A stretch of 64,000 bases of DNA from a virus, in the IMG/VR virus record IMGVR_UViG_3300046461_000454, positions 62,001-126,000 of that record. One strand, 5' to 3'. Below are positions 1-64,000 of this stretch, in pieces. The notes beneath the pieces were generated by a model, which was given only the letters and a program-made list of their open reading frames with translations, did no database searches and was not told the DNA's origin. How positions within the stretch are numbered: position 1 is the stretch's first letter; each line of letters begins with the position of its first letter. The position numbers were made by a program, and so were the translations under genes.

Positions 1-24
1 GGAGCCACGCAAGCAAGGAGCCTG

Positions 25-438
25 ATGGCAACTACACGCGGCAGAATCGTTCAGGCCAATCAGGTCGTACTGGACCAGGTCGACTTCTTCGCGCCTGACG
101 GGTTTACGCGAGTGCAGGGGCTCGTTCCTGGGGTGTTAGTCTCGCAGGTCTTTTTCAACAACACGATCCAGCCGTGGCCGTTGGTCTCGGGGACAGCGGT
201 CACCGATGCTCAGGTGACGGCGGGCCGCATCTATTTCAACGAGATCACGGGGCATCCTGGCTTCTATAGCGTTCGCTTTCGGCCAGATGCCCTCGGATAC
301 TGGCGCAACCTACTCACGTACCCAGCCGGCCAGCAGATCTCCGCTCAAGATTTCGACGTAGTGCAATCTGCACCTGCGATGGAGTCCGGTCTCTCTGCTT
401 CATTTATCAAGCCTCCTGGAAGTGGGGGTTGCTGCTAG
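25..438 (+). CDS. small virion-type protein with Ig-like sandwich
   Basis: A 137-aa protein that I do not recognise as a named family. The ATG follows the ribosome binding site AAGGAG at 15-20. Residues 25-110 alternate beta-strand-like segments with a GFYSVRF motif and a final strand ending DFDVV. This pattern is also seen in the C-terminal half of the 1229-2044 product and in the N-extein at 2473, so a shared Ig-like sandwich is inferred. The C-terminus is GSGGCC, with two unusual terminal cysteines. Its stop lies 2 nt before the next start. A virion adaptor or decoration role is inferred from context only. Confidence 0.7.
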   Translation: MATTRGRIVQANQVVLDQVDFFAPDGFTRVQGLVPGVLVSQVFFNNTIQPWPLVSGTAVTDAQVTAGRIYFNEITGHPGFYSVRFRPDALGYWRNLLTYPAGQQISAQDFDVVQSAPAMESGLSASFIKPPGSGGCC

Positions 439-440
439 CT

Positions 441-824
441 ATGCCTAAGTCGATCTATCTTGACAATAATTTCTTGAACGCGGCGCTTCGTGGCATCCCG
501 TTCGTGCCGCCACCGGCAGTTTATGTGGCGCTCTACACGGTAGCCCCTGGTGTCGACAGCGCTGGCACCGAGGTTGCGGGCGGCGGCTATTTTCGCCAGC
601 TCGTAACGTTCACGGAGCCGGTGAACGGCCAAGTTGTAAGTGCCGTTGAGGTGTTGTTCCCCGTAGCTCAAGCGCTTTGGGGTTCGATTGTCGCGTTTGC
701 CTTCATAGACGCGAGCTCGGGTGGCAACATCCTGTACATCGGCAACTTGAGTGCGCCGAAGTTGGTGGATGTGTCGGACCAGGTCCGTATGCCAGCCGGG
801 CAGCTGATTTGCATCGAAGGGTAG
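441..824 (+). CDS. Gp80-like phage tail fibre/structural protein
   Basis: A 127-aa protein with the layout of a widespread short phage protein often annotated as tail fibre or Gp80-like. It starts with a 'YLDNNFLNAALRG' helix, then VYVALYT, a GTEV..GGGYFRQ segment, a WG...AFIDA strand and a GGNILYIGNL strand before the C-terminus. The order YvaLyt, GGgY.R, FP.A...WG, GGN.LY is the family signature as I know it; attachment to fibre or baseplate is inference. ATG 441 is preferred over the in-frame TTG at 429, because a GTGGGGG stretch ends about 13 nt upstream of the ATG and TTG would overlap the previous gene. Confidence 0.72.
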   Translation: MPKSIYLDNNFLNAALRGIPFVPPPAVYVALYTVAPGVDSAGTEVAGGGYFRQLVTFTEPVNGQVVSAVEVLFPVAQALWGSIVAFAFIDASSGGNILYIGNLSAPKLVDVSDQVRMPAGQLICIEG

Positions 825-872
825 AGCGCCGCTTGCGTTTGCCCGTTGAAAATAGATGAAGGAGAGATAGAT

Positions 873-1142
873 ATGTTAGCCGTTGAAGTTGTAACGATAG
901 TGGTGTCGATCCTTCTGTTGCTGAGTCGGTTCCTGCACGTCGCTCGGCCTGTGTGGAGCCACGTTCCGAAGCTAGTCGCTATACTGCTTCCCGCGGCCGT
1001 TGCTATTGTACCGCATACTGTGTGGTTGTACTTCCAGACCGACCCAGTGAATGACCTATTGTACTATGTGGTTTTCGGCCTGGCACTCACATCCCTAAGT
1101 GTACTTCCTGAGTTTGATGATGACGAAAAGTCCGGCGAGTAG
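873..1142 (+). CDS. small membrane protein, holin candidate
   Basis: An 89-aa, strongly hydrophobic protein with three likely membrane segments (about residues 3-22, 33-55 and 62-80) and a charged tail ending in EFDDDEKSGE. Size, three helices and a charged C-terminus fit class I holins, which perforate the host membrane to release endolysin. No endolysin gene is adjacent in the window, so the call rests on topology alone; another small phage membrane protein is equally possible. The ATG at 873 has an ideal GGAGAG at 861-866. An in-frame TTG at 846 is rejected in its favour. Confidence 0.6.
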   Translation: MLAVEVVTIVVSILLLLSRFLHVARPVWSHVPKLVAILLPAAVAIVPHTVWLYFQTDPVNDLLYYVVFGLALTSLSVLPEFDDDEKSGE

Positions 1143-1228
1143 CAGCACATCACCGCGTAGTTGACGCGTTGGGTCATCTCGGGGGCGTGGTTTCCCGGGA
1201 TGATTTTGTTTGAAGCGTGGATTAGGCG

Positions 1229-2044
1229 ATGGACCTCATCATTGACGTAGTCGGGACCGTGGTTGGAGCGGGGGAGCCGTCGGGTTCGCTGGCGGTGACG
1301 TTTGGCTTTGCCGGTTTGACTGGCGGCCAAGGCGCGCTAGGCGGGACGGCGCAGATAGACCCTGTGGTCACTCACACGTTCGAGGGTGTTGGAAGCCTCG
1401 CTGCGTCCCCTGTGAGCGTCTTCAATCTGTCCGGGCTCACTCGCGGCTCTGCGACCGTGGTCGAGCTGCCAATCCCAGGCGTCGAGGGAATCGCGACGGG
1501 CTCAGGTGATGCGAGCGTTGTCATCTCCAGGGGCATCGTCATCGGCGGCTACGCCATCGGCTCGAGCTCGGCGGTTCTTTCGGAACCGGAGCCAGTCTAT
1601 GGGCTCGCGGTTGTCACGGGGTTCATGGAAGTGATCTGTGTCCCGTACTCGATTTGTCGGACGCCCCTGGTCAAACAGAGCTTCCGGTGGGGCCATCAGT
1701 TCGGAATGGGGGACCTCACGATTTGCGTGACCGGCAAGGGCGGCAATCCCGTGGGGCCGGTCTGCATCAGCTACACGCTGTATCAGATTCAGCAGGGGTG
1801 CCAGCCTAAGCAAGTGGGGCCGTCCGGACGCAAGCCGGGCAACAGCAGCCTCGGTTGCTACTACGCAACCGGAACGGCGGGGGAGTGCGGCCAGCCGGGG
1901 TTGTGGGTGATTCGATGGAACTATCAAATATCCTTTGGTGCTAGCCCCATAGAGAAGGATTGCTACTTCTACGTGTTCGACTCGGTGTTGTGCCCTGTGC
2001 CCGGCGACACGCTACCTAGAACCTGTAAGTATGGATGGGATTAA
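1229..2044 (+). CDS. virion protein: glycine-rich repeats plus Ig-like domain
   Basis: A 271-aa protein with two parts. Residues 1-130 are Gly/Ala/Ser/Val-rich with loosely repeated strand segments such as GSLAVTFGFAGLTG and GSLAASPVSVFNLSGLTRG, suggesting a repetitive beta structure. Residues 140-260 contain ten or more cysteines and a domain reading as FGMGDLTICV, ISYTLYQI, GLWVIRWNYQISF and FYVFD. This part lines up with the N-extein at 2473 (LGRNDLNIYLV, ISYALYDF, GEYRVRWTFREI, EFSVTD), so the two are probably paralogues. The cysteine richness is odd for a phage cytoplasmic product. Function is unknown; an exposed head or tail accessory protein is a guess. Confidence 0.65.
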   Translation: MDLIIDVVGTVVGAGEPSGSLAVTFGFAGLTGGQGALGGTAQIDPVVTHTFEGVGSLAASPVSVFNLSGLTRGSATVVELPIPGVEGIATGSGDASVVISRGIVIGGYAIGSSSAVLSEPEPVYGLAVVTGFMEVICVPYSICRTPLVKQSFRWGHQFGMGDLTICVTGKGGNPVGPVCISYTLYQIQQGCQPKQVGPSGRKPGNSSLGCYYATGTAGECGQPGLWVIRWNYQISFGASPIEKDCYFYVFDSVLCPVPGDTLPRTCKYGWD

Positions 2045-2047
2045 GGC

Positions 2048-2449
2048 ATGAGACACGTCACGAGAAAATCGGCCCTGCAGGCGTTCGAGCTCGCGCTGAG
2101 GGAGGCTTCGCTAGCGGAGACGGTCGCGCATCGTTTCGCTAAGACCTTCCCGAGCAATGACGCTCTCAACAAGTATCTGCAGAAGCACCCCAATGCAGAC
2201 GCCAGATCCCATTCTGTCGCTAAACCCGACGACGCGAGCGACGAAGACAAGTTGATGAAGGACCTGAAGTCTAGAGCCAAGCACAACAAAAAGCAGGAGG
2301 GGAAGCCAAAGGAGCCTGCCAAGCCGGCGAAGAAGGAAGACAGGGAGCACGAGGACGCGTTGATGAAGGACCTGCAATCTAGGGCCAAGCACAACAAGAA
2401 GCAGGAGAAGAAGTCTGAGCCGCCGCCCGCGCCCAAGTCAGAGGACTGA
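2048..2449 (+). CDS. charged protein with duplicated 18-aa motif
   Basis: A 133-aa, highly charged Lys/Glu/Asp-rich protein that I do not recognise. Residues 1-50 look helical (QAFELALREASLAETVAHRF). The rest is two copies of a motif reading D.LMKDL.SRAKHNKKQE, at about residues 67-84 and 103-120, separated by a Lys/Pro-rich linker. The sequence is likely disordered or coiled and could bind nucleic acid or act as a scaffold, but nothing shows which. It starts 3 nt after the previous stop. Confidence 0.6.
   Translation: MRHVTRKSALQAFELALREASLAETVAHRFAKTFPSNDALNKYLQKHPNADARSHSVAKPDDASDEDKLMKDLKSRAKHNKKQEGKPKEPAKPAKKEDREHEDALMKDLQSRAKHNKKQEKKSEPPPAPKSED
2246..2407 (+). repeat. two direct 54-bp repeats
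   Basis: Copy 1 is 2246-2299 and copy 2 is 2354-2407, exactly 108 bp apart. They encode the duplicated D.LMKDL.SRAKHNKKQE motif and differ at only a few, mostly third-codon, positions, which points to a fairly recent internal duplication. Confidence 0.85.
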
Positions 2450-2472
2450 ACCGTCAGGGGGCTAGGTGACGC

Positions 2473-3000
2473 ATGACTAACTTCTACAGGGGACAGCAGC
2501 TTGGCCGGAATGATCTAAACATCTATCTGGTCAATGCCGCCAACACGCCGGTGAACGCCGCGGAGATTTCGTACGCCCTGTACGACTTCACGACGGGTCA
2601 GGAGGTGCTTGTTGGTATCCCCTTGCGCATTCCGGCCAACCCGTCGGTTGGGGAGTACTTCGCGAGCATCATCGTCCCGCTTGACGCCAATCTGGGCGAG
2701 TACCGGGTCCGCTGGACGTTCCGTGAGATCATCGGCGGTGCGCAGCAGCAGGTGGTGCAGGAGTTCTCGGTCACCGACAAGGCGGGGCTGTCTACTAGCA
2801 GCGCGAGCATGATCACCGGGGGTGCTATCAACGCGACGGCGATTGAATACGACCTGATGGGCCGTCTGCGCATTCTACTTAGAGACAACTGCGTTGGCGG
2901 TGAGGAGCTGGTCGAGGTAGACTTAGGCGGGGAGAGAGTGGTCATTAGTATGGAAGATCTCTGGAGGGCGGTGAAGGATGCAGACGCACCCACAACTTAA
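2473..3000 (+). CDS. fractured virion protein, N-terminal piece ending in a split-intein N-half
   Basis: A 175-aa product in two parts. Residues 1-139 are the N-extein: an Ig-like domain (LNIYLVNA, ISYALYDFTTG, GEYRVRWTF, QEFSVTD) followed by a helix ending LLRDN. Residues 140-175 begin at Cys140 with CVGGEELVEVDLGGERV..SMEDLW and read as the first block of an intein. The gene stops there, and no intein C-block is present. The matching C-half begins at 3879. After trans-splicing the junction would read LLRDN|SPDRNYHF. The last 23 nt overlap the nuclease gene at 2978. The N-extein has an apparent paralogue in the 1229-2044 product, so the host protein is probably a virion component. Confidence 0.82.
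   Translation: MTNFYRGQQLGRNDLNIYLVNAANTPVNAAEISYALYDFTTGQEVLVGIPLRIPANPSVGEYFASIIVPLDANLGEYRVRWTFREIIGGAQQQVVQEFSVTDKAGLSTSSASMITGGAINATAIEYDLMGRLRILLRDNCVGGEELVEVDLGGERVVISMEDLWRAVKDADAPTT
2890..2997 (+). other. split intein, N-terminal fragment (36 aa)
   Basis: Runs from the Cys140 codon TGC at 2890-2892 to the last sense codon. It aligns without gaps over its first 25 residues to the start of the complete intein at 4524: C/S at position 1, V.V near position 8, GE(E/R), and S(L/M)EDL(Y/W). The nucleophile is Cys1. At 36 aa against a 124-aa C-fragment the break is close to the N-terminus, the atypical split pattern, rather than the usual long-N/short-C split of DnaE inteins. Confidence 0.82.
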
Positions 3001-3886
3001 GCCGCTGCTAGTCAAGTATGGAATTTCTGCCGACCTGTTCTCGAAAAAAGGGCGTCTACCTCGTGATCTAAAGTGGGTGCGAGAGAAGCGCCGCGACATC
3101 ATTACGGAGCTGCATTCCGCTGGAGTTCCTTGGTTAGATATCTGTGGGATTACCGGCCTCTCTTTGGCAGCGATCCAGAGGGGAACGCGAGCTACGTGGA
3201 ACGAGGCCTCTCGCGACAATCGCCGGGCCAGCGCCGCACGAACGGCGCGGGCTCGGAAAGGCGAGTTGAAGCCGTGGCTGAGCGATCAGCTAGAACGTGA
3301 CTGGAAAGCTGGAAAGTTTGACTTTCACCGCGGTAGGGAGCGTTCGGAGGTAGAGCGAGAGGCCTTGCGGGCCGCTCATGCGCGACCGGAGGTCAAAGCA
3401 CGTATCGTGAGGGCCGCCAAGGATAGATGGTTGAGGCCAGCCGAGCGTGAGCACTTGTTGCGTTTTCATCGTTCTAAGGTTGAAAGGCGGCGCCGCTCAG
3501 AGGCTCAAGCAGCTCGCATGAAGGCGGAGCCGTCCAAGTGGGTCCGTGGCAAGTCGGAGCGCGTGACTCTTCGGAAGGGCACCAGGGCGGAGGTGCTGAC
3601 CCGCAGTAGTTTTGAGAGACGGGCGATCGAGATCCTGGAAGCGAGCCCAGATGTGGTCTCCTATGCGTTCGAGGAGTCCCTGCGGGACGCTTCTGGGTGC
3701 TTCTTGCCGGACTTCATCGTTTCGTTCGAGGATGGCTCTAAGACGCTGATTGAAGTGAAGGCTGCCTGGGTGTTGAAGTTGCCGTCTAACCACCAGGTTC
3801 GACGTAGGCTGGCGCGAGCCCGTCGGTATGCCCACGCGCAGGGCTGGGATTTTGCCGTGTGTACGGAGGTGCAGCTCTATGCTTGA
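2978..3886 (+). CDS. putative homing endonuclease, TnsA/PD-(D/E)XK-like
   Basis: A 302-aa free-standing nuclease gene between the two halves of a split intein. Residues 35-65 look like a helix-turn-helix (AGVPWLDICGITGLSLAAIQ). Residues 75-200 are very basic. Residues 205-265 give a restriction-endonuclease-fold signature: FERRAIEILE (Glu213), LPDFIV (Asp245) and LIEVKAAW (Glu259, Lys261), the E...D...ExK spacing typical of TnsA-type nucleases. The start overlaps the N-intein gene by 23 nt and has GGAGG at 2963-2967. Its 3' end overlaps the next start by 8 nt. Split inteins with an intervening endonuclease were described as 'fractured genes', with a Vsr-like nuclease family; this catalytic motif looks TnsA-like instead. 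Homing activity is inferred from position. Confidence 0.75.
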   Translation: MQTHPQLKPLLVKYGISADLFSKKGRLPRDLKWVREKRRDIITELHSAGVPWLDICGITGLSLAAIQRGTRATWNEASRDNRRASAARTARARKGELKPWLSDQLERDWKAGKFDFHRGRERSEVEREALRAAHARPEVKARIVRAAKDRWLRPAEREHLLRFHRSKVERRRRSEAQAARMKAEPSKWVRGKSERVTLRKGTRAEVLTRSSFERRAIEILEASPDVVSYAFEESLRDASGCFLPDFIVSFEDGSKTLIEVKAAWVLKLPSNHQVRRRLARARRYAHAQGWDFAVCTEVQLYA

Positions 3887-4250
3887 CGAGGGGTTAGCCA
3901 GTAGGGTCCGTGAGGCTTTCAGCCGGGGCGAGCTAAAGGTGTTGTCCGTGTCTCCGCTGGGTGAGCGAGCATGGAAGAAAATCTTGAATGTTACCCGGGC
4001 AGAAGTTGGGGCTGAGGAGATCATCGAGGTCACATCCGACCGCGGAGTCGCGGTCCTCACAGGGGGCCATCGAGTGTTTGTGACTCCTGTTGAGAAGTGC
4101 GAAGCTTGCCAATTGCGCGCCGGGATGTCCGTTGAAGGGGAGAGCATTCGCGGGGTGCGCCGTGTTGAGAGCCGGCAGTTCATGTTCGACCTGACGGCCG
4201 CGGATTGGCACAACTTCATTCTGGCTAGATCTGGGTTGCTCGTCTCAAAC
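3879..4250 (+). other. split intein, C-terminal fragment (124 aa)
   Basis: Contains the block B motif LTGGHRVF (TxxH) at about residues 60-67, and blocks F and G at the end: FDLTAADWHNFI, then GLLVSN followed by Ser+1 (TCC at 4251). The last residue is the expected Asn. The penultimate residue is Ser where most inteins have His. The early part (GLASRVREAFSRGELKVLSV) lines up with GLDRIKAAYTAGTLKVRSV in the complete intein downstream. Confidence 0.85.
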
Positions 4251-5228
4251 TCCCCGGATCGCAATTACCATTTCAGACCTCCATCTCACGAAGAGACGGT
4301 CCAACAGTTTAGTCGAGTGTTCGGTTACATCTGGGAGGACGTCGAGCTGCAGGAATACCTGAACCGCTCGCTCGACCTGATCTCGTCTGCGCCTCCGCGC
4401 ACGCCATTTCAGACAGTTGATCAGATGGTGATGTTCCGGCCTGAGTGGCGCACGTTACTCCTAACAGGGGCCATGATGTTTGCCATTCAGGCGGTACGTT
4501 TGAACTGGATCGCCGACGAATTTTCTCTTGTGGGCGACACAAAAGTCGCCGTCTTGATTGATGGTGAGGAGATTCACCTCAGCCTTGAGGATCTGTATGG
4601 CATCGTGGAAACGCCGGGTTTGGATAGAATCAAGGCGGCGTACACGGCTGGCACTCTCAAGGTCCGCTCTGTAGAGGGCCGGTCGGCGGTGGAGGCAGTC
4701 GTATCCGCGGTGCTGCGCCACTCTACGCCAAACAAACCGATCTATCGGGTATGCGTGGGCTCCGCTTCCGTGTCCGTGACAGGCGATCACAGCTTGTTCG
4801 GGCTCAGAGAGGGCGCGCTAGTTCCGGTGCGGGTCGACTCCCTTATGGTCGGCTCTAGCCTGGTTGTGGTGCGAGACGGCGTGGTGGGCTTGGAGCGCGT
4901 GGAGAGCATTTTGATGCTGCCCCCGGTGGACCACACCTACGATCTGTCGGTGCCCGGTCCGCAGAACTTCGTTCTGTCCAACGGGGTGCTCGCTCATAAC
5001 TCCTACTCGATCGGCGGGGTCTCTCTTGACCTCGAGAAGTCGAGCAAGTACGAAGGCGCGTTCCAGTCGCTGTCTGACCAGTTCGACAAACAGTTAGAGA
5101 ACACGAAGGCAACCGTGAACATCATCAAGGGTCTGCAGCAGCCCCGGTTCGGCATGGGCCTGCGAAGCGCGTTTGGCCCCTACGTGGGCCGCGGTGTCTT
5201 GAGCCCGCAGAAGTTCATCGGGTTCTAG
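3879..5228 (+). CDS. fractured virion protein, C-terminal piece with split-intein C-half and a complete mini-intein
   Basis: A 449-aa product. Residues 1-124 are the split-intein C-half, ending LLVSN|S. Residues 125-215 are extein (SPDRNYHFRPP ... RLNWIADEF). Residues 216-374 are an uninterrupted 159-aa mini-intein. Residues 375-449 are the final extein (SYSIGGVSLDLEKSSKY ... LSPQKFIGF). Removing both inteins and adding the 139-aa N-extein gives about 305 aa. The mini-intein sits before a conserved-looking SYSIGGVSLDLE segment, as inteins usually do. I chose ATG 3879 because GGAGGT lies at 3865-3870 and the start overlaps the nuclease stop. An in-frame upstream ATG at 3828 has no such site. 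The extein function is unknown; it lies among structural genes. Confidence 0.83.
   Translation: MLDEGLASRVREAFSRGELKVLSVSPLGERAWKKILNVTRAEVGAEEIIEVTSDRGVAVLTGGHRVFVTPVEKCEACQLRAGMSVEGESIRGVRRVESRQFMFDLTAADWHNFILARSGLLVSNSPDRNYHFRPPSHEETVQQFSRVFGYIWEDVELQEYLNRSLDLISSAPPRTPFQTVDQMVMFRPEWRTLLLTGAMMFAIQAVRLNWIADEFSLVGDTKVAVLIDGEEIHLSLEDLYGIVETPGLDRIKAAYTAGTLKVRSVEGRSAVEAVVSAVLRHSTPNKPIYRVCVGSASVSVTGDHSLFGLREGALVPVRVDSLMVGSSLVVVRDGVVGLERVESILMLPPVDHTYDLSVPGPQNFVLSNGVLAHNSYSIGGVSLDLEKSSKYEGAFQSLSDQFDKQLENTKATVNIIKGLQQPRFGMGLRSAFGPYVGRGVLSPQKFIGF
4524..5000 (+). other. complete cis mini-intein (159 aa, no endonuclease)
   Basis: Begins at Ser (TCT, 4524-4526) with SLVGDTKVAVLIDGEE. It carries block B SVTGDHSLF, block F TYDLSVPGPQNFVLS and block G GVLAHN, followed by Ser+1 (TCC at 5001). 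The canonical C-terminal His-Asn pair is present. Ser instead of Cys at position 1 is less common but known. No endonuclease domain is present. Its 159 aa nearly equals the 36+124 aa of the split intein in the same gene, and the two align along their length. Confidence 0.86.
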
Positions 5229-5263
5229 TCGTGCTCGGCGGATGGCTAGGCTAGGAGGCCAAG

Positions 5264-6061
5264 GTGGGGTACAGCTACGACCGCAGAATGGCGGCGCGAC
5301 CGATTCGCATAGACAAGGCAACGATCAGGTATGCCGTCGAAAAGGACTTGGTCCCGCAGATAAAGCGCTGGCTGAAGCGTCACCCGCATCCGGACCAGCC
5401 GATCGGCAGCAGTGCTCGAACCGGGCTGGCCGAAACGAATTTCTACGCGGATTCGGTCGACGGGCAGGAGCAGCTCCGGATCGATGTCATCGTGATTGCA
5501 GCTGCTTCCAGCGCCAAGAAGTTTCCGGTGCTAGGCGGAGAGGCCGGGCGACGGCGCTTCGAAAATGGCTCTGCCGTCGTGCAGGTCGTACTTTGGCTGA
5601 ATGGCGCCATTTCTCCGAACGAGTACCTGGGTACTAACGGGCCGGATCGAGACCTCACCAACTTTGTCACAGAGTACTTTCAGCCGTTGGGCGAGTGTAC
5701 TCACGAGACATGCCTTCCGTATGGTCTGTACAGCATCTTGATTCACGAGGTGACCCACGCCGCGGAGGCGGCGTTTCGCGCACCGCGTCAGTACGAGCAT
5801 GACGAGGACCACAAGGTCAAGGACCAGAAAAGTTATGTAAACGACCCGAAAGAGGTCCGTGCGTTCATGCAACAGGTGGTCGATGAGACAGTGCGAATGG
5901 CACACAAGCTCAAGGAGCACATGAACGGGCGCCAGTTAGTCGACACGTCGTTGCGGCTGTCTTTTACGTGGTCGGCGATCGAGAAGGATCTCAACGCCCG
6001 CAGCCGTAAGCTGATCTTGACAGCGGTTTACCAGGCGTTTTCGGAGGCCGAACTGTTATAG
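5264..6061 (+). CDS. zinc metallopeptidase-like protein (HEXXH)
   Basis: A 265-aa protein with the zincin motif LIHEVTHAAE: His161, Glu162 and His165. A conserved-looking NDPKEVRAF segment follows 30 residues later, where Glu197 could be the third zinc ligand, giving a gluzincin-type arrangement. Residues 60-110 form a strand-rich N-terminal part. No signal peptide is visible, so it would act in the cytoplasm or in the virion. The substrate is unknown; processing of a virion protein or of host peptidoglycan-linked peptides are both guesses. The start is taken as GTG 5264 (AGGAGG at 5250-5255); an ATG at 5288 is possible. Confidence 0.75.
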   Translation: MGYSYDRRMAARPIRIDKATIRYAVEKDLVPQIKRWLKRHPHPDQPIGSSARTGLAETNFYADSVDGQEQLRIDVIVIAAASSAKKFPVLGGEAGRRRFENGSAVVQVVLWLNGAISPNEYLGTNGPDRDLTNFVTEYFQPLGECTHETCLPYGLYSILIHEVTHAAEAAFRAPRQYEHDEDHKVKDQKSYVNDPKEVRAFMQQVVDETVRMAHKLKEHMNGRQLVDTSLRLSFTWSAIEKDLNARSRKLILTAVYQAFSEAELL

Positions 6062-6109
6062 ACTCCTTATGAAATTACACTGGTAGGCCTTCACCGGAGA
6101 ATTTGCTTT

Positions 6110-6862
6110 ATGCTTTCTTCTCGCGTAGCTCCTACTGGCTATTGGTGGCGTGGAAGACCTAATTTCGGCGATCTTTTGACACCTTTGCTGTTGTCACACT
6201 TTGCCGATCTGGAGGTGGCGTGGGCTCCAGTCAGCGAAGCAAACTTTGTGTGCGTCGGTTCTGTCCTAGAGCATCTACCTCCGGGCTGGGCCGGAACGAT
6301 CATTGGCTCGGGTAAGTTGAAGGAGGGCAGCAGCATTGATCTATCGCGAGCGCAGGTATTGGCGCTACGCGGGCCGCTGACAGCGCAGTGCGTAAAGGGT
6401 GTGAAAAAGGAGTTTGTCCTTGGTGACGCGGGGCTTCTTGCGGACGAGCTCGTGCCGCGGCAGGAGAAGAAGCACGCGCTTGGGATAGTTCCGCACTGGT
6501 CGGACACGACCTTGGAGCAAAGGCCTGAGTTCCTGCGTTACAATCCCGTGATTATTCGCCCAACGGAGGACCCGCTTGAGGTGATACGCAAGATCGGTGA
6601 GTGCCGGAAAATCGTTTCCTCATCGCTCCATGGGATCATCGTGGCGGATGCCTTTGGTATCCCGCGGCGAATTGAGATGACGGAGAGATTTGCCAAGGAG
6701 GGCGGAGACTTCAAGTTCCGCGATCACTGTGCCGCCGTTGGCGTCCCCTTTCAGATTGGGGTGACTCAGGAGGCACATCGCTACAAGGTTCAAGATCGTC
6801 AGCACGAACTTTTCGACGTGTTCGAGGAGTACGGGCGCAAACTGGCGGGGTTGTCCAAATGA
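6110..6862 (+). CDS. polysaccharide pyruvyl transferase-like protein
   Basis: A 250-aa protein with features of the polysaccharide pyruvyl transferase family: an N-terminal NFGDLLTPLLL segment, LALRGPLTAQ near residue 85, VLGDAGLLAD near residue 103, and the C-terminal signature IVSSSLHGIIVADAFGIP near residue 168. Members move pyruvate from phosphoenolpyruvate to sugars in surface polysaccharides. At 250 aa it is short compared with many bacterial members. It overlaps the glycosyltransferase start by 4 nt (ATGA). An AT-richer 48-nt gap precedes it, with CCGGAGA as ribosome binding site. The pair may modify a virion or host surface glycan. Confidence 0.8.
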   Translation: MLSSRVAPTGYWWRGRPNFGDLLTPLLLSHFADLEVAWAPVSEANFVCVGSVLEHLPPGWAGTIIGSGKLKEGSSIDLSRAQVLALRGPLTAQCVKGVKKEFVLGDAGLLADELVPRQEKKHALGIVPHWSDTTLEQRPEFLRYNPVIIRPTEDPLEVIRKIGECRKIVSSSLHGIIVADAFGIPRRIEMTERFAKEGGDFKFRDHCAAVGVPFQIGVTQEAHRYKVQDRQHELFDVFEEYGRKLAGLSK

Positions 6863-7734
6863 CCTATCCTAGACCGCAAATCTCATTGTTGGTACCGTTC
6901 CGGGCAAGTGCGTCATCGCCGCACCGGACGCGGCTGTGGAGTTGGCTGCGAACCTACTGGCAGTACGAGTTGCCGGACGCAGAGGTCGTGATCGGCACCT
7001 CTACGAACCCGTCTTTCTCTAAGACTGAAGCTCTCAATGATGCGGCGAAGAAGGCGCACGGCCGCATCTTTGTGCTGCTGGACTCCGATGCCTATCTCAG
7101 GGGCGACACGATTCTTCGGGCTGCACGAGCCATTGAAGAGTCGGCTCGGCGTGGGCAAAACCGCTGGTTCATCCCGTACCGCCGTCTGTATCGGCTCGTG
7201 GAGGCGAGTACTGAGCTCATCCTGAACTCAGACCCGAAGTGGCCGGTCCGGCTGCCCTCACCGCCGGCTGCAGAGGACGTGGAGTCGATGACCACGGCGA
7301 CGTATGGGCACCATTTTGGGGCCATGGTGCAAATCATGCCGCGCGAGGCTTTCGAGAGCGTCGGCGGCATGGATCCGAGGTTCGAGGGTTGGGGCGGGGA
7401 GGATGTGGCCTTTGTGCGGGCTGTCGATACATTGTTCGGCAAGCACAAGACGCTGAACGCTGAGGTCCTTCACCTTTGGCACCCGAGCATTGGGCACAAC
7501 GCTTCCAACAAAATGTGGGAGGGCCAGAACCGCCCTGGCATGAACGGACACCTGGCGAGCCGGTACCATCGGGCGACCGGGGACCCGCAAAGGATGCGCG
7601 CCCTTGTGGAGGAGGCGAGACCGCCAGAGCCGCCGCCAGAGCCGCCGCCAGAGCCGCCGCCTGGAACCCCGCAGACTTGGCTGAAGCGGGTTGCCAGCTG
7701 GTGGCGTGACGCTGTCTGGAAACTTCTGGTGTAG
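6859..7734 (+). CDS. family 2-type (GT-A) glycosyltransferase
   Basis: A 291-aa protein reading as a GT-A fold transferase. The N-terminus is ISLLVPFR; LLDSDAYLRGDTI near residue 73 provides a DxD-type nucleotide-sugar/metal site; and VGGMDPRFEGWGGEDVAFVRA near residue 170 is the GWGGED motif of polypeptide-GalNAc and chondroitin-polymerase-type enzymes. A His-rich segment (LHLWHP) follows. The C-terminus has a proline-rich PPEPPPEPPPEPP linker and a Trp-rich tail that might touch a membrane or virion surface. It acts with the upstream pyruvyl transferase-like gene, which it overlaps by 4 nt. The acceptor is unknown. Confidence 0.82.
   Translation: MTYPRPQISLLVPFRASASSPHRTRLWSWLRTYWQYELPDAEVVIGTSTNPSFSKTEALNDAAKKAHGRIFVLLDSDAYLRGDTILRAARAIEESARRGQNRWFIPYRRLYRLVEASTELILNSDPKWPVRLPSPPAAEDVESMTTATYGHHFGAMVQIMPREAFESVGGMDPRFEGWGGEDVAFVRAVDTLFGKHKTLNAEVLHLWHPSIGHNASNKMWEGQNRPGMNGHLASRYHRATGDPQRMRALVEEARPPEPPPEPPPEPPPGTPQTWLKRVASWWRDAVWKLLV
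7621..7662 (+). repeat. 12-bp tandem repeat coding a PPEP linker
   Basis: About three and a half copies of a 12-bp unit, GAGCCGCCGCCA, encode the repeated PPEP linker near the end of the glycosyltransferase. A slippage-prone tract of this kind may vary in length between relatives. Confidence 0.85.
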
Positions 7735-7741
7735 CGGGGGC

Positions 7742-8044
7742 ATGCCCAAGTCGGCCCTGACCCTAAGTGACCCGGTACAGGCGGATGTTCTCGCCAAATT
7801 CTCTGAGCTTGATGGAGCCCGCTACGAGCTCGGGCTGCGCCTACTCGAACTCGAGCAGGAGCGGGTCCGAGTTCTGGCGGCTGCTCATCAGGTGGACCAG
7901 CAGAAGCAACGCTTGTTCGAGCAGGTGCTGATCGAGCGGGGGCTTCAGCCGGGCACCCCCGTCTCCATCAATGACAAGACAGGTGAGATCAAGCTTTTGG
8001 ACCGGAAGGCAGAAGCCGCCTCGGAGGAGCCCGCGGCTCCCTAG
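7742..8044 (+). CDS. small coiled-coil protein
   Basis: A 100-aa protein with one long predicted coiled coil, about residues 15-65 (FSELDGARYELGLRLLELEQ, then a Gln/Glu-rich heptad region), followed by a short strand pair (GTPVSINDKTGEIKLL) and an acidic Pro/Ala tail. I do not recognise the family; a small bridging or chaperone role in tail assembly is a guess. ATG 7742 follows GGGGG at 7736-7740, only 1 nt away, and an upstream in-frame start at 7691 would overlap the transferase. The start is moderately sure. Confidence 0.6.
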   Translation: MPKSALTLSDPVQADVLAKFSELDGARYELGLRLLELEQERVRVLAAAHQVDQQKQRLFEQVLIERGLQPGTPVSINDKTGEIKLLDRKAEAASEEPAAP

Positions 8045-8081
8045 TCTTTTCTCTTGTGCCCTCTCTCTAGAGGGGTAGCCC

Positions 8082-9443
8082 GTGCCGTATGCATCAAATC
8101 GCGATTGGAACACGACCGAGCTGGAGTACACCAAGACTCCTTGGCCGCTGCCTCCGCTCAACTTGTTTCTGACCAGCGGGTATCGCCCCGGGGTGTTCGA
8201 TCTCAGATGGGACTCCCCGGCGACGCTCCCCTTGAACAGCCTGTATCAGCTGCTCGGGGTCAATCTGTACCGTTCGTTTGATTCTGAGTACGGCCCCTTC
8301 GAGCGCATCTCCGAGTTGCTCATCTGCGCTAACTATTGGCGCGACCAGACCGACAATGAGCTCATCGTAGACGAGGACGTTACGGGGCGTTTCGTTCTCA
8401 AAGGCGAAGAAGAATCGGCGGCTGGGCCAGCCGCGCCACGTTGGGTTTTCAAGACGTTGCATAGCCCGATCGTACGGGAGGGTTCGCAGGCCATTACCGC
8501 GGATCTGCCAGATGACGTATGGGTCAAGATCGACGGGGTCACCGTCCGGCCATTGAAGGTGCACGGGTTCTCTGGTGAAGTTGAGATTGACCCGTACATC
8601 TACGCGGACGTGACGCGGCAACAGTGGGACCCGTCCTTGGTCCCCGGCCCGAACAGCATCGTCACCTGTACGTATCGACGTAATCGCGAGCTCCTGCGCA
8701 CGGACCTCGCGCAACGGGTCTTCTATCGAGTCACGAGCGTCGGGGTCCGCGTGGGCTGTGACTTGAGCCAAGTGCAATGTGAGAACTTGATCGAGACTCC
8801 GATCGAGTTTGCAACGGCTACGAACTCGATGGAGATCGAGAAGCTCGATTACATCTGGCGTGAGTCGGTGCGTCGCAACCGGTTCATCCTAGAGCAGGGC
8901 GGCGAGCGCGTGAAGATTTTCCTTCGCAAACACGTCGGGGTGCCTTGCTCGTGCGTGCCGGATGACTACCACAAGCAGCCGATCAACGACTGTCCCAAGT
9001 GCTATGGGACGGGTTTTCTTGGCGGGTACGAGGGGCCTTATGATGCCCTGATCGCACCCGACGATGCGGACCGCCGCATCACTCAGAAGGAGACCGGACG
9101 CTCGGTCGAGCACACGTATGAGGTGTGGACTGGCCCGGCTCCTATTCTGTCTCAGCGGGATTTCGTGGTGAAGCTCAACGGCGAGCGGTATTCGATCGGT
9201 GCGGTTCGCTTTCCTTCGAATCGCGGCATGGTGCTTCAGCAGCACTTCAACATCGGCCATTTAGATGAGCAGGATATCCGCTATCGCGTGCCGGTGGGCA
9301 ATCCGGTGAAGTTCGCGGCTGTGCAGTTTGCACCGTCGGGACCCGAGCGCGAGGCCGACACCAGCATCACGGAGAAGCCCAATATCCCGGATGAGCGGGA
9401 GCTTAGAGGCCGGACTAAGGTCTGGGAGAACATCGAGTACTAA
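8082..9443 (+). CDS. neck/virion structural protein with FnIII-like domain and zinc motif
   Basis: A 453-aa protein. Residues 35-85 (FDLRWDSPATLP ... NLYRSFDSEYGPFERI) resemble a fibronectin type III domain. Residues 110-200 contain strand-rich 'VDGVTVRPLKV..GEVEI' modules. Residues 285-310 hold C.C plus CPKCYGTGF, a DnaJ-like CxxCxGTG zinc-binding motif. The C-terminal 130 residues carry strand-rich EVWTGPAPI and GERYSIGAVRF. The start is GTG 8082 with AGAGGGG just upstream; its final base is the first base of the next ATG. Placement among neck genes suggests a connector or tail-completion role, not proven. Confidence 0.68.
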   Translation: MPYASNRDWNTTELEYTKTPWPLPPLNLFLTSGYRPGVFDLRWDSPATLPLNSLYQLLGVNLYRSFDSEYGPFERISELLICANYWRDQTDNELIVDEDVTGRFVLKGEEESAAGPAAPRWVFKTLHSPIVREGSQAITADLPDDVWVKIDGVTVRPLKVHGFSGEVEIDPYIYADVTRQQWDPSLVPGPNSIVTCTYRRNRELLRTDLAQRVFYRVTSVGVRVGCDLSQVQCENLIETPIEFATATNSMEIEKLDYIWRESVRRNRFILEQGGERVKIFLRKHVGVPCSCVPDDYHKQPINDCPKCYGTGFLGGYEGPYDALIAPDDADRRITQKETGRSVEHTYEVWTGPAPILSQRDFVVKLNGERYSIGAVRFPSNRGMVLQQHFNIGHLDEQDIRYRVPVGNPVKFAAVQFAPSGPEREADTSITEKPNIPDERELRGRTKVWENIEY

Positions 9444-9979
9444 TGGCGTTCATCGCAGCACGCGTGATGATGAATCCTCTGTTCGGAGGCGGGCTCTCAT
9501 CCGTCGGCGACATGGAGCCAGCCCTGCGGAAGGCTCGCACGGAGCTCATGACCCGTATCAGGAAAAAGCTCGCGCAGACCACGTACTCGGCTAGAGCCAA
9601 GAAGTCCCTGGCCAAATCCATTAAGGTTGAGATGCGACCCGCCTCTCTGGTGGTGACAACCGACCATCCGGGGTTTGAGGCCCTCGTGCTGGGCCAGAAG
9701 CGCCGGCAGATGACTTGGCTCAAGAAGGCCAAGCGCCCAATTCCGATCATCACAGAGACCGGCAAGCTGATCTTCCGGAGCGCTCATGCTCGGTCTTTGA
9801 CTTGGTCACAGGGGCCGATGACAGGTCCAAACGTTGGGCGAAAACGGGGCTGGTTGCACCCAGGACGGCAGCCCTCGGACTTTTTACAACGCGCTAAGCA
9901 GGAAGCTCGGGCGTTTCTTCGCGACAAGTTCAAACAGGAAGTCGCGAAGCAACTGCGCAAAGCCGCGAAGAAGAAGTGA
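9443..9979 (+). CDS. tail-completion/neck-type protein
   Basis: A 178-aa basic protein. A helical N-terminal part (ALRKARTELMTRIRKKL) is followed by strands SLVVTTDHPGFEALVLG, a KRRQMTWLKKAKRPIP segment and a C-terminal long helix after GWLHPGRQPSDFLQ. A fold with this HPG...F...A...R helix is seen in HK97 gp10-type tail-completion proteins, so that role is suggested by pattern and by position before the sheath. It overlaps the previous stop by 1 nt (TAATG), implying coupled translation. Confidence in the family is modest. Confidence 0.62.
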   Translation: MAFIAARVMMNPLFGGGLSSVGDMEPALRKARTELMTRIRKKLAQTTYSARAKKSLAKSIKVEMRPASLVVTTDHPGFEALVLGQKRRQMTWLKKAKRPIPIITETGKLIFRSAHARSLTWSQGPMTGPNVGRKRGWLHPGRQPSDFLQRAKQEARAFLRDKFKQEVAKQLRKAAKKK

Positions 9980-9980
9980 T

Positions 9981-10622
9981 ATGCGCCGCCTATGTAAATG
10001 GCTGAGGAATCGATGGATGAAAAAGATGAGAGGCGACGTGCGCGTGATTGGGATGGTTGCCGGCAATCACGTGATCGAAGACATCGGCAGGGACGTAGCG
10101 TTTCGGACGTTGGTGGTCATCCCGGAGGATCAGGCCTTGATATCTAAAGATCTCTGGCGCGCGATCTCGCAAGGCTTCCTATGCCAGGTCCCATCGGCAC
10201 CATACCCGAGCGGGACGGCGGGCGCGCCGCAAGACCCGGATAAGGCTCGCCTGGAGAAGTACACGGCGCAGCTGGAAGCCCTCGCCGCACGTCTACAGAC
10301 CGAGAATGAGGCGTTGAAGCGGCAGCTCGACGGTAGCGCGCACGCCCATTCCGCCAAACTCGACGAGATCTTGAAGGCAATCCAGTCAGGCGTGGCGGCA
10401 GCGCCAGCTGTTGGAGTAGCTCCACCTGTGGCAGGTGCCCCAGCAGCGAAGCCCGTGGAAGAGGTTGTAGACGGCTCCGCTCCGACGTTTCTCCCTGCAG
10501 AGATTCGGTCCAAGGACCTTGACGCTCGCATCAATATTCAGGGTGAGGAGTCCACATCGGACGCGGTCACCGAGGCCGCCGATCTTTTGCGCCAGCTGCG
10601 CAAGAAAGAACGGAGCCCTTGA
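9981..10622 (+). CDS. structural-region protein with coiled coil and Ala/Pro linker
   Basis: A 213-aa protein of unknown function. Residues 1-70 form a small basic domain (GDVRVIGMVAGNHVIEDIG, DVAFRTLVVIPEDQ) that looks like a short beta-barrel. Residues 88-135 are a coiled coil (LEKYTAQLEALAARLQTENE). Residues 140-165 are an Ala/Pro/Val linker. The C-terminus is charged and helical (DAVTEAADLLRQLRKKE). ATG 9981 directly follows the previous stop; a longer in-frame reading from 9834 is rejected because it would overlap the upstream gene. Confidence 0.62.
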   Translation: MRRLCKWLRNRWMKKMRGDVRVIGMVAGNHVIEDIGRDVAFRTLVVIPEDQALISKDLWRAISQGFLCQVPSAPYPSGTAGAPQDPDKARLEKYTAQLEALAARLQTENEALKRQLDGSAHAHSAKLDEILKAIQSGVAAAPAVGVAPPVAGAPAAKPVEEVVDGSAPTFLPAEIRSKDLDARINIQGEESTSDAVTEAADLLRQLRKKERSP

Positions 10623-10673
10623 TTAAACCTTTCTTGCAAAACCCCTGAATAGAGGAAGAGGAACAATCCATCC

Positions 10674-10979
10674 ATGCATCCACGTCAAGCCAGTGTATCA
10701 GCGGAGGCCAGAGCTCTGGCCGCCAGAGTCTCTCGTAGAGCCGGAATCGACTCCGTTCAGCCAAGTGGTGCGGCACTTCTTTGGAAGTACCAGGACGCAG
10801 ACGGCAATGTTTTCTATCTAGAGACCAAGAGGACAACCGTTAAGTCGCCGTTCTCTGGGAAGTCTTTTTCCGCGCGACCTGAGCGCTTTACGCCAGCTCA
10901 AGTTGGCAAGGAGATGAAGGAGGAGCGCAAGGAAAAGAATGCTCGCGGGCCGGGGTGGGCTGATGACGATGCCTGGTGA
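10674..10979 (+). CDS. small unknown protein
   Basis: A 101-aa protein not recognised. Residues 30-70 hold a two- or three-strand segment (ALLWKYQDADGNVFYLETKR ... SPFSGKSFSARP), then a basic helix (VGKEMKEERKEKNARG). The AGGAAGAGGAA at 10654-10664 is a good ribosome binding site. The gene overlaps the Dps-like gene at GTGA if that gene starts with GTG 10976. It could be a partner of the Dps-like protein, but only position suggests so. Confidence 0.6.
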   Translation: MHPRQASVSAEARALAARVSRRAGIDSVQPSGAALLWKYQDADGNVFYLETKRTTVKSPFSGKSFSARPERFTPAQVGKEMKEERKEKNARGPGWADDDAW

Positions 10980-11617
10980 CCCCCATGGGACAAGACTCCA
11001 TACATGCTCTCTGGGTTGATCCGCTGGCTTTTGAGCCGTCCGACAACGGCGCGCCCTATTTGCCGGAATCCAAGCCCAAGATCGCGTCGATGGGTGACGG
11101 CGTTCTAGAGACCCTTTTGCTAGGCATGCCAGAAGGAACTCTGGCCTCGGAGCTCGGCGTCTTGGTCGCGGTGTTGAGAGCCGCCGCGTTGGTTCACCAA
11201 AGTCACCACTGGCAAACCTATGGGACGGCTCAGTACGGCGACCATCTCTTGTTCGAGCGGCTCTACAACGAATCGGTAGGCTTCATCGATCAAATCGCTG
11301 AGAGGGCGGTCGGTACGGGGGGCGATGCCGCGGTGTGCCCCAAGCTTCAGGCCGATATGATCCCCGTTTTGGTGCGGCACTGGTGCCGGTCGCCTGCGCC
11401 CCCGACTCCCTTAGAGATGGTTGGACAGAGTCTTGAGGTGGAGCGATGCGTGGTCGATTGCCTGGAGACGGCAAGGAGCCGGCTAGAGGATAGGGGCGCT
11501 CTGAGCTCAGGAACGGACAACCTGCTGCAAGGTGTAGCAGATAAGCATGAAGAGTTCGTCTACCTGCTGCAGCAGCGTAGGGGAGGCCCGGAAACCTACA
11601 GTTACGACAGTCGTTAG
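10976..11617 (+). CDS. Dps/ferritin-like protein
   Basis: A 213-aa helical protein whose centre reads HQSHHWQTYGTAQYGDHLLFERLYN...FIDQIAERAVG, at about residues 74-115. Dps and related ferritin-like proteins have the same order: His-x-x-His-Trp on helix A, then Y..H..FE.LY and D.IAER on helix B, where His, Asp and Glu form the inter-subunit iron site. Residues 117-200 would supply the remaining helices (LEMVGQSLEVERCVVDCLETA). The family oxidises and stores iron, and Dps binds or protects DNA. N-terminal and C-terminal extensions are present. The start may be GTG 10976 (overlapping the upstream TGA) or ATG 10985. Why a tail cluster holds it is unknown. Confidence 0.72.
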   Translation: MTPMGQDSIHALWVDPLAFEPSDNGAPYLPESKPKIASMGDGVLETLLLGMPEGTLASELGVLVAVLRAAALVHQSHHWQTYGTAQYGDHLLFERLYNESVGFIDQIAERAVGTGGDAAVCPKLQADMIPVLVRHWCRSPAPPTPLEMVGQSLEVERCVVDCLETARSRLEDRGALSSGTDNLLQGVADKHEEFVYLLQQRRGGPETYSYDSR

Positions 11618-11655
11618 ACCGTGCCCAATAATCGGGCCTATGGATGGAGATTGAG

Positions 11656-12666
11656 ATGTCAAAATACAAGCCCGCGTGTGGGCTCGACTTAGGCACTATG
11701 AATATCGTCTCAGCCCGCCAGTTGGCGGACGGGGACAGCCTGGAGTTGAGACGAATTCGTGACGCCTTCCTCGACTTGGATCTAGAGGCGAAGAAGACGC
11801 TTCGCCTGTCCAAGGTCGATTACGTAGAGCGCCAAGGCACCCTGGTCGTACTTGGCGACTCCGCGTTGACCATGGCTAACCTGTTCAATCGCGAGGTACG
11901 GCGCCCGCTCAGCAGGGGTGTGATCGCGGCGGGAGAGTTGGACGCCCAGCAGATCCTCAGCCTGTTGATCTCAAACGTCATCGGTGAGCCCATCGTGAAG
12001 GGCGAGCACTGTTACTACAGTGTGCCGGCGTCTCCTGTGGATGATACCGCCCAGGACATCATTTACCACCAAGAGGTCTTTCGGAAGATCCTCGGGGAGC
12101 TCGGGTACACGCCGCACCCCATGAACGAGGCCATGGCGATCATCTACTCGCAATGCGCCGCGGAGAACTTCTCTGGCCTGTCCGTGAGCTTTGGCTCTGG
12201 TATGGGCAACATCGCGCTGGCATACCAGACGATCAAGGGCATGGATTTCTCCGTTGCTCGCGGGGGTGACTGGGTCGACTCGCACGCTGCAAAGGCGGTG
12301 GGCAACACGGCGGCTCGTATGTGCGCGATCAAGGAAAAGGGCGTTGAGCTCGTAAAGCCGCAATCCCGCGAGGAAGAAGCGGTCGCGCTCTACATTCGGT
12401 CGCTCATCAAGTACGTGCTCGAGAACATCGCCGTCCAGTTCCGGAAGAATCAGGCGGGGATCAATCTGCCCGAGCCGATCCCTTTCATTGTGAGCGGGGG
12501 CACGACGCGCGCCGGGGGCTTCATGGAAGTCTTCATGGACGAATTCGAGGCGATCAAGAAGCGGGGCTTTCCGATTCAGATCAGCGAGGTCCGCCCGGCC
12601 AAGGATCCGATGACCGCTGTTGCTGAAGGTCTCCTTGTGCTGGCGACCGAGGAGCACTCTGGGTAG
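11656..12666 (+). CDS. actin/Hsp70-fold ATPase (ParM/MreB-like)
   Basis: A 336-aa protein with the three ATP-binding signatures of the actin/Hsp70 superfamily: phosphate-1 loop GLDLGTMN at residues 9-16, phosphate-2 loop SFGSGMGN near 178, and adenosine motif IVSGGTTRAGGF near 280. The connecting segment around PMNEAMAIIYS also fits. Bacterial and plasmid members form filaments that position DNA or shape the cell; some phages encode such proteins. Length matches MreB/ParM (about 320-350 aa). ATG 11656 has GGAG 6 nt upstream and is preferred over ATG 11644. It sits between the Dps-like gene and a tail gene. Filament formation is inference. Confidence 0.82.
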   Translation: MSKYKPACGLDLGTMNIVSARQLADGDSLELRRIRDAFLDLDLEAKKTLRLSKVDYVERQGTLVVLGDSALTMANLFNREVRRPLSRGVIAAGELDAQQILSLLISNVIGEPIVKGEHCYYSVPASPVDDTAQDIIYHQEVFRKILGELGYTPHPMNEAMAIIYSQCAAENFSGLSVSFGSGMGNIALAYQTIKGMDFSVARGGDWVDSHAAKAVGNTAARMCAIKEKGVELVKPQSREEEAVALYIRSLIKYVLENIAVQFRKNQAGINLPEPIPFIVSGGTTRAGGFMEVFMDEFEAIKKRGFPIQISEVRPAKDPMTAVAEGLLVLATEEHSG

Positions 12667-12699
12667 GGGGCTGCCATCTACTACAACCTCCTCAACGCG

Positions 12700-13857
12700 A
12701 TGAAGCGGCGGCTCATTCTTGAGCTGAAGGATTCGTTTGCCCAGCATCCGGTCTACAACAAGATCGTTTCGAGCATAGAGAACAAGTACGCTTTCAGCGA
12801 AAGACCGCAGTTCGGCATAGTGGTCAAAGGGGCCTCTGCCAACAAGGTCTCGCTCGCAGCGGATCAGTTCATCGGGACCTTGAACAGCTACGTGATGCTT
12901 GCCTATGTGGGAGCGCCGAGCTTTCCGATTGAGTGGGTTGTCGAGGATGCCGCCCATCTAGATGCGTACGGGGGGCGAATGCCTTTGCCTCCAGGCATCT
13001 ACTACATCGAGATCCTCCAAGCCCCGGAGGATGCGCAGTCTGTCGGCAAGTTCATGGTTGACCCGCTGCTCACCGTGAACGATGAGCCGGTCATCCGATT
13101 TTTGTCTGGTATCGAAACGGTGGGCCAGCTGCAACAGTTGCCGCTGCAGGGCACGCTACGCCTGTGGCAGAATCGCAACTATCGACTGGTAGAGAACAAG
13201 CACTACACGGTGGATTACGCGACGGGGGGCCTCGTATTCCTTGATCGGTTCCCTCCCGGTGCCGTGATCACGGCTGACTACCGATACCCCGTCCAGTCTA
13301 TCGGGCCGGTTCCCTATCAATGGAACCACTCCGACTTTCGGACGCTGCCGGGGGCGGTCCTGGCGTTCGGTAAGAGGGGGAAGACTGGCGACAAGGTCGC
13401 CGTGGTTGTCTATGACGACCGGACCCCGACCGCCAATGCCTACGGCGGCAGATTCGATCTGACGTTTGAGATGGATGTGATCGCCCGCGACCCCCATCAA
13501 ATGGAGGAGATCGCGGACCTCACGATGATGTATTTGCTCTACCAAAAAAGACCAATCCTGTCCGCAGAGGGGATCGAAGTGGTGGATGTGTCGATCGGCG
13601 GTGAAGCTGAAGAAGTGGCGGATGAGACCGGGGATGAGTTTTTCTACACGGCCTCCCTGAGTCTTCAGCTCCAGACCCCTTGGGAGGTTCACGAGCCGCT
13701 GCCTCTGACAATTACCGTTGTCACCTCTGAGTCGAATCGAGCTGTCCCGGGTGTGGAGAGCCGTACCACGATTATCGGGGACGTACACAACAGCCTGGTG
13801 TTCTCGACTATGCCGGCGATCATCGGCCGTAACCACGATTTCGAACGTATTAAATAG
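12700..13857 (+). CDS. virion neck/tail protein, unknown family
   Basis: A 385-aa strand-rich protein typical of phage neck or tail-terminator positions. Around residues 150-205 a module reads 'YRLVENKHYTVDYATGGLVF..PPGAVITADYRYP', a small sandwich also echoed in the sheath. Residues 235-330 (GKTGDKVAVVVYDDRT ... MYLLYQKRPIL ... EFFYTASLSLQLQTPWE) resemble tail-terminator-type proteins that cap the tail, by layout only. The first ATG is 12700, but it lacks a ribosome binding site. TAGGGGG at 12664-12670 is correctly spaced for an in-frame ATC at 12676 (would give IYYNLLNAM...), so the true start may be that rare codon. Confidence 0.7.
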   Translation: MKRRLILELKDSFAQHPVYNKIVSSIENKYAFSERPQFGIVVKGASANKVSLAADQFIGTLNSYVMLAYVGAPSFPIEWVVEDAAHLDAYGGRMPLPPGIYYIEILQAPEDAQSVGKFMVDPLLTVNDEPVIRFLSGIETVGQLQQLPLQGTLRLWQNRNYRLVENKHYTVDYATGGLVFLDRFPPGAVITADYRYPVQSIGPVPYQWNHSDFRTLPGAVLAFGKRGKTGDKVAVVVYDDRTPTANAYGGRFDLTFEMDVIARDPHQMEEIADLTMMYLLYQKRPILSAEGIEVVDVSIGGEAEEVADETGDEFFYTASLSLQLQTPWEVHEPLPLTITVVTSESNRAVPGVESRTTIIGDVHNSLVFSTMPAIIGRNHDFERIK

Positions 13858-13865
13858 GATGGACA

Positions 13866-14288
13866 ATGCCGCGGTATGCTTTTGAGTGCTCTGCCTGTGT
13901 GTTGCGCTTTGAGAGAAACCTCCGGGTGGAGAACTACGTCTCTTATCCTTGCCCCAACTGCCGGGCTTCGGCTCCGCTCGTGCCCAGCGGGTTCGATTTC
14001 GCGTTTGCTCAGGGCTCGGGGGCGCCGGCTAACTCCGGGGTGCACGACCACGATTACCCGTCGGCAGACAAGGCCATTGGCCGAAACGCCAGCGAACGGT
14101 GGGAGCACATTCAGGCCCGTGAGACTGTGAAAAAGCAGGCACGGGCACAAGGAGAGACCCACGCTCTGATTCGACGTACAGGCCAGGACTACGTCGATTA
14201 TGAACCTATGTCAGATCAAGGTAGAGCAGCTCGCAAAGTGCTGGCCCGTGAAGCCTTCAAGAGGATACGGGGAGAGCGGCGCAGCTGA
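13866..14288 (+). CDS. FmdB-type zinc ribbon protein
   Basis: A 140-aa protein opening with MPRYAFECSAC, then CPNC about 25 residues later: the CxxC...CxxC ribbon of the FmdB family, predicted to bind one zinc ion. The rest is a Gly/Asp/His-rich linker (HDHDYPSADK) and a long basic helix. Small FmdB-like proteins are often of unknown function, sometimes regulatory. It lies directly before the 180-nt control region of the sheath gene, so a role as transcription factor for late genes is possible but only inferred. AGGATGG lies just upstream of the ATG. Confidence 0.78.
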   Translation: MPRYAFECSACVLRFERNLRVENYVSYPCPNCRASAPLVPSGFDFAFAQGSGAPANSGVHDHDYPSADKAIGRNASERWEHIQARETVKKQARAQGETHALIRRTGQDYVDYEPMSDQGRAARKVLAREAFKRIRGERRS

Positions 14289-14468
14289 CCCACCCAGTGG
14301 GGTAATAGTTCTTTTGTTGTCTAGTCCTATCAGATTGCTCCCATCGCGTGGAGATGTAGTTGATCCCTAGGGATCTATGAAGATCAGCACCCAAAGAGCT
14401 ACTGCTTTTGTGCCTCGTCGCACACCCAGATCTAGATGTGACGTCCTTCACTAGGAGATAAACCGCCA
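14289..14468 (+). promoter_or_regulatory. leader/control region of the sheath gene
   Basis: A 180-nt gap before the sheath gene, the longest in the window. It holds a perfect 14-bp palindrome, GATCCCTAGGGATC, at 14362-14375, an ACCCAGAT...TAGA...ACGTCC element at 14424-14446 (a close match lies in the other long gap at 26361), and AGGAGA at 14453-14458 before the ATG. I could not identify convincing -35/-10 boxes. Promoter function is inferred. Confidence 0.5.
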
Positions 14469-17400
14469 ATGGGTCCCTTCCTCAGCTACGCGCCTCCGGG
14501 GGTTTACACCCGCACTCTCACTGAAACCAATGCGTCCAACTTGGTTGCGGGTCTTAGAATCCCAGCGTTGATTGGGGTCGGCCAGGAAGAGCTGGAGCAA
14601 AATGATTTTGAGCTCGTTCGCGGATCGTCAGCGACCGTAGACCAGCAGATCGTCAATGAAGACGTCTCTGAGAGCTGGGTCGTTGACTCGACGAATCCGA
14701 ACAACCTGCAGTTGGGGGTTCAGGACGGGACTTTGGCGACGTTCCGAGTCCGCAACTATCCCATCGTGGATGGTCAGGGGTTTGGTCGCGTCACGAACGA
14801 TGTGCGAGCGGTCTCGGTTTCCGTGAACGGCACCTTGGTGTCGCTCGGCAGCTTGAACGGCCAAAAGGGGTTGGTGACCATCCAGCTTCCGACTCAGCCG
14901 AATGACCAGGTTCGAGTCACCTACTATTTCCACCGCGGCGATACGGCGTTCACGGATGACGTGTCTGAGCAGGTCTCCACGGAGAACGCCACGTTGGTGT
15001 CTCCGGGTTACGGCACGTTGCAGCCACTGCCAGCTCCGCCGGACACCTATCTGTTCAGCATCGTCACCGGGGTCAACGATCAGTTCATCGTTACCGCCAA
15101 CGGCATCACAGCTACGGTAGTTTTGCCGGGTGGCACCTTGGCGGCGTCTTCGATCGCCTCCTCGGTGAATGCTGCGCTCGTGCCTAACCTCTCGGCTTCT
15201 GTGTTCACGGACAATCAGGGCCGTGACCATCTGCAGCTGACCAATCCGTTCGGCGTCACGATCGGGGACGGCACCGCGAACGGTCCGCTGGGTTGGAGCG
15301 CGGGTGCCTCATCGAACCGCAATCGCGATTTTCGCGTGTTTCAGCGGCCCATCGTGGATGGCTCGGGCGGCGGCACGACCACCACGGATACGTCCAAGGT
15401 GGTCGCAAAGGTCGACGGGGTCCAGGTAGTTGCTGAGGCTGTGGACGGCACCAACGGCATTGTGACGTTGCCTTTCGCTCCAGCGCCGGGCTCAACGGTC
15501 ACCATTCAATACTGGGCTAACACCTGGCAGGACACATTTGACTATCTGCCAAACAGTCTAGTTACAACGGTCCTGCGTTGTGGCATTTCCCCGGGCCGAA
15601 ACGATTTCATTCAGGGCACGGACTTCGTGGTCAGCAATCCATCTACGGATGTGAGTGTGATCAACTGGGGTTCGAGCTTCCAGGTTACGGCGGCGACAAC
15701 GACTCCTGGCGCTACGCCGTTCGATGGTTCGACGGGCTCTGGCGGGCAGATCATCGGGACGCTGATCGATGATGTGATGTTCTTGGGGAACTGCGCACGT
15801 GTCATCGATACGAGCACGATCCCGGCTACGCTCTCTCCGACGGATTACTTGCTGCCCGAGGTTCCGACCACGGGTAATGGTCGCAGCACCGCGCTGGGTC
15901 TGAGTACGTTCAACTCCGTTGCCAACAGCCGGCAAGATCTGGTGACGAATCGCCCCGACCTCGTGAAGGTTTACACGGGCCGCACGTTGCGAGACGCGCT
16001 GAATCGCCCGGCCGTCGAGGTTCTTGAGGTCGACGGCACGACCCGTCGCATCAAACTCAAGGCCTCACAGCCTCCTGACTATCATGCGTATGCGACCTTC
16101 TATTACAGCCGTCTGGTAGACGACACGTATATCTTTACGAACGTCGTACCTGGGGCAGTTGGCGCTGGCCAGTACACGGTATTCTCGAGCACGCAGAACA
16201 AGAATCTGTTCGAGGTCCGCTTTGGAACCAAGACAGGGTTTTCTCAGATTGTGCAGTGGCCTCGCGGTGTCGAGCTGATCCCAGACGCGTTTCACACGGG
16301 AGATGGTACGCCGATTTCCGAGGTGGTGACCGTCACGTTCGGTGAGGCACCCGCGACGAACGCAGCTTTCACGAACAAGGGCGCGGCCCCGTATTCGTTC
16401 TACAGCCCGTTCTCGGCCACTTGGGAGACTGAAGTCGACGGTAATCCTGTCACTGCAAACCTGAACACAGCGTCACCCGCTGTTATGGTCGGTGCGCGTG
16501 TGCCTCTGACTGCTCTTGGTGGGACCGCCATCACGATTCCGGCCTCTCCAGGAAACGTACTGAAGCTCAAGATCAACGGCGTTGCCGTTCCGGACATCTC
16601 GATCCCGGCTGGAGCGCAGACGCCCGCTGCCATCGCTGGTTTCATCACCACGGGTCTAGCTGCTGCCACCTCTCCCGGTACTCTTGCCACCGCCACCTTC
16701 GAACAGATTGGCGCCACAGGAGACGTATTCTTCATCATCAAGAGCACTGTTACTCCTGCTGCATTGCCAGGCGGGTTTGATACGAGCTCGAACGTTACGA
16801 TTGACCAAGGCACTGTCGAATCCGTACTGGGCTTCACAGCTTTCGACTCCGTGAGTGGTACATCGGGAGCGATCAACAAGCCCGCAACTTTGCTGGGTTC
16901 GCTGATCGGGCCGTTCAACATTACGGCTGCCCTGAATGACAAGTTCAACTTCCGTTTGAACGGCGTCGATTACAACGTGACCCTGACCGCGGGTGCTGCC
17001 CGGACGGCAACGCAGGTGGTTGCAGACATCAATGGGGTGGTCGCTACCGCGGCCTCGGTTGGCACCGGGTCGAATCTGAACAAGGTCCGTCTCACGAGCA
17101 CGACCAACGATCCCGGTTCTTCGCTGGTGATCAACGCCGGTTCTGCAAATGCGGTGCTTGGATTCATCCAGAACGATTCGGCGAGCCAGAGCTTGGTCGA
17201 GGCTCAGGAACTCGTGAATGTGCTGATGGGGCCGACCGGCTTCTCGGGAGATGCTGTTGCCTACGTCGAGTCTATCGGCGGCGGGGACCACATCACGATC
17301 GAGTCGCTCACGACGGGTGTGCTATCGAGCATCGGATTCAACGCGACCACCAACTCAGCGTTCAATCCGACCACGGGCACCGGCATCGTACCTGGCACCG

Positions 17401-18773
17401 ATGGAGACATTGGAGAGGACATCCAGGGGAACTACACGGTCAGCAGTTCGGCGTCGGCGGGCGGATCGGAGGGCGTCGGCATTCCGGGGCAAACCTACAC
17501 GGATGCCAACACGGGCCTGCGCTTCACGGTGCTTCCGGCCTCTACTGGCGCTTACACGACGGGCGGACAGTTCACGCTCGAAGTGACCCCGACCTGGCAT
17601 GTCAGCCCATCCATTCCGCGCTACTCAATCGGCGGTCTCGAGCTCCTGGTGACCAATACGGTTGGCGTTGGGGTGAACGATACCGCAAGCCTGGTGACCT
17701 ACAACCCGAGCGGGGTTGAGCCAGCGGTTGGCGACTTCTATTTCATCTCCTACCGCTATCTCAAGCAGGACTACTCAGCCAAGATTTACCAGCAGCTCAA
17801 GACCATCGAAGCTGCATTCGGTCGCACCTCTGCAGAGAATCGCGTGACCTTGGCTGCGTATCTGGCGATCTTGAACGGCGCCGTACTCATCATCATCAAG
17901 CAGGTTCTCAAGGTTCCGAACACCAACCAGGCTTCAGATGCTGCGTTCAACGCCGCCATTGATGAGCTCGCGAGTCCGTTGCCCGGAAACATCCGGCCCG
18001 GGATCGTGATCCCGTTGGCTACGAGCACGAGCGTCTATACGCACCTCACGTCGCACTGCGAAATTCAGAGCAATCCGCGCAACCAGAGCGAGCGTCAAGG
18101 CTTCATCGGATTCGCGTCCGGCACGTCGCCCACTAGCGTTCAATCCATCGCGCGGGCACTGAACTCCAGCCGTATCGTGGCGTTCTACCCGGACTCGGCG
18201 GTCATCACTTTGACGGATGAGCTCGGCGCGTCGTTTGACAGCATCGTGGACGGTAGCTTCTACGCAGCAGCCGTTTCTGGTGCCATCGTGAGCCCAGCGG
18301 TCGACGTGGCGACCCCATACACGCATCGCCGTATCCAAGGCTTCACGCGTATCCCGCGTGTCTTGGACCCGGTCGAGGCCAACCAGACAGCGGTTGCCGG
18401 TGTGACGATCCTGGAGGATCTCGATCCAATCATCCGGATCCGCCACGGCTTGACCACCAACATGACCTCGGTCTTGACGCGTCTACCGACGGTTATCCAA
18501 ATCGCCGACTTTGTGCAGCAGCAGAGTCGCTCAATCCTGGATAGCTTCGTGGGCTCCAAGTTCCTGGCAGCTCGTACCAACGAGGTGGTGGTGTCCATGA
18601 CCGGTTTGTTCCGGTCGCTGGTCGAAGCCGAGATTGTCGGTGCCTTCACAGGAATGACGGCGTCTATCGACCCAGATGACCCGACGATTCTGCGCTTCGA
18701 GATGTACTACTCGCCAATTTTCCCGCTCCTGTACATCGTGTTGACCTTCAATCTTCGTGCGCGCTTGGCCTAA
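14469..18773 (+). CDS. giant tail sheath protein
   Basis: A 1434-aa contractile tail sheath. The N-terminus has the hallmark YAPPGVYTRT and a core strand RIPALIGVG. The last ~330 residues carry the conserved sheath C-domain (PGIVIPLATSTSVYTHL, IARALNSSRIVAFYPDSAV, RIQGFTRIPRVLDPVE, ILEDLDPIIRIRHGLTT, YYSPIFPLLYIVLTFNLRARL). Typical sheaths are about 450-700 aa; here the middle is enlarged by repeated modules. Two copies of a 'PIVDG...VNG...VTI' module start at about residues 91 and 287. Three or more flagellar-hook-like modules lie at about residues 192-280, 695-800 and 815-910, with a partial one after. These likely decorate the tail exterior. AGGAGA precedes the ATG and a strong hairpin follows the stop. 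Confidence 0.92.
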   Translation: MGPFLSYAPPGVYTRTLTETNASNLVAGLRIPALIGVGQEELEQNDFELVRGSSATVDQQIVNEDVSESWVVDSTNPNNLQLGVQDGTLATFRVRNYPIVDGQGFGRVTNDVRAVSVSVNGTLVSLGSLNGQKGLVTIQLPTQPNDQVRVTYYFHRGDTAFTDDVSEQVSTENATLVSPGYGTLQPLPAPPDTYLFSIVTGVNDQFIVTANGITATVVLPGGTLAASSIASSVNAALVPNLSASVFTDNQGRDHLQLTNPFGVTIGDGTANGPLGWSAGASSNRNRDFRVFQRPIVDGSGGGTTTTDTSKVVAKVDGVQVVAEAVDGTNGIVTLPFAPAPGSTVTIQYWANTWQDTFDYLPNSLVTTVLRCGISPGRNDFIQGTDFVVSNPSTDVSVINWGSSFQVTAATTTPGATPFDGSTGSGGQIIGTLIDDVMFLGNCARVIDTSTIPATLSPTDYLLPEVPTTGNGRSTALGLSTFNSVANSRQDLVTNRPDLVKVYTGRTLRDALNRPAVEVLEVDGTTRRIKLKASQPPDYHAYATFYYSRLVDDTYIFTNVVPGAVGAGQYTVFSSTQNKNLFEVRFGTKTGFSQIVQWPRGVELIPDAFHTGDGTPISEVVTVTFGEAPATNAAFTNKGAAPYSFYSPFSATWETEVDGNPVTANLNTASPAVMVGARVPLTALGGTAITIPASPGNVLKLKINGVAVPDISIPAGAQTPAAIAGFITTGLAAATSPGTLATATFEQIGATGDVFFIIKSTVTPAALPGGFDTSSNVTIDQGTVESVLGFTAFDSVSGTSGAINKPATLLGSLIGPFNITAALNDKFNFRLNGVDYNVTLTAGAARTATQVVADINGVVATAASVGTGSNLNKVRLTSTTNDPGSSLVINAGSANAVLGFIQNDSASQSLVEAQELVNVLMGPTGFSGDAVAYVESIGGGDHITIESLTTGVLSSIGFNATTNSAFNPTTGTGIVPGTDGDIGEDIQGNYTVSSSASAGGSEGVGIPGQTYTDANTGLRFTVLPASTGAYTTGGQFTLEVTPTWHVSPSIPRYSIGGLELLVTNTVGVGVNDTASLVTYNPSGVEPAVGDFYFISYRYLKQDYSAKIYQQLKTIEAAFGRTSAENRVTLAAYLAILNGAVLIIIKQVLKVPNTNQASDAAFNAAIDELASPLPGNIRPGIVIPLATSTSVYTHLTSHCEIQSNPRNQSERQGFIGFASGTSPTSVQSIARALNSSRIVAFYPDSAVITLTDELGASFDSIVDGSFYAAAVSGAIVSPAVDVATPYTHRRIQGFTRIPRVLDPVEANQTAVAGVTILEDLDPIIRIRHGLTTNMTSVLTRLPTVIQIADFVQQQSRSILDSFVGSKFLAARTNEVVVSMTGLFRSLVEAEIVGAFTGMTASIDPDDPTILRFEMYYSPIFPLLYIVLTFNLRARLA
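14741..15560 (+). repeat. duplicated PIVDG module in the sheath
   Basis: Copy 1 (about 14741-14985) and copy 2 (about 15330-15560) encode 'FRV..(Y/R)PIVDG.G' followed by VNG/VDG strands, 'NG.VT(I/L)' and 'VR/TVTYY/QYW...DTF'. They are separated by a hook-like module. A third related stretch is at about 16018-16180 (LEVDGTTRRIKL ... TFYYSRLVDDTYIF). Confidence 0.72.
15045..17390 (+). repeat. repeated hook-like modules in the sheath
   Basis: Three ~90-aa modules (about 15045-15310, 16553-16870 and 16910-17195) share the order: short strand, 'VNG....V.LP' strand, a helix 'A..IA..IN..L', a second strand pair, then '.GTA..LGF/LGW'. A fourth, shortened copy is at 17187-17390 (SIGFNATTNSAFN). The modules resemble domains of flagellar hook-associated proteins by pattern; the resemblance was not tested. 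Confidence 0.68.
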
Positions 18774-18796
18774 GGCCGAGCCATTGTGACGCAGTT

Positions 18797-18827
18797 CGGG
18801 GCCACCCCAAGACGCGGGGTGGCCCCG
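18797..18827 (+). terminator. strong hairpin after the sheath gene
   Basis: Arms CGGGGCCACCCC (18797-18808) and GGGGTGGCCCCG (18816-18827) pair perfectly over 12 bp, with a flanking T-A pair, around a 7-nt loop AAGACGC. It starts 24 nt after the sheath stop. There is no T-tract, so it may be a Rho-independent-like terminator lacking U's, an attenuator, or an mRNA 3'-end stabiliser. Confidence 0.75.
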
Positions 18828-18871
18828 AGTCACTTAACCGGGACCCTCACGGGAGGCAGTCGGTGTAACTA

Positions 18872-19333
18872 ATGGCCGGGAAGCCCGACATGAGTAAACA
18901 CCTCCTTCGAGATGGTGTCTTCAGGCGGCTTTTGAAGTCTTTGCGGAAAGTCTTAACCCGGAGGGTTAAGAAGGCTTTGGAAGGACGTGATGAAGACCTC
19001 ACTTTTGCCGATGACCTGGAGCTCCTTCATACCCTTTGCTCTGTCTGGATGGACGGCCCCTACGCCCAAGCCTATTTCAAGAGTCGTGACCTTGCCATCG
19101 CCCCCTTGGCGGCTCGTGAGGTCCGGCGCGCCATTGAGACGTCGACCATTCATGACTGCGAGTTGAGCCTCGACCATGTGGCGCTGCTCCGCCGCGTCGA
19201 GGCTACACTCGGGTTAACACCGCGAGGATATCCTTCAAAAGTATCAAAGTTCCTGCGGGCGATTCTAGCCAGAGCCGGTCTGATGATGCGCGCCATTCGG
19301 CGGGCTCTCCCATGGCGAGCTCCATCTGGTTGA
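18872..19333 (+). CDS. unknown basic helical protein
   Basis: A 153-aa protein, basic at both ends (KSLRKVLTRRVKKALEGR near residue 25; AILARAGLMMRAIRRALPWR at the C-terminus). The central part is helical (LTFADDLELLHTLCSVWMDG; 'DLAIAPLAAREVRRAIET'). I do not recognise it. GGGAGG lies 18 nt before the ATG, far for a ribosome binding site, so the ATG at 18890 (MSKHLL) may be the start. Its 3' end overlaps the minus-strand gene by 131 nt tail to tail. It lies in the island between sheath and tube, with the hairpin just upstream. Confidence 0.55.
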   Translation: MAGKPDMSKHLLRDGVFRRLLKSLRKVLTRRVKKALEGRDEDLTFADDLELLHTLCSVWMDGPYAQAYFKSRDLAIAPLAAREVRRAIETSTIHDCELSLDHVALLRRVEATLGLTPRGYPSKVSKFLRAILARAGLMMRAIRRALPWRAPSG

Positions 19334-20054
19334 GTAGGCGGGCGGCGGTCTCGAGATTGAACTGCACGTGATGGCTTTTCCTGGCCACAAGGGCACGCTT
19401 TCGTTCGCCATCGCTGGCGACCAGCACGCCGCGCAGAAAGCCTAGTCGATAGAGCTCCACCCACCCATCCCAGAGAGAGCCGGACGTCTCGGCAACGGCG
19501 AAGCCGCGTGTCCCCTGGTCCAGGATCCTGATCGTGCCATTGGCCGGTTGCCCCAAAACAGGGACGATCCCATTGTGGATGTACTCTCGAATCCAGCCAA
19601 TCGCAGCGGGCACCCGCTGACTCAGCTCGCGTTGTGAAAGGCCCTTGTCCGGGAAGTGGGTACGCACAGCGGATAGAAATCGAGCCAGCGGTACGTCGAT
19701 GTGCGCGAGGGCGGGGAGCCCACGGCGGTGCACGAAGTCGACCAAATACACGAAGCTTGGCGTGTTGGCGTTGATGGCTAGGTCCCGGTGTAGAAACAGG
19801 GCGATGGCCATCAGCGTATCGATGTCTTGGACTCTGCGCGTGGCGAAGGTGGCGGGCATCGCCCGCCCGAGCAAGAGGTCTTCAAAGAAGCAAGGCAACG
19901 CCCCCTTATCGTCGGTGCTGAAGCTGTCTCCGTGGTGCTCGTACGCGACAACTGTGGGGTCCTCTAGTTGGTCCCTGGTGAGCCCCGTTTCGAAGCTTAC
20001 TGCGTCGCTGACTAGACCAGAGAGAGCTGTTTCGATCTTTACGTTGAGCTCCAC
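19203..20054 (-). CDS. only minus-strand gene; unknown (weak DHH/MYG1-like hint)
   Basis: A 283-aa product read leftwards from a GTG at 20054-20052, with GAGGG just upstream. It contains EHHGDSFSTDD near residue 39, VQDIDTLMAIALFLHRDLA near residue 75 and VDFVHRRGLPALAHIDVPLARF near residue 103. HHG and D.DTL.A are faintly like DHH/MYG1-type phosphoesterases, but that is not enough for a call. The C-terminal part (TIRILDQGTRGFAVAETSGS, WVELYRLGFLRGVLVAS) is strand-rich. Divergent from the HTH gene across 78 nt. Its orientation alone suggests separate control or an acquired gene. It overlaps the plus-strand gene 18872-19333 by 131 nt at the 3' end. Confidence 0.68.
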   Translation of the reverse strand: MELNVKIETALSGLVSDAVSFETGLTRDQLEDPTVVAYEHHGDSFSTDDKGALPCFFEDLLLGRAMPATFATRRVQDIDTLMAIALFLHRDLAINANTPSFVYLVDFVHRRGLPALAHIDVPLARFLSAVRTHFPDKGLSQRELSQRVPAAIGWIREYIHNGIVPVLGQPANGTIRILDQGTRGFAVAETSGSLWDGWVELYRLGFLRGVLVASDGERKRALVARKSHHVQFNLETAARLLNQMELAMGEPAEWRASSDRLWLESPAGTLILLKDILAVLTRV

Positions 20055-20132
20055 GGGTCCCTCTACACCTCTGCTCGGTGATTTTCTTGTTTTCTCGCCT
20101 GGGTGTGCGGGCTCTGCTGTTGAGGCGACCTA
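20055..20132. promoter_or_regulatory. divergent intergenic region
   Basis: 78 nt between two oppositely directed GTG starts, the unknown minus gene and the HTH protein gene. A T-rich core (GATTTTCTTGTTTTCTC) lies inside. No clear -35/-10 pair is visible on either strand. A divergent promoter with autoregulation by the HTH protein is a reasonable inference. Confidence 0.4.
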
Positions 20133-20705
20133 GTGGCGGACGATCTAGCGAACTACCCGATTGTTGTTCTTGAGAACGACTACCCCGAGCAAGTGGGTAA
20201 GATGGGGTTGTTCGATCTTTTGATGCCGGTCGGCGCTACTGGTCTCATCTTCACGGCTGCGATGCCTGGCATCCTACGAGAGTGGGGGCCGTCCTTCTCC
20301 GATGAAGTTCATCGGGTCTCTAATCTTAGAGCTGCGAGCACGCTCATCCAGATGGGGCTGATCCGAGCCGAATCGGTTGTTTTCATCCGGGAGTCGCTGC
20401 GGATGTCTCAACAGGAGATGGCCACGCTCTACGGCGTGACTGTTGAGACGGTCATGGGTTGGGAAGACAAGAGCATCCCGATCCCTTTGAACGTCTGGAC
20501 CTGCCTTTCATACCGGGTCTGCTTGGCAGATGGGCGCACGTTGCCCCCGGACCATGCGTTGTGTCCAGACTGGAGAGCTCGCCTGATTCGGGTTTTCCCG
20601 AACGCGCCGATGCCCGGCAACACCCAACCCGACCAACCCTCCTTGTGCCCGCAGCCGCCGTCCGGGTTTCCAGGGGCTGATTGTTATCCACCTCCACGCT
20701 GCTGA
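20133..20705 (+). CDS. HTH (XRE-like) DNA-binding protein
   Basis: A 190-aa protein with a helix-turn-helix at about residues 85-115: IRESLRMSQQEMATLYGVTVETVMGWED, the MSQQEMA..GV....V..WE pattern of XRE-type and antitoxin-type domains. The N-terminal 80 residues form another helical/strand domain (VGKMGLFDLLMPVGATGLIFTAAMPG). The C-terminus is Pro/Cys-rich (CPQPPSGFPGADC). It probably binds DNA as a regulator of the island, and may bind the divergent gap just upstream. GTG start; GAGGCG lies 8 nt upstream. The helicase gene starts 13 nt after its stop. Confidence 0.72.
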   Translation: MADDLANYPIVVLENDYPEQVGKMGLFDLLMPVGATGLIFTAAMPGILREWGPSFSDEVHRVSNLRAASTLIQMGLIRAESVVFIRESLRMSQQEMATLYGVTVETVMGWEDKSIPIPLNVWTCLSYRVCLADGRTLPPDHALCPDWRARLIRVFPNAPMPGNTQPDQPSLCPQPPSGFPGADCYPPPRC

Positions 20706-20717
20706 ACGGAACCTAGA

Positions 20718-23700
20718 ATGGCCCCTCCTGTAGACCCCTCAACACTTCAACCACAAGCCGAAGATGAAATCGGCGAGTTACAGGTAGCCGAGTATGTCGT
20801 GTTCCTGTTCGCACTGGACACTTATGTACGGTACGTGGAGGAGCACCACGGGGAACGAGCTGAGGATGACCTCACTCGTGCAGGTGTACGGCTTGTCAAA
20901 ATAGCCGACCGTCGGAACGCAGATGCGGTTCGCGCCTATTTGGACAGCAATCTCGAGAAACCATCGCATAAGGCGATGGTGGGGCGCGCGTTTCGCCGTC
21001 TGCCTACGCAGGTCGGTTTAGGGCGGCGCTGCGAGGAAATTCGTGCGGCTTTGTCGCTTGGCGGTGCCTCGACGATGAAAGCCGTGTTCCAAACGAACAA
21101 GGCCCGCAAAGAAGTGAAGGAGGCGATGGCCGCTGCTGGTCTCGAGGATGCGGGCGTTGCCCTCGACAAGCTTGCGGTTATTCCCCTACGTGACGCTCGC
21201 ATGCGCAAGTGGATTGACGACGCTAAAGACGCGTCGGGCGCCGGTACGTTTCAGAATCCGGTTCAGGCAGCCAGCAGCGGATCTGCAGCTGCAAACAGCG
21301 AGCTCGTGACCGAGAAGATTCGAGAAAAAGTCGCGCCGCCAGCTTCAGAGGAGGCGGCTACCGCAGAAGCAGCCCACACCGAGAAACTGCTGCGGGTTGA
21401 GACAACGGCGACTGCGGCGGCACAGCGCGCCATGGCGGTATCGGGTGAGCCCGACGAGCCGCCCTCGCGGTCTGAGGTCATTGGTATCGCCACTGCAGCT
21501 GTCGCGGCTGCGATGAGTGACCCGGACCTTCCGACAAACGTTCCTTCCGCGTTGCGCGGGCCAATCGCGGATGACCCGGAGCAGCTCCGTGCCGCCATGA
21601 CCGGTGGCCGCGTGCTGGTCGCCGCGGGTGCAGGGTCGGGCAAGACGACCACGCTGATTGGCCGTATGGCGCACCTCGTACAAGACCTTGGGGTACAGCC
21701 GTCTCGCATCCTCGCTGTGACCTTCAACAAGGAAGCGGCTACCGGCATCGAGGAAAAGATTGCTCTCAAGGTTGGCAAGGACGCCGCCGAGCAGATGACC
21801 ATCGGAACGATGCACAAGATCTTCCGAGGGCTGGTGATGCAGTACGGCAGCTCGGAGGAAAAGGCCGCGCTTGGCCCCAATATGATTGGCTCCAAGGTAG
21901 GTAAGCCGAAGCCGGGGAAGAACACCGGTCGCAAGCTCACCTCGACCATTATGAATATCACCATGGCGAAGCTGTGGAAGACCTGCTTCGACACGGATCC
22001 GCCTCGCTCCCCCGGCGTCGTAGTCCAAGGGTGGATCATGAACAACGTCACGCCCGAGCAGGCGTTGGCTGAAGCTCTTGATCCCAAGGAGAAAGCGATG
22101 GCCACCTGGTACGCCTGGACTCAGGGGTTCAAGGGCATCACCAAGGGGTGGAAACCGGATTGCGTGGCCACGAATCCCGATGCGCAAAAGCAGTGGAATG
22201 GCTTTCTTGGCGAGTTTCGAAACGGCGGCAGCGATCGTCTCGGTGACTTCTCTGACATGATCGTGATGGCTCGCGACTTGCTCAAGCGCAATCCAGCGGC
22301 GCGTAAGACCCTGCAAGGCATGTATGATCACGTTTGCGTGGATGAAGCCCAGGACCTCAACGAGGTTCAGCACGAGATCATCGGCTACATGAGTGAGCAC
22401 GTCGAGTGCGACGACAAGAAGAAGTCGCTTTGGATGGTTGGCGACGAGATTCAATCGATCAATCGCTTCGTTGGAGCTCGTCCCGACCTGTTCACTCAGT
22501 TTCACGAAAACGACTGCTTCAAGACCCGCATGATCGGGACCAACTATCGCTCACTACCCGAGATCATTGAGACGGCTAACACGCTCATGAAGAACCACCC
22601 CCGTGGGATCCCGATGAGCAGCCGGCCCGACCCGAAGAAGCCCCGTGGAAAGGCTTCAGTGGTGTTGATGACGCCCGAGAGTAACGCCGCCGGGGCTGTC
22701 TCGGTGATCGGGGATATCAAGCAACAGCTCCAAGCCGGTGCCCAGCTCAAGGATTTCGCCGTCCTAAGCCGCAATCGCGTTGAGCTCAACGACTACGAGA
22801 CGGCGTGCATCATTGAGGGCATTCCGTACGGTCGAAAGGCTGGGACCAGCTTTCTGAAGTCGCCAGAAACCGCTGCTGTGATGGGCTACATGGACCTGAC
22901 GTCCGGCGTTGATTTCGGCAAGATGCAGCAGTCTTTGGCTACGATTCTCGATAAGCCACAGCGTATGTACCTGCCTGCGGGGCGTGCTCAACAGGTAGTC
23001 CAGCAGGTAGTCAATAAGCGGGCGCACCGCCTGGGTGTGTCGAGCAACCAAGTCAACCCCATCGACCTGTTTGACCGTGAGGGGATATACGACTTCATTG
23101 ACGCCGCAGAGGTCCCGCGATGGGCAGAAGAATCGAAGATCGCCGCACTTACGGAGTTGGGTGAGACTCTCAAAGGACTGCGCGAGACCGTCAAGAAGGG
23201 CTCAATCACGGAGCGCGCGACTGGTAAGCCGGTGAAGTACACCACCAAGCATCTGATTGATGAGATTCTGACCATCAAGGGCGCAGCTGATCTGAACACG
23301 GGCGAGAAGCCGAGTCTGATCGATGTGCTGATGCCACAAGTCTCCTCAAATCAAGATGAGGAGGAAGACGACCCCGACGAGGACGTGAACGAGCAGAAGC
23401 CCATCGGCAACGTTGCGTTTCTGTATCAGATAGCTCAAGGCGAACCGACAGCTGAGGCAGACCCGACTGACCCTTTGAAGTTCAAGGCGCGCTTGGATGA
23501 CTTGGAGGCCAAGGCCCAAGACCTTCGTATCGACCTAGGCGCATGGAGACAGAAACAGAAGGCTCTGGAGCCCGATAAGCGGCAAGACCCGCCCTGTGTT
23601 GTCCTGTCAACAATCCACTCGGTCAAAGGAGCTCAGTGGAAAAACGCTACGGTGATTATGGCGGAAGGCGTGTTCCCCCGCGGCCCTCGGAAATTACCGC

Positions 23701-24068
23701 CCAAGGAAGAGGAAGCGTTGACTGACGCCCAGCTGGAGAAGCGGGCCAAGAATGAGCGCGCAGACTTTCTTACAGAGCGGCAACTGGCCTATGTGGGGAT
23801 GACTCGCGCAGCGGAAAATTTGACGGTCGTGAGTCCGAGCATCAACGCGTATGGTAAGGAGGCCGCGGGACTGCCGATTTTCGTCCAGGAAGCTGGGTTG
23901 ATGGTCGGCCAGAACGTGCCTGGCAAGGCAGCGCCCGCTGGCCTCGTTGACCCGCTATTGGTCGACGATGATGCACCTGCAAGATCGGTCCTCGCCTATT
24001 ACAACATACACACTGCTTCGCAAGAGTCCGAGCCGGATGACGCGGGATATGACTGGAGGGCACCGTGA
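20718..24068 (+). CDS. SF1 UvrD/PcrA-type DNA helicase with long N-terminal extension
   Basis: A 1116-aa superfamily 1A helicase. Walker A AGAGSGKTT near residue 302; motif Ia ILAVTFNKEAA near 332; Walker B VDEAQD near 541; motif III VGDEIQSINRF near 573; motif IV TNYRSLPEI near 607; motif V STIHSVKGAQW near 964; motif VI YVGMTRA near 1025. These unwind DNA 3'-5' using ATP. About 290 residues precede the helicase core, with no recognised domain and an Ala/Glu-rich helical part. An acidic linker (DEEEDDPDEDVNEQ) sits near residue 875. The gene lies in a non-structural island and overlaps the next gene by 1 nt (TGATG). Replication, recombination or anti-host roles are open. Confidence 0.9.
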   Translation: MAPPVDPSTLQPQAEDEIGELQVAEYVVFLFALDTYVRYVEEHHGERAEDDLTRAGVRLVKIADRRNADAVRAYLDSNLEKPSHKAMVGRAFRRLPTQVGLGRRCEEIRAALSLGGASTMKAVFQTNKARKEVKEAMAAAGLEDAGVALDKLAVIPLRDARMRKWIDDAKDASGAGTFQNPVQAASSGSAAANSELVTEKIREKVAPPASEEAATAEAAHTEKLLRVETTATAAAQRAMAVSGEPDEPPSRSEVIGIATAAVAAAMSDPDLPTNVPSALRGPIADDPEQLRAAMTGGRVLVAAGAGSGKTTTLIGRMAHLVQDLGVQPSRILAVTFNKEAATGIEEKIALKVGKDAAEQMTIGTMHKIFRGLVMQYGSSEEKAALGPNMIGSKVGKPKPGKNTGRKLTSTIMNITMAKLWKTCFDTDPPRSPGVVVQGWIMNNVTPEQALAEALDPKEKAMATWYAWTQGFKGITKGWKPDCVATNPDAQKQWNGFLGEFRNGGSDRLGDFSDMIVMARDLLKRNPAARKTLQGMYDHVCVDEAQDLNEVQHEIIGYMSEHVECDDKKKSLWMVGDEIQSINRFVGARPDLFTQFHENDCFKTRMIGTNYRSLPEIIETANTLMKNHPRGIPMSSRPDPKKPRGKASVVLMTPESNAAGAVSVIGDIKQQLQAGAQLKDFAVLSRNRVELNDYETACIIEGIPYGRKAGTSFLKSPETAAVMGYMDLTSGVDFGKMQQSLATILDKPQRMYLPAGRAQQVVQQVVNKRAHRLGVSSNQVNPIDLFDREGIYDFIDAAEVPRWAEESKIAALTELGETLKGLRETVKKGSITERATGKPVKYTTKHLIDEILTIKGAADLNTGEKPSLIDVLMPQVSSNQDEEEDDPDEDVNEQKPIGNVAFLYQIAQGEPTAEADPTDPLKFKARLDDLEAKAQDLRIDLGAWRQKQKALEPDKRQDPPCVVLSTIHSVKGAQWKNATVIMAEGVFPRGPRKLPPKEEEALTDAQLEKRAKNERADFLTERQLAYVGMTRAAENLTVVSPSINAYGKEAAGLPIFVQEAGLMVGQNVPGKAAPAGLVDPLLVDDDAPARSVLAYYNIHTASQESEPDDAGYDWRAP

Positions 24069-24934
24069 TGCTAAGAACGGCGATGGCCGCGCAATTTACA
24101 GAGATCACTCTTGAGGAAGTGGAGAAGTTCCTCAAGAGAAGCTTCCGCGCTATGCGGCCCAAACAGGCCGTAGACGGGGGCGAAGTCGTTTTCATCTTGG
24201 GCTTGGGCCACTACGTGGGGATCAAGGTTTTGACCTCCATTCGCGCGAGGTCTGGCATCGGGGCTGAGCGTGGCTCGGATGCAATCCGGGTTGGATTGAT
24301 CAGTCTAAAGGACGGCAACGCTCTTGAGGGTGGCAAGTTCGCGATCGCAAAGCGCACCCAGAACTGGCGAGACTCCCTGAAGGACCGGATCGAGGAGTGC
24401 ATGGAGACGTACCATGAGAAGCCCGAGTCCTGGGAACAATGGGCCACGTCACCTAAACGTAGGCCGGGCAAGAGCCTCGAGTGGGCGATGCGTGAGCAAG
24501 AGCAAGAGGAAAAGCAAGAGCAACGGCGTGAGGAAAAGCTCGAGCAAGAGCGTCTGGAAGAAGAACGCGAGCGCGCCATCGATGAAGATGGTGAGGGTGA
24601 TGAAGGGCCGCGTACTCCCACTCCGCCTCCACCGCCGCCAGTTGCGCCGACTCGTCAGTACGACCCCGCTCGGATGCAGGGCGGGATCACTGACCCGCAG
24701 ATGAACTTCTTGCGCATCCTGATGCGCGGCATGACGCAGGATAAGTGGGAGGCGACAGGCGCCGCCAAGGTCACGGGCATGGATACGCCGCCCACGAAGC
24801 CATCAGAGGTCCGCGGCCTATCGAAAAGTCAGGCGAGCATGCTCATCGATGCGCTCAAGGCCGGTTCATCCCGCTACGCAGCAGAGTTCGAGGAGTACAC
24901 TCTGCACGCAAGCTACGACTTGCGCGGGGCCTAA
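24068..24934 (+). CDS. helicase partner: N-terminal globular domain, coiled coil, C-terminal helical domain
   Basis: A 288-aa protein co-encoded with the helicase (TGATG overlap; GGAGGG at 24055-24060). Residues 1-115 form a mixed fold (FTEITLEEVEKFLKR, VVFILGLGHYVGIKVLTSI, DAIRVGLISL, AKRTQNWRDSLKDRIEEC). I think it resembles a domain common near phage and plasmid replication genes, but I cannot name it. Residues 130-175 are a Glu/Gln/Arg-rich coil, followed by a poly-Pro tract. Residues 215-275 (ITDPQMNFLRILMRG ... LSKSQASMLIDALKAG) form a small helical domain often found at the end of DNA-metabolism proteins. A helicase accessory role is likely by coupling. Confidence 0.7.
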   Translation: MLRTAMAAQFTEITLEEVEKFLKRSFRAMRPKQAVDGGEVVFILGLGHYVGIKVLTSIRARSGIGAERGSDAIRVGLISLKDGNALEGGKFAIAKRTQNWRDSLKDRIEECMETYHEKPESWEQWATSPKRRPGKSLEWAMREQEQEEKQEQRREEKLEQERLEEERERAIDEDGEGDEGPRTPTPPPPPPVAPTRQYDPARMQGGITDPQMNFLRILMRGMTQDKWEATGAAKVTGMDTPPTKPSEVRGLSKSQASMLIDALKAGSSRYAAEFEEYTLHASYDLRGA

Positions 24935-24949
24935 CCCAAGTTTCTTTTA

Positions 24950-25549
24950 GTGCGGTCTCTATTGTGGATGCCGCTCCAAGACAGACGCATGGCGATGGTG
25001 ACCGTCGGGACCGACGGTCTCGTGGACTACGTACAGGTTCCGGATGGGCAGAAGTTCATGCTGGGACCTGTCTCGGTCCTACGCCTCATCGCCGGGGTAG
25101 CTAACTCTGGTCGCTCTGCACGGGTAGCCCTTGATGAGTTCCTTGCCAACGGCAAGACGATGCTCTCAGTGGACCTAGACCGGATGTGGGATCTGCTTCC
25201 TTTCAGGCGTGCGCGGTACTCATCTACTAACCCATTTATGTTTGAGTGGGATCATAGTTCCCCGGAGGCTGAAATGAAGACCGCTTCTTACGATAACTTG
25301 ATTGCGCACGTCGAGCTCGCAGAGGGCATCGTGCACAAGGTGGCCAAGACCGATTCAATCATCGATCGACTAGTCGCTCAGGGCAAACGTTTCGATTCAG
25401 TCCGTGCCAAGGCAGACCTTTTCAAGATTGCCTCCCGTGTGGCTGAGATTACCGAGAACGTCGACCTGGCCCAGGGCTGGGTTGGCGAAGATCTGGCCGA
25501 GCTCTCCGCTCAAGCCAGTGCGATTCAGGGGCTCTTTCCACAGAGGTAA
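24950..25549 (+). CDS. unknown protein preceding the tail tube
   Basis: A 199-aa protein not recognised. Residues 20-60 carry strands (MVTVGTDGLVDYVQVPDGQKFMLG) and a helix (VLRLIAGVANSGRSARVALDEFLA). Residues 110-195 are mostly helical with a coiled-coil look (DNLIAHVELAEGIVHKVAKT; FKIASRVAEITENVDLA). No good ribosome binding site exists for any start: GTG 24950, ATG 24968 and ATG 24989 are all possible. It ends 3 nt before the tube gene. It may be a tube-assembly partner, from position only. Confidence 0.65.
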   Translation: MRSLLWMPLQDRRMAMVTVGTDGLVDYVQVPDGQKFMLGPVSVLRLIAGVANSGRSARVALDEFLANGKTMLSVDLDRMWDLLPFRRARYSSTNPFMFEWDHSSPEAEMKTASYDNLIAHVELAEGIVHKVAKTDSIIDRLVAQGKRFDSVRAKADLFKIASRVAEITENVDLAQGWVGEDLAELSAQASAIQGLFPQR

Positions 25550-25552
25550 ACC

Positions 25553-26266
25553 ATGGCATCTAACGTATCTACCGCAAACTATCTCTATCGGATGGGGACA
25601 GCGCCGAACACTCGGGCGGCTGTCAGCCAGAAGAACAAGATTTACGGCTATGCGACGGGCGCCCAAGGGTTCCAGCAGCTAGGCGTGATCTCAGAGTTTA
25701 CCTTTGACGAGTCACGGACGATCGACCCGATCCGTGGTGTTGGTTTTGGTGACCAGATCGCCGAGCTCGTGCCAAGCGTCACGGAGCCCATGACCGTCTC
25801 GCTGAACAAGACCCTGCTGTATACGACCAATCTGTTTCAGATTCTTGGGTACAAGGGCGGTATCGACGGCCTGGTGCGCTCACTACGGCATCACCGCTGG
25901 CCCTTCGATATCAAGCAGGAGCTCGTGATCTCGGAGCTCTCGGTCCTCCAAGACCCTAACGGGATCTCGGTCGAGGCGACGGTCACGACAGGACCAACTA
26001 CCGCGGATAATCCTATCGTGACTCCGCGTGCGCTTTTGACGTTCTTCGAGGGGTGCTGGTTCAATCAGTACTCGGCTTCCTTCACGAGTGACACGGCTAT
26101 TGTGTCTGAAACTAGCTCGGTGACGGTCACGGACATTATCGACGGTGTCTCGCAGTACGGTGAGTATATCGATACGGGGCTTGCTCCGACCTCCGCCAAC
26201 GGCGGCCCAGGTAAGGGCTTCAGCCTTCGCTTTGCAAGCAACTCCAATACGGTCGTCCCGCTCTAA
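25553..26266 (+). CDS. tail tube protein
   Basis: A 237-aa protein, about the size of phage tail tube proteins. It begins MASNVSTANYLYRM, then a strand-rich body with the features 'IYGYATGAQGFQQLGVISEFTFDESRTIDPIRGVGFGDQIAELVPSV' (about residues 30-75) and 'TVSLNKTLLYTTNLFQILG'. Tube proteins of myoviruses share this EF.F...R....IRG.G.GD...LVPG pattern before a long Ig-like beta sandwich. It forms the hollow tube inside the sheath. It precedes the chaperone and tape measure genes as expected. The AGAGG site just before the ATG suggests strong expression. Confidence 0.85.
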   Translation: MASNVSTANYLYRMGTAPNTRAAVSQKNKIYGYATGAQGFQQLGVISEFTFDESRTIDPIRGVGFGDQIAELVPSVTEPMTVSLNKTLLYTTNLFQILGYKGGIDGLVRSLRHHRWPFDIKQELVISELSVLQDPNGISVEATVTTGPTTADNPIVTPRALLTFFEGCWFNQYSASFTSDTAIVSETSSVTVTDIIDGVSQYGEYIDTGLAPTSANGGPGKGFSLRFASNSNTVVPL

Positions 26267-26423
26267 GGGGTGGCATGAACTAGGGTGACAGCGGTTAGAC
26301 TAGATGTGGATCGAAACAAATCCGACCAAGATGTGTATCCGGCGGCGGCTTAGTCACTAGACCCAGATGTAGACCACGTCCCGAGCTCTCTCTCGCTGTC
26401 ATCCTCAACTAGATGAGGATGAT
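26267..26423 (+). promoter_or_regulatory. control region before the first chaperone-like gene
   Basis: 157 nt after the tube gene. It contains several GATGTG/GATGTA motifs and an ACCCAGAT...TAGA...ACGTCC element (26361-26381) that nearly matches one before the sheath. An 8-bp hairpin at 26400-26421 (arms CATCCTCA and TGAGGATG, loop ACTAGA) contains the ribosome binding site GAGG (26415-26418) of the next gene, so translation may be throttled relative to the tube. No clear promoter boxes were found. Confidence 0.6.
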
Positions 26424-27509
26424 GTGGGCACAATAGATACCAAGAAACTCAACGCGGCACTCGCGAAGGCCAAGAATGTTGGCCTCGTTGAGGAGGCGTG
26501 CACGATCGGCGGCTGCGACTTAGTTCTGCGCAGCCTACGCTCTGAGGACTATACCGCGGTGCTCCAAGACTGCGATGGTCTCCCCGAGGTAGAGTATATC
26601 CATCGCTACCAGAAGGGGCATATCGCGCGGGCGATTGTCGAGCTCAATGGCGTCGATCTTCGTGGCTCACGATTCGTGACTGTTGAGGAGCCCGACCCAG
26701 CCACTGGCGCGATGCGGCCCGTCACACTTGAGCTGCATCGGTACCTCAGCGATCACATGCTTGAGAGTTGGGGCAAGGAGGTGGTGGACGTCGCGTTTCG
26801 AAAACTCGGCGACGTTCTTGAGGCTGCGGAGCGACAGGCTAAGGAAGGTATCAGTTTTGTTACGAAAGATGAGACAGATGAGGAGAAGTACCGCCGCCTG
26901 GTCCTAGAGTTTCGCGCCACGGAAAAAGACCTGCCAGCGACCCTTGTGGATAAGATCCTAGATGAGCAAGGGCTGACGCGGAAGTCGACGGCCGAAGAGC
27001 TCAAACGAGCTGCGGCCCGCACAGACCAACTGGCACGCGAGCAAGAAGCCAAAGCGCAGGAGGCCAAAGCGGCGGAGGCGAAGGTTGAAGTTGCAGCTCC
27101 CGTTGCAGTGCCAGCCGTGGCGCTCGACACGGTGCCCGCTGCGGCGCTTGAGGTGCCGCCTCCAGTGCTCCCCGCCGTGGCCCGTCCAGCTCGACCAGTG
27201 GACCCGCATGCAACGCTCCAGAAGGCCATCGAATCACGCAAAGCCTTCGAGGTTCCTGTTGTGAAGTCGGAGCAGGAGGCCGACATGAAGCGGCCCCCGT
27301 CACGGTCGGCGAGCATCGCTGCGCTAGAGGTGCCGCCCGACGCAGCCCTACCTGACGTCAGCACAGCCGTCTCTTTGCAGGGCGGGGACCCGCATGAAGT
27401 CATAGAGATCAAGCGCCTCCCGATCGACGTTCAAGCAGCAAGCACGATTCTCGACAATCCGCCCATGGCTGGGCTCAATCCGCGGTTTCGACCCACGCAG
27501 AGAGGGTAA
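26424..27509 (+). CDS. tail assembly chaperone-like protein
   Basis: A 361-aa protein between tube and tape measure, where the tail assembly chaperones usually are. Residues 1-150 form the folded part (EEACTIGGCDLVLRSLRSEDYTAVL ... YQKGHIARAIVELNGVDLRG ... LHRYLSDHMLESWGKEVVDVAFRKLGDVL), similar in layout to the gpG/gp24-type chaperone. Residues 180-300 are Ala/Glu/Lys- and Pro/Val-rich and likely disordered. The last 60 residues contain 'EVIEIKRLPIDVQAA'. It starts with GTG, and the ribosome binding site is inside a hairpin. The next gene is in the same frame, separated by one stop and one codon; no slippery site was seen. Confidence 0.66.
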   Translation: MGTIDTKKLNAALAKAKNVGLVEEACTIGGCDLVLRSLRSEDYTAVLQDCDGLPEVEYIHRYQKGHIARAIVELNGVDLRGSRFVTVEEPDPATGAMRPVTLELHRYLSDHMLESWGKEVVDVAFRKLGDVLEAAERQAKEGISFVTKDETDEEKYRRLVLEFRATEKDLPATLVDKILDEQGLTRKSTAEELKRAAARTDQLAREQEAKAQEAKAAEAKVEVAAPVAVPAVALDTVPAAALEVPPPVLPAVARPARPVDPHATLQKAIESRKAFEVPVVKSEQEADMKRPPSRSASIAALEVPPDAALPDVSTAVSLQGGDPHEVIEIKRLPIDVQAASTILDNPPMAGLNPRFRPTQRG

Positions 27510-27512
27510 TCG

Positions 27513-28784
27513 ATGGCGGACGCGGCCGAACGCTACAGCAAGGAGCAGTCGAGGCTGAAGGCCGAGTTCGATGGGGCCGATGATGATGTCACCATCACCG
27601 CCCCTGCTGAGCCAGAGGTCAACCCGGAGATCTACAAAGATGTGGAGCCGATACTGTTCCGCGGGTTTCTCACGCTGCCGGCGCAGATCAACGGGGTTTC
27701 GTTTGTATTCAAGAGCATGAACCATCACGAGTTCGCGCTGCTGAGGTTTTATGGCGGCTCTGACGATGTTGTGCCCTCCGAGTTTTGGGGGACGTTCTTA
27801 GCTTACGGGGTGTTCATCGTAAGTGGGGTCAACATCCTACCGGAACGCGAGCGCTGGATAACTAAGCTCACAGAGCTGTTCAACGGCCTTCCGACCGATG
27901 CGATCGCACGGATGGTCCGCTATCTCAGTGAGATCAACCGGCGAGCTTCTGTCGCTATCCATCTGACTGAAGCCTATGCGATGGAGGTGATGTCTCGGTA
28001 CCGTTGGATGCAGCTGAAGGGCTTGGACTTGACGTCGGTTGCAGTAACCGGGATCGACGGCACTCAACGGCTCGGTCTAAATGTTGCGCAGCAAGTATGG
28101 CAAGCGATCAACCATATTGAAGATCGCAATGAGACGTACGAGCGCGAATGGGAGTACTCAAAGTTTGTCGGTTCCTGCTTCGCCGGGAAAGGCATTCAGA
28201 AGGTCTACAATCAGGACTCGGCCAGACGTCGCCAAGAGCGCGAGGATCGGATGACCCGTAAGGACAAGGTCCTTCGGCAGTGGGTGCTCGGCGAGGATGT
28301 TGAGGATGGCATCGTGAAGGGGCCTGGGGTCGTGATGGCAGTCGCCCGGACCGTCGAAGAGCTGACCACTCAGCTAGAACACGATATCCGAGGTGAGAAG
28401 GACTGGCACGATCGTGTGGTTGAGGACCACGAGGCTAGGATTCGATCCGGGCACCTCCAGCGACGCCAGCAACTCGAGCAAGCTGCACTTGATAACATGG
28501 CGCTTTATCCAGAGCGCGGCGTTTTGGGCGTGGGTTCACTTGATGGTGGGGCGCTCACTCAGGCGGAGGTTGAGGAGAGGGTGCGGCGCCGTAAGCAGCT
28601 GATGGCGCAAGAGGTCGCGCGCATGCAGGTCGACCCGAGGGCCGATGAGAAGACGGTCAACTTCGTGGACCGCTGGTGGGGGAACGAAGTTTCCTCTGAA
28701 ATAGCGACTACGGATAGAGACACATCCGGAGCCGTGCCGATTAGTCAGCCGCGCCCACCGACTACCCCATTCCGTAGGAAATAA
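27513..28784 (+). CDS. second tail chaperone-like or tape-measure-associated protein
   Basis: A 423-aa protein. Residues 40-190 are folded, with FRGFLTLPAQINGVSFVFKSMNHHEFALLRFYGG, 'FLAYGVFIVSGVNILP' and 'RMVRYLSEINRRASVAIHLTEAYAMEVMSRYRWMQL'. Residues 210-400 are helical and charged, with a coil around 'TVEELTTQLEHDIRGEKDWHDRVVED'. The position, one gene before the tape measure, fits the downstream partner of a tail assembly chaperone pair (gpGT-like). AGAGGG lies 6 nt before the ATG, so it is translated on its own, not by frameshift. Function by context only. Confidence 0.65.
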   Translation: MADAAERYSKEQSRLKAEFDGADDDVTITAPAEPEVNPEIYKDVEPILFRGFLTLPAQINGVSFVFKSMNHHEFALLRFYGGSDDVVPSEFWGTFLAYGVFIVSGVNILPERERWITKLTELFNGLPTDAIARMVRYLSEINRRASVAIHLTEAYAMEVMSRYRWMQLKGLDLTSVAVTGIDGTQRLGLNVAQQVWQAINHIEDRNETYEREWEYSKFVGSCFAGKGIQKVYNQDSARRRQEREDRMTRKDKVLRQWVLGEDVEDGIVKGPGVVMAVARTVEELTTQLEHDIRGEKDWHDRVVEDHEARIRSGHLQRRQQLEQAALDNMALYPERGVLGVGSLDGGALTQAEVEERVRRRKQLMAQEVARMQVDPRADEKTVNFVDRWWGNEVSSEIATTDRDTSGAVPISQPRPPTTPFRRK

Positions 28785-28787
28785 GCC

Positions 28788-31700
28788 GTGGCCAGTCAGA
28801 TGAACAGCACCCAGGAGTTGCTCACTCTTACCCTGACAACTGACGTGCGCCCGGCAATGCTCGGGATAAAGCAGCTTCAGGCCAGCATCACGGGCAATAT
28901 GAAGAAGATCCAGACCACGGTCCAGAAGTCCGACAAGGGCTTCGGTCGTCTTATGAAGACGGTGACCGGGTTCAAGACAAAAAACAAAGGGATCAAAGAA
29001 CTCAAGGATCAGATGTCGGCCTTGGACAAGGCACTGAACCAAAGAAAGGATCAGTATCGAGAGGAGGTAGAAAAGGCAAAGAAGGCCCCGCGTGGCAGCC
29101 AAGAGCGCAAGGACGCGATGGCAAACGTAAAAAAGATGAAGGACGCCACACAGGTTTCGGACCTGCAGAAGCAGCGTCACGAGACAGGAGGGAAGCTCAA
29201 AGAGCTTGAGGAAACCCCAGGGTTCGATTGGAAAGCAATCAACGCTGGCGCTGAGGAGGCGGGGGAACATTACGCCGAGCCGTTGCACGACCTTCTAAGT
29301 AAGGACGCGCCAAGGATGATGAAGGGCGCGGCGAAGGCGTTCATAGGCCTTCATACAGCCGCCCTAAAGACAGGGAGCCTAGGCAAGACGCTCAGTGAAA
29401 AGGGCTCCCACATGATGGGGAAGAAGGGGCTGGGGAGCAAAATCATGGGGGGCGCCGCCAAGGGGGGTGGCGAGCTCATGAAGGTACTCGGGGGGATAAC
29501 CAGCATCTTCACCTCACTCGGTCCCATTTTGTCTGTTGCCGGCTCGTTCATGATGAGCTTCGTCAAGATAATTCTCGACGCTGAAGCGGCTGTCAAAGAG
29601 TACAACAAAGCGATCTTGGCTAGCAGCGGAACCGCGGGCTATTTCGCTCGCAATATGGGGAGATCCGAGGACGCCGCTAAAGACATGGAGGAGAGCCTTC
29701 GCGGTGCTCAAGAGGGGGTCATGGAAGCCATGAGTAGCATGAACATCAGTAAGGATGCGGCTATCGGATTCCAGACTGCCGTCACGAAGGAGGGGGTGGC
29801 TCTCGATGCACTAGGAAAAAAGATGGGCACCGCCGAGGAGAATGCTGATGCGCACGCGAAGTCAATAAAGATGGCCGTGGCCTACTCGCGGCAGTTTGGC
29901 GTCTCACTGGGCGAGCTCGGACAGCTACAGGGACAGCTCATGGGCGATATCGGCATGAGTGCCAACGAGGTTACTGCTGGGTTCGAGAGTATTCGGGCCG
30001 GGGCGAACGCGGCGGGGATGGAGTCCAATAAGTTCTTCGGGATTGTCCGCTCATTCTCGTCTGACTTGTCACTGTTCACGCTGCGCTTGGCTGAGGTCAC
30101 AAAGATCATGGGTGTGCTGGGTAAGACGATGGATCCGCGCAAGATGAACCAATTCTTGCAGACGCTGAACCAGAAGTTCGAAGGCAGCATAACCGACAAT
30201 CTAAAGTTCCAGATGTTGGCTGGCCCGGAGGGCACCGAGATCGCGAACAAGGATATGGGGGATAAGCTCGAGGCGATCAAAAACAACATCCGGGAAACCC
30301 TCGGACCCGGCGAGGCAACTGAAAACGAGATCGCGTCGCTTGTTGAGATCATGAAGAAGAATGACCCGCGGGAGCTCGCGCAGTGGCAGCTCAAGAACGA
30401 TAAAAAGCTGAATGGTAAGCTCAACAGCGCGATCGAAGACCAGATGAATCTTCAGGCCAGGCTGGGGTCCAAAGATGCGCTTGACCAGGCATCGGTGATG
30501 GGAGCACTCGGCCCGCTAGCCAAGATCGCGACGCTTCAGGCAATTTCGCAGAAGCAGAACCACACGGGTCTCGAAAATCTCCAAGGGTTAGCGCTTGCCA
30601 ACATCGAGTCCATGGGTGTCGCTTCCGACAAGGAGATCCAGGGCTATAAAAAGCTGATACAGGGCGCCATGATCGGTCAGGAGGCACTGATCAAAGCGGC
30701 TGAGCAAGGGAACCTGAATGAAGAACAAAAAGCGCAAGTTGAGCGCATGAACATCAAAGGGAACCATGAAGAGGTAGTCAAGCAGCTTACGGCGATGCTC
30801 CGTGGACAGGGCGGCTTCGACGCCTACATGAGGAGTCTTGATCAGACTACGCAAGAGCAGATGCTGAACGCCAATAAGGTGGAGACGCACGAGCAGGCGA
30901 CTAAGAGAATACAGACTAGCATCATGGACGAGATCCAGCAGGTCACCGATGTATGGTTGATGAAGATCTGGAACATCTTGCACGATATCTGGGGCGCAAT
31001 CATGAACTGGTTTGCCAAGTTCTCCATGGGCGAAAAATCGCATCTTGCTTACGCTAAGGTAGCGGCCTCGACCGCCAATATCCCGGGGTTGGAAGATGCC
31101 CTGATGGGTGGCGGGACGCCTGCTGAGATGGGCGCCAAGATGGTTGAAAAAGTGGGCAAGGGTTTGATTGATAGGGTCAATGCGGCGGTTGCTGAGTCTA
31201 AGGGCCTCAAGGAGCAGCTGAGTAATGAGAGAGACCCTAAGAAGCTGGACGAAATTCGAAAGCGCCTCAAGGAACTAGAGCCGGTCCTTTCCTTCGACAA
31301 ATTCGATGAGAAGACGATGAAGTATGAAGCTCAGAATAGCGGTGTCGACCGTCTTACCGAGCACCTGATCAAGATGCAGGCGGCGCTCGACAAGGCGGTC
31401 CCTGTTAAGAAGTCAGCGGCTCCAGCACCGGGGACGCCAGAGGCTAAGGGAACAGAGACGGCTAAGCCGCCGGTAGCGGCAACTGAGGCCGCAGCATCGG
31501 AAACCAGTCAGCAAGCTACGACCGATAGCGTGAAGGAACTGCAACGTGCGGTTACAGGCGATGGCATCAAGCTATCCGCGGCCACGGTTGCGGGGCCTCT
31601 CAAGGACTCGATGGCGGACTCTGTCTACGAGGGTACAGCCAAGGCGTTGTTCGAATATTACATGTACTCCGGTTTGAACCGCTCCACTGTCGCAGGTGCG

Positions 31701-32057
31701 ATTGGCAGCGGTGTTTCTCCTGCGGCAATCGCGCAATCGATGACCGGTGGTAAGACGCCTGAGACCGCGCTCAATAGTCTAGTCTCGGACGCGGCGGCGC
31801 CACACGCGATGGGCGGGACCGTGATGGGGATTAGGAACGGGATGGCCCAGATCAATGGCTTTCCGTCAGCCGCGGCTGGAGAAGGCTGGGCGTCTGTTGG
31901 GCGCGGCGAGACAATCGTTCCTGCTGGATCTCGTGGGGGCGGTGGGGGCGGCGGCGTGAAAGTGGAGCTCGAGCTCAAGGGCGACCTTAAGCGGTTCATT
32001 GAAGCCCGTGTTGTCGAGGGGGCCGCGGCTCACGACCGGAACAAGCGTCTGCGGTGA
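28788..32057 (+). CDS. tape measure protein
   Basis: A 1089-aa tail tape measure protein. Long helical stretches at residues 60-130, 330-430 and 510-690, hydrophobic segments near 225-265 (GGITSIFTSLGPILSVAGSF) and near 720-745 (WLMKIWNILHDIWGAIMNWF), an Ala/Pro/Thr linker at 865-900, and a C-terminal basic tail after a Gly-rich GGGGGGG. Tape measures set tail length; at about 0.15 nm per residue the tail would be near 160 nm (rough rule). The protein would sit inside the tube, with the hydrophobic segments entering the host membrane on DNA delivery. GTG start with AGGAAA just upstream; it follows the chaperone-like gene by 3 nt. Confidence 0.85.
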   Translation: MASQMNSTQELLTLTLTTDVRPAMLGIKQLQASITGNMKKIQTTVQKSDKGFGRLMKTVTGFKTKNKGIKELKDQMSALDKALNQRKDQYREEVEKAKKAPRGSQERKDAMANVKKMKDATQVSDLQKQRHETGGKLKELEETPGFDWKAINAGAEEAGEHYAEPLHDLLSKDAPRMMKGAAKAFIGLHTAALKTGSLGKTLSEKGSHMMGKKGLGSKIMGGAAKGGGELMKVLGGITSIFTSLGPILSVAGSFMMSFVKIILDAEAAVKEYNKAILASSGTAGYFARNMGRSEDAAKDMEESLRGAQEGVMEAMSSMNISKDAAIGFQTAVTKEGVALDALGKKMGTAEENADAHAKSIKMAVAYSRQFGVSLGELGQLQGQLMGDIGMSANEVTAGFESIRAGANAAGMESNKFFGIVRSFSSDLSLFTLRLAEVTKIMGVLGKTMDPRKMNQFLQTLNQKFEGSITDNLKFQMLAGPEGTEIANKDMGDKLEAIKNNIRETLGPGEATENEIASLVEIMKKNDPRELAQWQLKNDKKLNGKLNSAIEDQMNLQARLGSKDALDQASVMGALGPLAKIATLQAISQKQNHTGLENLQGLALANIESMGVASDKEIQGYKKLIQGAMIGQEALIKAAEQGNLNEEQKAQVERMNIKGNHEEVVKQLTAMLRGQGGFDAYMRSLDQTTQEQMLNANKVETHEQATKRIQTSIMDEIQQVTDVWLMKIWNILHDIWGAIMNWFAKFSMGEKSHLAYAKVAASTANIPGLEDALMGGGTPAEMGAKMVEKVGKGLIDRVNAAVAESKGLKEQLSNERDPKKLDEIRKRLKELEPVLSFDKFDEKTMKYEAQNSGVDRLTEHLIKMQAALDKAVPVKKSAAPAPGTPEAKGTETAKPPVAATEAAASETSQQATTDSVKELQRAVTGDGIKLSAATVAGPLKDSMADSVYEGTAKALFEYYMYSGLNRSTVAGAIGSGVSPAAIAQSMTGGKTPETALNSLVSDAAAPHAMGGTVMGIRNGMAQINGFPSAAAGEGWASVGRGETIVPAGSRGGGGGGGVKVELELKGDLKRFIEARVVEGAAAHDRNKRLR

Positions 32058-32064
32058 GGTCTAG

Positions 32065-32748
32065 ATGCCGCACATTCCATCAGCAAACCCGGATTTCACC
32101 AAGCTAGCGGCGCCAGGAGCGCCAGCGTATCGACACGGGCTGGATAGTCGCCGCTCGTTTATCCCGATGGCGTTTCAGCTCACAAGTCCTTTTAACAACC
32201 GAAAAGCTCTACTGCCGCACGCTCTGGTGATGCATGTGAACCCGGAGTCCTATTCCGAGAATCACCTAAAGAAGGTCGAACGTATGCAGACGCGTGGCGG
32301 CTTCGTTGAACAGCACTGGGGTGATGACCTCACTGATATCTCGGGTGACGGATCCACCGGTGCCTTCATGAACCTCTACACGGGGCTGTCCTCGGTGTTG
32401 CGGCACAAGACGATCGCGTGGGATCGCTACCGTGACTTGCACGATCTGTACAGGTGCAATGGCAGTGTGTTCGACCCATACGGGAACATCGTTCTTCAAG
32501 GGCAGGTCATGCTGATGTTTGACCGAGGCACCTACCTTGGGCACTTCACCAGTTTCGAGACGAGCGAGACGGATGACCAACCGTTTACGTTCAAGATCTC
32601 GTGGCAGTTCAAAGTCGAGGAGGAGCTGTTGAAAGTGCCGGGGCTTGGCGTCAATCCAGCGGCTCGCGGGGTTGCTGGACGTGGGCCTGTGCCAGCCGAT
32701 CCTCACAGAACGGTGGGCCGGGACCCGGGAGCTACTGATGGCTTTTAA
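32065..32748 (+). CDS. baseplate hub-associated protein (paralogue of the C-domain of the next gene)
   Basis: A 227-aa protein with a strand-rich domain at about residues 50-195: VMHVNPESYSENHLKKVERM, GFVEQHWGDDLTDISGDGSTGAF, a helix 'YRDLHDLYRCNG', 'VMLMFDRGTYLGHFTSFETSETDDQPFTFKISWQFKV'. The C-terminal domain of the next product shows the same order (LLVNPQSFRV, GPIIEHWGENQDKIEGSGKIAAY, 'LYYDEILYIGSFDNLNLSESDGAPFTLEYTFSFTV'), so the genes arose by duplication. Proteins of this type lie between tape measure and hub. They overlap by 11 nt (32738-32748). The exact ring in the baseplate is unknown. Confidence 0.75.
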   Translation: MPHIPSANPDFTKLAAPGAPAYRHGLDSRRSFIPMAFQLTSPFNNRKALLPHALVMHVNPESYSENHLKKVERMQTRGGFVEQHWGDDLTDISGDGSTGAFMNLYTGLSSVLRHKTIAWDRYRDLHDLYRCNGSVFDPYGNIVLQGQVMLMFDRGTYLGHFTSFETSETDDQPFTFKISWQFKVEEELLKVPGLGVNPAARGVAGRGPVPADPHRTVGRDPGATDGF

Positions 32749-34450
32749 CAAAGACGAGCCAGTATACCGGCAAATTGAGCGACAGGCGGACCTATACCAG
32801 CCGTCCGTCTACCAAATGCTGTCGTTCTATCAGGCTCTCGAGACAGAGACTGAGCCTATGGACGGCAAGTTCATTCCGCTCACCAGCGTTACCCCTCTAT
32901 CCCCGCGAAAGACAAAGATCTTCGCTGTAGGCATTCTCCCGCCACCATCATTCGTTACTGCGAGAGTCCTGGACCGATCGGCTTCTCTGCAGTCGGCCTC
33001 GTATGGACCGGTGACAGACAGCGCGGAGGTGATAGCAGCTGCTCAGGTCGAGGAGGTCCAGGGCAACGCTGTGAATGATCCGGCCTTCGTGTCGACTGGC
33101 CCGGACACCTCTGTTTCCACACCTGCTCGCGGGGTGTTTGCGAAGAGTGCGGCCCTTACGAATGAGCTGCATCCAAGCATTCAGCCGCTGATTCAAAAGC
33201 TCATCGAACTAGCGGCGCAACAAGGCATCAATCTTGTTGTCGTTCAAGGCTTTCGCAGCATTGAGTACCAGGATGGGTTGTATGCCCAGGGCCGTACGGC
33301 TCCCGGCAACATCGTAACAGGGACGAAGGGTGGAGAATCTTGGCACAACTTTGGCCTTGCCTTCGATGTTGCAATGATATCGCCAGGGCCGGATCCGCGG
33401 GCGGGTGACCCGACGTGGCCGAAAGGGATAGAACACTGGCGAGTTGTCGGGGCTCTTGGTCAGAGCATCGGCTTGATCTGGGGTGGGACGTTCTCGAAGA
33501 TCGCGGACTACGGGCACTTTGAATATCACCCGGGAATTACCAAGGCACAGGCTAGGACGGGCGCTCGCCCTGAAGTCCAAGCCGGTCTACCGATCCCGCT
33601 CGCCGACACAGCTTTGCCAGCAACCAAGTGGAAGTCGGAAGGGGCCGCCAACAAAGATAAGGCAACTAAGACGATCGCTCAGGTGGCTGACCGGGACCTC
33701 AATCAGACCAATCTAGGCAAGGCGTTTGCGGCGGCTCAGGAGAGCTCGATCAAGCGGATGCGTGACCAGTTGGAACAGATGGCTAGGACCCCGCCGTTGC
33801 GCCTCTTGGTGAACCCACAGTCTTTCCGGGTGTCGGCCGAGAAAGTCATTTCAAGTGGGAACTGGGGCCGCAACGGCCCGATCATCGAGCATTGGGGCGA
33901 GAACCAGGACAAGATCGAGGGCTCGGGCAAGATCGCGGCGTACTATTCGATGGACGCCAGCAATCACGCCGCCATGGGTCTGAGTCGGACCGCGCGTCAG
34001 TTCTCGACTAGCTATCAGAACCTGTTGTCGCTGTTCCTGATCTACAAGAATAACGGCGGTGTCTGGTTCGATGACCCACTGGTGGCTACGACTTCGGGAG
34101 CCAAGAATCTGTCGGTGGTTGGCTCGGTGTATCTGTACTATGACGAGATCCTGTACATCGGCTCTTTCGACAATCTTAACCTGTCAGAATCCGATGGGGC
34201 ACCGTTCACGCTTGAGTACACCTTCTCGTTCACCGTTCGTGCTTGGTACTTGCTCGACCATTTGGACGACCCTCAATACACGTTCTCATACGGCTTGAAC
34301 CTTCCGCCGTCGGAACCGGTTGGAGCTCCCGGCTCACCTTTCTCCGGTGGTGATTACCCTCAACCAAACCCAAACGTGCCGTTACCGGAAGGTGCGACGG
34401 AGCGCCGGACTCCCGGGGCTTTGCCGGAAGGTGCGACGGCAGTCGCCTAG
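32738..34450 (+). CDS. baseplate hub-associated protein with M15 peptidase domain
   Basis: A 570-aa protein. Residues 140-275 form an M15-family (VanY/CwlK-like) peptidoglycan peptidase: GFRSIEYQDGLYAQGR, SWHNFGLAFDVAM with His203 and Asp210, and DYGHFEYHPG with His260, a complete zinc triad. It would cut peptide bridges in the cell wall as the tail penetrates. Residues 345-515 are the domain shared with the previous gene. N-terminal residues 1-140 include 'YQPSVYQMLSFYQALETETE'. The C-terminus is Pro-rich with a repeated 'LPEGAT.' motif. I chose ATG 32738 rather than 32645, because the longer form would be read in a second frame over the previous gene. Confidence 0.82.
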   Translation: MAFNKDEPVYRQIERQADLYQPSVYQMLSFYQALETETEPMDGKFIPLTSVTPLSPRKTKIFAVGILPPPSFVTARVLDRSASLQSASYGPVTDSAEVIAAAQVEEVQGNAVNDPAFVSTGPDTSVSTPARGVFAKSAALTNELHPSIQPLIQKLIELAAQQGINLVVVQGFRSIEYQDGLYAQGRTAPGNIVTGTKGGESWHNFGLAFDVAMISPGPDPRAGDPTWPKGIEHWRVVGALGQSIGLIWGGTFSKIADYGHFEYHPGITKAQARTGARPEVQAGLPIPLADTALPATKWKSEGAANKDKATKTIAQVADRDLNQTNLGKAFAAAQESSIKRMRDQLEQMARTPPLRLLVNPQSFRVSAEKVISSGNWGRNGPIIEHWGENQDKIEGSGKIAAYYSMDASNHAAMGLSRTARQFSTSYQNLLSLFLIYKNNGGVWFDDPLVATTSGAKNLSVVGSVYLYYDEILYIGSFDNLNLSESDGAPFTLEYTFSFTVRAWYLLDHLDDPQYTFSYGLNLPPSEPVGAPGSPFSGGDYPQPNPNVPLPEGATERRTPGALPEGATAVA

Positions 34451-34459
34451 GCGGACAAT

Positions 34460-37400
34460 ATGGCACGCGGACCATTTCAAGGGACATTTCAGCCGAACGC
34501 ACGGCCCACCGTGGCGACGGCTCCGGATGCCATCGTCTACATCAACGGCGAGGGCGATGTTGTGGGCTGCCCGCAATGCGCCAAACGCTTCGACCTCAAC
34601 AAGTACATCACAGCGATTCAGACAGATCTGAGCGTCGATAGTTGCCCGGGGAGCGCCAACGTTTCGATGTCCATTCCGCGGCACTCGATCGACGACTTCT
34701 ATTTCGACGGCAACCCGATCATCACGCCGATGATGGAGGTCGAGATCTACGCCAAAGGGTACTACTTGGTCGAGGGCTTACCACAGTACTACCCCATCTT
34801 CTGGGGGCTCGTGACGGAGGTTTCCGAAAGTTACTCAAGCGGCGAGCACACTGTCAGCCTCCACTGTGCCGATATTCTGAAGTGGTGGGAGCTGTGCAAG
34901 CTCAACATCAACGCGGCTTTTGCTGCGCCTTCAGGGCAACAGGGGAGGGGCGTTACCGGCAACGTGTTTACGCAAGTGAACCCCTACGACATGATTTTCA
35001 CGCTTGCGAGTCAGTCTTTCGGCGACATCGTGAACGCCACCGGATCGATGAACGCTCTGCTCCGTGAGGGCACGCAGAAGGACGTCTTCAACTCCACCAT
35101 GACAGACATCACGCTGTACTGGGAGAAGCGCTTTGCGAAGATGCGTAACAACCTTGTGCTGTACGGGGCGGCTGGGGTCGCCGTTCGTGGTGATACGCTT
35201 TGGCAAGAGTACTCGAAGCAGCCGACACCCACCGTTACCGGCTCGATGGCGTCGACTGCTGTCCGTAACGCTAACGGTGGGCCGGATGCAGGACAAATGT
35301 CCTATGACCCAGCGAGCGACAAGGTCGCTGCGTACAAAATTGTATATCAGAACATCGGAGTGGGCATCTGGCAGTCCGAGTACCGGACGAAACTGGAGAT
35401 CGCCAACGACGCCAAAGACGCGATCGGGTTTGAGTTCTACATGGATGTGACCGGCGACATCGTTTTCAAGCCGCCCTTCTACAACCTCGACGTCCTTGGC
35501 AACAAGCCCACTTCCTGGATTCAGGACATCGACATCATTGATTGGGATTTCTCCGACTCTGAGTCCGAGGTGGTCACTCAGATTACGATGCAGGGTAACT
35601 ACGGCGGTACGCAAGACCCGGGGATCCCCCATGAGGCAACGCCGTTCACGTCAGTGACTGATTTTCACCTGTTGCGCAAGTACGGGTGGCGAACTCATCC
35701 GTACAACTCTGAGTTCATGTCCGACCCGACCCAGATGTTTTTCCACGGGCTGGACATGCTGGATCGGATCAACTCTAAGAGGCACCGGGGTAGCGTCACG
35801 ATCCCGATGCGCCCCGAGCTCCGCTTGGGGTTCCCTATCTACCTCGCTCCGAAGGACCAGCTTTGGTACGTCACTGGAATTAGCCACAGCTTCGCGTTTG
35901 GCGGACGGTGCACTACGTCGCTGCAGCTGACCAGTAGAAGGTCAAAGTTTGTCCCGCCTAGGGGCATAGCTGACTTGACGCTGACTAGCCCCGTGGACCC
36001 GCCTGCTCCGAGCAAGGACGGCGCCCCTAAAGCCGCTCGATTTACCTCGAAGCAGTTGTCTGAGAAGGGGGTGTTCGAGCTCAAGATGGGTAACGCTCTT
36101 GAGATGCCGGCGAATCAAGCTCTTTTTGAGGGCAAGTCCGGGGCAGAGAACCCAGCCGAGCCGCTGATTTTACGGCACCCCAAGACCGGCAGAATCGTGG
36201 GCTATCCGAATATCGTGCTCGCGTACACACGGCCGTTTGCGACCTCCGATATTCACAAGTATGCCGGCCAGAGAGACGCGCAGTTGGCCAACCCCCAGGT
36301 CTCCAAGCAGTTGCGGGAGATTACGAGGCAGCGTCAGGAGGTCTATGATTTCAAGCTAACCGATCGGTTTACCGTCAATCGCAACGCCGTTCTGCAGGGC
36401 AAGCACCTCTCGAATACGTATCAGTACGGGCTCAACTCGGCTGGTGTCTACGTCTACGCCCATGACGCCGGCAAAGTGATCAAACAGCTTTTGATGGTGC
36501 ACACAGAGAATCTGCATGTGACCCCGGCGCCCGATCCGGCAACCGTAGACAAGGCTGCGGCGAATCCGATGTCTATGATCCGCCCGGTGAGTGATGAGCG
36601 TGGGTTCGAGTTGATCGGTCACTTCCAGTACGGCCGCGGCGTGTCCTTGCGAGATGGGCGACTCATCGTCAACAGCCAGGACAAGGCGACGGTTGGCGTA
36701 CAACTCGCGGTAGCCGCCGATCTGAGTGGCATGCTGACAGTTCAATCGCAGGGGCTCACGAGCATCGCGACGGGCTACGCAGATCCCGCCGCTACCCTGG
36801 CCACGATGACGCCCGAAGAGGGGCAAACCGCTGCGGTTATGGTGGGCTCAGAGTCGAGCCCCAACACGAAGGCTCCGGAGTTTGTCGGGGTCGACGATGA
36901 AGGGGTGGGAACCGCGACTTTGGGCTCTCAAGAGCAGCGGGGGATCGAGCCATCTGTTGAAGCGACTCAGCTATCACGTGCTCTGACCTTGGCAGAGATG
37001 GCCGTGCAAGATGCTGCGGGCCGACAACAGGATGGGGATTGTGTGTGTCTCACGGGGCGGGCTGACCTGGCATTCATGTCCCTTGACTATCAGGTGAAAG
37101 TACTCACGGGAGACGCTGCGGAGGATTCGTCGACGCTACCAGCGAATTCTCCCCTGGTTGATCGCGGGGGACCGATCCAGACCGGGGCCACGGCGGCGCT
37201 CGTAAGCGAGGTCGCGCGGCTTGAGGCTGAGAAGGCGGATGTGGATGCACGCATCAAGGAGCTCGAACAACAGCAGCGCGAGAGTCGGAGCGACGAGGCC
37301 GTCACTCAGATGCTCAATGAAGCATGGGATCTTTGGGGTAAGTTGCAAACCAAGACGACGGAGATGCAGTTCGAGTTAGAGAATCAGCGAGCGAAGTATT

Positions 37401-37972
37401 CGGGGAGCTCGAACTCGATCTTCACCAAGACTAATAGCGAGGTGGTAAACAAGGTGGAGGACTTCTTGCTGAAGCTGTACTCGACCCTGGATGATGCACA
37501 CCAGCTGTTCGAGAGCGCTATTCGTGGCGACAAGCTGCCGATGCAGGATGCGGCGGACCTGGTGCCCAGGCCGACCCCCAAGCGGCATGTTAGCCCGAAC
37601 GCGGCAAGTACGAGTCCGCCGTCAGAGTTGGCGCCGCCGTTCTCTGCGCCCAATCGATTCATGCTCGGCGATGCAAGTGCCGCCGTCGGATCGGCCGAAA
37701 GCAACGTGAACAATCTCAGTAAGGCGTGGAGCGACTTCAGCAAGGACCTTCGGGGGGACTCTGCAAAGCGGAACCTGTCGACGCAGATTAGTCAGGACAA
37801 GGCCAGCATCGCCCGACTGACTGCGACACGTGACCAGCTTATCAAGCAGCGGGATACGAACGCGACTGTGATTGGCGTCGATTTACAGAAGCAGATCGAC
37901 ACTCTCAGCCAAGAGATTGCGAAGACGCAAAAGCAGCTCCTCGATAACCAAACCAAGCTAGCGACCTTGTGA
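34460..37972 (+). CDS. baseplate hub protein (gp27/gpD-like) with long C-terminal extension
   Basis: A 1170-aa protein. Residues 1-530 have the features of gp27/gpD-like hub proteins: ITAIQTDLSVDSCPGSANVSM, MMEVEIYAKG, 'YPIFWGLVTEVSESYSSGEHTVSLHCADILKWW', a helical part, 'FEFYMDVTGDIVFKPPFYN' and 'LGFPIYLAPKDQLWYVTGISHSF'. These form the ring at the tube end that docks the spike. Residues 530-900 are an extra strand-rich part. Residues 905-1030 and 1095-1170 are long coiled coils (ARLEAEKADVDARIKELEQQ; LTATRDQLIKQRDT). Such a long coil on a hub is unusual. A CPQC pair near the N-terminus could bind zinc with another subunit. It precedes the spike gene by 1 nt. Confidence 0.8.
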   Translation: MARGPFQGTFQPNARPTVATAPDAIVYINGEGDVVGCPQCAKRFDLNKYITAIQTDLSVDSCPGSANVSMSIPRHSIDDFYFDGNPIITPMMEVEIYAKGYYLVEGLPQYYPIFWGLVTEVSESYSSGEHTVSLHCADILKWWELCKLNINAAFAAPSGQQGRGVTGNVFTQVNPYDMIFTLASQSFGDIVNATGSMNALLREGTQKDVFNSTMTDITLYWEKRFAKMRNNLVLYGAAGVAVRGDTLWQEYSKQPTPTVTGSMASTAVRNANGGPDAGQMSYDPASDKVAAYKIVYQNIGVGIWQSEYRTKLEIANDAKDAIGFEFYMDVTGDIVFKPPFYNLDVLGNKPTSWIQDIDIIDWDFSDSESEVVTQITMQGNYGGTQDPGIPHEATPFTSVTDFHLLRKYGWRTHPYNSEFMSDPTQMFFHGLDMLDRINSKRHRGSVTIPMRPELRLGFPIYLAPKDQLWYVTGISHSFAFGGRCTTSLQLTSRRSKFVPPRGIADLTLTSPVDPPAPSKDGAPKAARFTSKQLSEKGVFELKMGNALEMPANQALFEGKSGAENPAEPLILRHPKTGRIVGYPNIVLAYTRPFATSDIHKYAGQRDAQLANPQVSKQLREITRQRQEVYDFKLTDRFTVNRNAVLQGKHLSNTYQYGLNSAGVYVYAHDAGKVIKQLLMVHTENLHVTPAPDPATVDKAAANPMSMIRPVSDERGFELIGHFQYGRGVSLRDGRLIVNSQDKATVGVQLAVAADLSGMLTVQSQGLTSIATGYADPAATLATMTPEEGQTAAVMVGSESSPNTKAPEFVGVDDEGVGTATLGSQEQRGIEPSVEATQLSRALTLAEMAVQDAAGRQQDGDCVCLTGRADLAFMSLDYQVKVLTGDAAEDSSTLPANSPLVDRGGPIQTGATAALVSEVARLEAEKADVDARIKELEQQQRESRSDEAVTQMLNEAWDLWGKLQTKTTEMQFELENQRAKYSGSSNSIFTKTNSEVVNKVEDFLLKLYSTLDDAHQLFESAIRGDKLPMQDAADLVPRPTPKRHVSPNAASTSPPSELAPPFSAPNRFMLGDASAAVGSAESNVNNLSKAWSDFSKDLRGDSAKRNLSTQISQDKASIARLTATRDQLIKQRDTNATVIGVDLQKQIDTLSQEIAKTQKQLLDNQTKLATL

Positions 37973-37973
37973 C

Positions 37974-40130
37974 ATGTCTGACCTATTTCCAAAGAACCCA
38001 TCCGGGTACGTCGCAGGCGCAGAGTTTGTAGACACGGGTGCGCCGTACGGCATCAAGCTGGCGATTGTTACCCGCGTTGATGAAGTAGAGTTGAAGTGCG
38101 ACCTGAAGGTTTTGACGGGCGGTGGAGAGCAGTTCGAGATCGACCTCACGCAAGCCATGTACGGCCCGCGCAGCTTTTGGGGCGGTATCCCAGAGGTCAA
38201 CTCATTCGTGATTATCGGCTATCGGCGCAAGCACAAGCAGCTGCACGAGGCGGTGATCCTAGGGTTCATCCCTAACGGCAAAACGAGCGGCTTACGCTTT
38301 GACCCCGTCGCTCCTTCGGACCCTGCTGGGGTAAGCGCCGATGAAGCGTCCGATTACCGAAAAGTCGTAGGGCCGCAGATCCGCTTCAAAAGGTTGAAGC
38401 TGAAGCCCGGGGACGTCGGCGGGATGTCAGCAGCGGGATCGGAGTTCACCCTTACGTCAGACGTACGGATGATGAACCGTGCGGGCGACTTCATTGAGTT
38501 ACGCGATGCGGAGCGCTCGCTTGTTGCTCAGGCGCTGCATCGGGTGGAGAGCGAGGCCGGCGTGCTTCGCATGTCCGGTCCGGCCCGCCGCTCGGGGTTC
38601 TATCTGCCGCCGGATATTCTCGCGGATGGCAGCACACTGAAAACGGCTGATCAAAAGTATTACGGCGGGGATATCGTGAGGCGCTACACGGTGAGCGAGG
38701 GGACGCTCTACGATACGTTCAACAACGAGGAAGAGTTTCCATCGGTGACTCTTGCGAACGGGCGCCAGGTTCACTACCCGGCCACGTTTCCAGCCGTCAA
38801 TTTCGAGGACCCGAGCGAGGGCGCGGGCGCCGAACCGTACACGGAGGATCGTCTTGAGATGACTCATACGACCGATCTTACGCAGGAGGTCCGCGAAGAG
38901 ATCGACGGCTTTCAGATGGATAGGCGCCCCATCTACATCGAGCGGGTGCTTGGCACCTTGGTCGGCAACGACCTCTCTAGTGACACAGGGATGCAGCAGT
39001 ACGGGCAACTTCTTAGGCCGAAGCTGTTCGATGACTTCTTGGCCACGGGCGCAGCAAACTTTACAACTGAGCCGATCGCGCGCTCGCCGTTCGATGACAC
39101 GGAGTCCTACACAACGGCGGGGGCCTATCTGTTACGGATCAGCCCGCCTTCCAACCCTGCGGGCACGACTGACACGATCAGCGCGTTCGCGATGGCAGTG
39201 TCCAAGCAGGGCAAGCTGTTCCTGAATGTGCCGGGGTCAAAAGTCGAGAAGTATTTCACTGGCACGAAGAACGTGTCGGCAGAGCTCAACTTCGAAGGCG
39301 CTGTCAAGGCTCGAATCGGGGCCTGCACCCCCGACAACATTGCGCTGCATCTGACCCTGGAGGGCGGGGCTATTTTCGACTTCCGCGGTAGTGCCTCGGG
39401 TGCCGGTTTGCAGTTCCGCACGCACTCTTCGTATGTGCTGGAGGCTCAGGGGGTCCCGGATAACAACAACGTGGCCTACTCGGAGCAACTGCAGGGAGCT
39501 CGACAATCGTGGACCTCGTCGGACAGCATTGAAAATGTCGACGGGGCGAAGGTCACCGCTGTGAGCGGCGGCTATTCGATGCTGGCCGATCGGTTGAGCA
39601 TCAACGCGCACTCCGGCTACGGGCAAAACTCGGGGGGCATCGATGTTTTGAGCTCGGGCAAAAGCCAATATCAGTACGCACAGCAAGTGCTGGAGACGAT
39701 CGTCTCGGGAGGCAAGACCTCCACGATCCTTGCCGGCGGGATGACTGAGACGGCGCTGGTCGGTGACTGGTCGACCAACGTCCTTGGCGGCTCGATGACT
39801 ACGCTAGTGCCTGCGGGCTCGTACACGTTGACCGTGGGGACGGGCGCGATTTCGATCTCAACTGCCACTGGCGCCATGACCCTCTCTGCAGCTGCGGGAG
39901 CGTTCACGCTGACCGCTGGTCTGGCCGTGTCCATTTCGGCGGGGACCACGATGACATTGACGGCCCCGACCTCGATCACACTCACGACTGCCCAAGTCAT
40001 GGTTGGCGGACCTTCCGCCTCTCTCGGTGTTTGCCGCGGTAGCCCGATGATGCCCCCTGGCACCCCGAGCCTGGATTGGATAACCGGCCTAGCCCTCCAA
40101 GGCGCCTCTACCTTCAGGTCGCTGCTCTGA
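37974..40130 (+). CDS. baseplate central spike (gp5/gpV-like)
   Basis: A 718-aa spike protein. Residues 20-105 form an OB-fold typical of gp5/gpV/VgrG: LAIVTRVDEVELKCDLKV, 'FWGGIPEVNSFVIIGYRRKHKQLHEAVILGFIP'. The last 150 residues are short repeats of Thr/Ala/Gly-rich strands (VGTGAISISTATGAMTLSAA, 'GTTMTLTAPTSITLTTAQ') expected to form a triangular beta-prism needle. The middle 400 residues are strand-rich. It pierces the outer membrane and docks on the hub. No lysozyme domain is seen inside; the M15 peptidase in the upstream protein probably replaces it. The last base is shared with the next ATG (TGATG). Confidence 0.83.
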   Translation: MSDLFPKNPSGYVAGAEFVDTGAPYGIKLAIVTRVDEVELKCDLKVLTGGGEQFEIDLTQAMYGPRSFWGGIPEVNSFVIIGYRRKHKQLHEAVILGFIPNGKTSGLRFDPVAPSDPAGVSADEASDYRKVVGPQIRFKRLKLKPGDVGGMSAAGSEFTLTSDVRMMNRAGDFIELRDAERSLVAQALHRVESEAGVLRMSGPARRSGFYLPPDILADGSTLKTADQKYYGGDIVRRYTVSEGTLYDTFNNEEEFPSVTLANGRQVHYPATFPAVNFEDPSEGAGAEPYTEDRLEMTHTTDLTQEVREEIDGFQMDRRPIYIERVLGTLVGNDLSSDTGMQQYGQLLRPKLFDDFLATGAANFTTEPIARSPFDDTESYTTAGAYLLRISPPSNPAGTTDTISAFAMAVSKQGKLFLNVPGSKVEKYFTGTKNVSAELNFEGAVKARIGACTPDNIALHLTLEGGAIFDFRGSASGAGLQFRTHSSYVLEAQGVPDNNNVAYSEQLQGARQSWTSSDSIENVDGAKVTAVSGGYSMLADRLSINAHSGYGQNSGGIDVLSSGKSQYQYAQQVLETIVSGGKTSTILAGGMTETALVGDWSTNVLGGSMTTLVPAGSYTLTVGTGAISISTATGAMTLSAAAGAFTLTAGLAVSISAGTTMTLTAPTSITLTTAQVMVGGPSASLGVCRGSPMMPPGTPSLDWITGLALQGASTFRSLL

Positions 40131-40711
40131 TGGCGCTCAACCCTCCAGCGCTAGCCTCTGGGTTCATTGCGCCCAATCTGGCCGCCACGGGGAATATCGG
40201 CTCTGGGGTCCCGATGTTCGCGCTCGGGGTCGCGATTGGCGTGTGCCAGTTCCTGACCGTCCAATCGAAGGTGATGACGGTGGATGTGGGCACTTTGGGG
40301 GTCGGTACGGGGCTCATTCCTCTGATCGTGCCGAGCCCGTTGTTGTCGAGCTCGTTGACCACTGGGTTGGCGTCTTCTGGGCTGCTCGGGATGATGGCAC
40401 CCAAATTCATTTTGGGCCTCGCCACGGGGCTCACCATGGGCTGGACGGCTTTGGCACTTTTGCAGACCAATCACCCGTCTGTGGGCGTGGGCACAGGTGT
40501 AGCAAGGATCGTTGGACCCACTGCGGTGCCAGCGATCATCTCTGGCTTCTCCGCTGCGGGGATGAGCGGGGACGGTCCGACGAGGATGGCTCGAGCCATC
40601 GGTACAGGCCTAGACATGACATTTGCTTCATTCATCCAACCTGGGATCCCGATTGTGGGCGGCGCTTCGCCCATGGGTAGTACCGGCGTCGGGCTTGGGA
40701 CGGTGCTCTGA
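40130..40711 (+). CDS. glycine-rich protein after the spike (possible spike-tip or PAAR-like)
   Basis: A 193-aa Gly/Ala/Thr/Pro-rich protein with no membrane-length helices. Repeated short hydrophobic-Gly segments (GVPMFALGVAIGVCQF, LGVGTGLIPLIVPSPLL, GLATGLTMGWTALALL, GPTAVPAIISGF) suggest a flat repeating beta fold. Small PAAR-type tip proteins often follow the spike gene, and this one is in that place, though I do not see the PAAR motif itself. The start is ATG 40130, sharing one base with the spike stop; it also shares one base with the next start. Function is inferred from position. Confidence 0.6.
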   Translation: MALNPPALASGFIAPNLAATGNIGSGVPMFALGVAIGVCQFLTVQSKVMTVDVGTLGVGTGLIPLIVPSPLLSSSLTTGLASSGLLGMMAPKFILGLATGLTMGWTALALLQTNHPSVGVGTGVARIVGPTAVPAIISGFSAAGMSGDGPTRMARAIGTGLDMTFASFIQPGIPIVGGASPMGSTGVGLGTVL

Positions 40712-43700
40712 TGCCGTTTGAGATCAGCGGCTACGTTGTCGAGGGGATGCGGGTAGGGCAGTCGAATGCCACGTTCACGCAGTCACCGGATAACCTCATC
40801 TCGAATCCGGGGGCGTTCGACGCGTTCTACCTGCCTGACGAGTCCGCGCCGCGTGCCGACTACATGGTGTTGGTGACTTCGGAAGGGCCGGCTCAAGCTG
40901 AGCCGCCGCTGCCGCCCGGCCCGTACCCCGGTCTGCTTGAGTCCGCTCGGTTTGGCTGGACGAAGAACGAGATTGTCGCGAGGTTCACGTACGACGCTCA
41001 AGCAGGGTCCTTCAAGCCGCTACGGGGGGCTGCGCCAGTCGACGTAGGCATCCTCACAGCTGAGGCGAACATGGACGCTACGCGCCTACGCGTGCGCCCG
41101 CCGGTGCAAGAAGACGAGGTGCCCGACGCCCCGTATCGCCTTTCGGTTGGCTCTGTGGGGAGCGGTGTCGAGTGGGATGTCGCGATCGTAGCTGACGACG
41201 CGGCGTTCGAGGTAACGCTGCCGCCGTCGGCGGGCACCGTCCAACTATCGATGGAGACGGGCAACATCAGGTGGGCTGATGCTGATCTCGCTCAGTACTC
41301 GGGGCAGCGCGTACGGTTTCAGCAGCAGCAGTTCTACGAGCTCAAGGACTCGACCGGGAAGTTGGGCACCGCACCCATTGCGCCGTCAGACCCTGTCTTG
41401 TTGCTCAACCCTTTGCCCGGCCCGAATCAGTACCCGCGGCTGCGTTTCGGGTACGGCCTCTATTTGACTACCGTCGAAAAGCCGAATGAGGGTGCCTTCA
41501 CGGCCCCACCTCTCGGGACGGTTCAATGGGCGCTAGACACGGGCCGACTTCTGTTCAACTCGACCGACGCCGCTAATCATGCGGGGGTGCCCGTCTACTA
41601 CGACGGGGTGCTGTTCAAGACCGAACAAGCGCTACCATCGCAAGCGCGTGGAACGGTCACCACTCCCGCCGGCACGATCACAGATCTGCCGCAACTCGGT
41701 GCCGCGCTGATCTTCTCGCTTCCTGGAGCGAGCCCCTACTATCGCTTCCCGAGTGTCATCTATCGGCTCGAGGCGGATTTCAATTCTGGCAAAAAGGGCG
41801 AGGTCCAGGTCGACCCAACGAACGGGAAATTTCGGTTCTCTGACTCAGACAAGACCGAGTTCGGCACGCAGAATGTGGTCCTCTACTTCGGCGATTTGCC
41901 CATCGAGCGCGGTATGTCCGTCCGGTTCCTTCGGAACCCTGTGAATCTCGCTGCGGCGCTGCCACTGAAGGATGTCACGGCGATCTACACCGTTAAGGCT
42001 GCGACATGGGCTGATCCGATCATTCAGTCCCCACAGGTCTCGCTACCGTCTCTGCCGATCGAAGGCTACCCGTTGAAAGTGCAGGTGCTACAGGGGCAGG
42101 GGTTTTATGTCAGCGACCCAGAGGACGGCTTCCCCAATCTCAATGTGTCTCCGCCGCCTGACCCCGGTCTTGGCTTCTACATCGACTACGATGCTGGGTT
42201 GCTGTTCTTTGCCGAGCGCAAAGAAAACCTGTTGGTTCCAATCCAGAGCCTCACGTCGGACGTGGTGTTGCCGGACCCTTTGCTGCTGTCGACCAATCTG
42301 AAGTTCGAGTTGGAGACCGGGCCTGGCACGGGTAACTACAATGAGCTGACAATCGGCGAGGACGTGATTGTGGATACGACGGCTGGCGTTGTGTCCTTCA
42401 CTTCAACGAACACGTTGGTCGTCGAGGGGACGGCCTCAGTGTCGGGCACCCGGCTCACGGATCCCAGTGCGCACTTTGAAACGGATGGCGTGCAGGCCGG
42501 ATACTTGGCGGTGCTGGCAAACGAGTCAGTGTATACGGTCGCGAAGCTGTCTGACCCAGTTCCAGCCGACCCGCCCAATCCTGCCATCACTCCGGAGACC
42601 TCGCTCGAGCTGGACCTTGCGGTTTCGCCGGCAATGCCGAGCGTCACGTACGCCATTTACGATAGCCGTGAAGTCCTTGCTGACCGCTACTTTGCCCCTG
42701 CCGTGCTGCTCGATCCTTCTACCAAGGTGGAGCGTATTCGCTCGTTGGGGGTCGCCTCGAATGACGTCCCGCGTTTGAACGTGCCGCCCGCTTACGTGGA
42801 AACCACGGGCTATCGGTTGGGTGCCTCTCAGAGCGATGGCTTCGCGACGGTTGTGCTGGTGCCCGACAACGCTGCATTCAGCGACCCTGCTTCGCTCCCA
42901 GCCGGCACCGTCGAGCTCAGTGAGGAGAGCGGCGAAGCGAATTTCGCGTCTGCTGACCTTGGCAAATCGATCTACTGGGTGATCGAGCAGATCCCCGGCA
43001 AAGACTACGAGCTACAGCCCGAGCTCGGACTCGTGCATTTCCGGGATCGCATGCTGCAGCGGGAGGAAGCGCGGATCACCTATACGGTTGCGACCCCGTC
43101 TACGATTCCGCAAACGCTCCCCGGGCCGCCCATCACTGAGTACGCAACGTTTCTGATCCGCAAGGAGATCGTCGAGCCGCACCCGGAGCCGACTTCCGTC
43201 CTGAGCTTCAACAAGGCGGGATTGCCTGTGACGATGAATCCGCCGCCTGCAGTGTTTCGCGGCGGTCGCCCGCAGGCGCTGGGCGTTCAATGCGTGGTTG
43301 ACCCTGTAAGCTCTCAGATCACGTTTCTTGTGGACAAGCAGATCACGGATGCACTCCCGCACGGTCCCACGATTGCACCGGATGAGCGCGTCTATATCGA
43401 CTACTACGTGACAAAGGCCGTTGGCGGCGAGAAGACGTTCACTGTTTTGCAGCCTCCGATCCTGACGTCGGTAGTCACGATCAACGAGATAGACGGAGAC
43501 GGCGAGCCGAACAACAGTTTCGTGGTTCACGGGGATCACGAAGAAACGTTCCCGCCTGGGCACTTGATGCGCATCGAGAATGAGCAGGTCTACCAGATCG
43601 GTGATTCTAACTATGACGACGTGAAGCAGGAGACCACGGTTGTTCTCGCTGGCAATCAGGTGTTTCAGAGCCCGTTCACCGATCCACGGATCTTTGTGTC

Positions 43701-46700
43701 GTCTGGCCCAACGCCGATCAGCGCGACGACTTTCGTACCTGGCTACTTCGCATCGGGGGCGGAGATCTTCGAGGCCATTGCTCGCGGCAGCAACACGTTT
43801 GTGCTCGCCGGGGACCAGTCGTTGCTTTACCGCCCTGGCACCGTGGTGCTGTTCACGAATGATGCTGCGACCTTCACTGATTTCCTCCAGGTGACCGGCT
43901 CTGCCTACGAGGCCAACACGGGCCGCACCGTGGTCATGCTGTCTGCCAACACGATCCGGCAGTATGTTTACGGACCTCAGTTGCTGCTGCGTTCCGTGCG
44001 CCCGGTGTTCGAGGCGCTAGTTACCGAGCTGCAGACGAGCCGCGTGCCGAAGCTGACTGAGCCTTACGTGGTGTATCGCCGCGTCTCGGGAGAGCCCGGT
44101 CAGGTCCTCGACTCTCCCGTGGACTACACAATCAACGGGTCGGGTCATATCGTCTTCGCTGAACCCCTCGGGCTTGGTGAAGAGTTCGGGATCATCTACA
44201 CGGGCCTGACTACGGTGGACCCCGGGAGCGGCAACCCGCCGCAACACCTGAAAGCCTCGTACACGTGTCAAATCGCGCCCTCAGCGACCAACGGCTTGCT
44301 TGGTCAGATCCTGCTGGCTGACTACTCCTTGAGCTCGCCCGATACGTTTTACTACCGCGTCGAGACCATGACGCAGTTTCGCGCGGAGTTCGCGCTCGAG
44401 ATTGCCACACAGGCGAGTAGTGGGAGCTCGGGACCGCAGACCTCCAACTCGAGTCAGCCGAAGCTGTGGGAGCAAGGCCGCAAGTCGCTGTACTTCGATG
44501 AACGGCATCTCTTCAATCAGGACGTCATCGCCCGGGGCACGCTGCTCTTTTACAACGACATGGTGACGCTGCTGGAGGCGTACAAGACAGGGCTCGATGG
44601 CTCTGTCGTAGGAAACAACGACGGCTCGTTTTTGTTCGACGGAACGACGGGTCACGTTGTGACGCCTTCGGAGCCAGTGACGAACCAGATCGACGATGCG
44701 ATCAAGGTGTCGCCCGCGCCATATGAGGTGACATATCCGCCGTTTGCCGTGACTTCAATCGGCACCTTTCGCAAGTACTACACGCCTGGCAATCTGAGCC
44801 GATTCTTCCCGACGCAGCGGAACTTCTTCGGGGTGCCCGCGATCGACCCTGTGGTTACGCCAGATCCAGGAGCTGAGGTTCTCGATACGGGCGCTGAGAA
44901 CATCACGACCGTCTCTGGCCTTCACACTCGGCTGGCGTGGGCTGTGGTGACCAAGAAAGCGTTCGCCGGTGAAACGACCCTGGCGGTCGACAACGCCAAT
45001 GGGTCCGCGGATTACGTGCACCCTCAGTTTCTCCCGGGCATGCTGTGCCTAATCCAACAACCGAATGGGACGCTCGTTGGGGCACCGCTTACGATCGCCG
45101 GGAGCGGCGTTACCGCCACTTCGTTGACCTTCACGACGCCGTTGACGGTGACGGTCATCAAGGGGTGCACTGTCTACCGATCCCCGGCAGACACCTCGCA
45201 GACTGGCGTCAACAAGCTGGTCAACCACGTGCTCAACAGGGACTATTCCTTCACGGGCGAGACGGGTCAGATCACCTATGTGGCTTCAGCCGCTGGGAAC
45301 AGCCCGCTTCTGTCCGGTGAGGCGGTCTCTGGGCTGGTCTCGTTCCCCAACCAGGAAACGGCGCCCGCTAGGATCCCTGCTCTCTATGGCGGCATCGAGG
45401 ATGATGACGGTGATTTGAGCTTTCCGATTCAGACCCCGGACCAGAACAGCGAGCTCAAGGGGTACCTCGATACAGAGGTCGCGATGATCAACGGGATACT
45501 GTCCCTCACGACAGAATCCAATGGCATCTCACCGCCGGTCCTTGTGACCATGATCGAGACCTTCGCCGGCTCTCACTCCAGCACAAGGATCGAGTTCACC
45601 ACTAGCGCAATCGTGCCGTCGATCCAGGTCTTCGATATAGTACGAATCACCTCGGGTGCGAATTCTCTCGACCCCGAAGCTCGACTTTTTCGGCGCATCA
45701 TATCGGTTGACGGGACGGGACTCAACATCTCCGGCGTCAACCCGTGGCTGTACCAGGTCGGCTTCGTCAACATTGAGATAGCCACGGCTACCGCGAAGTC
45801 TGGCCCCAGTAATCAGGGGTATTTCCCGACCACCACGCGCCTCTCTGACCTCACCGCGAATTTCACAGCCAACGTCCAAGTGGGCGAGACTGTCGTGATT
45901 ACCTCGGGTCTCAATCAGGGGTTGCGTAGACAGGTCAAGACAATACTCAATAGTCAGCTGTTAGAGCTGGATAAACCGGTCACATCGGTCATTGTCGCTC
46001 CAGCGGCTGCTTCCAGCTACCGCGTGGTCGCCTCTTTGTCGTCATACGGAAACTACTACACACCTCCCTATCTCACGGACATGAAGACCACGTTGACGGA
46101 CGCCGTGGCCGCGGAAATTCCGTTGTACGTCAACGAGAAGGCGGCTCTGTTGGAGGTCCTCGATATGGCCTTCACTGATTTTCTGCTTCCATCCCCCCGC
46201 GCCGCCACGGTCGCAGTGAACACGTTGACTGATGGCGCAGCTACCTTCGAGCACTCCAAGGTCACCACTCAGCACGTGATCTACATCGAGTCCGGGGCCA
46301 ACGCGCAGGTCTACCAGATCAAGAAAGTGCTGGATGAAACCCACCTGGAGACTGTGGAGCCGTTCACCTCGCCTGGGCCTGTGACTTATCGATTGGTCTC
46401 TACGTTCGGGATCTCGGGTGAGTCGGCGCGGACTATCTACACGCTGTACAAGGCTATAGAGGTCCGACGCACGGAGGCCCAAACGTTCTACAACACGCTG
46501 GTCGCGACTATCGCGATAGCGGGGGATACGACCAACTCTTACGCGACTAGCCTTCGAGATGCCACTCTGAGCGCCCGGTTGATTCGGGTCAACTCTCGGC
46601 TCGCTGAGATCCCCGCCGCCGTAACAGCGATCGAGGACATTCTGGTCAACGTCGATCAGCTCTACGACAAGCGATACGTGTGGGTCGACGCTCGGATCAA

Positions 46701-46812
46701 TCTCGAAGACGGGCTATTGGTCCGGCAAGACACGGCGATCAAAAACCGGATCAAGGCGCAAGCAGAGATACTGAAGCAGTTGACCAAGCTACTGGCAGTG
46801 GAGGGCACATGA
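40711..46812 (+). CDS. giant modular tail/baseplate protein (2033 aa)
   Basis: A 2033-aa protein, the largest in the window, right after the spike group. Residues 1-1200 contain many repeated strand-rich units of the type 'VPDAPYRLSVGSVGSGVEWDV..DDAAFEVTLPPSAGTVQLSMETGNIRWADADLAQY', seen again near 'LPAGTVELSEESGEANFASADLGKSIYWV' and 'KGEVQVDPTNGKFRFSDSDK'. Later sections include an 'SGxNxGxxRQV' module (about 1710-1770 and 1840-1900) shared with the 1697-aa protein. The last 150 residues are helical (YTLYKAIEVRRTEAQTFYNTL). A tail fibre, collar or baseplate outer protein is likely. It starts with a 1-nt overlap and ends in an ATGA overlap with the next gene. Confidence 0.75.
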   Translation: MPFEISGYVVEGMRVGQSNATFTQSPDNLISNPGAFDAFYLPDESAPRADYMVLVTSEGPAQAEPPLPPGPYPGLLESARFGWTKNEIVARFTYDAQAGSFKPLRGAAPVDVGILTAEANMDATRLRVRPPVQEDEVPDAPYRLSVGSVGSGVEWDVAIVADDAAFEVTLPPSAGTVQLSMETGNIRWADADLAQYSGQRVRFQQQQFYELKDSTGKLGTAPIAPSDPVLLLNPLPGPNQYPRLRFGYGLYLTTVEKPNEGAFTAPPLGTVQWALDTGRLLFNSTDAANHAGVPVYYDGVLFKTEQALPSQARGTVTTPAGTITDLPQLGAALIFSLPGASPYYRFPSVIYRLEADFNSGKKGEVQVDPTNGKFRFSDSDKTEFGTQNVVLYFGDLPIERGMSVRFLRNPVNLAAALPLKDVTAIYTVKAATWADPIIQSPQVSLPSLPIEGYPLKVQVLQGQGFYVSDPEDGFPNLNVSPPPDPGLGFYIDYDAGLLFFAERKENLLVPIQSLTSDVVLPDPLLLSTNLKFELETGPGTGNYNELTIGEDVIVDTTAGVVSFTSTNTLVVEGTASVSGTRLTDPSAHFETDGVQAGYLAVLANESVYTVAKLSDPVPADPPNPAITPETSLELDLAVSPAMPSVTYAIYDSREVLADRYFAPAVLLDPSTKVERIRSLGVASNDVPRLNVPPAYVETTGYRLGASQSDGFATVVLVPDNAAFSDPASLPAGTVELSEESGEANFASADLGKSIYWVIEQIPGKDYELQPELGLVHFRDRMLQREEARITYTVATPSTIPQTLPGPPITEYATFLIRKEIVEPHPEPTSVLSFNKAGLPVTMNPPPAVFRGGRPQALGVQCVVDPVSSQITFLVDKQITDALPHGPTIAPDERVYIDYYVTKAVGGEKTFTVLQPPILTSVVTINEIDGDGEPNNSFVVHGDHEETFPPGHLMRIENEQVYQIGDSNYDDVKQETTVVLAGNQVFQSPFTDPRIFVSSGPTPISATTFVPGYFASGAEIFEAIARGSNTFVLAGDQSLLYRPGTVVLFTNDAATFTDFLQVTGSAYEANTGRTVVMLSANTIRQYVYGPQLLLRSVRPVFEALVTELQTSRVPKLTEPYVVYRRVSGEPGQVLDSPVDYTINGSGHIVFAEPLGLGEEFGIIYTGLTTVDPGSGNPPQHLKASYTCQIAPSATNGLLGQILLADYSLSSPDTFYYRVETMTQFRAEFALEIATQASSGSSGPQTSNSSQPKLWEQGRKSLYFDERHLFNQDVIARGTLLFYNDMVTLLEAYKTGLDGSVVGNNDGSFLFDGTTGHVVTPSEPVTNQIDDAIKVSPAPYEVTYPPFAVTSIGTFRKYYTPGNLSRFFPTQRNFFGVPAIDPVVTPDPGAEVLDTGAENITTVSGLHTRLAWAVVTKKAFAGETTLAVDNANGSADYVHPQFLPGMLCLIQQPNGTLVGAPLTIAGSGVTATSLTFTTPLTVTVIKGCTVYRSPADTSQTGVNKLVNHVLNRDYSFTGETGQITYVASAAGNSPLLSGEAVSGLVSFPNQETAPARIPALYGGIEDDDGDLSFPIQTPDQNSELKGYLDTEVAMINGILSLTTESNGISPPVLVTMIETFAGSHSSTRIEFTTSAIVPSIQVFDIVRITSGANSLDPEARLFRRIISVDGTGLNISGVNPWLYQVGFVNIEIATATAKSGPSNQGYFPTTTRLSDLTANFTANVQVGETVVITSGLNQGLRRQVKTILNSQLLELDKPVTSVIVAPAAASSYRVVASLSSYGNYYTPPYLTDMKTTLTDAVAAEIPLYVNEKAALLEVLDMAFTDFLLPSPRAATVAVNTLTDGAATFEHSKVTTQHVIYIESGANAQVYQIKKVLDETHLETVEPFTSPGPVTYRLVSTFGISGESARTIYTLYKAIEVRRTEAQTFYNTLVATIAIAGDTTNSYATSLRDATLSARLIRVNSRLAEIPAAVTAIEDILVNVDQLYDKRYVWVDARINLEDGLLVRQDTAIKNRIKAQAEILKQLTKLLAVEGT

Positions 46813-46991
46813 GTGATGAACAAGAGAAGAAAGAGCCGCCCGACGTGGAGCCGCCCAAGTGGCAGAAGCGTCAGTTCGCTATCAACGAGCGGGTGAAAGA
46901 AATCTGCCTGCTGGGGATCAAGGCGACCGAGCTCGAGATCAAGGGGCTGATGCGCAAGCTTGAGAAGCTCCAATACGGTGGGCAAGGATAG
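46809..46991 (+). CDS. small charged helical protein
   Basis: A 60-aa protein: an acidic, Pro-rich N-terminus (SDEQEKKEPPDVEPP) and a helix (RQFAINERVKEICLLGIKATE) continuing to a basic end. The ATG overlaps the previous stop by 4 nt (ATGA) and the TAG ends 7 nt before the next GTG. A small linker or chaperone for its giant neighbours is plausible; nothing proves it. Confidence 0.55.
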   Translation: MSDEQEKKEPPDVEPPKWQKRQFAINERVKEICLLGIKATELEIKGLMRKLEKLQYGGQG

Positions 46992-46998
46992 GTAGAGG

Positions 46999-49185
46999 GT
47001 GGCTGCAAATCCAAATTGGGAGTCGTTGGCGATTGAGATCCCGGGCAAGGACCTCTTGGAGGGGGCCAGAGCGGCGATGGAAGCGCTCGTGGTCTATCTG
47101 GAGGTGGTGAAGGCCATACTCGAATCTGTCAAAGTATTTCTTGTAGACTTCGGCAACCCAATCAAGGCGCTGGTCGAGGCCGTCTTGAAGCTTGTGTTAG
47201 ACCTGTTTGAGACCATGAAGCGGACCGGGATGTACGGGTGGTTCGACTTCCCCAATCCGCAGACCGACCCCAACTTCAAGCACGCCAGCGGCGGTTACCG
47301 CTCGTTTATAAGCCGATTCAAGGCCGGGCTCTACGACGCGCGAGATCCGAATCGCCCGCAGCCTGTCGCTGGCACGACCAAGGGCGGGTTCGTGCTCATC
47401 GTCGCGGATACCGGGGACCCGTTGTCCCTCATGCGGTATTGCGAGGTGCTGGCGAAATTCTTTGGCAAGGAGTTCGTGACTCCTGAATACCAAGCGCCGG
47501 CCAACTTCAAGGTGTTGCCGGTCGGGGCCAACGGTGACCGCATCCTGTCAATCACCAAGGTCTACCAACAGCAGCCGACGCAAATTGCGGTTGAGTGGTC
47601 GTTGCCCCCGGTCAGCACGCCGGGGGACCCCGGTTTCTCGGACCTCATTGAGGGGGCCTCGGTAAACTTTGTGCCGCCAAAGTTCCTCATCGAGAAAAGT
47701 GTGACCAACCCCGCGGTCGGTGAGGTCTCGATTGCGGATTTGAATGACCGGAGTGCCGCTGGCCCGGTCATGATGAGCCAAGTGACACAGTTTCGCGCCC
47801 GCGGTTCAGGGGAGTACCTCATACGCCGCATCCGGCTCATGGACCAGTACGGCAACCCGTTCCTTAAGTTCCAGTACTACATCGTGATTGATGCCGCTGA
47901 GGAAACCTCAACATTTCTGATCGGGCAGCTTGGAACGTTTCGCTACATTGATTCGGACGTCGTACCGAACAAGACATACTACTATCGGGTCAGGGCGTTC
48001 AGTGGGTCTTTGGCTGTGCAGCGCGAACCCCAGATTCTTACGTTTGACCCGCCTAAGCTCAATGCGATTGATGGGAATCCATACCTTGAGTGGCCCGCTG
48101 AGGATGAGAACGATAAGCCGGTGATGGGCCGAGCATCCCCTATTGCACCGATCATGATCCCGACCTATCCGGAGAAGTTCGACGTCATTGAAACGTTGAA
48201 GCGGTTGTTTCAGACCGCATTTTCATTCAACTTCCATATGCCGCTGCCGGCGGGGCAGAAGATTGATGACAACGGCGCGGCTGTCCCCCCGACGCCTGAC
48301 ACCTCGATCGGGAAGGGCTCGCTCCAGAATCTGGCGGGGCCACTGACTGCGTTCGAGGCCATCCCCTTGGTTGGCCAGTACGCCGGCAGCCCCCTCTCCG
48401 TCACAACGGCGTTTCAGCCGAGCCCGGCTACGGGTCTGGTGCCCGAGTTCCCCTGGAATGACTCTCGGGTGGTTCGGAACGCGGCCAGGCTCGCGAATAT
48501 TGTGGGGAGCGCGATGCTCCAGGCCAACGCGGCTGTGTCCTTCAAGGCACTCATGGAGGGCACCTTTCCCAGGGGTCAGCCTGACATTGACCGCCTCAAC
48601 GCTACTAACCTCGCCGAGCTGGTTTTCGAGATCACGAAGGTGCAGGACCCGCAAGCTGCTGGGCAAGATATTGTGGCGGCTGGGGTCCTCTACAGCAAGG
48701 TGTTTGAGGATGCCACGGTTCGCTTGAACATAGTGGTTGCGGTGGACCACTGCAAGGCCTTCACGCTCGTCGGAGCCCCTCCGGATTGGGTTCAGCTGAG
48801 CCTGCTGCGAGATATCGCGCCGTGGTCCGGCCAGATAATCTACGAGCTCTTGGCCAAGATGCAGGCCTTGACGGACGCCTACTCCGGGGTGATGGCCGAG
48901 CTCCGCGCGTTCATTGACCTGATTGTGGCAAAGATCGACACGCTCGAAAGGTTCCTGAAGCACCTGACTGGGATCCTTGACTTCGTCGAAAGTCTGAATC
49001 TTGGCTTCTACATTCTCAACGTGCCAGTCACGGACGGTGGGGTGGGTGAGTGGATATCGTTGATTGACAACGCTGGCGGCACGCCGCCGCCGAGCGGGCC
49101 GACGGGCTACACGGCAGGCGCTGCTATGGCGTATGTGGCAGCGGACGTTACGCCGTACGTCACGGCGCTAGATCTGATCTTCTAA
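46999..49185 (+). CDS. baseplate/tail protein with FnIII-like domains
   Basis: A 728-aa protein. Residues 1-75 are an amphipathic helix bundle (MEALVVYLEVVKAILESVKVFL). Residues 170-345 hold fibronectin III-like modules: 'ILSITKVYQQQPTQIAVEWSLPP' and 'FRYIDSDVVPNKTYYYRVRAFSG' (the classic D..V.PNTTYYYRV strand). Residues 480-640 are strand-rich, and the C-terminus is helical (IDLIVAKIDTLERFLKHLTGIL). It begins with GTG 46999 after AAGGA. A baseplate periphery protein is inferred from context; no exact family name is offered. Confidence 0.68.
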   Translation: MAANPNWESLAIEIPGKDLLEGARAAMEALVVYLEVVKAILESVKVFLVDFGNPIKALVEAVLKLVLDLFETMKRTGMYGWFDFPNPQTDPNFKHASGGYRSFISRFKAGLYDARDPNRPQPVAGTTKGGFVLIVADTGDPLSLMRYCEVLAKFFGKEFVTPEYQAPANFKVLPVGANGDRILSITKVYQQQPTQIAVEWSLPPVSTPGDPGFSDLIEGASVNFVPPKFLIEKSVTNPAVGEVSIADLNDRSAAGPVMMSQVTQFRARGSGEYLIRRIRLMDQYGNPFLKFQYYIVIDAAEETSTFLIGQLGTFRYIDSDVVPNKTYYYRVRAFSGSLAVQREPQILTFDPPKLNAIDGNPYLEWPAEDENDKPVMGRASPIAPIMIPTYPEKFDVIETLKRLFQTAFSFNFHMPLPAGQKIDDNGAAVPPTPDTSIGKGSLQNLAGPLTAFEAIPLVGQYAGSPLSVTTAFQPSPATGLVPEFPWNDSRVVRNAARLANIVGSAMLQANAAVSFKALMEGTFPRGQPDIDRLNATNLAELVFEITKVQDPQAAGQDIVAAGVLYSKVFEDATVRLNIVVAVDHCKAFTLVGAPPDWVQLSLLRDIAPWSGQIIYELLAKMQALTDAYSGVMAELRAFIDLIVAKIDTLERFLKHLTGILDFVESLNLGFYILNVPVTDGGVGEWISLIDNAGGTPPPSGPTGYTAGAAMAYVAADVTPYVTALDLIF

Positions 49186-49257
49186 GATCCTAATCGTTCG
49201 ATGCTCCGCCTCCTATAGGCCCGCGGGTCTAGATGTGAAGGGCAAGGTGGAGGCATT
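49186..49257 (+). promoter_or_regulatory. intergenic leader with possible RBS-pairing
   Basis: 72 nt. The ribosome binding site GGAGG (49249-49253) of the next gene can pair with an upstream CCTCC (49209-49213; 6 bp as GCCTCC/GGAGGC over a 35-nt loop). A TCTAGATGTGA string at 49229-49239 repeats one before the sheath gene. No promoter boxes were found. The evidence for regulation is weak. Confidence 0.35.
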
Positions 49258-49992
49258 ATGGCGTTTGAGTGGGGCGGGACATTCACCCGGAGTCAATTTG
49301 AAAGTTTCCGGTCCTATGTCTCGGAGCAGTTTCACCTCATCGATGCCCGCATAAAGCATCTGAAAGCAGAGCGGGCGCGGATTGGCGACCTGGCATTTGC
49401 TTTTGATGCTGCCGGTCTGCCGCTCCAGGTCGACAACGACCCACCGACAACCTATGTCGGGAAGCTTTTTGGCGCCTACGAGGCTCTGGGGGGCAATGCT
49501 CAGTTTGACCTGCAGTTCCGGTCCGGTTCGCAGCCAGTTTTTCGAATAGCTGGAGATGCGAGCCGCGCTGCGCAACTCCTGAGCAACGGGGAAGCCATTC
49601 GGGACCACGGCTTGGGCGATGCCGAGTCGGCCGTTACTGTCCAGGCTCTCCGGGGATGGGTCTCTGCGGACTTGGCGCGGCGTCGCGACTACCTGGAGAG
49701 GAAGATCCGCCACGCGCTCGACTATTCCGAGCAGCTCGGGACGGAGATCAACGAGCTCCAGCTGCTCAAGGGCGCCCCGGAGCAAGAGGGGTCGCTGGCT
49801 TACTACATGGCCATCATCGATTCGTTGGCCGTAAACCGAAATTACATGGCCATCACCGACGACACGGCCAGTCCGGATCCCCACGGCAAGTTTGCGAAGG
49901 CTCCTGTCGCGGCCTTTATGCCGGGGCCGAAGGGGGCTACCGCGGTCGCATACCAGAGGACTCTTGATGGTCTTGTGAAACCTACTCAGTGA
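49258..49992 (+). CDS. tail protein with coiled-coil stalk
   Basis: A 244-aa protein. Residues 10-45 are a coil (SQFESFRSYVSEQFHLIDAR), residues 60-110 a strand-rich part ('AFDLQFRSG..PVFRIAGD'-like) and residues 125-185 a second coil (WVSADLARRRDYLERKIRHALDYSEQLG). The C-terminus is Pro/Gly/Ala-rich. Family unknown; coil plus small domain fits a trimeric or adaptor protein of the baseplate. The ribosome binding site GGAGG precedes the ATG, which is 4 codons before the WGG motif. Confidence 0.65.
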   Translation: MAFEWGGTFTRSQFESFRSYVSEQFHLIDARIKHLKAERARIGDLAFAFDAAGLPLQVDNDPPTTYVGKLFGAYEALGGNAQFDLQFRSGSQPVFRIAGDASRAAQLLSNGEAIRDHGLGDAESAVTVQALRGWVSADLARRRDYLERKIRHALDYSEQLGTEINELQLLKGAPEQEGSLAYYMAIIDSLAVNRNYMAITDDTASPDPHGKFAKAPVAAFMPGPKGATAVAYQRTLDGLVKPTQ

Positions 49993-50009
49993 AGCAGAGA
50001 AAGATTTAG

Positions 50010-51125
50010 ATGTCGGCAGACCGTCATATAGACCAACAATGTCCACATGAGGTCTCGGAAGAGGCTTTGTACTTGGCGTCAGATCGCATGACGGTTCGTC
50101 CGCTCCGTCCGATCTCAGCGGTGGCCTCAGTCAGGGTGTTGCTCAATCACACCATACAGGCCCCGTCGCCCGGGGTGTATCTGCCGGGCAAGGCTTCGGG
50201 GACGCGGCGCGGACCGTTTACCGTCACGTCGACCACCAATGTTTTCCGCCTGAGCGTCAACCAGGAGGCGCCACAGACAGTGGTCCTTCCAAACGTGAAC
50301 AAGATGGGCGCCCCACAGATGGTGGCTTTGCTCAATCAGCGGTTCACCGGCGTGGTGTTCACGGAGAGCAACGACCGGCTCTCATTCGCCTCGCGTGACA
50401 CGGGGCCGGACGTGAGCATTTTTCTCTACGCGGACAGCACCGCGGCGACGCTCTTCGGGTTCACTGTTAATCATGAGTACCGTGGACAGACTAGCGTGCC
50501 CGGTTGGACGCTAGTCGGCGACCCGAGCTCGCTGCCAGACCGCCCGACGCGCCTGATCGTGTTCGATGAGCCGCTGCGCAGCGCCTCAAACTTCGTGGAG
50601 ATCTCTTACTCGACGGTGCTCTCTGAATGTCGCCGTTGCGGGGGCACGGGATACGAGCACGACTGGCGCTACGACATCAACGGCAACTTGATCGAGATCC
50701 GAGACGAGGGACTGCTCATTCAGGAACTCCAAAAGGATTTCTATACGATCCGGGGTAGCAACCAGTTTCACACCTGGTACGGCACAGGGTTGCTCGATGC
50801 GATCGGCAAGAAGCTGGCCTCTGACGGCTTCACTCAGAATTTCATCGCCGCCGATATTCAACAGGCGTTCTCTCGCTGGCAGAAGATCAAGACGCAGCAA
50901 GAGGAGAAGATCCAACAGGAGGTCACGGATAGAGAGTATCCGCTGCGCTTGTTGTCAGTGAACCTGGAGCAGAGCACGCAGGATCCTACCGTGATCTTTG
51001 TCAACTGCGTGGTTCAGAACCGGTCATCAGACCCCATACAACTTACGCGAGGCTTGAGGCTACCTCAAGCGTCCGATCCGGGGCGGATTCGACAGTCTCT
51101 TTCGGGGTTCGCCCTCAGTGGCTAA
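50010..51125 (+). CDS. baseplate wedge protein, gp25-like C-domain, hook-like N-domain
   Basis: A 371-aa protein. Residues 65-160 form the hook-like module also seen in the sheath: 'FRLSVNQEAPQTVVLPNV ... AATLFGFTVNHEYRGQTS'. Residues 208-235 hold 'ECRRCGGTGYEHDWRYDINGN', a DnaJ-like CxxCxGTG motif. Residues 240-345 have the order of gp25-like wedge proteins: 'LLIQELQKDFYTIRGSNQFHTWYGTGLLDAIGKKL', a helix, then 'YPLRLLSVNLEQSTQDPTVIFVNCVVQNRSSDPIQLTRGL'. Such proteins start wedge assembly and touch the sheath. It precedes the J-like gene by 51 nt, as usual. Confidence 0.8.
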   Translation: MSADRHIDQQCPHEVSEEALYLASDRMTVRPLRPISAVASVRVLLNHTIQAPSPGVYLPGKASGTRRGPFTVTSTTNVFRLSVNQEAPQTVVLPNVNKMGAPQMVALLNQRFTGVVFTESNDRLSFASRDTGPDVSIFLYADSTAATLFGFTVNHEYRGQTSVPGWTLVGDPSSLPDRPTRLIVFDEPLRSASNFVEISYSTVLSECRRCGGTGYEHDWRYDINGNLIEIRDEGLLIQELQKDFYTIRGSNQFHTWYGTGLLDAIGKKLASDGFTQNFIAADIQQAFSRWQKIKTQQEEKIQQEVTDREYPLRLLSVNLEQSTQDPTVIFVNCVVQNRSSDPIQLTRGLRLPQASDPGRIRQSLSGFALSG

Positions 51126-51176
51126 ATCCAATATGCGTAGACTTTCGAATGCCACGGGGAAAGGAAAGGTCGGCTG

Positions 51177-54100
51177 ATGGCGAGTGCCCCGCAAATCGCG
51201 CTGAGAGACGGCAGTGGTGGGTTTACTACAAACCTAGTGTTCTCGACTAACGAGGAGGCGATTGTCGTCGAAGGCATTGTGGCCATCGATACGGTCGCGA
51301 TCCAGGTCTCTGTGAATGGCGGCCAGTTCGTCGCCGATCCGAACCTGGTCAGCTTCGTGCTCCTCACCTTCACGGTTCCGAATCTTACTGTTTACCCGAC
51401 CGGGCTGCCTCTCGAGTTCGGAGTAAACACGGTCTTGCTCCGTGCCATTGACCTAGTGGGCGGGGTATCTGCCACTTCCTCGGTTGTCGTTACGAGAGTT
51501 GTGGCGACCGACACGACCGGGACCCAGATCCCCACCGGCATTCGCGTGCTTCGCCATCGGGACCGAGTGGACATCCTGGTGGCTAAGCCGGTGGAGTTCC
51601 CAGAGGTGGCTACCTTCCTCGGTTTCAACTTCTATGCGTCATCGACGCCTGCCGGCGAGAACGGCTACTATCGGATCAACGAGAAGCCGGTCAACGCCCC
51701 GAGTGAGTTTCAGCAAGACAACATCCGAGCATTCGATGATCTTGCGGTCTGGGATGTGAGCTCCGCCAATCGAATCAGGCTGCGGATCTCCGAGGAGGAT
51801 GTGTTTGGCACCGAGCTCGCCGTTCGATTGGACTCATTCCACGATAACATGAACCTAGCCGGTGAGTTCAGATTCACGGGCACATTCCAGAACTACGAGA
51901 TGCATGAGTTCGTGGTGTTCAGCCACAACCGCAACGGCGGGACGGGGATCATCAACACTGATCAGTTCGTGAATGTCCCGAGCACGAGTCCGCTGTACTA
52001 CGTGACGACAGGGGTCTACTTCGATTCGGTCACCAGCAGGGAAATCGAGACGCCTTACTCGCAAGAGGTGCTCGGGTCCCCGCTGATCGTCGACACGACC
52101 ATCCGAGACTTGCCTGGACGGACGCAGCTTCAGATCGTGGTCGATTACATGAACGCGGTCCTTCGAGTCAACGCGGAGATCTCGCTGATCCCGGGGTCGG
52201 TAACCCGGGATGTCGACATCGACCCGTTCGCCTCTGAAGCCGAGCGCATCTGGTTTCTCGTGGACTTCGTGAGTCGGAGTCAAAGCTTCCTGACCTTGCT
52301 CGCACTGGATAACGTTAGTGGCAGTGGCGAGTCAGACCCGGTTATTAGCAGTGCGTACAAGCAGGCGCTCAAGGCAGCACTTGGCTTGGTCAATGATCAG
52401 GCGGTACAGAATCTGATAGACCAGCAGTTCGACAAGCTGGCCGGGAACGTCAACAAGGCGAGGCTTCCGGGTCGACAGTCAGTTGGCACCCTCACGCTGT
52501 ATACCGCTACTCGCCCGACCAAGAACATTCAGGTTCCCGCGGGCTCGTTTGCTGTCTCCAGCGCAGATGCCAGCGCGGGGATCAACTCGCAGCGGTATCG
52601 CATCGGCGGTTCCTTCACGATGGTCGCTGCCAATGCTGACTCGTACTACAACTTCAACGAGAAGCGTTACGAGATCCGTGTGCCGATCGTGGCCGAGCAG
52701 GCGGGTAAAGCGGGGAACGTCCCTGCGAAGTCGATTCAATCGATCACCGGTGTGAGCGGCCTCAAGGCGGTGAACGAGGGGGCAACGGTATTTGGTGACG
52801 ACCGGGAGACCAACGCAGATTTGGCCGCCCGCGCGATGCTCGGGTTTGCGTCTGTCGATACTGGCACCGCGACCGGTTACGCGGCTACGGCCGCTGCCAA
52901 AGTCGGAGTTATCCGCAACAAGATCATCAAGAGCGGCGACCCGCTCATGATGCGCGATTATGACGATGTGCGAAACAAGCACATTGGCGGCAAGGTGGAT
53001 GTTTGGGTTCAGGGCTTGCAGGAGCGCCAGGTCCAGGACCGCTTCGCGTTCACATTCGACGTGGCTCTCAACACGCAATGCGAGGTCCTTGATCCTATCA
53101 ACCTTATCTTCCGCGTGCTCGATTCGCGCGTCACCCCCACTACGCCGCTGATCGAGATCTTGAACAACGCGCCCCAGGGCTTGGGGGTGCGCAATGTCAC
53201 GCTGGGCGCTGACTACGACCTCAATGGCGTGACGATTCTGACTTACAATACATTTCAGATCGACAACGCTGTGCCGCAGCCCATCACGACCTTGGATGAC
53301 AACGTCATCGCGGACTATCGTTTCCAAGCGCAGAACAAGCTCTACATGACGTTGCAGCCCGTGCGACGCGTAGTGTCGGTTGTCGGTGAGGTGAGCGGAT
53401 CCTTGACGGAAGGTGTCCACTACAAGCTCTACAAGACGGATGATCCGTTGCTTGATGGTGAAAGCACGATCGCCAAGAACTACGTAGCCATTACGCCGTC
53501 GGGGAACGTTCCGAGCGGCGAGTCGATCACGGTGAACGATGAGCTCCACGTCTTGATCGGTTTTGAGCAAGAGCCGCTGGATTCGATCGGGGCCAATACG
53601 ACCACGATCCGGGTGTTCAATGAGCAGCGCACCTTCGAGTATCAGCCTCCGGGAACGGCGGCGCCGGACTTTGACATTGTCGCGGGGACCCCGACTACTC
53701 CGGCTAAAATCGTTCGCACGGCGGCGTCAGCTATTGCGAGCGGCCAGGAGGTGTCGGTCGACTACTTCCATGACGAGAACTTCACGGTCACCTACGTGAT
53801 CAACGATCTGCTGCAGCAGCTGCAGATCATCCTCGACAACAAGCGGCATGTGACCGCGGACGTGCTCGCAAAGCAGGCGATCCTGAATGACATCGATATC
53901 GAAACGACCGTCCAGCTTGCCCGTGGTGCGTCGAAGGATTCGACGGATCCCATCCTGCGGAACAACGTCTCGCTTGACCTGAACAAGAAGCTCATCGGGC
54001 AAGGAGTGGCGCAGTCCAATGTGGATTCGGCCATCGATAATAGCAGCGGAGTGCAGTTCAACGTTCTGCCCATGGCAAAGATGGCCTACGCGGATGGAAG

Positions 54101-54611
54101 CCAGAAGCTGCGGGAAGACGTGCTGTCGACCTACAGGCGTGTTGACTCGTTGGATAATGGCGGGAACCTCGGGTACATCCTGACCAATCCGCTTGAGTTT
54201 CCGACGACTGATGGTGGGGGGCTCGACACGGAGCACAAGGGCGTGTTCCAGGACGACATTGTGATGCTCATGTCCCTTGACTTGACCTCCGTCTGCACGG
54301 CTGCGAGGCAGGCATTTATCATTGGGGCAGGTGGCGCCATCATCGCTGGGTATTCGGATGATGCAACTTTGGCTGGCCAGGGGTTTCTGCCCAACCAATA
54401 CGAAGCGGAGCGACTGCGGCTGACTGCCAATCACGTGGTGGTGTCCTTGCTCGGGTCGGGGGTCCCGCCTGATAGCCCCACGAATCACGCATACGCGGTG
54501 AGCTACATCATCCGTGGTGACAAGGGATCTCACGATATTTCGGTGTCTGCGATGGAGGTCATCGACCTAGGCGTCCTAACCGTCACCTACCGAGAATTTA
54601 CGGAGGGCTGA
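51177..54611 (+). CDS. baseplate J-like wedge protein
   Basis: A 1144-aa baseplate wedge protein. The central J-like core at about residues 430-600 includes 'VPAGSFAVSSADASAG', 'YEIRVPIVAEQAGKAGNVPAKSIQSITGVSGLKAVNEGATVFGDDRETNADLAARAMLGF' and 'GYAATAAAKVGV..NKIIKSGDPLMMRDYDD', the gpJ/gp6 signature of insertion of a loop-helix after 'G..GNV'. The N-terminal 400 residues include Ig-like strands (ISVNGGQFVADP-like). The C-terminal 540 add further strand modules. It binds the gp25-like and gpI-like partners next to it. The gene starts 51 nt after the wedge gene with GGAAAGG as ribosome binding site and shares one base with the next ATG. Confidence 0.88.
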   Translation: MASAPQIALRDGSGGFTTNLVFSTNEEAIVVEGIVAIDTVAIQVSVNGGQFVADPNLVSFVLLTFTVPNLTVYPTGLPLEFGVNTVLLRAIDLVGGVSATSSVVVTRVVATDTTGTQIPTGIRVLRHRDRVDILVAKPVEFPEVATFLGFNFYASSTPAGENGYYRINEKPVNAPSEFQQDNIRAFDDLAVWDVSSANRIRLRISEEDVFGTELAVRLDSFHDNMNLAGEFRFTGTFQNYEMHEFVVFSHNRNGGTGIINTDQFVNVPSTSPLYYVTTGVYFDSVTSREIETPYSQEVLGSPLIVDTTIRDLPGRTQLQIVVDYMNAVLRVNAEISLIPGSVTRDVDIDPFASEAERIWFLVDFVSRSQSFLTLLALDNVSGSGESDPVISSAYKQALKAALGLVNDQAVQNLIDQQFDKLAGNVNKARLPGRQSVGTLTLYTATRPTKNIQVPAGSFAVSSADASAGINSQRYRIGGSFTMVAANADSYYNFNEKRYEIRVPIVAEQAGKAGNVPAKSIQSITGVSGLKAVNEGATVFGDDRETNADLAARAMLGFASVDTGTATGYAATAAAKVGVIRNKIIKSGDPLMMRDYDDVRNKHIGGKVDVWVQGLQERQVQDRFAFTFDVALNTQCEVLDPINLIFRVLDSRVTPTTPLIEILNNAPQGLGVRNVTLGADYDLNGVTILTYNTFQIDNAVPQPITTLDDNVIADYRFQAQNKLYMTLQPVRRVVSVVGEVSGSLTEGVHYKLYKTDDPLLDGESTIAKNYVAITPSGNVPSGESITVNDELHVLIGFEQEPLDSIGANTTTIRVFNEQRTFEYQPPGTAAPDFDIVAGTPTTPAKIVRTAASAIASGQEVSVDYFHDENFTVTYVINDLLQQLQIILDNKRHVTADVLAKQAILNDIDIETTVQLARGASKDSTDPILRNNVSLDLNKKLIGQGVAQSNVDSAIDNSSGVQFNVLPMAKMAYADGSQKLREDVLSTYRRVDSLDNGGNLGYILTNPLEFPTTDGGGLDTEHKGVFQDDIVMLMSLDLTSVCTAARQAFIIGAGGAIIAGYSDDATLAGQGFLPNQYEAERLRLTANHVVVSLLGSGVPPDSPTNHAYAVSYIIRGDKGSHDISVSAMEVIDLGVLTVTYREFTEG

Positions 54612-55447
54612 TGGCTAGATTTGTCTACGACCCAGGTCGCCTAAACAGCACCATCGAGCAGAAGGGCAAGGAATACTCGCTGCGCTTGATGCAGCGGTCC
54701 CAGACGATCTTCACAACATTGCTCAACCTGCTGCCGTCGAACTATGTGTCAGCCGTGCAGGGGCCAAACTATACGCAGGCCCTGAAAGCGGTCGCCGTCG
54801 AGTTGGCTCGGCTCGAGCTCGGCTTGGAGGATGTCTCGTTCGACTTCGATTTCAACCGGACCCGCTCGGACTTTCTGTGGTCGGTGATCGGCTACCTGGT
54901 GTTGGTCAACAGCAAGATCCCCGACCTCGGTTTCAGTGACCGTGAGTTCCGGGACTTTTTTCTCAACCTGATACGCATCTACTTCCAGGGCTCTGTCCCG
55001 GAGTCCATGTCGGACGTGGTTGAGCTGTTCGTTAGTGGCGATGTTACGGTGACCGAGATGTTCTTGCTGGTGCGGCAGGGCGCGAGCGGCCTGGACATCT
55101 CGGATCAGTTTGGTTTCAACATCGATCACCTCGCGGTTCCGGGGGGCGGCTTTCCTCCTGACGTCTTTGCGGCGGACACAGCTATCCGGCAGCTGCTCGA
55201 CTTGGTTCGGCCCGCCCACACGCTGTACAGGCTCCGCTACATTTTCACGGATGAGGTGTTCCCTCCGCCGGATCCAAATCATCCGGAGGACCCGTTCCAT
55301 CAGATTCTCGACACCATGCGGTGGAGGCTGGGCATCTATCACTATGATGACTTCAGGTCATACTGGGCTGGCATCAAGGACAGGGATCGGTTGGGGCGGA
55401 AGGTCAACCGTCGGGTGGTCGGAGAGGATCATAGCGACGACTTCTAA
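54611..55447 (+). CDS. gpI/gp7-like baseplate protein
   Basis: A 278-aa mostly helical protein after the J-like gene, the usual place of gpI/gp7-type wedge partners. Residues 25-115 are helical (LRLMQRSQTIFTTLLNLLPSNYV, 'ALKAVAVELARLELGLEDVSFDFDFNRTRSDFLWSVIGYLVLV'), residues 120-150 another helix (REFRDFFLNLIRIYFQGS) and 'VSGDVTVTEMFLLVR', then 'LLDLVRPAHTLYRLRYIFTDEV', a common ending of this group. It binds the J-like protein and fibre proteins. The C-terminal 50 residues are charged. The ATG shares its first base with the previous stop. Confidence 0.8.
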   Translation: MARFVYDPGRLNSTIEQKGKEYSLRLMQRSQTIFTTLLNLLPSNYVSAVQGPNYTQALKAVAVELARLELGLEDVSFDFDFNRTRSDFLWSVIGYLVLVNSKIPDLGFSDREFRDFFLNLIRIYFQGSVPESMSDVVELFVSGDVTVTEMFLLVRQGASGLDISDQFGFNIDHLAVPGGGFPPDVFAADTAIRQLLDLVRPAHTLYRLRYIFTDEVFPPPDPNHPEDPFHQILDTMRWRLGIYHYDDFRSYWAGIKDRDRLGRKVNRRVVGEDHSDDF

Positions 55448-55472
55448 GGGGTCTGAGCTGTAGCGAGAACCA

Positions 55473-58400
55473 ATGTCGGCAATCAGCCAAGAGAACTATG
55501 TCGTCGTGACGTTCGAGACCCTTCTGGATCCACAGGGGGTGCTGGACGCGGCGAACTATGTGCTGCGGCCCCTTGATGGCGGGGTGCCTGTTATGGTGCG
55601 GGCAGTCACAGTTTTGCCGCCCGTGACAGTGATGCAGGCAGCGGTTTCGCCGAGCACGAGCTTCATGTTTGGCTCGTCTTCGCTCGGTGCCGATGGGATG
55701 TTGATTGCCCCGCCCGCGCACATGGAGGGTGGCTCTGAGTTGAGTGGGCTCGGCGGCCCGAAGCGAGCGTTAGAGGCTAGTGTCCGCTCTTCGGTCATCC
55801 AGGTCCGACTCGAGATCAATAAGCCGACCGATGGCAGTTTGTACGCCCTTCGTGTCAGTGGCTTGAGCGAGTTCCTTGGCGGGGCGCCATACGCAGCAGC
55901 GTGGACCTTCACGGCTTCCTCCTCGAAACCCAAGGTGACCACTGTCGAGCAGTTCGACGAGGGCCAGGTTTTGGTGACTTTTTCGGAGGCGATGCGGATC
56001 GACGCAGCGCTACTGTCCCCGGCAGAGTACTCGATCACGGGGCCGAGTGCGGTTCGGGTGACGAGCGTTCTGACCGCTGCGGTGAACCAGGTTTTGCTCA
56101 ACACGGTTGGGCTGTCGACGGGCTCCTACATTGTCGCGGTCAATGCCGCTGGCACGCCGCATGACCTCGCTGGCAACCCCATTGACCCGGTCTTCAACCA
56201 GGCCCTTTTCTCTGGCAGCCCGGCGCTAGCTTCACGATCGATCTTCACGGACCACGGGCCAATCAGCAAACCAGAGCTCGTGCTTCAGAGTGGCGCTACC
56301 GGTTCGATCAACACAGCGGTTCAGATCACTGTGCCGGGGGCGTCGCTGTCCGCGAGCGTGATTGGGCTATACCTCCGGTTGAGCGGTACTGCTAATGCGG
56401 GCACCTACCGGATCACGTCGATTGTGTCGGCGACCGTGGCGAAAGTGCGGGCCAGTTTCACGATCCCGGATGCAGCCAACGGAAGCATTGTGTGGGAGCT
56501 GGTCGACCCTCGTGCCGGGATGATCGCGGATGACCCTCGTGACGTTGCGGTTACGATCAACGACGTGGAGGTCACGCCCGAGGCGGTGATCGGTCTGCTG
56601 GGTCAGGTGGTGCTCTCCACGGTGCCTGACCCGTCTGACACTGTGTTGGTCGACTATTCGTGGATTCAAAACCCCGTGGTGGATATCCGGCGTCTGAACT
56701 CGAAGGAGTTCCGGCTCAACAATTGGAACCGGGACCTCGGTAGGCCGACGGATTCTTCGGGGCACAAGTACCGTTACAACAACACGTTGATTCGGCCTGA
56801 GAACTTCGTGGTGTTGAGCTCCGAACTGACCGGGACGGCCACATTCCCCACGAACGTTACGCTTAGCGATGCGTCCGCTCTATTCCTGACGACGATCAAC
56901 ACCGCGTCGTACGTTACCATCACGAGCGGACCAAATGCGGGGCTGCGCCGGCAGATCGACACGGTTTTCAGCGACACGATGTTGATCTTGGACGCGCCGG
57001 TTTTGAGCCTGACTGGCGGCACTTACCGGATCGACCCGGTTGATCTCCTGGCAATGGTCGACCAGCCGCAGCAGAGGGACCTCAAGTATCGCGCGTACGA
57101 GCGGGCCTATTCCGTAGCGCTGAACGATCCAAACCTGCTGCTCCTGAACTCGCCGAACCATCGCATCGCCTTTCCGCCGCTCTCGCGTACGCTCGAGACG
57201 ATCTTCATCAACTACCAGGGCACGACGCTGCCCGAGCTCGCCCCAGACCCGTGGGTACGTCACGGCGCCGGACAGGCCGTTGTGTCTGGCACGGACCTTG
57301 TGGTTACGGACAACACTACGGGACCATCCCCAACCGGCCAGGGGCTATTCTGGACCAGGACGGTCGACCTCACCTTTGAGCACGTTTTTGCGATCGCGTG
57401 GCGCATGCGAATCGACGCGGTGCCCACACAGGAGGGCGTGTTCACCGGTGTGGCGGCTGGATACGCCGACCAAGAAACGGCGGTGGTCGTCGGCTTCCTG
57501 AATTCCGGCAGCGGCCCGCAGTTCGGTATTCTTCGGCGAGGATTTGGCAACGACCCGTCTTCTCCGGACGCATGGACCGGTGGGCTCGACACCATGGGCG
57601 ACGCCACTGGTGAGGCCGCCGACCTGGATTGGGCCATCTTGCGTGGCTATCGGATTTTCAGAGACCGCGCCGGCATAGTCAGCGTCTATGTGGATGGCTC
57701 GATCGTGGCGACTCTGCGCGTTCCATCGGATCAGTTGCCGTATCTGTCGGAACTGAACGCACCCTTCACCGGGTTGCAAGGGCCGTTTTGGGGCTCCCTG
57801 TCTCGCGAGGCGGAGAACTCCTCCGTGTGGAGCTTCGTGCGGTATACGGCGATCCCGACGAATCCGCTGCAAGCCGCGCCGTCTGTCTATGTGACGTATG
57901 AGGGCAGCACCCCGCCAGAATCAGACCCCCAGCCCTGGACCCCCGTTGGGTTCCACGGGACTGAGACGATCATCGGCGGGACGCACCTGCTGCTCGACTC
58001 CACAAGTGCCACAGACCTCCCTTCCGCGAGTGCTGCGGGGTTAGTCAGCGGAGACTTCCGAGGTTTCGCGCGCATCGAACCGCTTCTGTCGGAGTCGTAC
58101 GATACCATTCTAGATATCGACGTTGCGATCCGTACCCACACGCACGGGATCACGCCAAATGCCGTGATGGCGGCGATTGACGACGGAGACCGCCTAATTC
58201 AGCTCAGTTTCCTCTCCGACACGGCCTACCCGAAGTTCAGTTACGGTGGACGCTCGCTGCCTCCGGCCTTCGCTCCGTATGCGTGGGCTGCCACGGGGAC
58301 GCAGAGCGCGGTGATGGTTGGGCAGCACCTCCAAATCTCTGACGCGAGCACCACGGATGGCCTGGTCTATTCACTTCCCGACAACCTGCTGGTCTCGAAT

Positions 58401-60566
58401 CCGGGTCGCGTCATCGGCAACCTGAACGACTACATGCTGGAGTTCCGGGTCAATGTCCTGAGCTACACGCCGGATGTGGTCGGGTTCGTTGGCGTGATGT
58501 CTTCTGTGTACGATAGCCTCAAGGCCGTCGGTGTCCAGCTCATCGAGGTTTCGAGCCTGCGGTATGTGGAGCTCCACTCTGATGGTGCGCCGGTTGTCGG
58601 CGGACGGTTTGCGTTCAATTGGTTTGGCGACTTTCACACGTATCGACTCGCGAAGTCTACGAGCGGTAATCTTGTGTCGTTGTTCGTTGATGGGGCCTTC
58701 GTAGGCTCGATTCCATACAGTGCTTTTCACACGGTCGCGCCTTCATCGTTGACAGGCATGGCTTCGTTTGGCTCATCCACGCCCCTGAGCATGCAGGCGA
58801 GGTCCGTGGCGGTGTGGGTGTACTCGAATTACTGGCGGACGGGTGACCCAGCTCGCAAGTACTGTGGGATTTGGAAGGGTTACGATCCGAGCTCGCTCAC
58901 TGGCTATCACCTTCCTGTGTCTGCAGCTGGCCGTGATGCGGCGGTAAACGGCAACGTGCTCACGGACATGACTGCCAACTTTGTGGCGAGCGGTGTCGTG
59001 ATCGGCGACCAGCTGATTGTCGACGATGGGGCTAACAAGGGAGTCTACACGGTTCAAAGTGTGGCCCCCGGGTTTGATAATACGAAACTAACGGTCACGG
59101 GCATCTTTCCGGAGCAGCCGGCAGAGGTGACTTATCGAACGGTGACGGAGACCAATTGGTCGCTACCTCACCGCTATAGGATCGTTAAGGACCCGAGCGG
59201 CGGTGTCTCGGTTCTCCTCGACAATGTTCCCGAGGTCCTGATCCATGCGGATTACAGCAATACGGCTTTGCCCCCGAGCTCGGCGGGGATCCCACGCGCT
59301 ATCTCGAGTGGCTTGCCATCGGTGACTTGGGGAGCATTTGACCCGACCAACCTGTCGCAGACGTCTTGGAACTTCGTGAAATTGGGCGCCGTGCGCTCGA
59401 TCTCCGAGCTCGGCATTGTTCCGCATCACCAAGTCCTGAATCAGCGGAATATCATGGCCTCGTTCGAGCATCATCGAACGAATATCCCGCACACGCACAC
59501 GAATTTTTGGTCGGAGTCAGAGGGTATCCCTCCACAGACGGAGCCCGACCTTCTGCGGGACCCGAACCTCATCGCGTTTACCCTGCTGAACGATCGCACT
59601 CCGCTGGTGCCGTCGACGCAGACGTACGAGGTCCGTTCCCCCATGCCTGTTTTGGTCCCGCTGGCAGGGATCGGTAGCCCCGCCATGGTTCTCAATGCTC
59701 ATAACTTCGCGCTGAATTCGGCGGCGCAGCGGGTCGAGATCCTCGTGCCGGATGATGTGCTGTACAACAGCCTGCAGGTCATTGAGACCTCGACGGGGGC
59801 ACCAGATCTCATCGCCCCGTTTGACGATGAGTCCCAGCCCACTTTTGGCGACATAACCTTTCAGAAGGAGATTTGCCTTTCGTACGACGGCTCGGTCATT
59901 CCTGAGAACGACGCAACAGCGTCTACTCCATGGTCGCGCTCCACGGAGATCGCAACAGGCATAGCGGCCCTCTCTAGTAGCGCGGCGTCGCTGATTGATC
60001 TCAGCGCCAGCTTTATATCGGACGGGGTGCAAGCTGGAGACCAAGTTGAGATCCGCAATACCGCGGCGAAGGGGAACTATCGCGTAGTTTCGGTCGGCCC
60101 AACGAAACTCTTTCTAACGCCGGCTCCGCCAAACACTTTGGCAGCGGTCTATTCCGTTACTACCAAGCAGAGCACAGCGCCGCACCAATTTGCCACAACC
60201 TCTGGTGGCATCCTTACCTACGGCACCGACGCTGTTGGCACACGTACTCTCTTCCGCAACAACACCCCGCTTCCAGACGCGATCTCACTACGCACAGAAG
60301 TAAAGTTTCGCTTACGTTTGGTGCAGGACTCAAGTCTTGGCCTGGGAGACAGCCAGGTGAGGGTGGGCTTCTCATCGCCGGGTGTGACGGTCGGCCTGGC
60401 CTTCGTGACCACGCCTATAGGCGAGCGGTATGTGCTCGCCGTAGATCTCAACAATGGGCAAACCGTCGGGGGCATCCGGTTCGATTTCTACGACGGCGCC
60501 TATCACGACTACATACTTGTGCGAGACCCAGGGACTAACTCGATTCAAATCTTCATCGATGTTTAG
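55473..60566 (+). CDS. giant multi-domain tail fibre/outer protein (1697 aa)
   Basis: A 1697-aa protein. Residues 1-250 carry SbsA/Big_5-like Ig modules (VVTFETLLDPQGVLDAANYVL; 'VLVTFSEAMRIDAALLSPAEYSI ... VAVNAAGTPHDLAGNPIDP'). At about residues 577, 805, 921 and 1467 recur stretches beginning '(I/V/F).Y.G...P....P.PW' and then 'G..L...D', the start of concanavalin-like jelly-roll domains. Three 'TD..A.F...V..GD.V.I.SG.N.G.Y.V' modules lie near residues 460, 1160 and 1507. Such domains bind sugars or other proteins; receptor binding is inferred. An upstream 25-nt gap has no clear ribosome binding site. Confidence 0.75.
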   Translation: MSAISQENYVVVTFETLLDPQGVLDAANYVLRPLDGGVPVMVRAVTVLPPVTVMQAAVSPSTSFMFGSSSLGADGMLIAPPAHMEGGSELSGLGGPKRALEASVRSSVIQVRLEINKPTDGSLYALRVSGLSEFLGGAPYAAAWTFTASSSKPKVTTVEQFDEGQVLVTFSEAMRIDAALLSPAEYSITGPSAVRVTSVLTAAVNQVLLNTVGLSTGSYIVAVNAAGTPHDLAGNPIDPVFNQALFSGSPALASRSIFTDHGPISKPELVLQSGATGSINTAVQITVPGASLSASVIGLYLRLSGTANAGTYRITSIVSATVAKVRASFTIPDAANGSIVWELVDPRAGMIADDPRDVAVTINDVEVTPEAVIGLLGQVVLSTVPDPSDTVLVDYSWIQNPVVDIRRLNSKEFRLNNWNRDLGRPTDSSGHKYRYNNTLIRPENFVVLSSELTGTATFPTNVTLSDASALFLTTINTASYVTITSGPNAGLRRQIDTVFSDTMLILDAPVLSLTGGTYRIDPVDLLAMVDQPQQRDLKYRAYERAYSVALNDPNLLLLNSPNHRIAFPPLSRTLETIFINYQGTTLPELAPDPWVRHGAGQAVVSGTDLVVTDNTTGPSPTGQGLFWTRTVDLTFEHVFAIAWRMRIDAVPTQEGVFTGVAAGYADQETAVVVGFLNSGSGPQFGILRRGFGNDPSSPDAWTGGLDTMGDATGEAADLDWAILRGYRIFRDRAGIVSVYVDGSIVATLRVPSDQLPYLSELNAPFTGLQGPFWGSLSREAENSSVWSFVRYTAIPTNPLQAAPSVYVTYEGSTPPESDPQPWTPVGFHGTETIIGGTHLLLDSTSATDLPSASAAGLVSGDFRGFARIEPLLSESYDTILDIDVAIRTHTHGITPNAVMAAIDDGDRLIQLSFLSDTAYPKFSYGGRSLPPAFAPYAWAATGTQSAVMVGQHLQISDASTTDGLVYSLPDNLLVSNPGRVIGNLNDYMLEFRVNVLSYTPDVVGFVGVMSSVYDSLKAVGVQLIEVSSLRYVELHSDGAPVVGGRFAFNWFGDFHTYRLAKSTSGNLVSLFVDGAFVGSIPYSAFHTVAPSSLTGMASFGSSTPLSMQARSVAVWVYSNYWRTGDPARKYCGIWKGYDPSSLTGYHLPVSAAGRDAAVNGNVLTDMTANFVASGVVIGDQLIVDDGANKGVYTVQSVAPGFDNTKLTVTGIFPEQPAEVTYRTVTETNWSLPHRYRIVKDPSGGVSVLLDNVPEVLIHADYSNTALPPSSAGIPRAISSGLPSVTWGAFDPTNLSQTSWNFVKLGAVRSISELGIVPHHQVLNQRNIMASFEHHRTNIPHTHTNFWSESEGIPPQTEPDLLRDPNLIAFTLLNDRTPLVPSTQTYEVRSPMPVLVPLAGIGSPAMVLNAHNFALNSAAQRVEILVPDDVLYNSLQVIETSTGAPDLIAPFDDESQPTFGDITFQKEICLSYDGSVIPENDATASTPWSRSTEIATGIAALSSSAASLIDLSASFISDGVQAGDQVEIRNTAAKGNYRVVSVGPTKLFLTPAPPNTLAAVYSVTTKQSTAPHQFATTSGGILTYGTDAVGTRTLFRNNTPLPDAISLRTEVKFRLRLVQDSSLGLGDSQVRVGFSSPGVTVGLAFVTTPIGERYVLAVDLNNGQTVGGIRFDFYDGAYHDYILVRDPGTNSIQIFIDV

Positions 60567-60579
60567 CTAGAGTGAGCCC

Positions 60580-63078
60580 ATGGCGATCGTAGACATTTCA
60601 GCAAATCTGGATGGAGAGGCGACATTAGGCGCAGATGCGAGCGCGACCTACGCTGTGAGCTCGACTCAAGCCGGCGCAGCGATTCTAGCCGCTGAGGCCA
60701 TTATTGGTCCCATAGCGACTCTCGCTGGAGAGTCGACCCTGGATGCCACAGGAAGCCTCCCCGAGGCGTATCTTGATGGCGCTTCGACGCTGACCGGTGA
60801 GCCCGGCGTCTCTTTCACAACGACTGTGACTGTTGCTGGGGCGGCGGTTCAGACCGCCGACGCAACCGCCACATACCCACGTCAGTCGGCCCTCACTGCG
60901 TCTTCGATGGTGTCGATCGTCTTGCCGCCTGTCAGGCAGCGTGATGCCACTGCGGAGCTGACAGGCGAAGCTAGTTTGACGGTTATTGTTGATGTCCAGG
61001 GAGTAGCGAACCTGGCGGGCGAGTCATCAATGACCGCCCTCAATTTGGCCGTTACTGCGGACTTAGCTGGCCAGTCCTCGATGACGGCTTTAGGTAACCA
61101 GCAGGGCAGCGCCGGCCTTGAGCTACCCGGCGACTCCACGTTGACGGTCACCGTTACCGGTGCGCTTACGGCAGAAGCAGACTTGGCTGGCGAGTCGTCA
61201 ATGACCGCCCTCAATGGGGCCATCGATGCAGATCTGGCGGGCGCGTCGTCACTGACCGCTGTGGCGGGCCTGCGTCAGGTGAACACCGCGGGGCTCGCGG
61301 GCTCGTCTACTTTGACGGCGACTCCAAGGGTCAATGCAGTAGCGAGCCTTGCTGGTTCATCTGCGCTAACTGCGACGGCTGCCGCGGGGCTAGGCAACAT
61401 TGTATTGGCCGACGGTCTGGCCACGATGGGAGCGACCGCTACCGTCGCTGCGAGTTCGGCTGCTGCGATCCACGGCGACTCGACCCTCGGGGCAGTCTCG
61501 AACTACGCAAGAGTACAAGCCTCGGTTGACATCGTTGGTAGCTCTGAGCTCGCCGCAGACGGAACATTTGTTGGCGCGTACGGTGTCGATAGCTACGGGG
61601 GAAGCCCATACGGCAGCTCTCTTCAGAGCTACGGTATCGAATCGGCTACGGTTTTGTCTTCCACTCAGGTTCGCATCCGCTACACAGCGATGTTCGATCC
61701 TGGGTTTCCGCTGCTGCTGTCGATAGCGAATTACTCGATTACGCCGCCCCTGGTCGTTGACTTCATAGTGCTGGAGACTGCGCAGTCGGTCGTCCTCCAC
61801 ACCGAGCCTCTGGCGGCCATTCTTTACACGGTTACGATTTCTGCGGCTCGCGGGTTTCTTGGTCAGCCACTCGACCCGGCGCTCAACAGTGCGCAGTTCA
61901 CCGGCGTCTTGGTGGAGCCCTCTTTCTACGCCGTGGCCACTGGGCCGACTCGTGTTCGAGCGGTCTTCTCCGAGCCAATGCTCCCTGATTCGTTCGCTGA
62001 CCTCGCGGAGTACATCTTAACGGACTCCAACGGGACCCCGGTTGCGATCACGTCCATCACTATTGAGCAGTCCGACCCCGATCCGGCTAGGTCCATTGCC
62101 CTTGTCTTGGGCGAAGAACTGGTACATGCGCGCCACTATCGGCTCACCGTCCTTAGCGGGGTCGTCTCTCTGACCCATGCCCCCGTGGTCCCGAACACCG
62201 ATAGCTTTCAGTATGTGGGGAACCTTCTACAGACTCAGATCCCAGTGCCGGAATTCTCCGGTGAGGTTTTGTATGGTCTGTACGGCATCCATAACGGTCT
62301 CGTCTTTTTCTCACCCGCTCTGGAAAACTCCGCGGCGAATTCAATCATTGAAGTTGACCAAGTCGACGTCTGTACGCGGGCCTATGATGAGTATCACCCG
62401 CCTCAGCCGCTCGATCCGCGTGCATTGCTGACCCACGGACTCGACCTGGTTCCGACGCCCGCAGTCAGCGTTATCAACTCGGTTGACTGGGTCCTATGGG
62501 CGGCCTTCCCTCGTCTTGTGGAGGCCCGGTTTGATCTTGGCATGGGCTCGAGCGAGTTCCCGCTCGAAGACACCGTGCCCCGGCCGACAGACGATTGGGC
62601 ATCGCTCACGGTTACACGAATATGGCCCCCTGGCCGAGTGTCTCTGTTGAACGGCATGCCCTGGAAACTTTTCGAGGTGGATGGGACATCCGCCAGTCTC
62701 GGCGCCGTCGCGGGTGGGTTGATGACGGTCACAGGGCTTTCGGGGATGAGCAATCTTGACAGGGGTCAGATCTTGACCATCACGAAAGCCGCCAATCCTG
62801 CGAACAACGGAAACTTCTTGATTGTGACGGTCCCTTCATCGAGCAGCGTCCAAGTAGAGAGTGCTACCGCTGTGGGCTCCGATGCGAACAACGGGAACCT
62901 AGTCTGGACGAAGCCCGGGGCCTTTATTGTCGCCGACAACCTGACTCCATTCCCACCCCCAGGGCCTTCGAGCACAACTGTTTTGGGCCTCTTGCTAGCA
63001 GGTGAAGCTGAGCTCCATACCCCGGACTTCGAGCTAGCGGGTGAAGCCACTGTGGAGGCAGACGCTCTAGTCATCTAA
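60580..63078 (+). CDS. repeat-rich tail fibre protein (832 aa)
   Basis: An 832-aa protein. The first 280 residues are made of ~17-20-aa units around the motif ADLAGESSMTAL (also ANLAG.SS.TAL, AGLAGSSTLTA, ASLAGSSALTA), likely a repetitive beta structure. Residues 330-560 hold SbsA/Big_5-type Ig modules (ATVLSSTQVRIRYTAMFDPG; 'VRAVFSEPMLPDSFADLAEYILTDSNGTPVAITS'). Residues 560-800 are a strand-rich, probably receptor-facing part. The last 30 residues return to the repeat motif (LAGEAELHTPDFELAGEAT). The ATG follows the stop of the giant upstream gene by 13 nt. A trimeric side fibre is likely. Confidence 0.75.
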   Translation: MAIVDISANLDGEATLGADASATYAVSSTQAGAAILAAEAIIGPIATLAGESTLDATGSLPEAYLDGASTLTGEPGVSFTTTVTVAGAAVQTADATATYPRQSALTASSMVSIVLPPVRQRDATAELTGEASLTVIVDVQGVANLAGESSMTALNLAVTADLAGQSSMTALGNQQGSAGLELPGDSTLTVTVTGALTAEADLAGESSMTALNGAIDADLAGASSLTAVAGLRQVNTAGLAGSSTLTATPRVNAVASLAGSSALTATAAAGLGNIVLADGLATMGATATVAASSAAAIHGDSTLGAVSNYARVQASVDIVGSSELAADGTFVGAYGVDSYGGSPYGSSLQSYGIESATVLSSTQVRIRYTAMFDPGFPLLLSIANYSITPPLVVDFIVLETAQSVVLHTEPLAAILYTVTISAARGFLGQPLDPALNSAQFTGVLVEPSFYAVATGPTRVRAVFSEPMLPDSFADLAEYILTDSNGTPVAITSITIEQSDPDPARSIALVLGEELVHARHYRLTVLSGVVSLTHAPVVPNTDSFQYVGNLLQTQIPVPEFSGEVLYGLYGIHNGLVFFSPALENSAANSIIEVDQVDVCTRAYDEYHPPQPLDPRALLTHGLDLVPTPAVSVINSVDWVLWAAFPRLVEARFDLGMGSSEFPLEDTVPRPTDDWASLTVTRIWPPGRVSLLNGMPWKLFEVDGTSASLGAVAGGLMTVTGLSGMSNLDRGQILTITKAANPANNGNFLIVTVPSSSSVQVESATAVGSDANNGNLVWTKPGAFIVADNLTPFPPPGPSSTTVLGLLLAGEAELHTPDFELAGEATVEADALVI
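60590..61390 (+). repeat. LAGESS-type short repeats in the fibre gene
   Basis: At least ten degenerate units of about 51-60 bp encode ADLAGESSMTAL-type motifs. Some are nearly identical in DNA: the stretches near 61016 and 61189 encode the same LAGESSMTALN with only a few silent changes. Such repeats recombine easily, so copy number may differ among relatives. Confidence 0.8.
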
Positions 63079-63130
63079 CCCTCTTATGCGATGGCTGCTG
63101 GTGTAGCTGTCTGCACAAGAGGGAGATCAG
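63079..63130 (+). promoter_or_regulatory. leader with complementary RBS segment
   Basis: 52 nt between two genes. CCCTCTT at 63079-63085, directly after the stop, is complementary to AAGAGGG at 63117-63123, which holds the ribosome binding site of the next gene (7 bp, loop of 31 nt). The pairing could hide the site. The long loop makes it weak evidence. Confidence 0.35.
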
Positions 63131-63778
63131 ATGCGAAGTGTCGAGACCTTACCCAGAGCCCAAGAGCGAGCTCCGGGCTTTGCCGTAAGAGCCGCCTGCC
63201 AAGAGACCTTTGGCAAAAACTATATCCGCGGTGATGTCTTCTTCACGATGAGAGATGGCGAGACCGGGGTGGTTCAGCTGGAGCGACAGCTTCGCAACCT
63301 GGTTGTCCTGGATGCGTCGATCCTTATCGCCCGGCTCATGAAGGACAGTCTTGAGCCGCCGCATGGGATTTATGCTCTTGCCGTTGGCACAGGCGACACT
63401 GGCTGGTCCCTTCAGAGCCCTCCAGCGGCGACCAATACACAGCGCTCGCTGTACTCGGAGATCGCTCGCAAGACTTTTGCGGATACCAAGTTCATCGATG
63501 GCGACGGTGTCCCGAGTGCCATCCCAACAAACGTGGTCGATTTCACGACGACTTTTGCAGAGTCCGAGGCGGTCGGCCCTCTGGTTGAGATGGGGCTCTT
63601 GGGCGGCAACATCGACACAAACCTAGCCGTTCGTAAGCCAGTCAGTCCCTCTAATGGGCAGTACGACCCCACCGTTGATCTGACCCCGCATGACACGCTG
63701 ATAAACTATTTGACGTTCGCAGTCATCAACAAGCCGGCTACAAGCACCCTTAGTATCGTGTGGCGGTTGACCTTCTGA
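63131..63778 (+). CDS. tail/collar structural protein
   Basis: A 215-aa protein. Residues 20-65 hold 'GDVFFTMRDGETGVVQLERQLRNLVVLDASILIARLMK', then 'LEPPHGIYALAVGTGDTGW', a 'QRSLYSEIARKTFADTKFIDGDG' segment and strands 'VVDFTTTFAESEAVGPLVEMGLLGGN'. This layout (RN.VV..A...LA..L......G...LAVGTG....D...T.L..E..R) is common in tail collar/fibre-type phage proteins. It could be a fibre connector. GAGGGAG lies before the ATG, possibly paired with an upstream segment. Confidence 0.65.
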   Translation: MRSVETLPRAQERAPGFAVRAACQETFGKNYIRGDVFFTMRDGETGVVQLERQLRNLVVLDASILIARLMKDSLEPPHGIYALAVGTGDTGWSLQSPPAATNTQRSLYSEIARKTFADTKFIDGDGVPSAIPTNVVDFTTTFAESEAVGPLVEMGLLGGNIDTNLAVRKPVSPSNGQYDPTVDLTPHDTLINYLTFAVINKPATSTLSIVWRLTF

Positions 63779-63814
63779 TGGATGGGATGATGAAGACTTA
63801 CATCAAAGGATATC

Positions 63815-64000
63815 ATGACCGCGGATAAGAACTACGGGCCTGCCGTTTCTGGGTATCTGGTTCCGGATCAGCACGCATGGGAAACTGTTGTCACTCAGGC
63901 TGGCAAGCCCCTCCTGGACATCGAGCTAAACCTCAGTCAGGACATTGACGGCGGGGCGGCACAAGCGGTTGTGCGGCGCTTGATGCCGTCCGGTTGGTTA
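63815..64000 (+). CDS. partial gene cut by the window end
   Basis: The first 62 codons of a gene without a stop before the edge. It begins MTADKNYGPAVSGYLVPDQH and continues with strand-like 'PLLDIELNLSQDIDGG' and 'AVVRRLMPSGWL'. AAAGGA lies 4 nt before the ATG. The DIELNL...A....RR.MPSGWL run looks like the start of another tail or fibre-linked structural protein, but family and length cannot be judged. Confidence 0.6.
   Translation, partial: MTADKNYGPAVSGYLVPDQHAWETVVTQAGKPLLDIELNLSQDIDGGAAQAVVRRLMPSGWL

What the first reader, a model, noticed from the sequence alone, without database searches (positions are those of the whole stretch)
2473..5228. Fractured gene: one virion-type protein encoded in two pieces joined by a split intein, with a nuclease gene in between
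The first piece ends in an intein N-block starting at Cys140, with nothing after it. The second piece opens with the matching intein C-block (124 aa) ending Asn|Ser. Between them lies a separate nuclease-type ORF, overlapping the first piece by 23 nt and the second by 8 nt. Both downstream ORFs have good ribosome binding sites. Split inteins flanking an endonuclease are rare in nature; here the break is near the N-terminus (36 + 124 aa).
Basis: partly seen in the sequence, partly recalled or inferred. Interest (0 to 1): 0.92.

Follow-up and report, generated by a model that had tools for sequence, protein, structure and literature searches.

The report
Phage gene fractured by split intein
In this large bacterial virus one virion protein is encoded in two separate pieces that a split intein should stitch together after translation, with a DNA-cutting selfish gene sitting in the gap; related viruses carry the same gene whole, broken once, or broken twice, which shows how such breaks arise and spread.

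Summary
The gene is broken in two: ORF 2473-3000 (139-aa extein plus 36-aa intein N-part) and ORF 3879-5228 (124-aa intein C-part plus the rest). A nuclease ORF (2978-3886) lies between them. Close relatives carry the gene whole (305 aa) and continuous exactly at the predicted junctions. Twelve distinct alleles of this phage gene are broken at the same site by the same split intein, with the same nuclease family or its decayed remnant between the halves. The intein halves keep the splicing residues. Every broken allele has Ser or Cys at +1, whereas intact alleles mostly have Asn. The nuclease is TnsA-like (PD-(D/E)XK); all members found sit at this one site. A second site in the same gene carries a related intein, in 10 relatives also split, around a different (Vsr-like) nuclease. 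In at least two phages both breaks coexist: a three-piece gene. DNA flanking site a in the window is about 20% diverged from a sister phage about 99% identical elsewhere, a homing co-conversion tract. This is a 'fractured gene' (Dassa et al. 2009) in a new variant: atypical split position, TnsA-type nuclease, structural gene, double fracture. Splicing and cutting are inferred, not assayed.

The parts
2473..2889 (+). N-terminal extein of the virion protein (139 aa, BppU/Ig-like beta-sandwich plus helix)
   Evidence: 93-100% identical to homologues L001, L005, L031 that are unbroken here; model
2890..2997 (+). Intein a, N-part (IntN, 36 aa, Cys1, motifs A and N2); ORF stop 2998-3000
   Evidence: conserved in 12 alleles
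2963..2967 (+). GGAGG, likely ribosome binding site of the nuclease gene (spacing 10 nt)
2978..3886 (+). Free-standing TnsA-like PD-(D/E)XK nuclease, putative homing endonuclease (302 aa)
   Evidence: Pfam PF08722 8.9e-8; Foldseek TnsA 1t0f/1f1z 3.8e-5; catalytic E213, D245, E259, K261 invariant in 10 homologues
3659..3868 (+). TnsA_N catalytic domain within the nuclease (aa 228-297 matched)
3865..3871 (+). GGAGGTG, likely ribosome binding site of the C-part gene (spacing 7 nt)
3879..4250 (+). Intein a, C-part (IntC, 124 aa, motifs B, F, G; ends Asn)
4251..4523 (+). Middle extein (91 aa, begins Ser+1 Pro Asp Arg Asn)
4524..5000 (+). Intein b, contiguous mini-intein (159 aa, Ser1 ... His-Asn), the joined form of an intein that is split around a Vsr-like nuclease in relatives
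   Evidence: PF14890 3.7e-14, TIGR01443/TIGR01445; L001, L002, L004
5001..5225 (+). C-terminal extein (75 aa, begins Ser+1 Tyr Ser Ile Gly Gly); stop 5226-5228
2817..2889 (+). Left arm of the co-conversion tract flanking site a
   Evidence: 14 differences from L001 in the last 73 bases, against 4 in the preceding 344
4251..4627 (+). Right arm of the co-conversion tract, running into intein b
   Evidence: 77 differences from L001 over the first 366 bases, against about 1% outside

Best explanation
A fractured gene maintained by a split, homing intein. The virion protein (probably a head-tail connector or adaptor with an Ig-like N-terminal domain) is translated as two polypeptides from one overlapping gene string. 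The 36-aa IntN tail of the first associates with the 124-aa IntC head of the second and trans-splices (Cys1, Asn124 of IntC, Ser+1), joining ...LLRDN to SPDRN.... The contiguous mini-intein b splices out in cis, before or after, giving the 305-aa protein. The separately translated TnsA-like nuclease between the halves is the mobility partner: it most likely cuts the very conserved intein-free site (codons around RDN|NPDRNYHF), and repair copies the whole cassette (IntN-nuclease-IntC plus the Ser+1 codon and flanks) into the new allele. Shown by sequence: gene order, continuity of unsplit homologues, conservation of splicing residues, nuclease fold and catalytic motif, restriction of this nuclease family to this site, a recent flank-import tract. 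Inferred: trans-splicing, DNA cleavage and its specificity, role of the host protein.
For: Intact 305-aa alleles continuous at both junctions, one 95-99% identical (L005). Same cassette at the same codon in 12 distinct alleles. Intein profile hits and invariant catalytic residues. +1 residue is Ser/Cys in 12/12 intein-a alleles versus 1/67 intein-free ones (8/8 versus 1/45, Fisher P=1e-8, using only loci that match a pattern blind to +1); at site b 12/12 versus 4/67. Nuclease: TnsA_N, Foldseek to TnsA, E/D/ExK invariant in 10 homologues. All detected family members lie at site a; none in genome contigs. Both insertion sites lie in the most conserved stretches of the protein (ranks 19 and 9 of 293 windows). 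Co-conversion tract: about 20% DNA divergence around site a against about 1% elsewhere versus sister L001, with L001 and L005 agreeing with each other there. Third-codon-position excess in nuclease, IntN and IntC indicates purifying selection. Reading frames of the three ORFs differ among loci, so no programmed frameshift rebuilds one ORF.
Against: No splicing or cleavage assay. Penultimate His of the intein is Ser in the window copy (His in L015); from general intein knowledge it is dispensable in some inteins, but its loss may slow the reaction. IntN was not hit by library HMMs on its own; it is recognised only by homology within this family and to intein b. The 79 distinct alleles are not phylogenetically independent. 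The donor of the co-converted flank was not found.
Confidence: 0.9

Rival explanations
1. A single full-length intein with an embedded endonuclease, made by programmed ribosomal frameshifting at the two overlaps, rather than a truly split intein.
For: ORFs overlap by 23 and 8 nt in successive frames in the window.
Against: The frame order differs among homologues; in L015 and L024 the nuclease is in the same frame as the N-piece behind an in-frame stop; overlap lengths vary; SD sequences precede the downstream starts in many loci. A nuclease domain inserted between motifs N2 and B would also sit where endonuclease insertions are not found in contiguous inteins (PMC6801210).
Confidence: 0.03
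2. A dead pseudogene: the gene was disrupted by a nuclease insertion and the pieces are decaying.
For: Some relatives do carry decayed nucleases (L028, L029).
Against: All three ORFs are open in nearly every allele over 40-57% nuclease identity, third-position excess, invariant catalytic residues, +1 nucleophile kept, extein protein conserved (95.6% over the middle extein despite about 19% DNA divergence from L001). Even where the nuclease has decayed, the split intein stays intact.
Confidence: 0.03
3. The split intein is real and splices, but the nuclease is an unrelated passenger (a free-standing homing endonuclease that targets another site, or a nuclease with another role).
For: No cleavage data; free-standing HEG-like ORFs occur right beside this gene in other phages (L003, L007, L113); the N-terminal half has no catalytic family hit.
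Against: The family was found nowhere else than between these two intein halves. Flank-import tract centred on site a. The insertion site is among the most conserved parts of the gene.
Confidence: 0.08
4. The window arrangement is an assembly chimera.
For: Metagenomic record; sharp local divergence step relative to L001.
Against: Same arrangement in separately assembled records, including the phage record LR745208.1; the step coincides exactly with the intein cassette and its flanks on both sides, with proteins in frame throughout.
Confidence: 0.02

Closest known systems
'Fractured genes' with split inteins and a free-standing endonuclease (Dassa et al. 2009, NAR 37:2560; full text not held, known from my own knowledge and from citations seen)
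   Same: Host coding region broken by a split intein, stand-alone endonuclease gene in between, mainly phage; proposed as a step in the origin of split inteins
   Different: As I recall, those were DNA synthesis and repair enzymes, with Vsr/EDxHD-type nucleases in half of the loci; here a structural gene, split near the N-terminus of the intein, TnsA-like nuclease at site a, and a second fracture in the same gene in relatives
Atypically split inteins AceL-TerL, GOS-TerL (IntN 25 and 37 aa) and PolB16 OarG (IntN 15 aa) (PMC11766414, PMC10189870)
   Same: Short IntN and long IntC; class-1-type residues; the 36-aa IntN here is almost the GOS-TerL length
   Different: Different host gene; a nuclease gene lies in the break (not reported for those in the texts I could read); several natural stages from split to joined are visible
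Jumbo phage MIJ3 split DNA polymerase B with HNH nuclease in the gap (PMC6892783)
   Same: Fractured gene in a large phage with a nuclease ORF between the halves
   Different: Split after motif N4 (canonical site), HNH nuclease, polymerase gene
Tn7 TnsA and PD-(D/E)XK nucleases
   Same: Catalytic domain by Pfam and Foldseek
   Different: No transposon partner genes at this locus; distinct N-terminal helical region; tied to one intein site
Phage T4 gp4-like head completion proteins (PHROG 218)
   Same: PHROG match 1.7e-8 over the nuclease domain
   Different: Those are annotated as virion proteins; this one sits between intein halves with an intact catalytic motif and an extra N-terminal half

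Membership tests
Fractured gene (Dassa-type) | Host coding sequence broken in two by a split intein, with intact homologues continuous at the junction | tested here: met
Fractured gene (Dassa-type) | Separate endonuclease ORF between the intein halves | tested here: met
Fractured gene (Dassa-type) | Vsr/EDxHD-type nuclease (common but not universal in the founding set, so not a defining feature) | tested here: not met
   Window nuclease is TnsA-like; the site-b nuclease of relatives is REase_MTES_1575/DUF559/Vsr-like
Class 1 intein | Cys/Ser at 1, TxxH in motif B, Asn at the end, Ser/Cys/Thr at +1 | tested here: met
Class 1 intein | Penultimate His (usual, not strictly required) | tested here: not met
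   Ser in the window and most site-a copies, His in L015 and in all site-b copies
Class 1 intein | Protein splicing activity | not testable with these tools
   needs expression
Atypically (S1) split intein | Short IntN (about 15-37 aa) split between motifs N2 and B | tested here: met
   IntN 29-36 aa in most copies; yardsticks
TnsA-like PD-(D/E)XK nuclease | E...PD...ExK motif and TnsA N-domain fold | tested here: met
TnsA of Tn7-like transposons | Partner genes tnsB/tnsC next to it | tested here: not met
   Directly neighbouring ORFs are the two pieces of the intein-split gene, here and at the other loci
Homing endonuclease | Gene inserted at a conserved site that is present intact in relatives | tested here: met
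Homing endonuclease | Footprint of transfer (co-conversion of flanks) | tested here: met
   one pair of phages only
Homing endonuclease | Site-specific cleavage of the empty allele | not testable with these tools
   needs purified protein

The most novel reading that the evidence does not exclude
In one large-phage gene two related inteins, both split at the same unusual place near their N-terminus, are propagated by two unrelated nuclease families (TnsA-like at site a, Vsr-like at site b). Because the nuclease is a separate chain, its gene can occupy a position that is sterically closed to endonuclease domains in contiguous inteins, and nucleases of different families can be exchanged there. 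The two elements compete in the same gene: homing of one co-converts the flank and, in the window, carried in a form of intein b without its nuclease. The alleles together show the stages intact, broken once, broken twice (three-piece gene needing two orthogonal trans-splicing reactions), nuclease lost but still split, and re-joined.
Probability: 0.65. Interest if true: 0.8.

Novelty: new variant of a known kind. Interest (0 to 1): 0.72.

Why it matters
How split inteins arise is an old question; the leading idea is that a nuclease gene invading an intein breaks the host gene. Here one gene family gives a natural series with empty, fractured, doubly fractured, nuclease-less but split, and joined alleles, some in near-identical phages, so the direction of change and the homing event can be read at base level. 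It also gives a nuclease type not, to my knowledge or in the papers found, linked to inteins before, about 22 new naturally split inteins with short N-parts that may be useful for protein labelling, and natural pairs that should be orthogonal because they splice in the same protein.

Tried and rejected
Single-sequence scan of viral contigs with the nuclease found nothing; the alignment-based scan found 12 loci. Genome-contig scan with the nuclease alignment: no relative. Pfam and NCBIfam did not recognise the 36-aa IntN alone. Programmed frameshifting considered and rejected on frame variation. Pseudogene considered and rejected. Fold search with the host protein in PDB gave only weak hits, so its function is left as probable. 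The joined intein was not folded because a joined chain is not in the window (tool rule); profile evidence was used instead. The +1 statistic was repeated on loci matching a pattern independent of the +1 residue because the scan pattern favours Asn/Asp. Dassa 2009 and the GOS-TerL paper are not held.
Full report
WHAT IS THERE. The three ORFs are exactly as described: 2473-3000, 2978-3886 and 3879-5228, all on the + strand, overlapping by 23 and 8 nt, with SD-like GGAGG (2963-2967) and GGAGGTG (3865-3871) before the second and third. ORF1 is a 139-aa extein followed by 36 aa (CVGGEELVEVDLGGERVVISMEDLW...) and a stop. ORF3 opens with 124 aa ending ...WHNFILARSGLLVSN, then SPDRNYHF.... ORF3 also holds a complete 159-aa contiguous mini-intein (4524-5000; PF14890 3.7e-14, TIGR01443 4.9e-11, TIGR01445 7.9e-7). 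I call the two insertion points site a (split) and site b (contiguous here).

INTACT HOMOLOGUES. IMG/VR contigs encode the same protein uninterrupted (L005-L014 and about 50 further distinct alleles). L005 is 95-99% identical in protein over each extein piece, 305 aa long, and runs LLRDN|NPDRN and DEF|NYSIGG without a gap or an extra residue. The predicted spliced product of the window is 139+91+75 = 305 aa.

RECURRENCE. The cassette IntN / TnsA-like nuclease / IntC occurs at the same codon in 12 distinct alleles: window, L002, L003, L015 (LR745208.1, a 485-kb phage record, also present as IMG/VR L026), L019, L020, L021, L022, L023, L024, and two with a decayed nuclease. In L028 only a remnant is left but the intein is still split; in L029 the nuclease is truncated and in frame with IntC. 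Site b is occupied in 12 alleles. In 10 it is split around a different nuclease (L001, L002, L004, L022, L029 remnant, L097, L107, L113, L114, L117); in two it is a contiguous mini-intein (window, L090). The site-b nuclease matches REase_MTES_1575, DUF559 and, weakly, Vsr. In L117 it is fused in frame to IntC. L002 and L022 carry both cassettes with complete nucleases, so that the protein is encoded in three pieces with two nucleases; L029 has both inteins with decayed nucleases.

IT IS AN INTEIN. A profile of eight joined site-a N+C parts finds solved inteins: Mja KlbA 2.1e-6, Pho RadA 3.2e-4, PI-PfuI 1.5e-3, and further Hint structures. Cys1, T97xxH100, D140, H147 and the terminal Asn are invariant (positions in the joined window sequence). 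Site-a and site-b inteins are alignable, share the split position and form two separate groups in a tree (100/100). The +1 residue, which must be Ser, Cys or Thr for splicing, is Ser/Cys in all 12 site-a intein alleles and in 1 of 67 empty ones. The scan pattern that found many empty alleles favoured Asn/Asp at +1, so I repeated the count on loci matching a pattern that ignores it: 8/8 versus 1/45, P=1e-8. At site b it is 12/12 versus 4/67. Alleles are related by descent, so these P values overstate independence. Codon-position differences (third > first > second) in IntN, IntC and nuclease show purifying selection.

THE NUCLEASE. PF08722 TnsA N domain at 8.9e-8 in the window copy and 1.2e-9 in L015. 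An AlphaFold model (mean pLDDT 84) has TnsA as its only PDB matches below 0.001 (1t0f, 1f1z; 4e-5, probability 1.00). E213, D245, E259 and K261 are invariant in ten homologues. The N-terminal 200 aa are helical with a helix-turn-helix-like stretch (the profile weakly matches a repeat protein there, aa 35-69). Every member found lies between these two intein halves; the family was not found in phage records other than LR745208.1 at meaningful similarity, nor in the GTDB genome scan.

TRULY SPLIT. Relative frames of the three site-a ORFs are (0,1,2), (0,2,0), (0,0,1) or (0,0,2) in different loci with an intact nuclease, and in L015 and L024 an in-frame stop codon separates the N-piece from the nuclease. 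A conserved frameshift cannot explain this.

HOMING FOOTPRINT. The sister phage L001 lacks intein a. It is about 98-99% identical to the window over most of the 12 kb compared, but in the 73 bases before site a (14 differences) and from site a through the middle extein into intein b (77 differences in 366 bases) the two differ by about 20%, mostly at third positions; beyond that they are nearly identical again. In the first 120 bases after site a L001 and L005 differ by only 8, while the window differs from L005 by 28, so the foreign segment is in the window lineage. This is what co-conversion during homing leaves. The tract ends inside intein b: the window has a diverged intein-b N-part joined directly to a C-part nearly identical to that of L001, and the Vsr-like nuclease that L001 carries there is absent. 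The simplest reading, which I infer and have not shown, is that the donor had a nuclease-less intein b and the transfer at site a removed the neighbour's nuclease. Interference between neighbouring inteins and forced co-conversion of the +1 residue are described for haloarchaeal MCM inteins (PMC10643990). Both insertion sites are in the most conserved stretches of the host protein (ranks 19 and 9 of 293 twelve-residue windows).

HOST PROTEIN. PHROG 17327 'head-tail connector' 8.8e-4 on the intact homologue; the distant Tunturi_5 homologue is annotated head-tail connector; best PDB fold match is a phage portal-adaptor complex at 3.6e-3; viral-library fold matches are phage proteins, some named BppU-type. 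Probable, not proven.

COMPARISON AND NOVELTY. The arrangement is that of the 'fractured genes' of Dassa et al. 2009 (paper not held; my knowledge plus citations). A jumbo-phage case with an HNH nuclease in a polymerase gene is described in PMC6892783. Short-IntN natural split inteins exist (AceL-TerL 25 aa, GOS-TerL 37 aa, PolB16 15 aa). What appears new: the TnsA-like nuclease type; a nuclease gene placed between motifs N2 and B, whereas endonuclease domains in contiguous inteins sit at one other site, explained by steric clash (PMC6801210), a constraint that a separate chain escapes; two such elements breaking one gene into three pieces; and the base-level record of gain, nuclease loss and joining. 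A search of the open paper library for TnsA with homing endonucleases or inteins found nothing relevant; most subscription papers are not in that library, so priority cannot be claimed firmly.

LIMITS. Everything is computed from sequence; no splicing, cleavage or virion data. Many contigs are fragments. The co-conversion donor was not found, and the footprint rests on one pair of sister phages plus L005.

Noticed in passing
L002 6631-10279 and L022 4508-8229: The same gene is in three pieces here: two split inteins and two unrelated nucleases, needing two separate trans-splicing reactions for one protein.
   Followed up: yes
L117 3875-5446; L028 5004-5282; L029 5013-6329: Transitional forms: Vsr-like nuclease fused in frame to IntC (L117), nuclease reduced to a remnant with the intein still split (L028), truncated nuclease joined in frame to IntC (L029).
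   Followed up: partly
L003, L024, L073, L106 (site b) and L061 (site a): Intein-free alleles with Ser at +1, which is rare otherwise; may be scars of past inteins lost precisely.
   Followed up: no
L003 8895-10319, L007 8565-9842, L113 5557-7167: Stand-alone nuclease-like ORFs with repeated segments lie directly downstream of this same gene in several phages, resembling the CapR-like/Vsr-like HEG group described in PMC12350094.
   Followed up: no
G005 (record of L022) 70653-75362, also G002, G004, G007, W01: These large phage records hold many further intein matches (up to 10 per record, several in one 2414-aa open frame).
   Followed up: no
window 1229-2044 (and L001 6805-7083 and most loci): The ORF upstream ends in a domain about 25-40% identical to the N-terminal extein domain: a tandem paralogue of the beta-sandwich module.
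   Followed up: no
window 2048-2449: Small lysine-rich ORF with an internal repeat (LMKDLxSRAKHNKKQE twice); the repeat is present once in L005.
   Followed up: no

What the first reader, a model, noticed from the sequence alone, without database searches (positions are those of the whole stretch)
2978..3886. Nuclease in the break is TnsA-like PD-(D/E)XK, not an obvious LAGLIDADG, HNH or GIY-YIG homing enzyme
Glu213, Asp245 and Glu259-x-Lys261 give the E..D..ExK spacing of TnsA, next to an HTH segment and a basic middle. The family described earlier between split inteins was Vsr-like (EDxHD). If this is a homing enzyme, it may be a different nuclease group adopting the same genome niche.
Basis: partly seen in the sequence, partly recalled or inferred. 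Interest (0 to 1): 0.7.

Follow-up and report, generated by a model that had tools for sequence, protein, structure and literature searches.

The report
Mobile split intein with TnsA-type nuclease
In a large bacterial virus, a virion-protein gene is broken in two by a self-splicing protein element that carries its own DNA-cutting enzyme, and that enzyme is of a type (TnsA / phage head-completion nuclease) I found no earlier description of as the driver of such elements; comparison with relatives shows that the element moves between viruses.

Summary
ORF 2978-3886 (302 aa) has E213, D245, E259 and K261; all four are invariant in 12 homologues. Pfam, profile comparison and a predicted structure (TnsA Z 12.7, next fold 7.8) make its last ~110 residues a TnsA/T4-gp4-type PD-(D/E)XK nuclease behind an N-terminal HTH. 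By sequence the closest family is T4 gp4 head-completion nuclease rather than TnsA. It sits between the halves of a split intein (36 + 124 aa) in a putative head-tail connector gene. Sixteen distinct phage loci carry this element at the same codon junction, 32 have the site empty, and two of the sixteen keep both intein halves while the nuclease has decayed. All 16 occupied genes have Ser/Cys at +1; 31 of 32 empty ones have Asn/Lys/Ala. A near-identical phage (L029) is empty; identity falls from 96-100% to 64-92% only in a tract around the element, as in homing with co-conversion. L050 and L053 share the element at 94-98% in host genes mostly 68-78% identical. A second site in the same gene carries the known Vsr-like (EDxHD) nuclease in other phages; two carry both. 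Best reading: a mobile fractured-gene split intein driven by a TnsA/gp4-type homing endonuclease. Cleavage and splicing are inferred.

The parts
2473..2889 (+). N-extein (139 aa) of a putative head-tail connector / virion structural protein
   Evidence: Continuous with the C-extein in 32 distinct empty alleles; intact L002 protein weakly matches phrog_17327 head-tail connector E=9e-4 and Tunturiibacter phage Tunturi_5 'head-tail connector protein'
2890..2997 (+). N-intein fragment, Cys1, 36 aa (CVGGEELVEVD...), in frame with the N-extein; stop 2998-3000
   Evidence: Same fragment at the same junction in 16 distinct loci
2978..3886 (+). TnsA/gp4-type PD-(D/E)XK nuclease ORF, own frame, overlapping both intein-half ORFs; GGAGG at 2963-2967 upstream of the ATG
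   Evidence: Pfam PF08722 E=8.9e-8; model and fold match; 12-sequence alignment
3062..3205 (+). HTH-bearing N-terminal region (residues 29-76), DnaA domain IV-like
   Evidence: Predicted helices 29-47, 52-59, 63-69; Z 7.4 over 68 residues to DnaA
3545..3883 (+). Catalytic domain, residues 190-302; E213 3614-3616, D245 3710-3712, E259 3752-3754, K261 3758-3760
   Evidence: Invariant in 12 homologues; hhalign puts D245 on TnsA D114 and E259-x-K261 on TnsA Q130-x-K132
3879..4250 (+). C-intein fragment, 124 aa, own ATG overlapping the nuclease ORF end by 8 nt; GGAGG at 3865-3869; holds TGGH, WHNF and the terminal SN motif
   Evidence: Present in all 16 occupied loci; overlap with the nuclease stop
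4251..4523 (+). C-extein part 1 (91 aa), +1 Ser; lies in the divergent import tract
4524..5000 (+). Second intein (site 2), contiguous, 159 aa, Ser1; L029 carries the same intein split by a Vsr-like nuclease
   Evidence: Pfam PF14890 E=2.4e-14; L029 halves 70% and 94% identical to it
5001..5225 (+). C-extein part 2 (75 aa)
   Evidence: 100% DNA identity to L029 over 225 bases
2817..4914 (+). Import (co-conversion) tract containing the element: left edge about 2817-2862, right edge inside the site-2 intein, last mismatch 4914
   Evidence: Base-level comparison with the near-identical empty phage L029

Best explanation
A mobile 'fractured gene' element of 1361 bp (2890-4250). It encodes (i) a short N-intein fused to the N-extein, (ii) a free-standing homing endonuclease with an N-terminal HTH, an Arg/Lys-rich helical middle and a C-terminal TnsA/T4-gp4-type PD-(D/E)XK domain, and (iii) a long C-intein fused to the C-extein. 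The nuclease cuts the intein-less allele of the same connector gene in a co-infecting phage near RD(N/Q)|NPD; break repair copies the element in, with flanking extein DNA that carries the Ser/Cys needed at +1. The two halves then trans-splice to restore the protein. Shown by sequence: three-ORF anatomy, active-site conservation, fold, site specificity, scattered occupancy, horizontal transfer, co-conversion tract, nuclease decay. Inferred: cleavage, target sequence, splicing.
For: Same junction in 16 distinct loci; 32 distinct empty alleles. Occupancy needs 11 changes on the extein tree, at least 7 forced by well-supported branches. Window and L029 are 96-100% identical for kilobases but 64-92% in the tract around the element; with L002 as outgroup the window is the recipient. 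L050/L053 elements 94-98% identical in genes mostly 68-78% identical, unrelated upstream. L016 nuclease groups with L049/L050/L053 (96/94) while its extein groups with the window clade (100/100). +1 is Ser/Cys in 16/16 occupied and 1/32 empty; 6-7 of 7 independent tree pairs agree, none oppose. PF08722 hits exactly once in each of 12 occupied records, in none of 13 empty ones. E/D/ExK invariant in 12. Fold TnsA Z 12.7. Nuclease decayed in L078 and L079 with intact intein halves.
Against: No cleavage or splicing assay. All loci are metagenome-derived, several of them fragments, hosts unknown. Mobility evidence shows that the element moved by recombination at this site; that its own nuclease makes the cut is inferred. 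The co-conversion picture rests mainly on one close pair; the L043 and L047 comparisons are too diverged to show it.
Confidence: 0.88

Rival explanations
1. The nuclease is a resident phage protein, a T4 gp4-type head-completion nuclease that happens to be encoded inside the connector gene, and the intein moves by other means.
For: Closest sequence family is gp4 / phrog_218 head closure (1.7e-8; hhalign 5.8e-18), and the host gene encodes a virion protein.
Against: No PF08722 match in 13 records with the empty allele; nuclease decayed in L078 and L079 with the gene otherwise intact; every relative found lies between the intein halves; gp4 lacks the HTH and middle region; L050/L053 share nuclease and intein as one unit.
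Confidence: 0.05
2. A TnsA-type transposition element: the nuclease is half of a heteromeric transposase.
For: TnsA fold and active site.
Against: One fixed codon junction in 16 loci; no inverted repeats at the ends; no Mu_transpos_C (TnsB) match in 8 occupied records (the test is weak, as Tn7 TnsB itself scores only E=1e-3); the C-terminal TnsC-binding half of TnsA is missing; the flanks show co-conversion, not target duplication.
Confidence: 0.02
3. An ordinary contiguous intein with an inserted endonuclease domain, broken by frameshifts or expressed by programmed frameshifting.
For: Overlapping ORFs.
Against: Separate ORFs with the relative frames of the pieces varying from locus to locus; C half starts at its own ATG just before the nuclease stop in most; break lies near the intein N-terminus, not at the usual endonuclease position.
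Confidence: 0.03
4. A remnant: the window's nuclease no longer cuts and the element is merely inherited.
For: Homing nucleases decay, and those of relatives L078 and L079 have.
Against: Window ORF is full length with all catalytic residues, and the import tract against L029 (96-100% identical elsewhere) shows recent arrival.
Confidence: 0.1

Closest known systems
Fractured genes with split inteins and Vsr-like (EDxHD) endonucleases (Dassa et al. 2009, NAR 37:2560, doi 10.1093/nar/gkp095; not held, contents from my own knowledge)
   Same: Gene broken by a split intein with a free-standing endonuclease ORF between the halves
   Different: Nuclease is TnsA/gp4-type, not Vsr-like; N half only 29-37 aa, so the break is before block B; host gene is a putative virion connector
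Natural atypical split inteins AceL-TerL and GOS-TerL (N fragments of 25 and 37 aa according to PMC11766414)
   Same: Very short N fragment and long C fragment
   Different: Other host gene; here a nuclease ORF occupies the break
T4 gp4 head-completion nuclease (phrog_218)
   Same: RSSxE...DF...E(V/I)K catalytic domain, hhalign E=5.8e-18
   Different: About 150 aa, no HTH or middle module, in most of the sampled phages next to virion or DNA-end-protector genes, not in an intein
Tn7 TnsA (1F1Z, 1T0F)
   Same: Same nuclease fold, Z 12.5-12.7; D114 and K132 positions match
   Different: TnsA has Q130 where this has E259; no C-terminal TnsC-binding half; no sign of a transposon
I-SspI, the PD-(D/E)XK homing endonuclease of a tRNA intron (name from my own knowledge; EMBO J 2007 paper cited in PMC6083498)
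   Same: Restriction-fold homing enzyme
   Different: Intron host; relationship within the fold not tested
I-Bth0305I, EDxHD / Vsr-like homing endonuclease (3R3P)
   Same: Broad fold class, Z 6.6
   Different: Different active site; an enzyme of the Vsr-like kind occupies site 2 of the same gene in related phages

Membership tests
Fractured-gene split intein with homing endonuclease | Two separate ORFs, each extein half plus intein half, at one junction | tested here: met
Fractured-gene split intein with homing endonuclease | Free-standing endonuclease ORF between the halves | tested here: met
Fractured-gene split intein with homing endonuclease | Endonuclease is of the Vsr-like EDxHD family | tested here: not met
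   Site 1 is TnsA/gp4-type; the Vsr-like type is at site 2 in L029, L038, L041 and L043
Fractured-gene split intein with homing endonuclease | Trans-splicing restores the extein protein | not testable with these tools
   Only indirect: splice residues kept and +1 Ser/Cys in 16/16 occupied loci
PD-(D/E)XK homing endonucleases | Restriction fold with E/D/ExK active site | tested here: met
PD-(D/E)XK homing endonucleases | Cuts the element-less allele and promotes its own copying | not testable with these tools
   Mobility footprint only
Tn7 TnsA | TnsA N-terminal nuclease fold | tested here: met
   Z 12.7 over 111 residues; PF08722
Tn7 TnsA | C-terminal domain that binds TnsC | tested here: not met
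   Protein ends at the equivalent of TnsA residue 169 of 273
Tn7 TnsA | TnsB partner in the same element | tested here: inconclusive
   No match in 8 records, but the profile barely finds Tn7 TnsB itself
T4 gp4 head-completion nuclease | gp4 catalytic domain sequence | tested here: met
   hhalign E=5.8e-18; phrog_218
T4 gp4 head-completion nuclease | Single-domain protein, a regular gene of the phage independent of inteins | tested here: not met
   Extra HTH and middle module; nuclease absent together with the element from 13 empty-allele records, some of them fragments
Vsr-like EDxHD homing endonucleases | Vsr-type motif (ExDGxxWHxC) | tested here: not met
   Absent from the site-1 protein, present in the site-2 proteins
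Atypical (S1-type) natural split inteins | N fragment of about 25-37 aa upstream of block B | tested here: met
   29-37 aa in the 12 loci measured

The most novel reading that the evidence does not exclude
A separate homing-endonuclease group that arose from, or shares recent ancestry with, phage gp4-type head-completion nucleases, and that shares a DNA-binding module of about 50 residues with the Vsr-like enzymes of the neighbouring site. That would make two adjacent split inteins in one gene a natural system in which the catalytic domain was exchanged while the targeting region and the life style were kept.
Probability: 0.3. Interest if true: 0.75.

Novelty: new variant of a known kind. Interest (0 to 1): 0.64.

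Why it matters
It adds a nuclease type to those known to drive inteins, and suggests that the niche between split-intein halves selects for a restriction-fold cutter in general rather than for one family. It offers natural full, empty, decayed-nuclease and possible post-loss alleles of one gene, and a near-identical full/empty pair (window and L029), so homing, co-conversion and trans-splicing can be tested directly. The 16 split inteins with very short N halves are also candidate tools for protein labelling, where such natural inteins are rare.

Tried and rejected
Single-sequence search of IMG/VR with the nuclease found nothing; the five-sequence profile found the family. No PDB sequence match to the nuclease or its profile. 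The collection of bacterial and archaeal genomes gave no relative. Profile comparison of the TnsA-like and Vsr-like proteins aligned only the middle region convincingly; the catalytic domains align poorly. Co-conversion could not be read in the L043/L037, L047/L017 and L041/L019 pairs because they are too diverged. Shine-Dalgarno counts before the C-intein ATG (14 of 16, against 16% at random ATGs) are confounded by the conserved TEKEL codons of the nuclease end, and two of the 16 start codons were misplaced, so I give them little weight. The TnsB search is weak. Literature searches for intein + TnsA or homing endonuclease + TnsA listed no description of such an enzyme; Dassa 2009 itself is not held.

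Full report
What is there. The window is G000:C1:62001-126000 of a 174,646-bp IMG/VR virus record. ORF 2473-3000 encodes 139 residues of a phage protein followed by CVGGEELVEVDLGGERVVISMEDLWRAVKDADAPTT, an intein start with Cys1. The next ORF, 2978-3886, is the nuclease. The third ORF (start ATG 3879) begins with a 124-residue C-intein ending ...DWHNFILARSGLLVSN and continues with Ser+1-PDRNYHFRPP..., the rest of the protein, itself interrupted by a complete 159-residue intein at 4524-5000.

The nuclease. They are invariant in 12 homologues, the others 41-57% identical to the window protein. Pfam gives the TnsA-like N domain at 8.9e-8; PHROGs gives phrog_218, head closure, at 1.7e-8. The AlphaFold model has mean pLDDT 79.8, about 85-95 over most of residues 200-300. 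Foldseek ranks three TnsA chains first, and VIA-align gives Z 12.7 and 12.5 at 1.9-2.0 A over 111-112 residues; the next fold is VRR_NUC at 7.8, with I-Bth0305I at 6.6 and Vsr at 5.9. The profile aligns D245 with D114 and E259-x-K261 with Q130-x-K132 of TnsA from plasmid R721, which matches the TnsA of 1F1Z over its full 273 residues. That these are TnsA active-site residues is from my own knowledge. Compared by profile, the T4 gp4 head-completion family is much closer (5.8e-18 against 8e-4; the TnsA side was a single sequence), and predicted structures of phage head-completion nucleases are among the top matches in BFVD. So 'TnsA-like' is right for fold and active site, with gp4 the nearer kin by sequence.

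Always the same site. Relatives of the extein in IMG/VR and relatives of the nuclease gave, with the window, 16 distinct loci with N-intein / nuclease / C-intein at exactly the same codon junction, RD(N/Q)|(S/C)PD(R/K), and 32 distinct loci with no insert there. No confirmed nuclease relative was found anywhere else. PF08722 is found once in each of 12 occupied records examined and in none of 13 empty ones; several records are fragments. The relative reading frames of the three pieces vary between loci, which argues against frameshift expression.

The element moves. (a) On the extein tree occupancy needs 11 changes, 7 of them forced by well-supported branches. (b) L016's extein belongs with the window's group (100/100) but its nuclease with L049, L050 and L053 (96/94). 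(c) L050 and L053: N-intein 98%, nuclease 94%, C-intein 97% DNA identity, while the host gene is 68-78% identical over most of its length and the upstream DNA is unrelated. (d) The window and L029, an empty allele, are 96-100% identical over 1.5 kb upstream and 99-100% over 3 kb downstream, yet only 64-92% from about -75 to +273 around the insertion, the divergence running on into the N half of the second intein. L029 to L002 identity in this tract (87-91%) is the same as outside (88-90%), whereas window to L002 falls from 88-90% to 77-80%: the window lineage is the recipient. This is the pattern expected of break repair with co-conversion. (e) All 16 occupied genes have Ser or Cys at +1; 31 of 32 empty genes have Asn, Lys or Ala (Fisher 7.5e-12, not corrected for kinship; 6-7 of 7 independent tree pairs agree and none oppose). 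The nucleophile comes with the element or is selected with it. The one exception, L019 (empty, Ser+1 TCC), may be a footprint of precise loss. (f) In L078 the nuclease has lost residues 1-215 and in L079 about 139-252, including E213 and D245, while both intein halves remain open. Full, empty, decayed and possibly lost alleles thus fit the usual homing cycle (my own knowledge of that model).

The neighbouring site. In L029, L038, L041 and L043 the second intein is also split, and its break holds a protein with an ExDGCYWHxC-type motif (L043 has His for the Asp) and, in the two scanned (L029, L041), matches to MTES_1575, DUF559 and Vsr, the kind of enzyme reported between split inteins in 2009 (Dassa et al.; not held, own knowledge; cited in PMC10448857). 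L041 and L043 carry both nuclease kinds in one gene. In the window this second intein is contiguous, with a C half 94% identical to L029's. About 50 residues of the middle region (PEvkarxSxxxkxRWxdPxxRxxLLxfH) are shared between the two nuclease kinds (hhalign 3.8e-6; best of eight column shuffles 0.07; reversed control 0.3). This points to a common DNA-binding module with different catalytic domains, but it is one short helical match.

How it most likely works. The nuclease reads a site spanning the junction in an intein-less allele, by its HTH and middle region, and cuts it; repair from the element-bearing genome copies in all three ORFs with some flanking extein DNA; the split intein hides the insertion by trans-splicing. 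Shown by sequence: anatomy, conservation, fold, site specificity, movement, the co-conversion tract and nuclease decay. Inferred: cutting, exact target and splicing.

Novelty. Six homing-endonuclease families were listed in 2018, PD-(D/E)XK and EDxHD among them (PMC6083498). I found no paper in the held library that describes a TnsA- or gp4-type homing enzyme, and the library lacks most subscription papers. The natural split intein AceL-TerL with its short N half is called rare (PMC11766414). I call this a new variant of a known kind: the arrangement is known; the nuclease group, and its combination with this break position, I did not find described.

Noticed in passing
window 4524-5000; L029 6274-7691: The second intein is contiguous in the window but split by a Vsr-like nuclease in the near-identical phage L029; the right end of the import tract lies inside this intein, so the same recombination may have removed that nuclease.
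   Followed up: partly
L019 about 906: Empty site-1 allele with Ser (TCC) at +1, unlike all other empty alleles: possible footprint of precise intein loss.
   Followed up: no
L079 5213-5845: The site-2 intein is still split in two ORFs, but only a scrap of what looks like the Vsr-like nuclease C-terminus is left between the halves; the same locus has a decayed nuclease at site 1.
   Followed up: partly
L058 3221-3694: A contiguous intein at a third position of the same gene, near its 3' end (GPF|...|SGRGVLSP).
   Followed up: no
L016 6502-7944: ORF of 480 aa directly after the connector gene with matches to phage homing endonucleases (phrog_3339, 2e-31) and an ExNGxWWH motif: apparently a further, free-standing homing nuclease.
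   Followed up: no
L044 6307-7446: ORF just upstream of the broken gene with HTH-like repeats and a LPDF-type nuclease motif; perhaps another free-standing restriction-fold nuclease.
   Followed up: no
L050 and L053 nuclease residues 120-146: 16 of the 20 amino-acid differences between these otherwise near-identical nucleases fall in this stretch, close to the middle module shared with the Vsr-like enzymes; possible local recombination or change of DNA contact.
   Followed up: no
LR745208.1 (W01) and records G018, G019: Each of these large phage records has 7-8 matched stretches to the intein splicing family, so they carry further inteins elsewhere.
   Followed up: no
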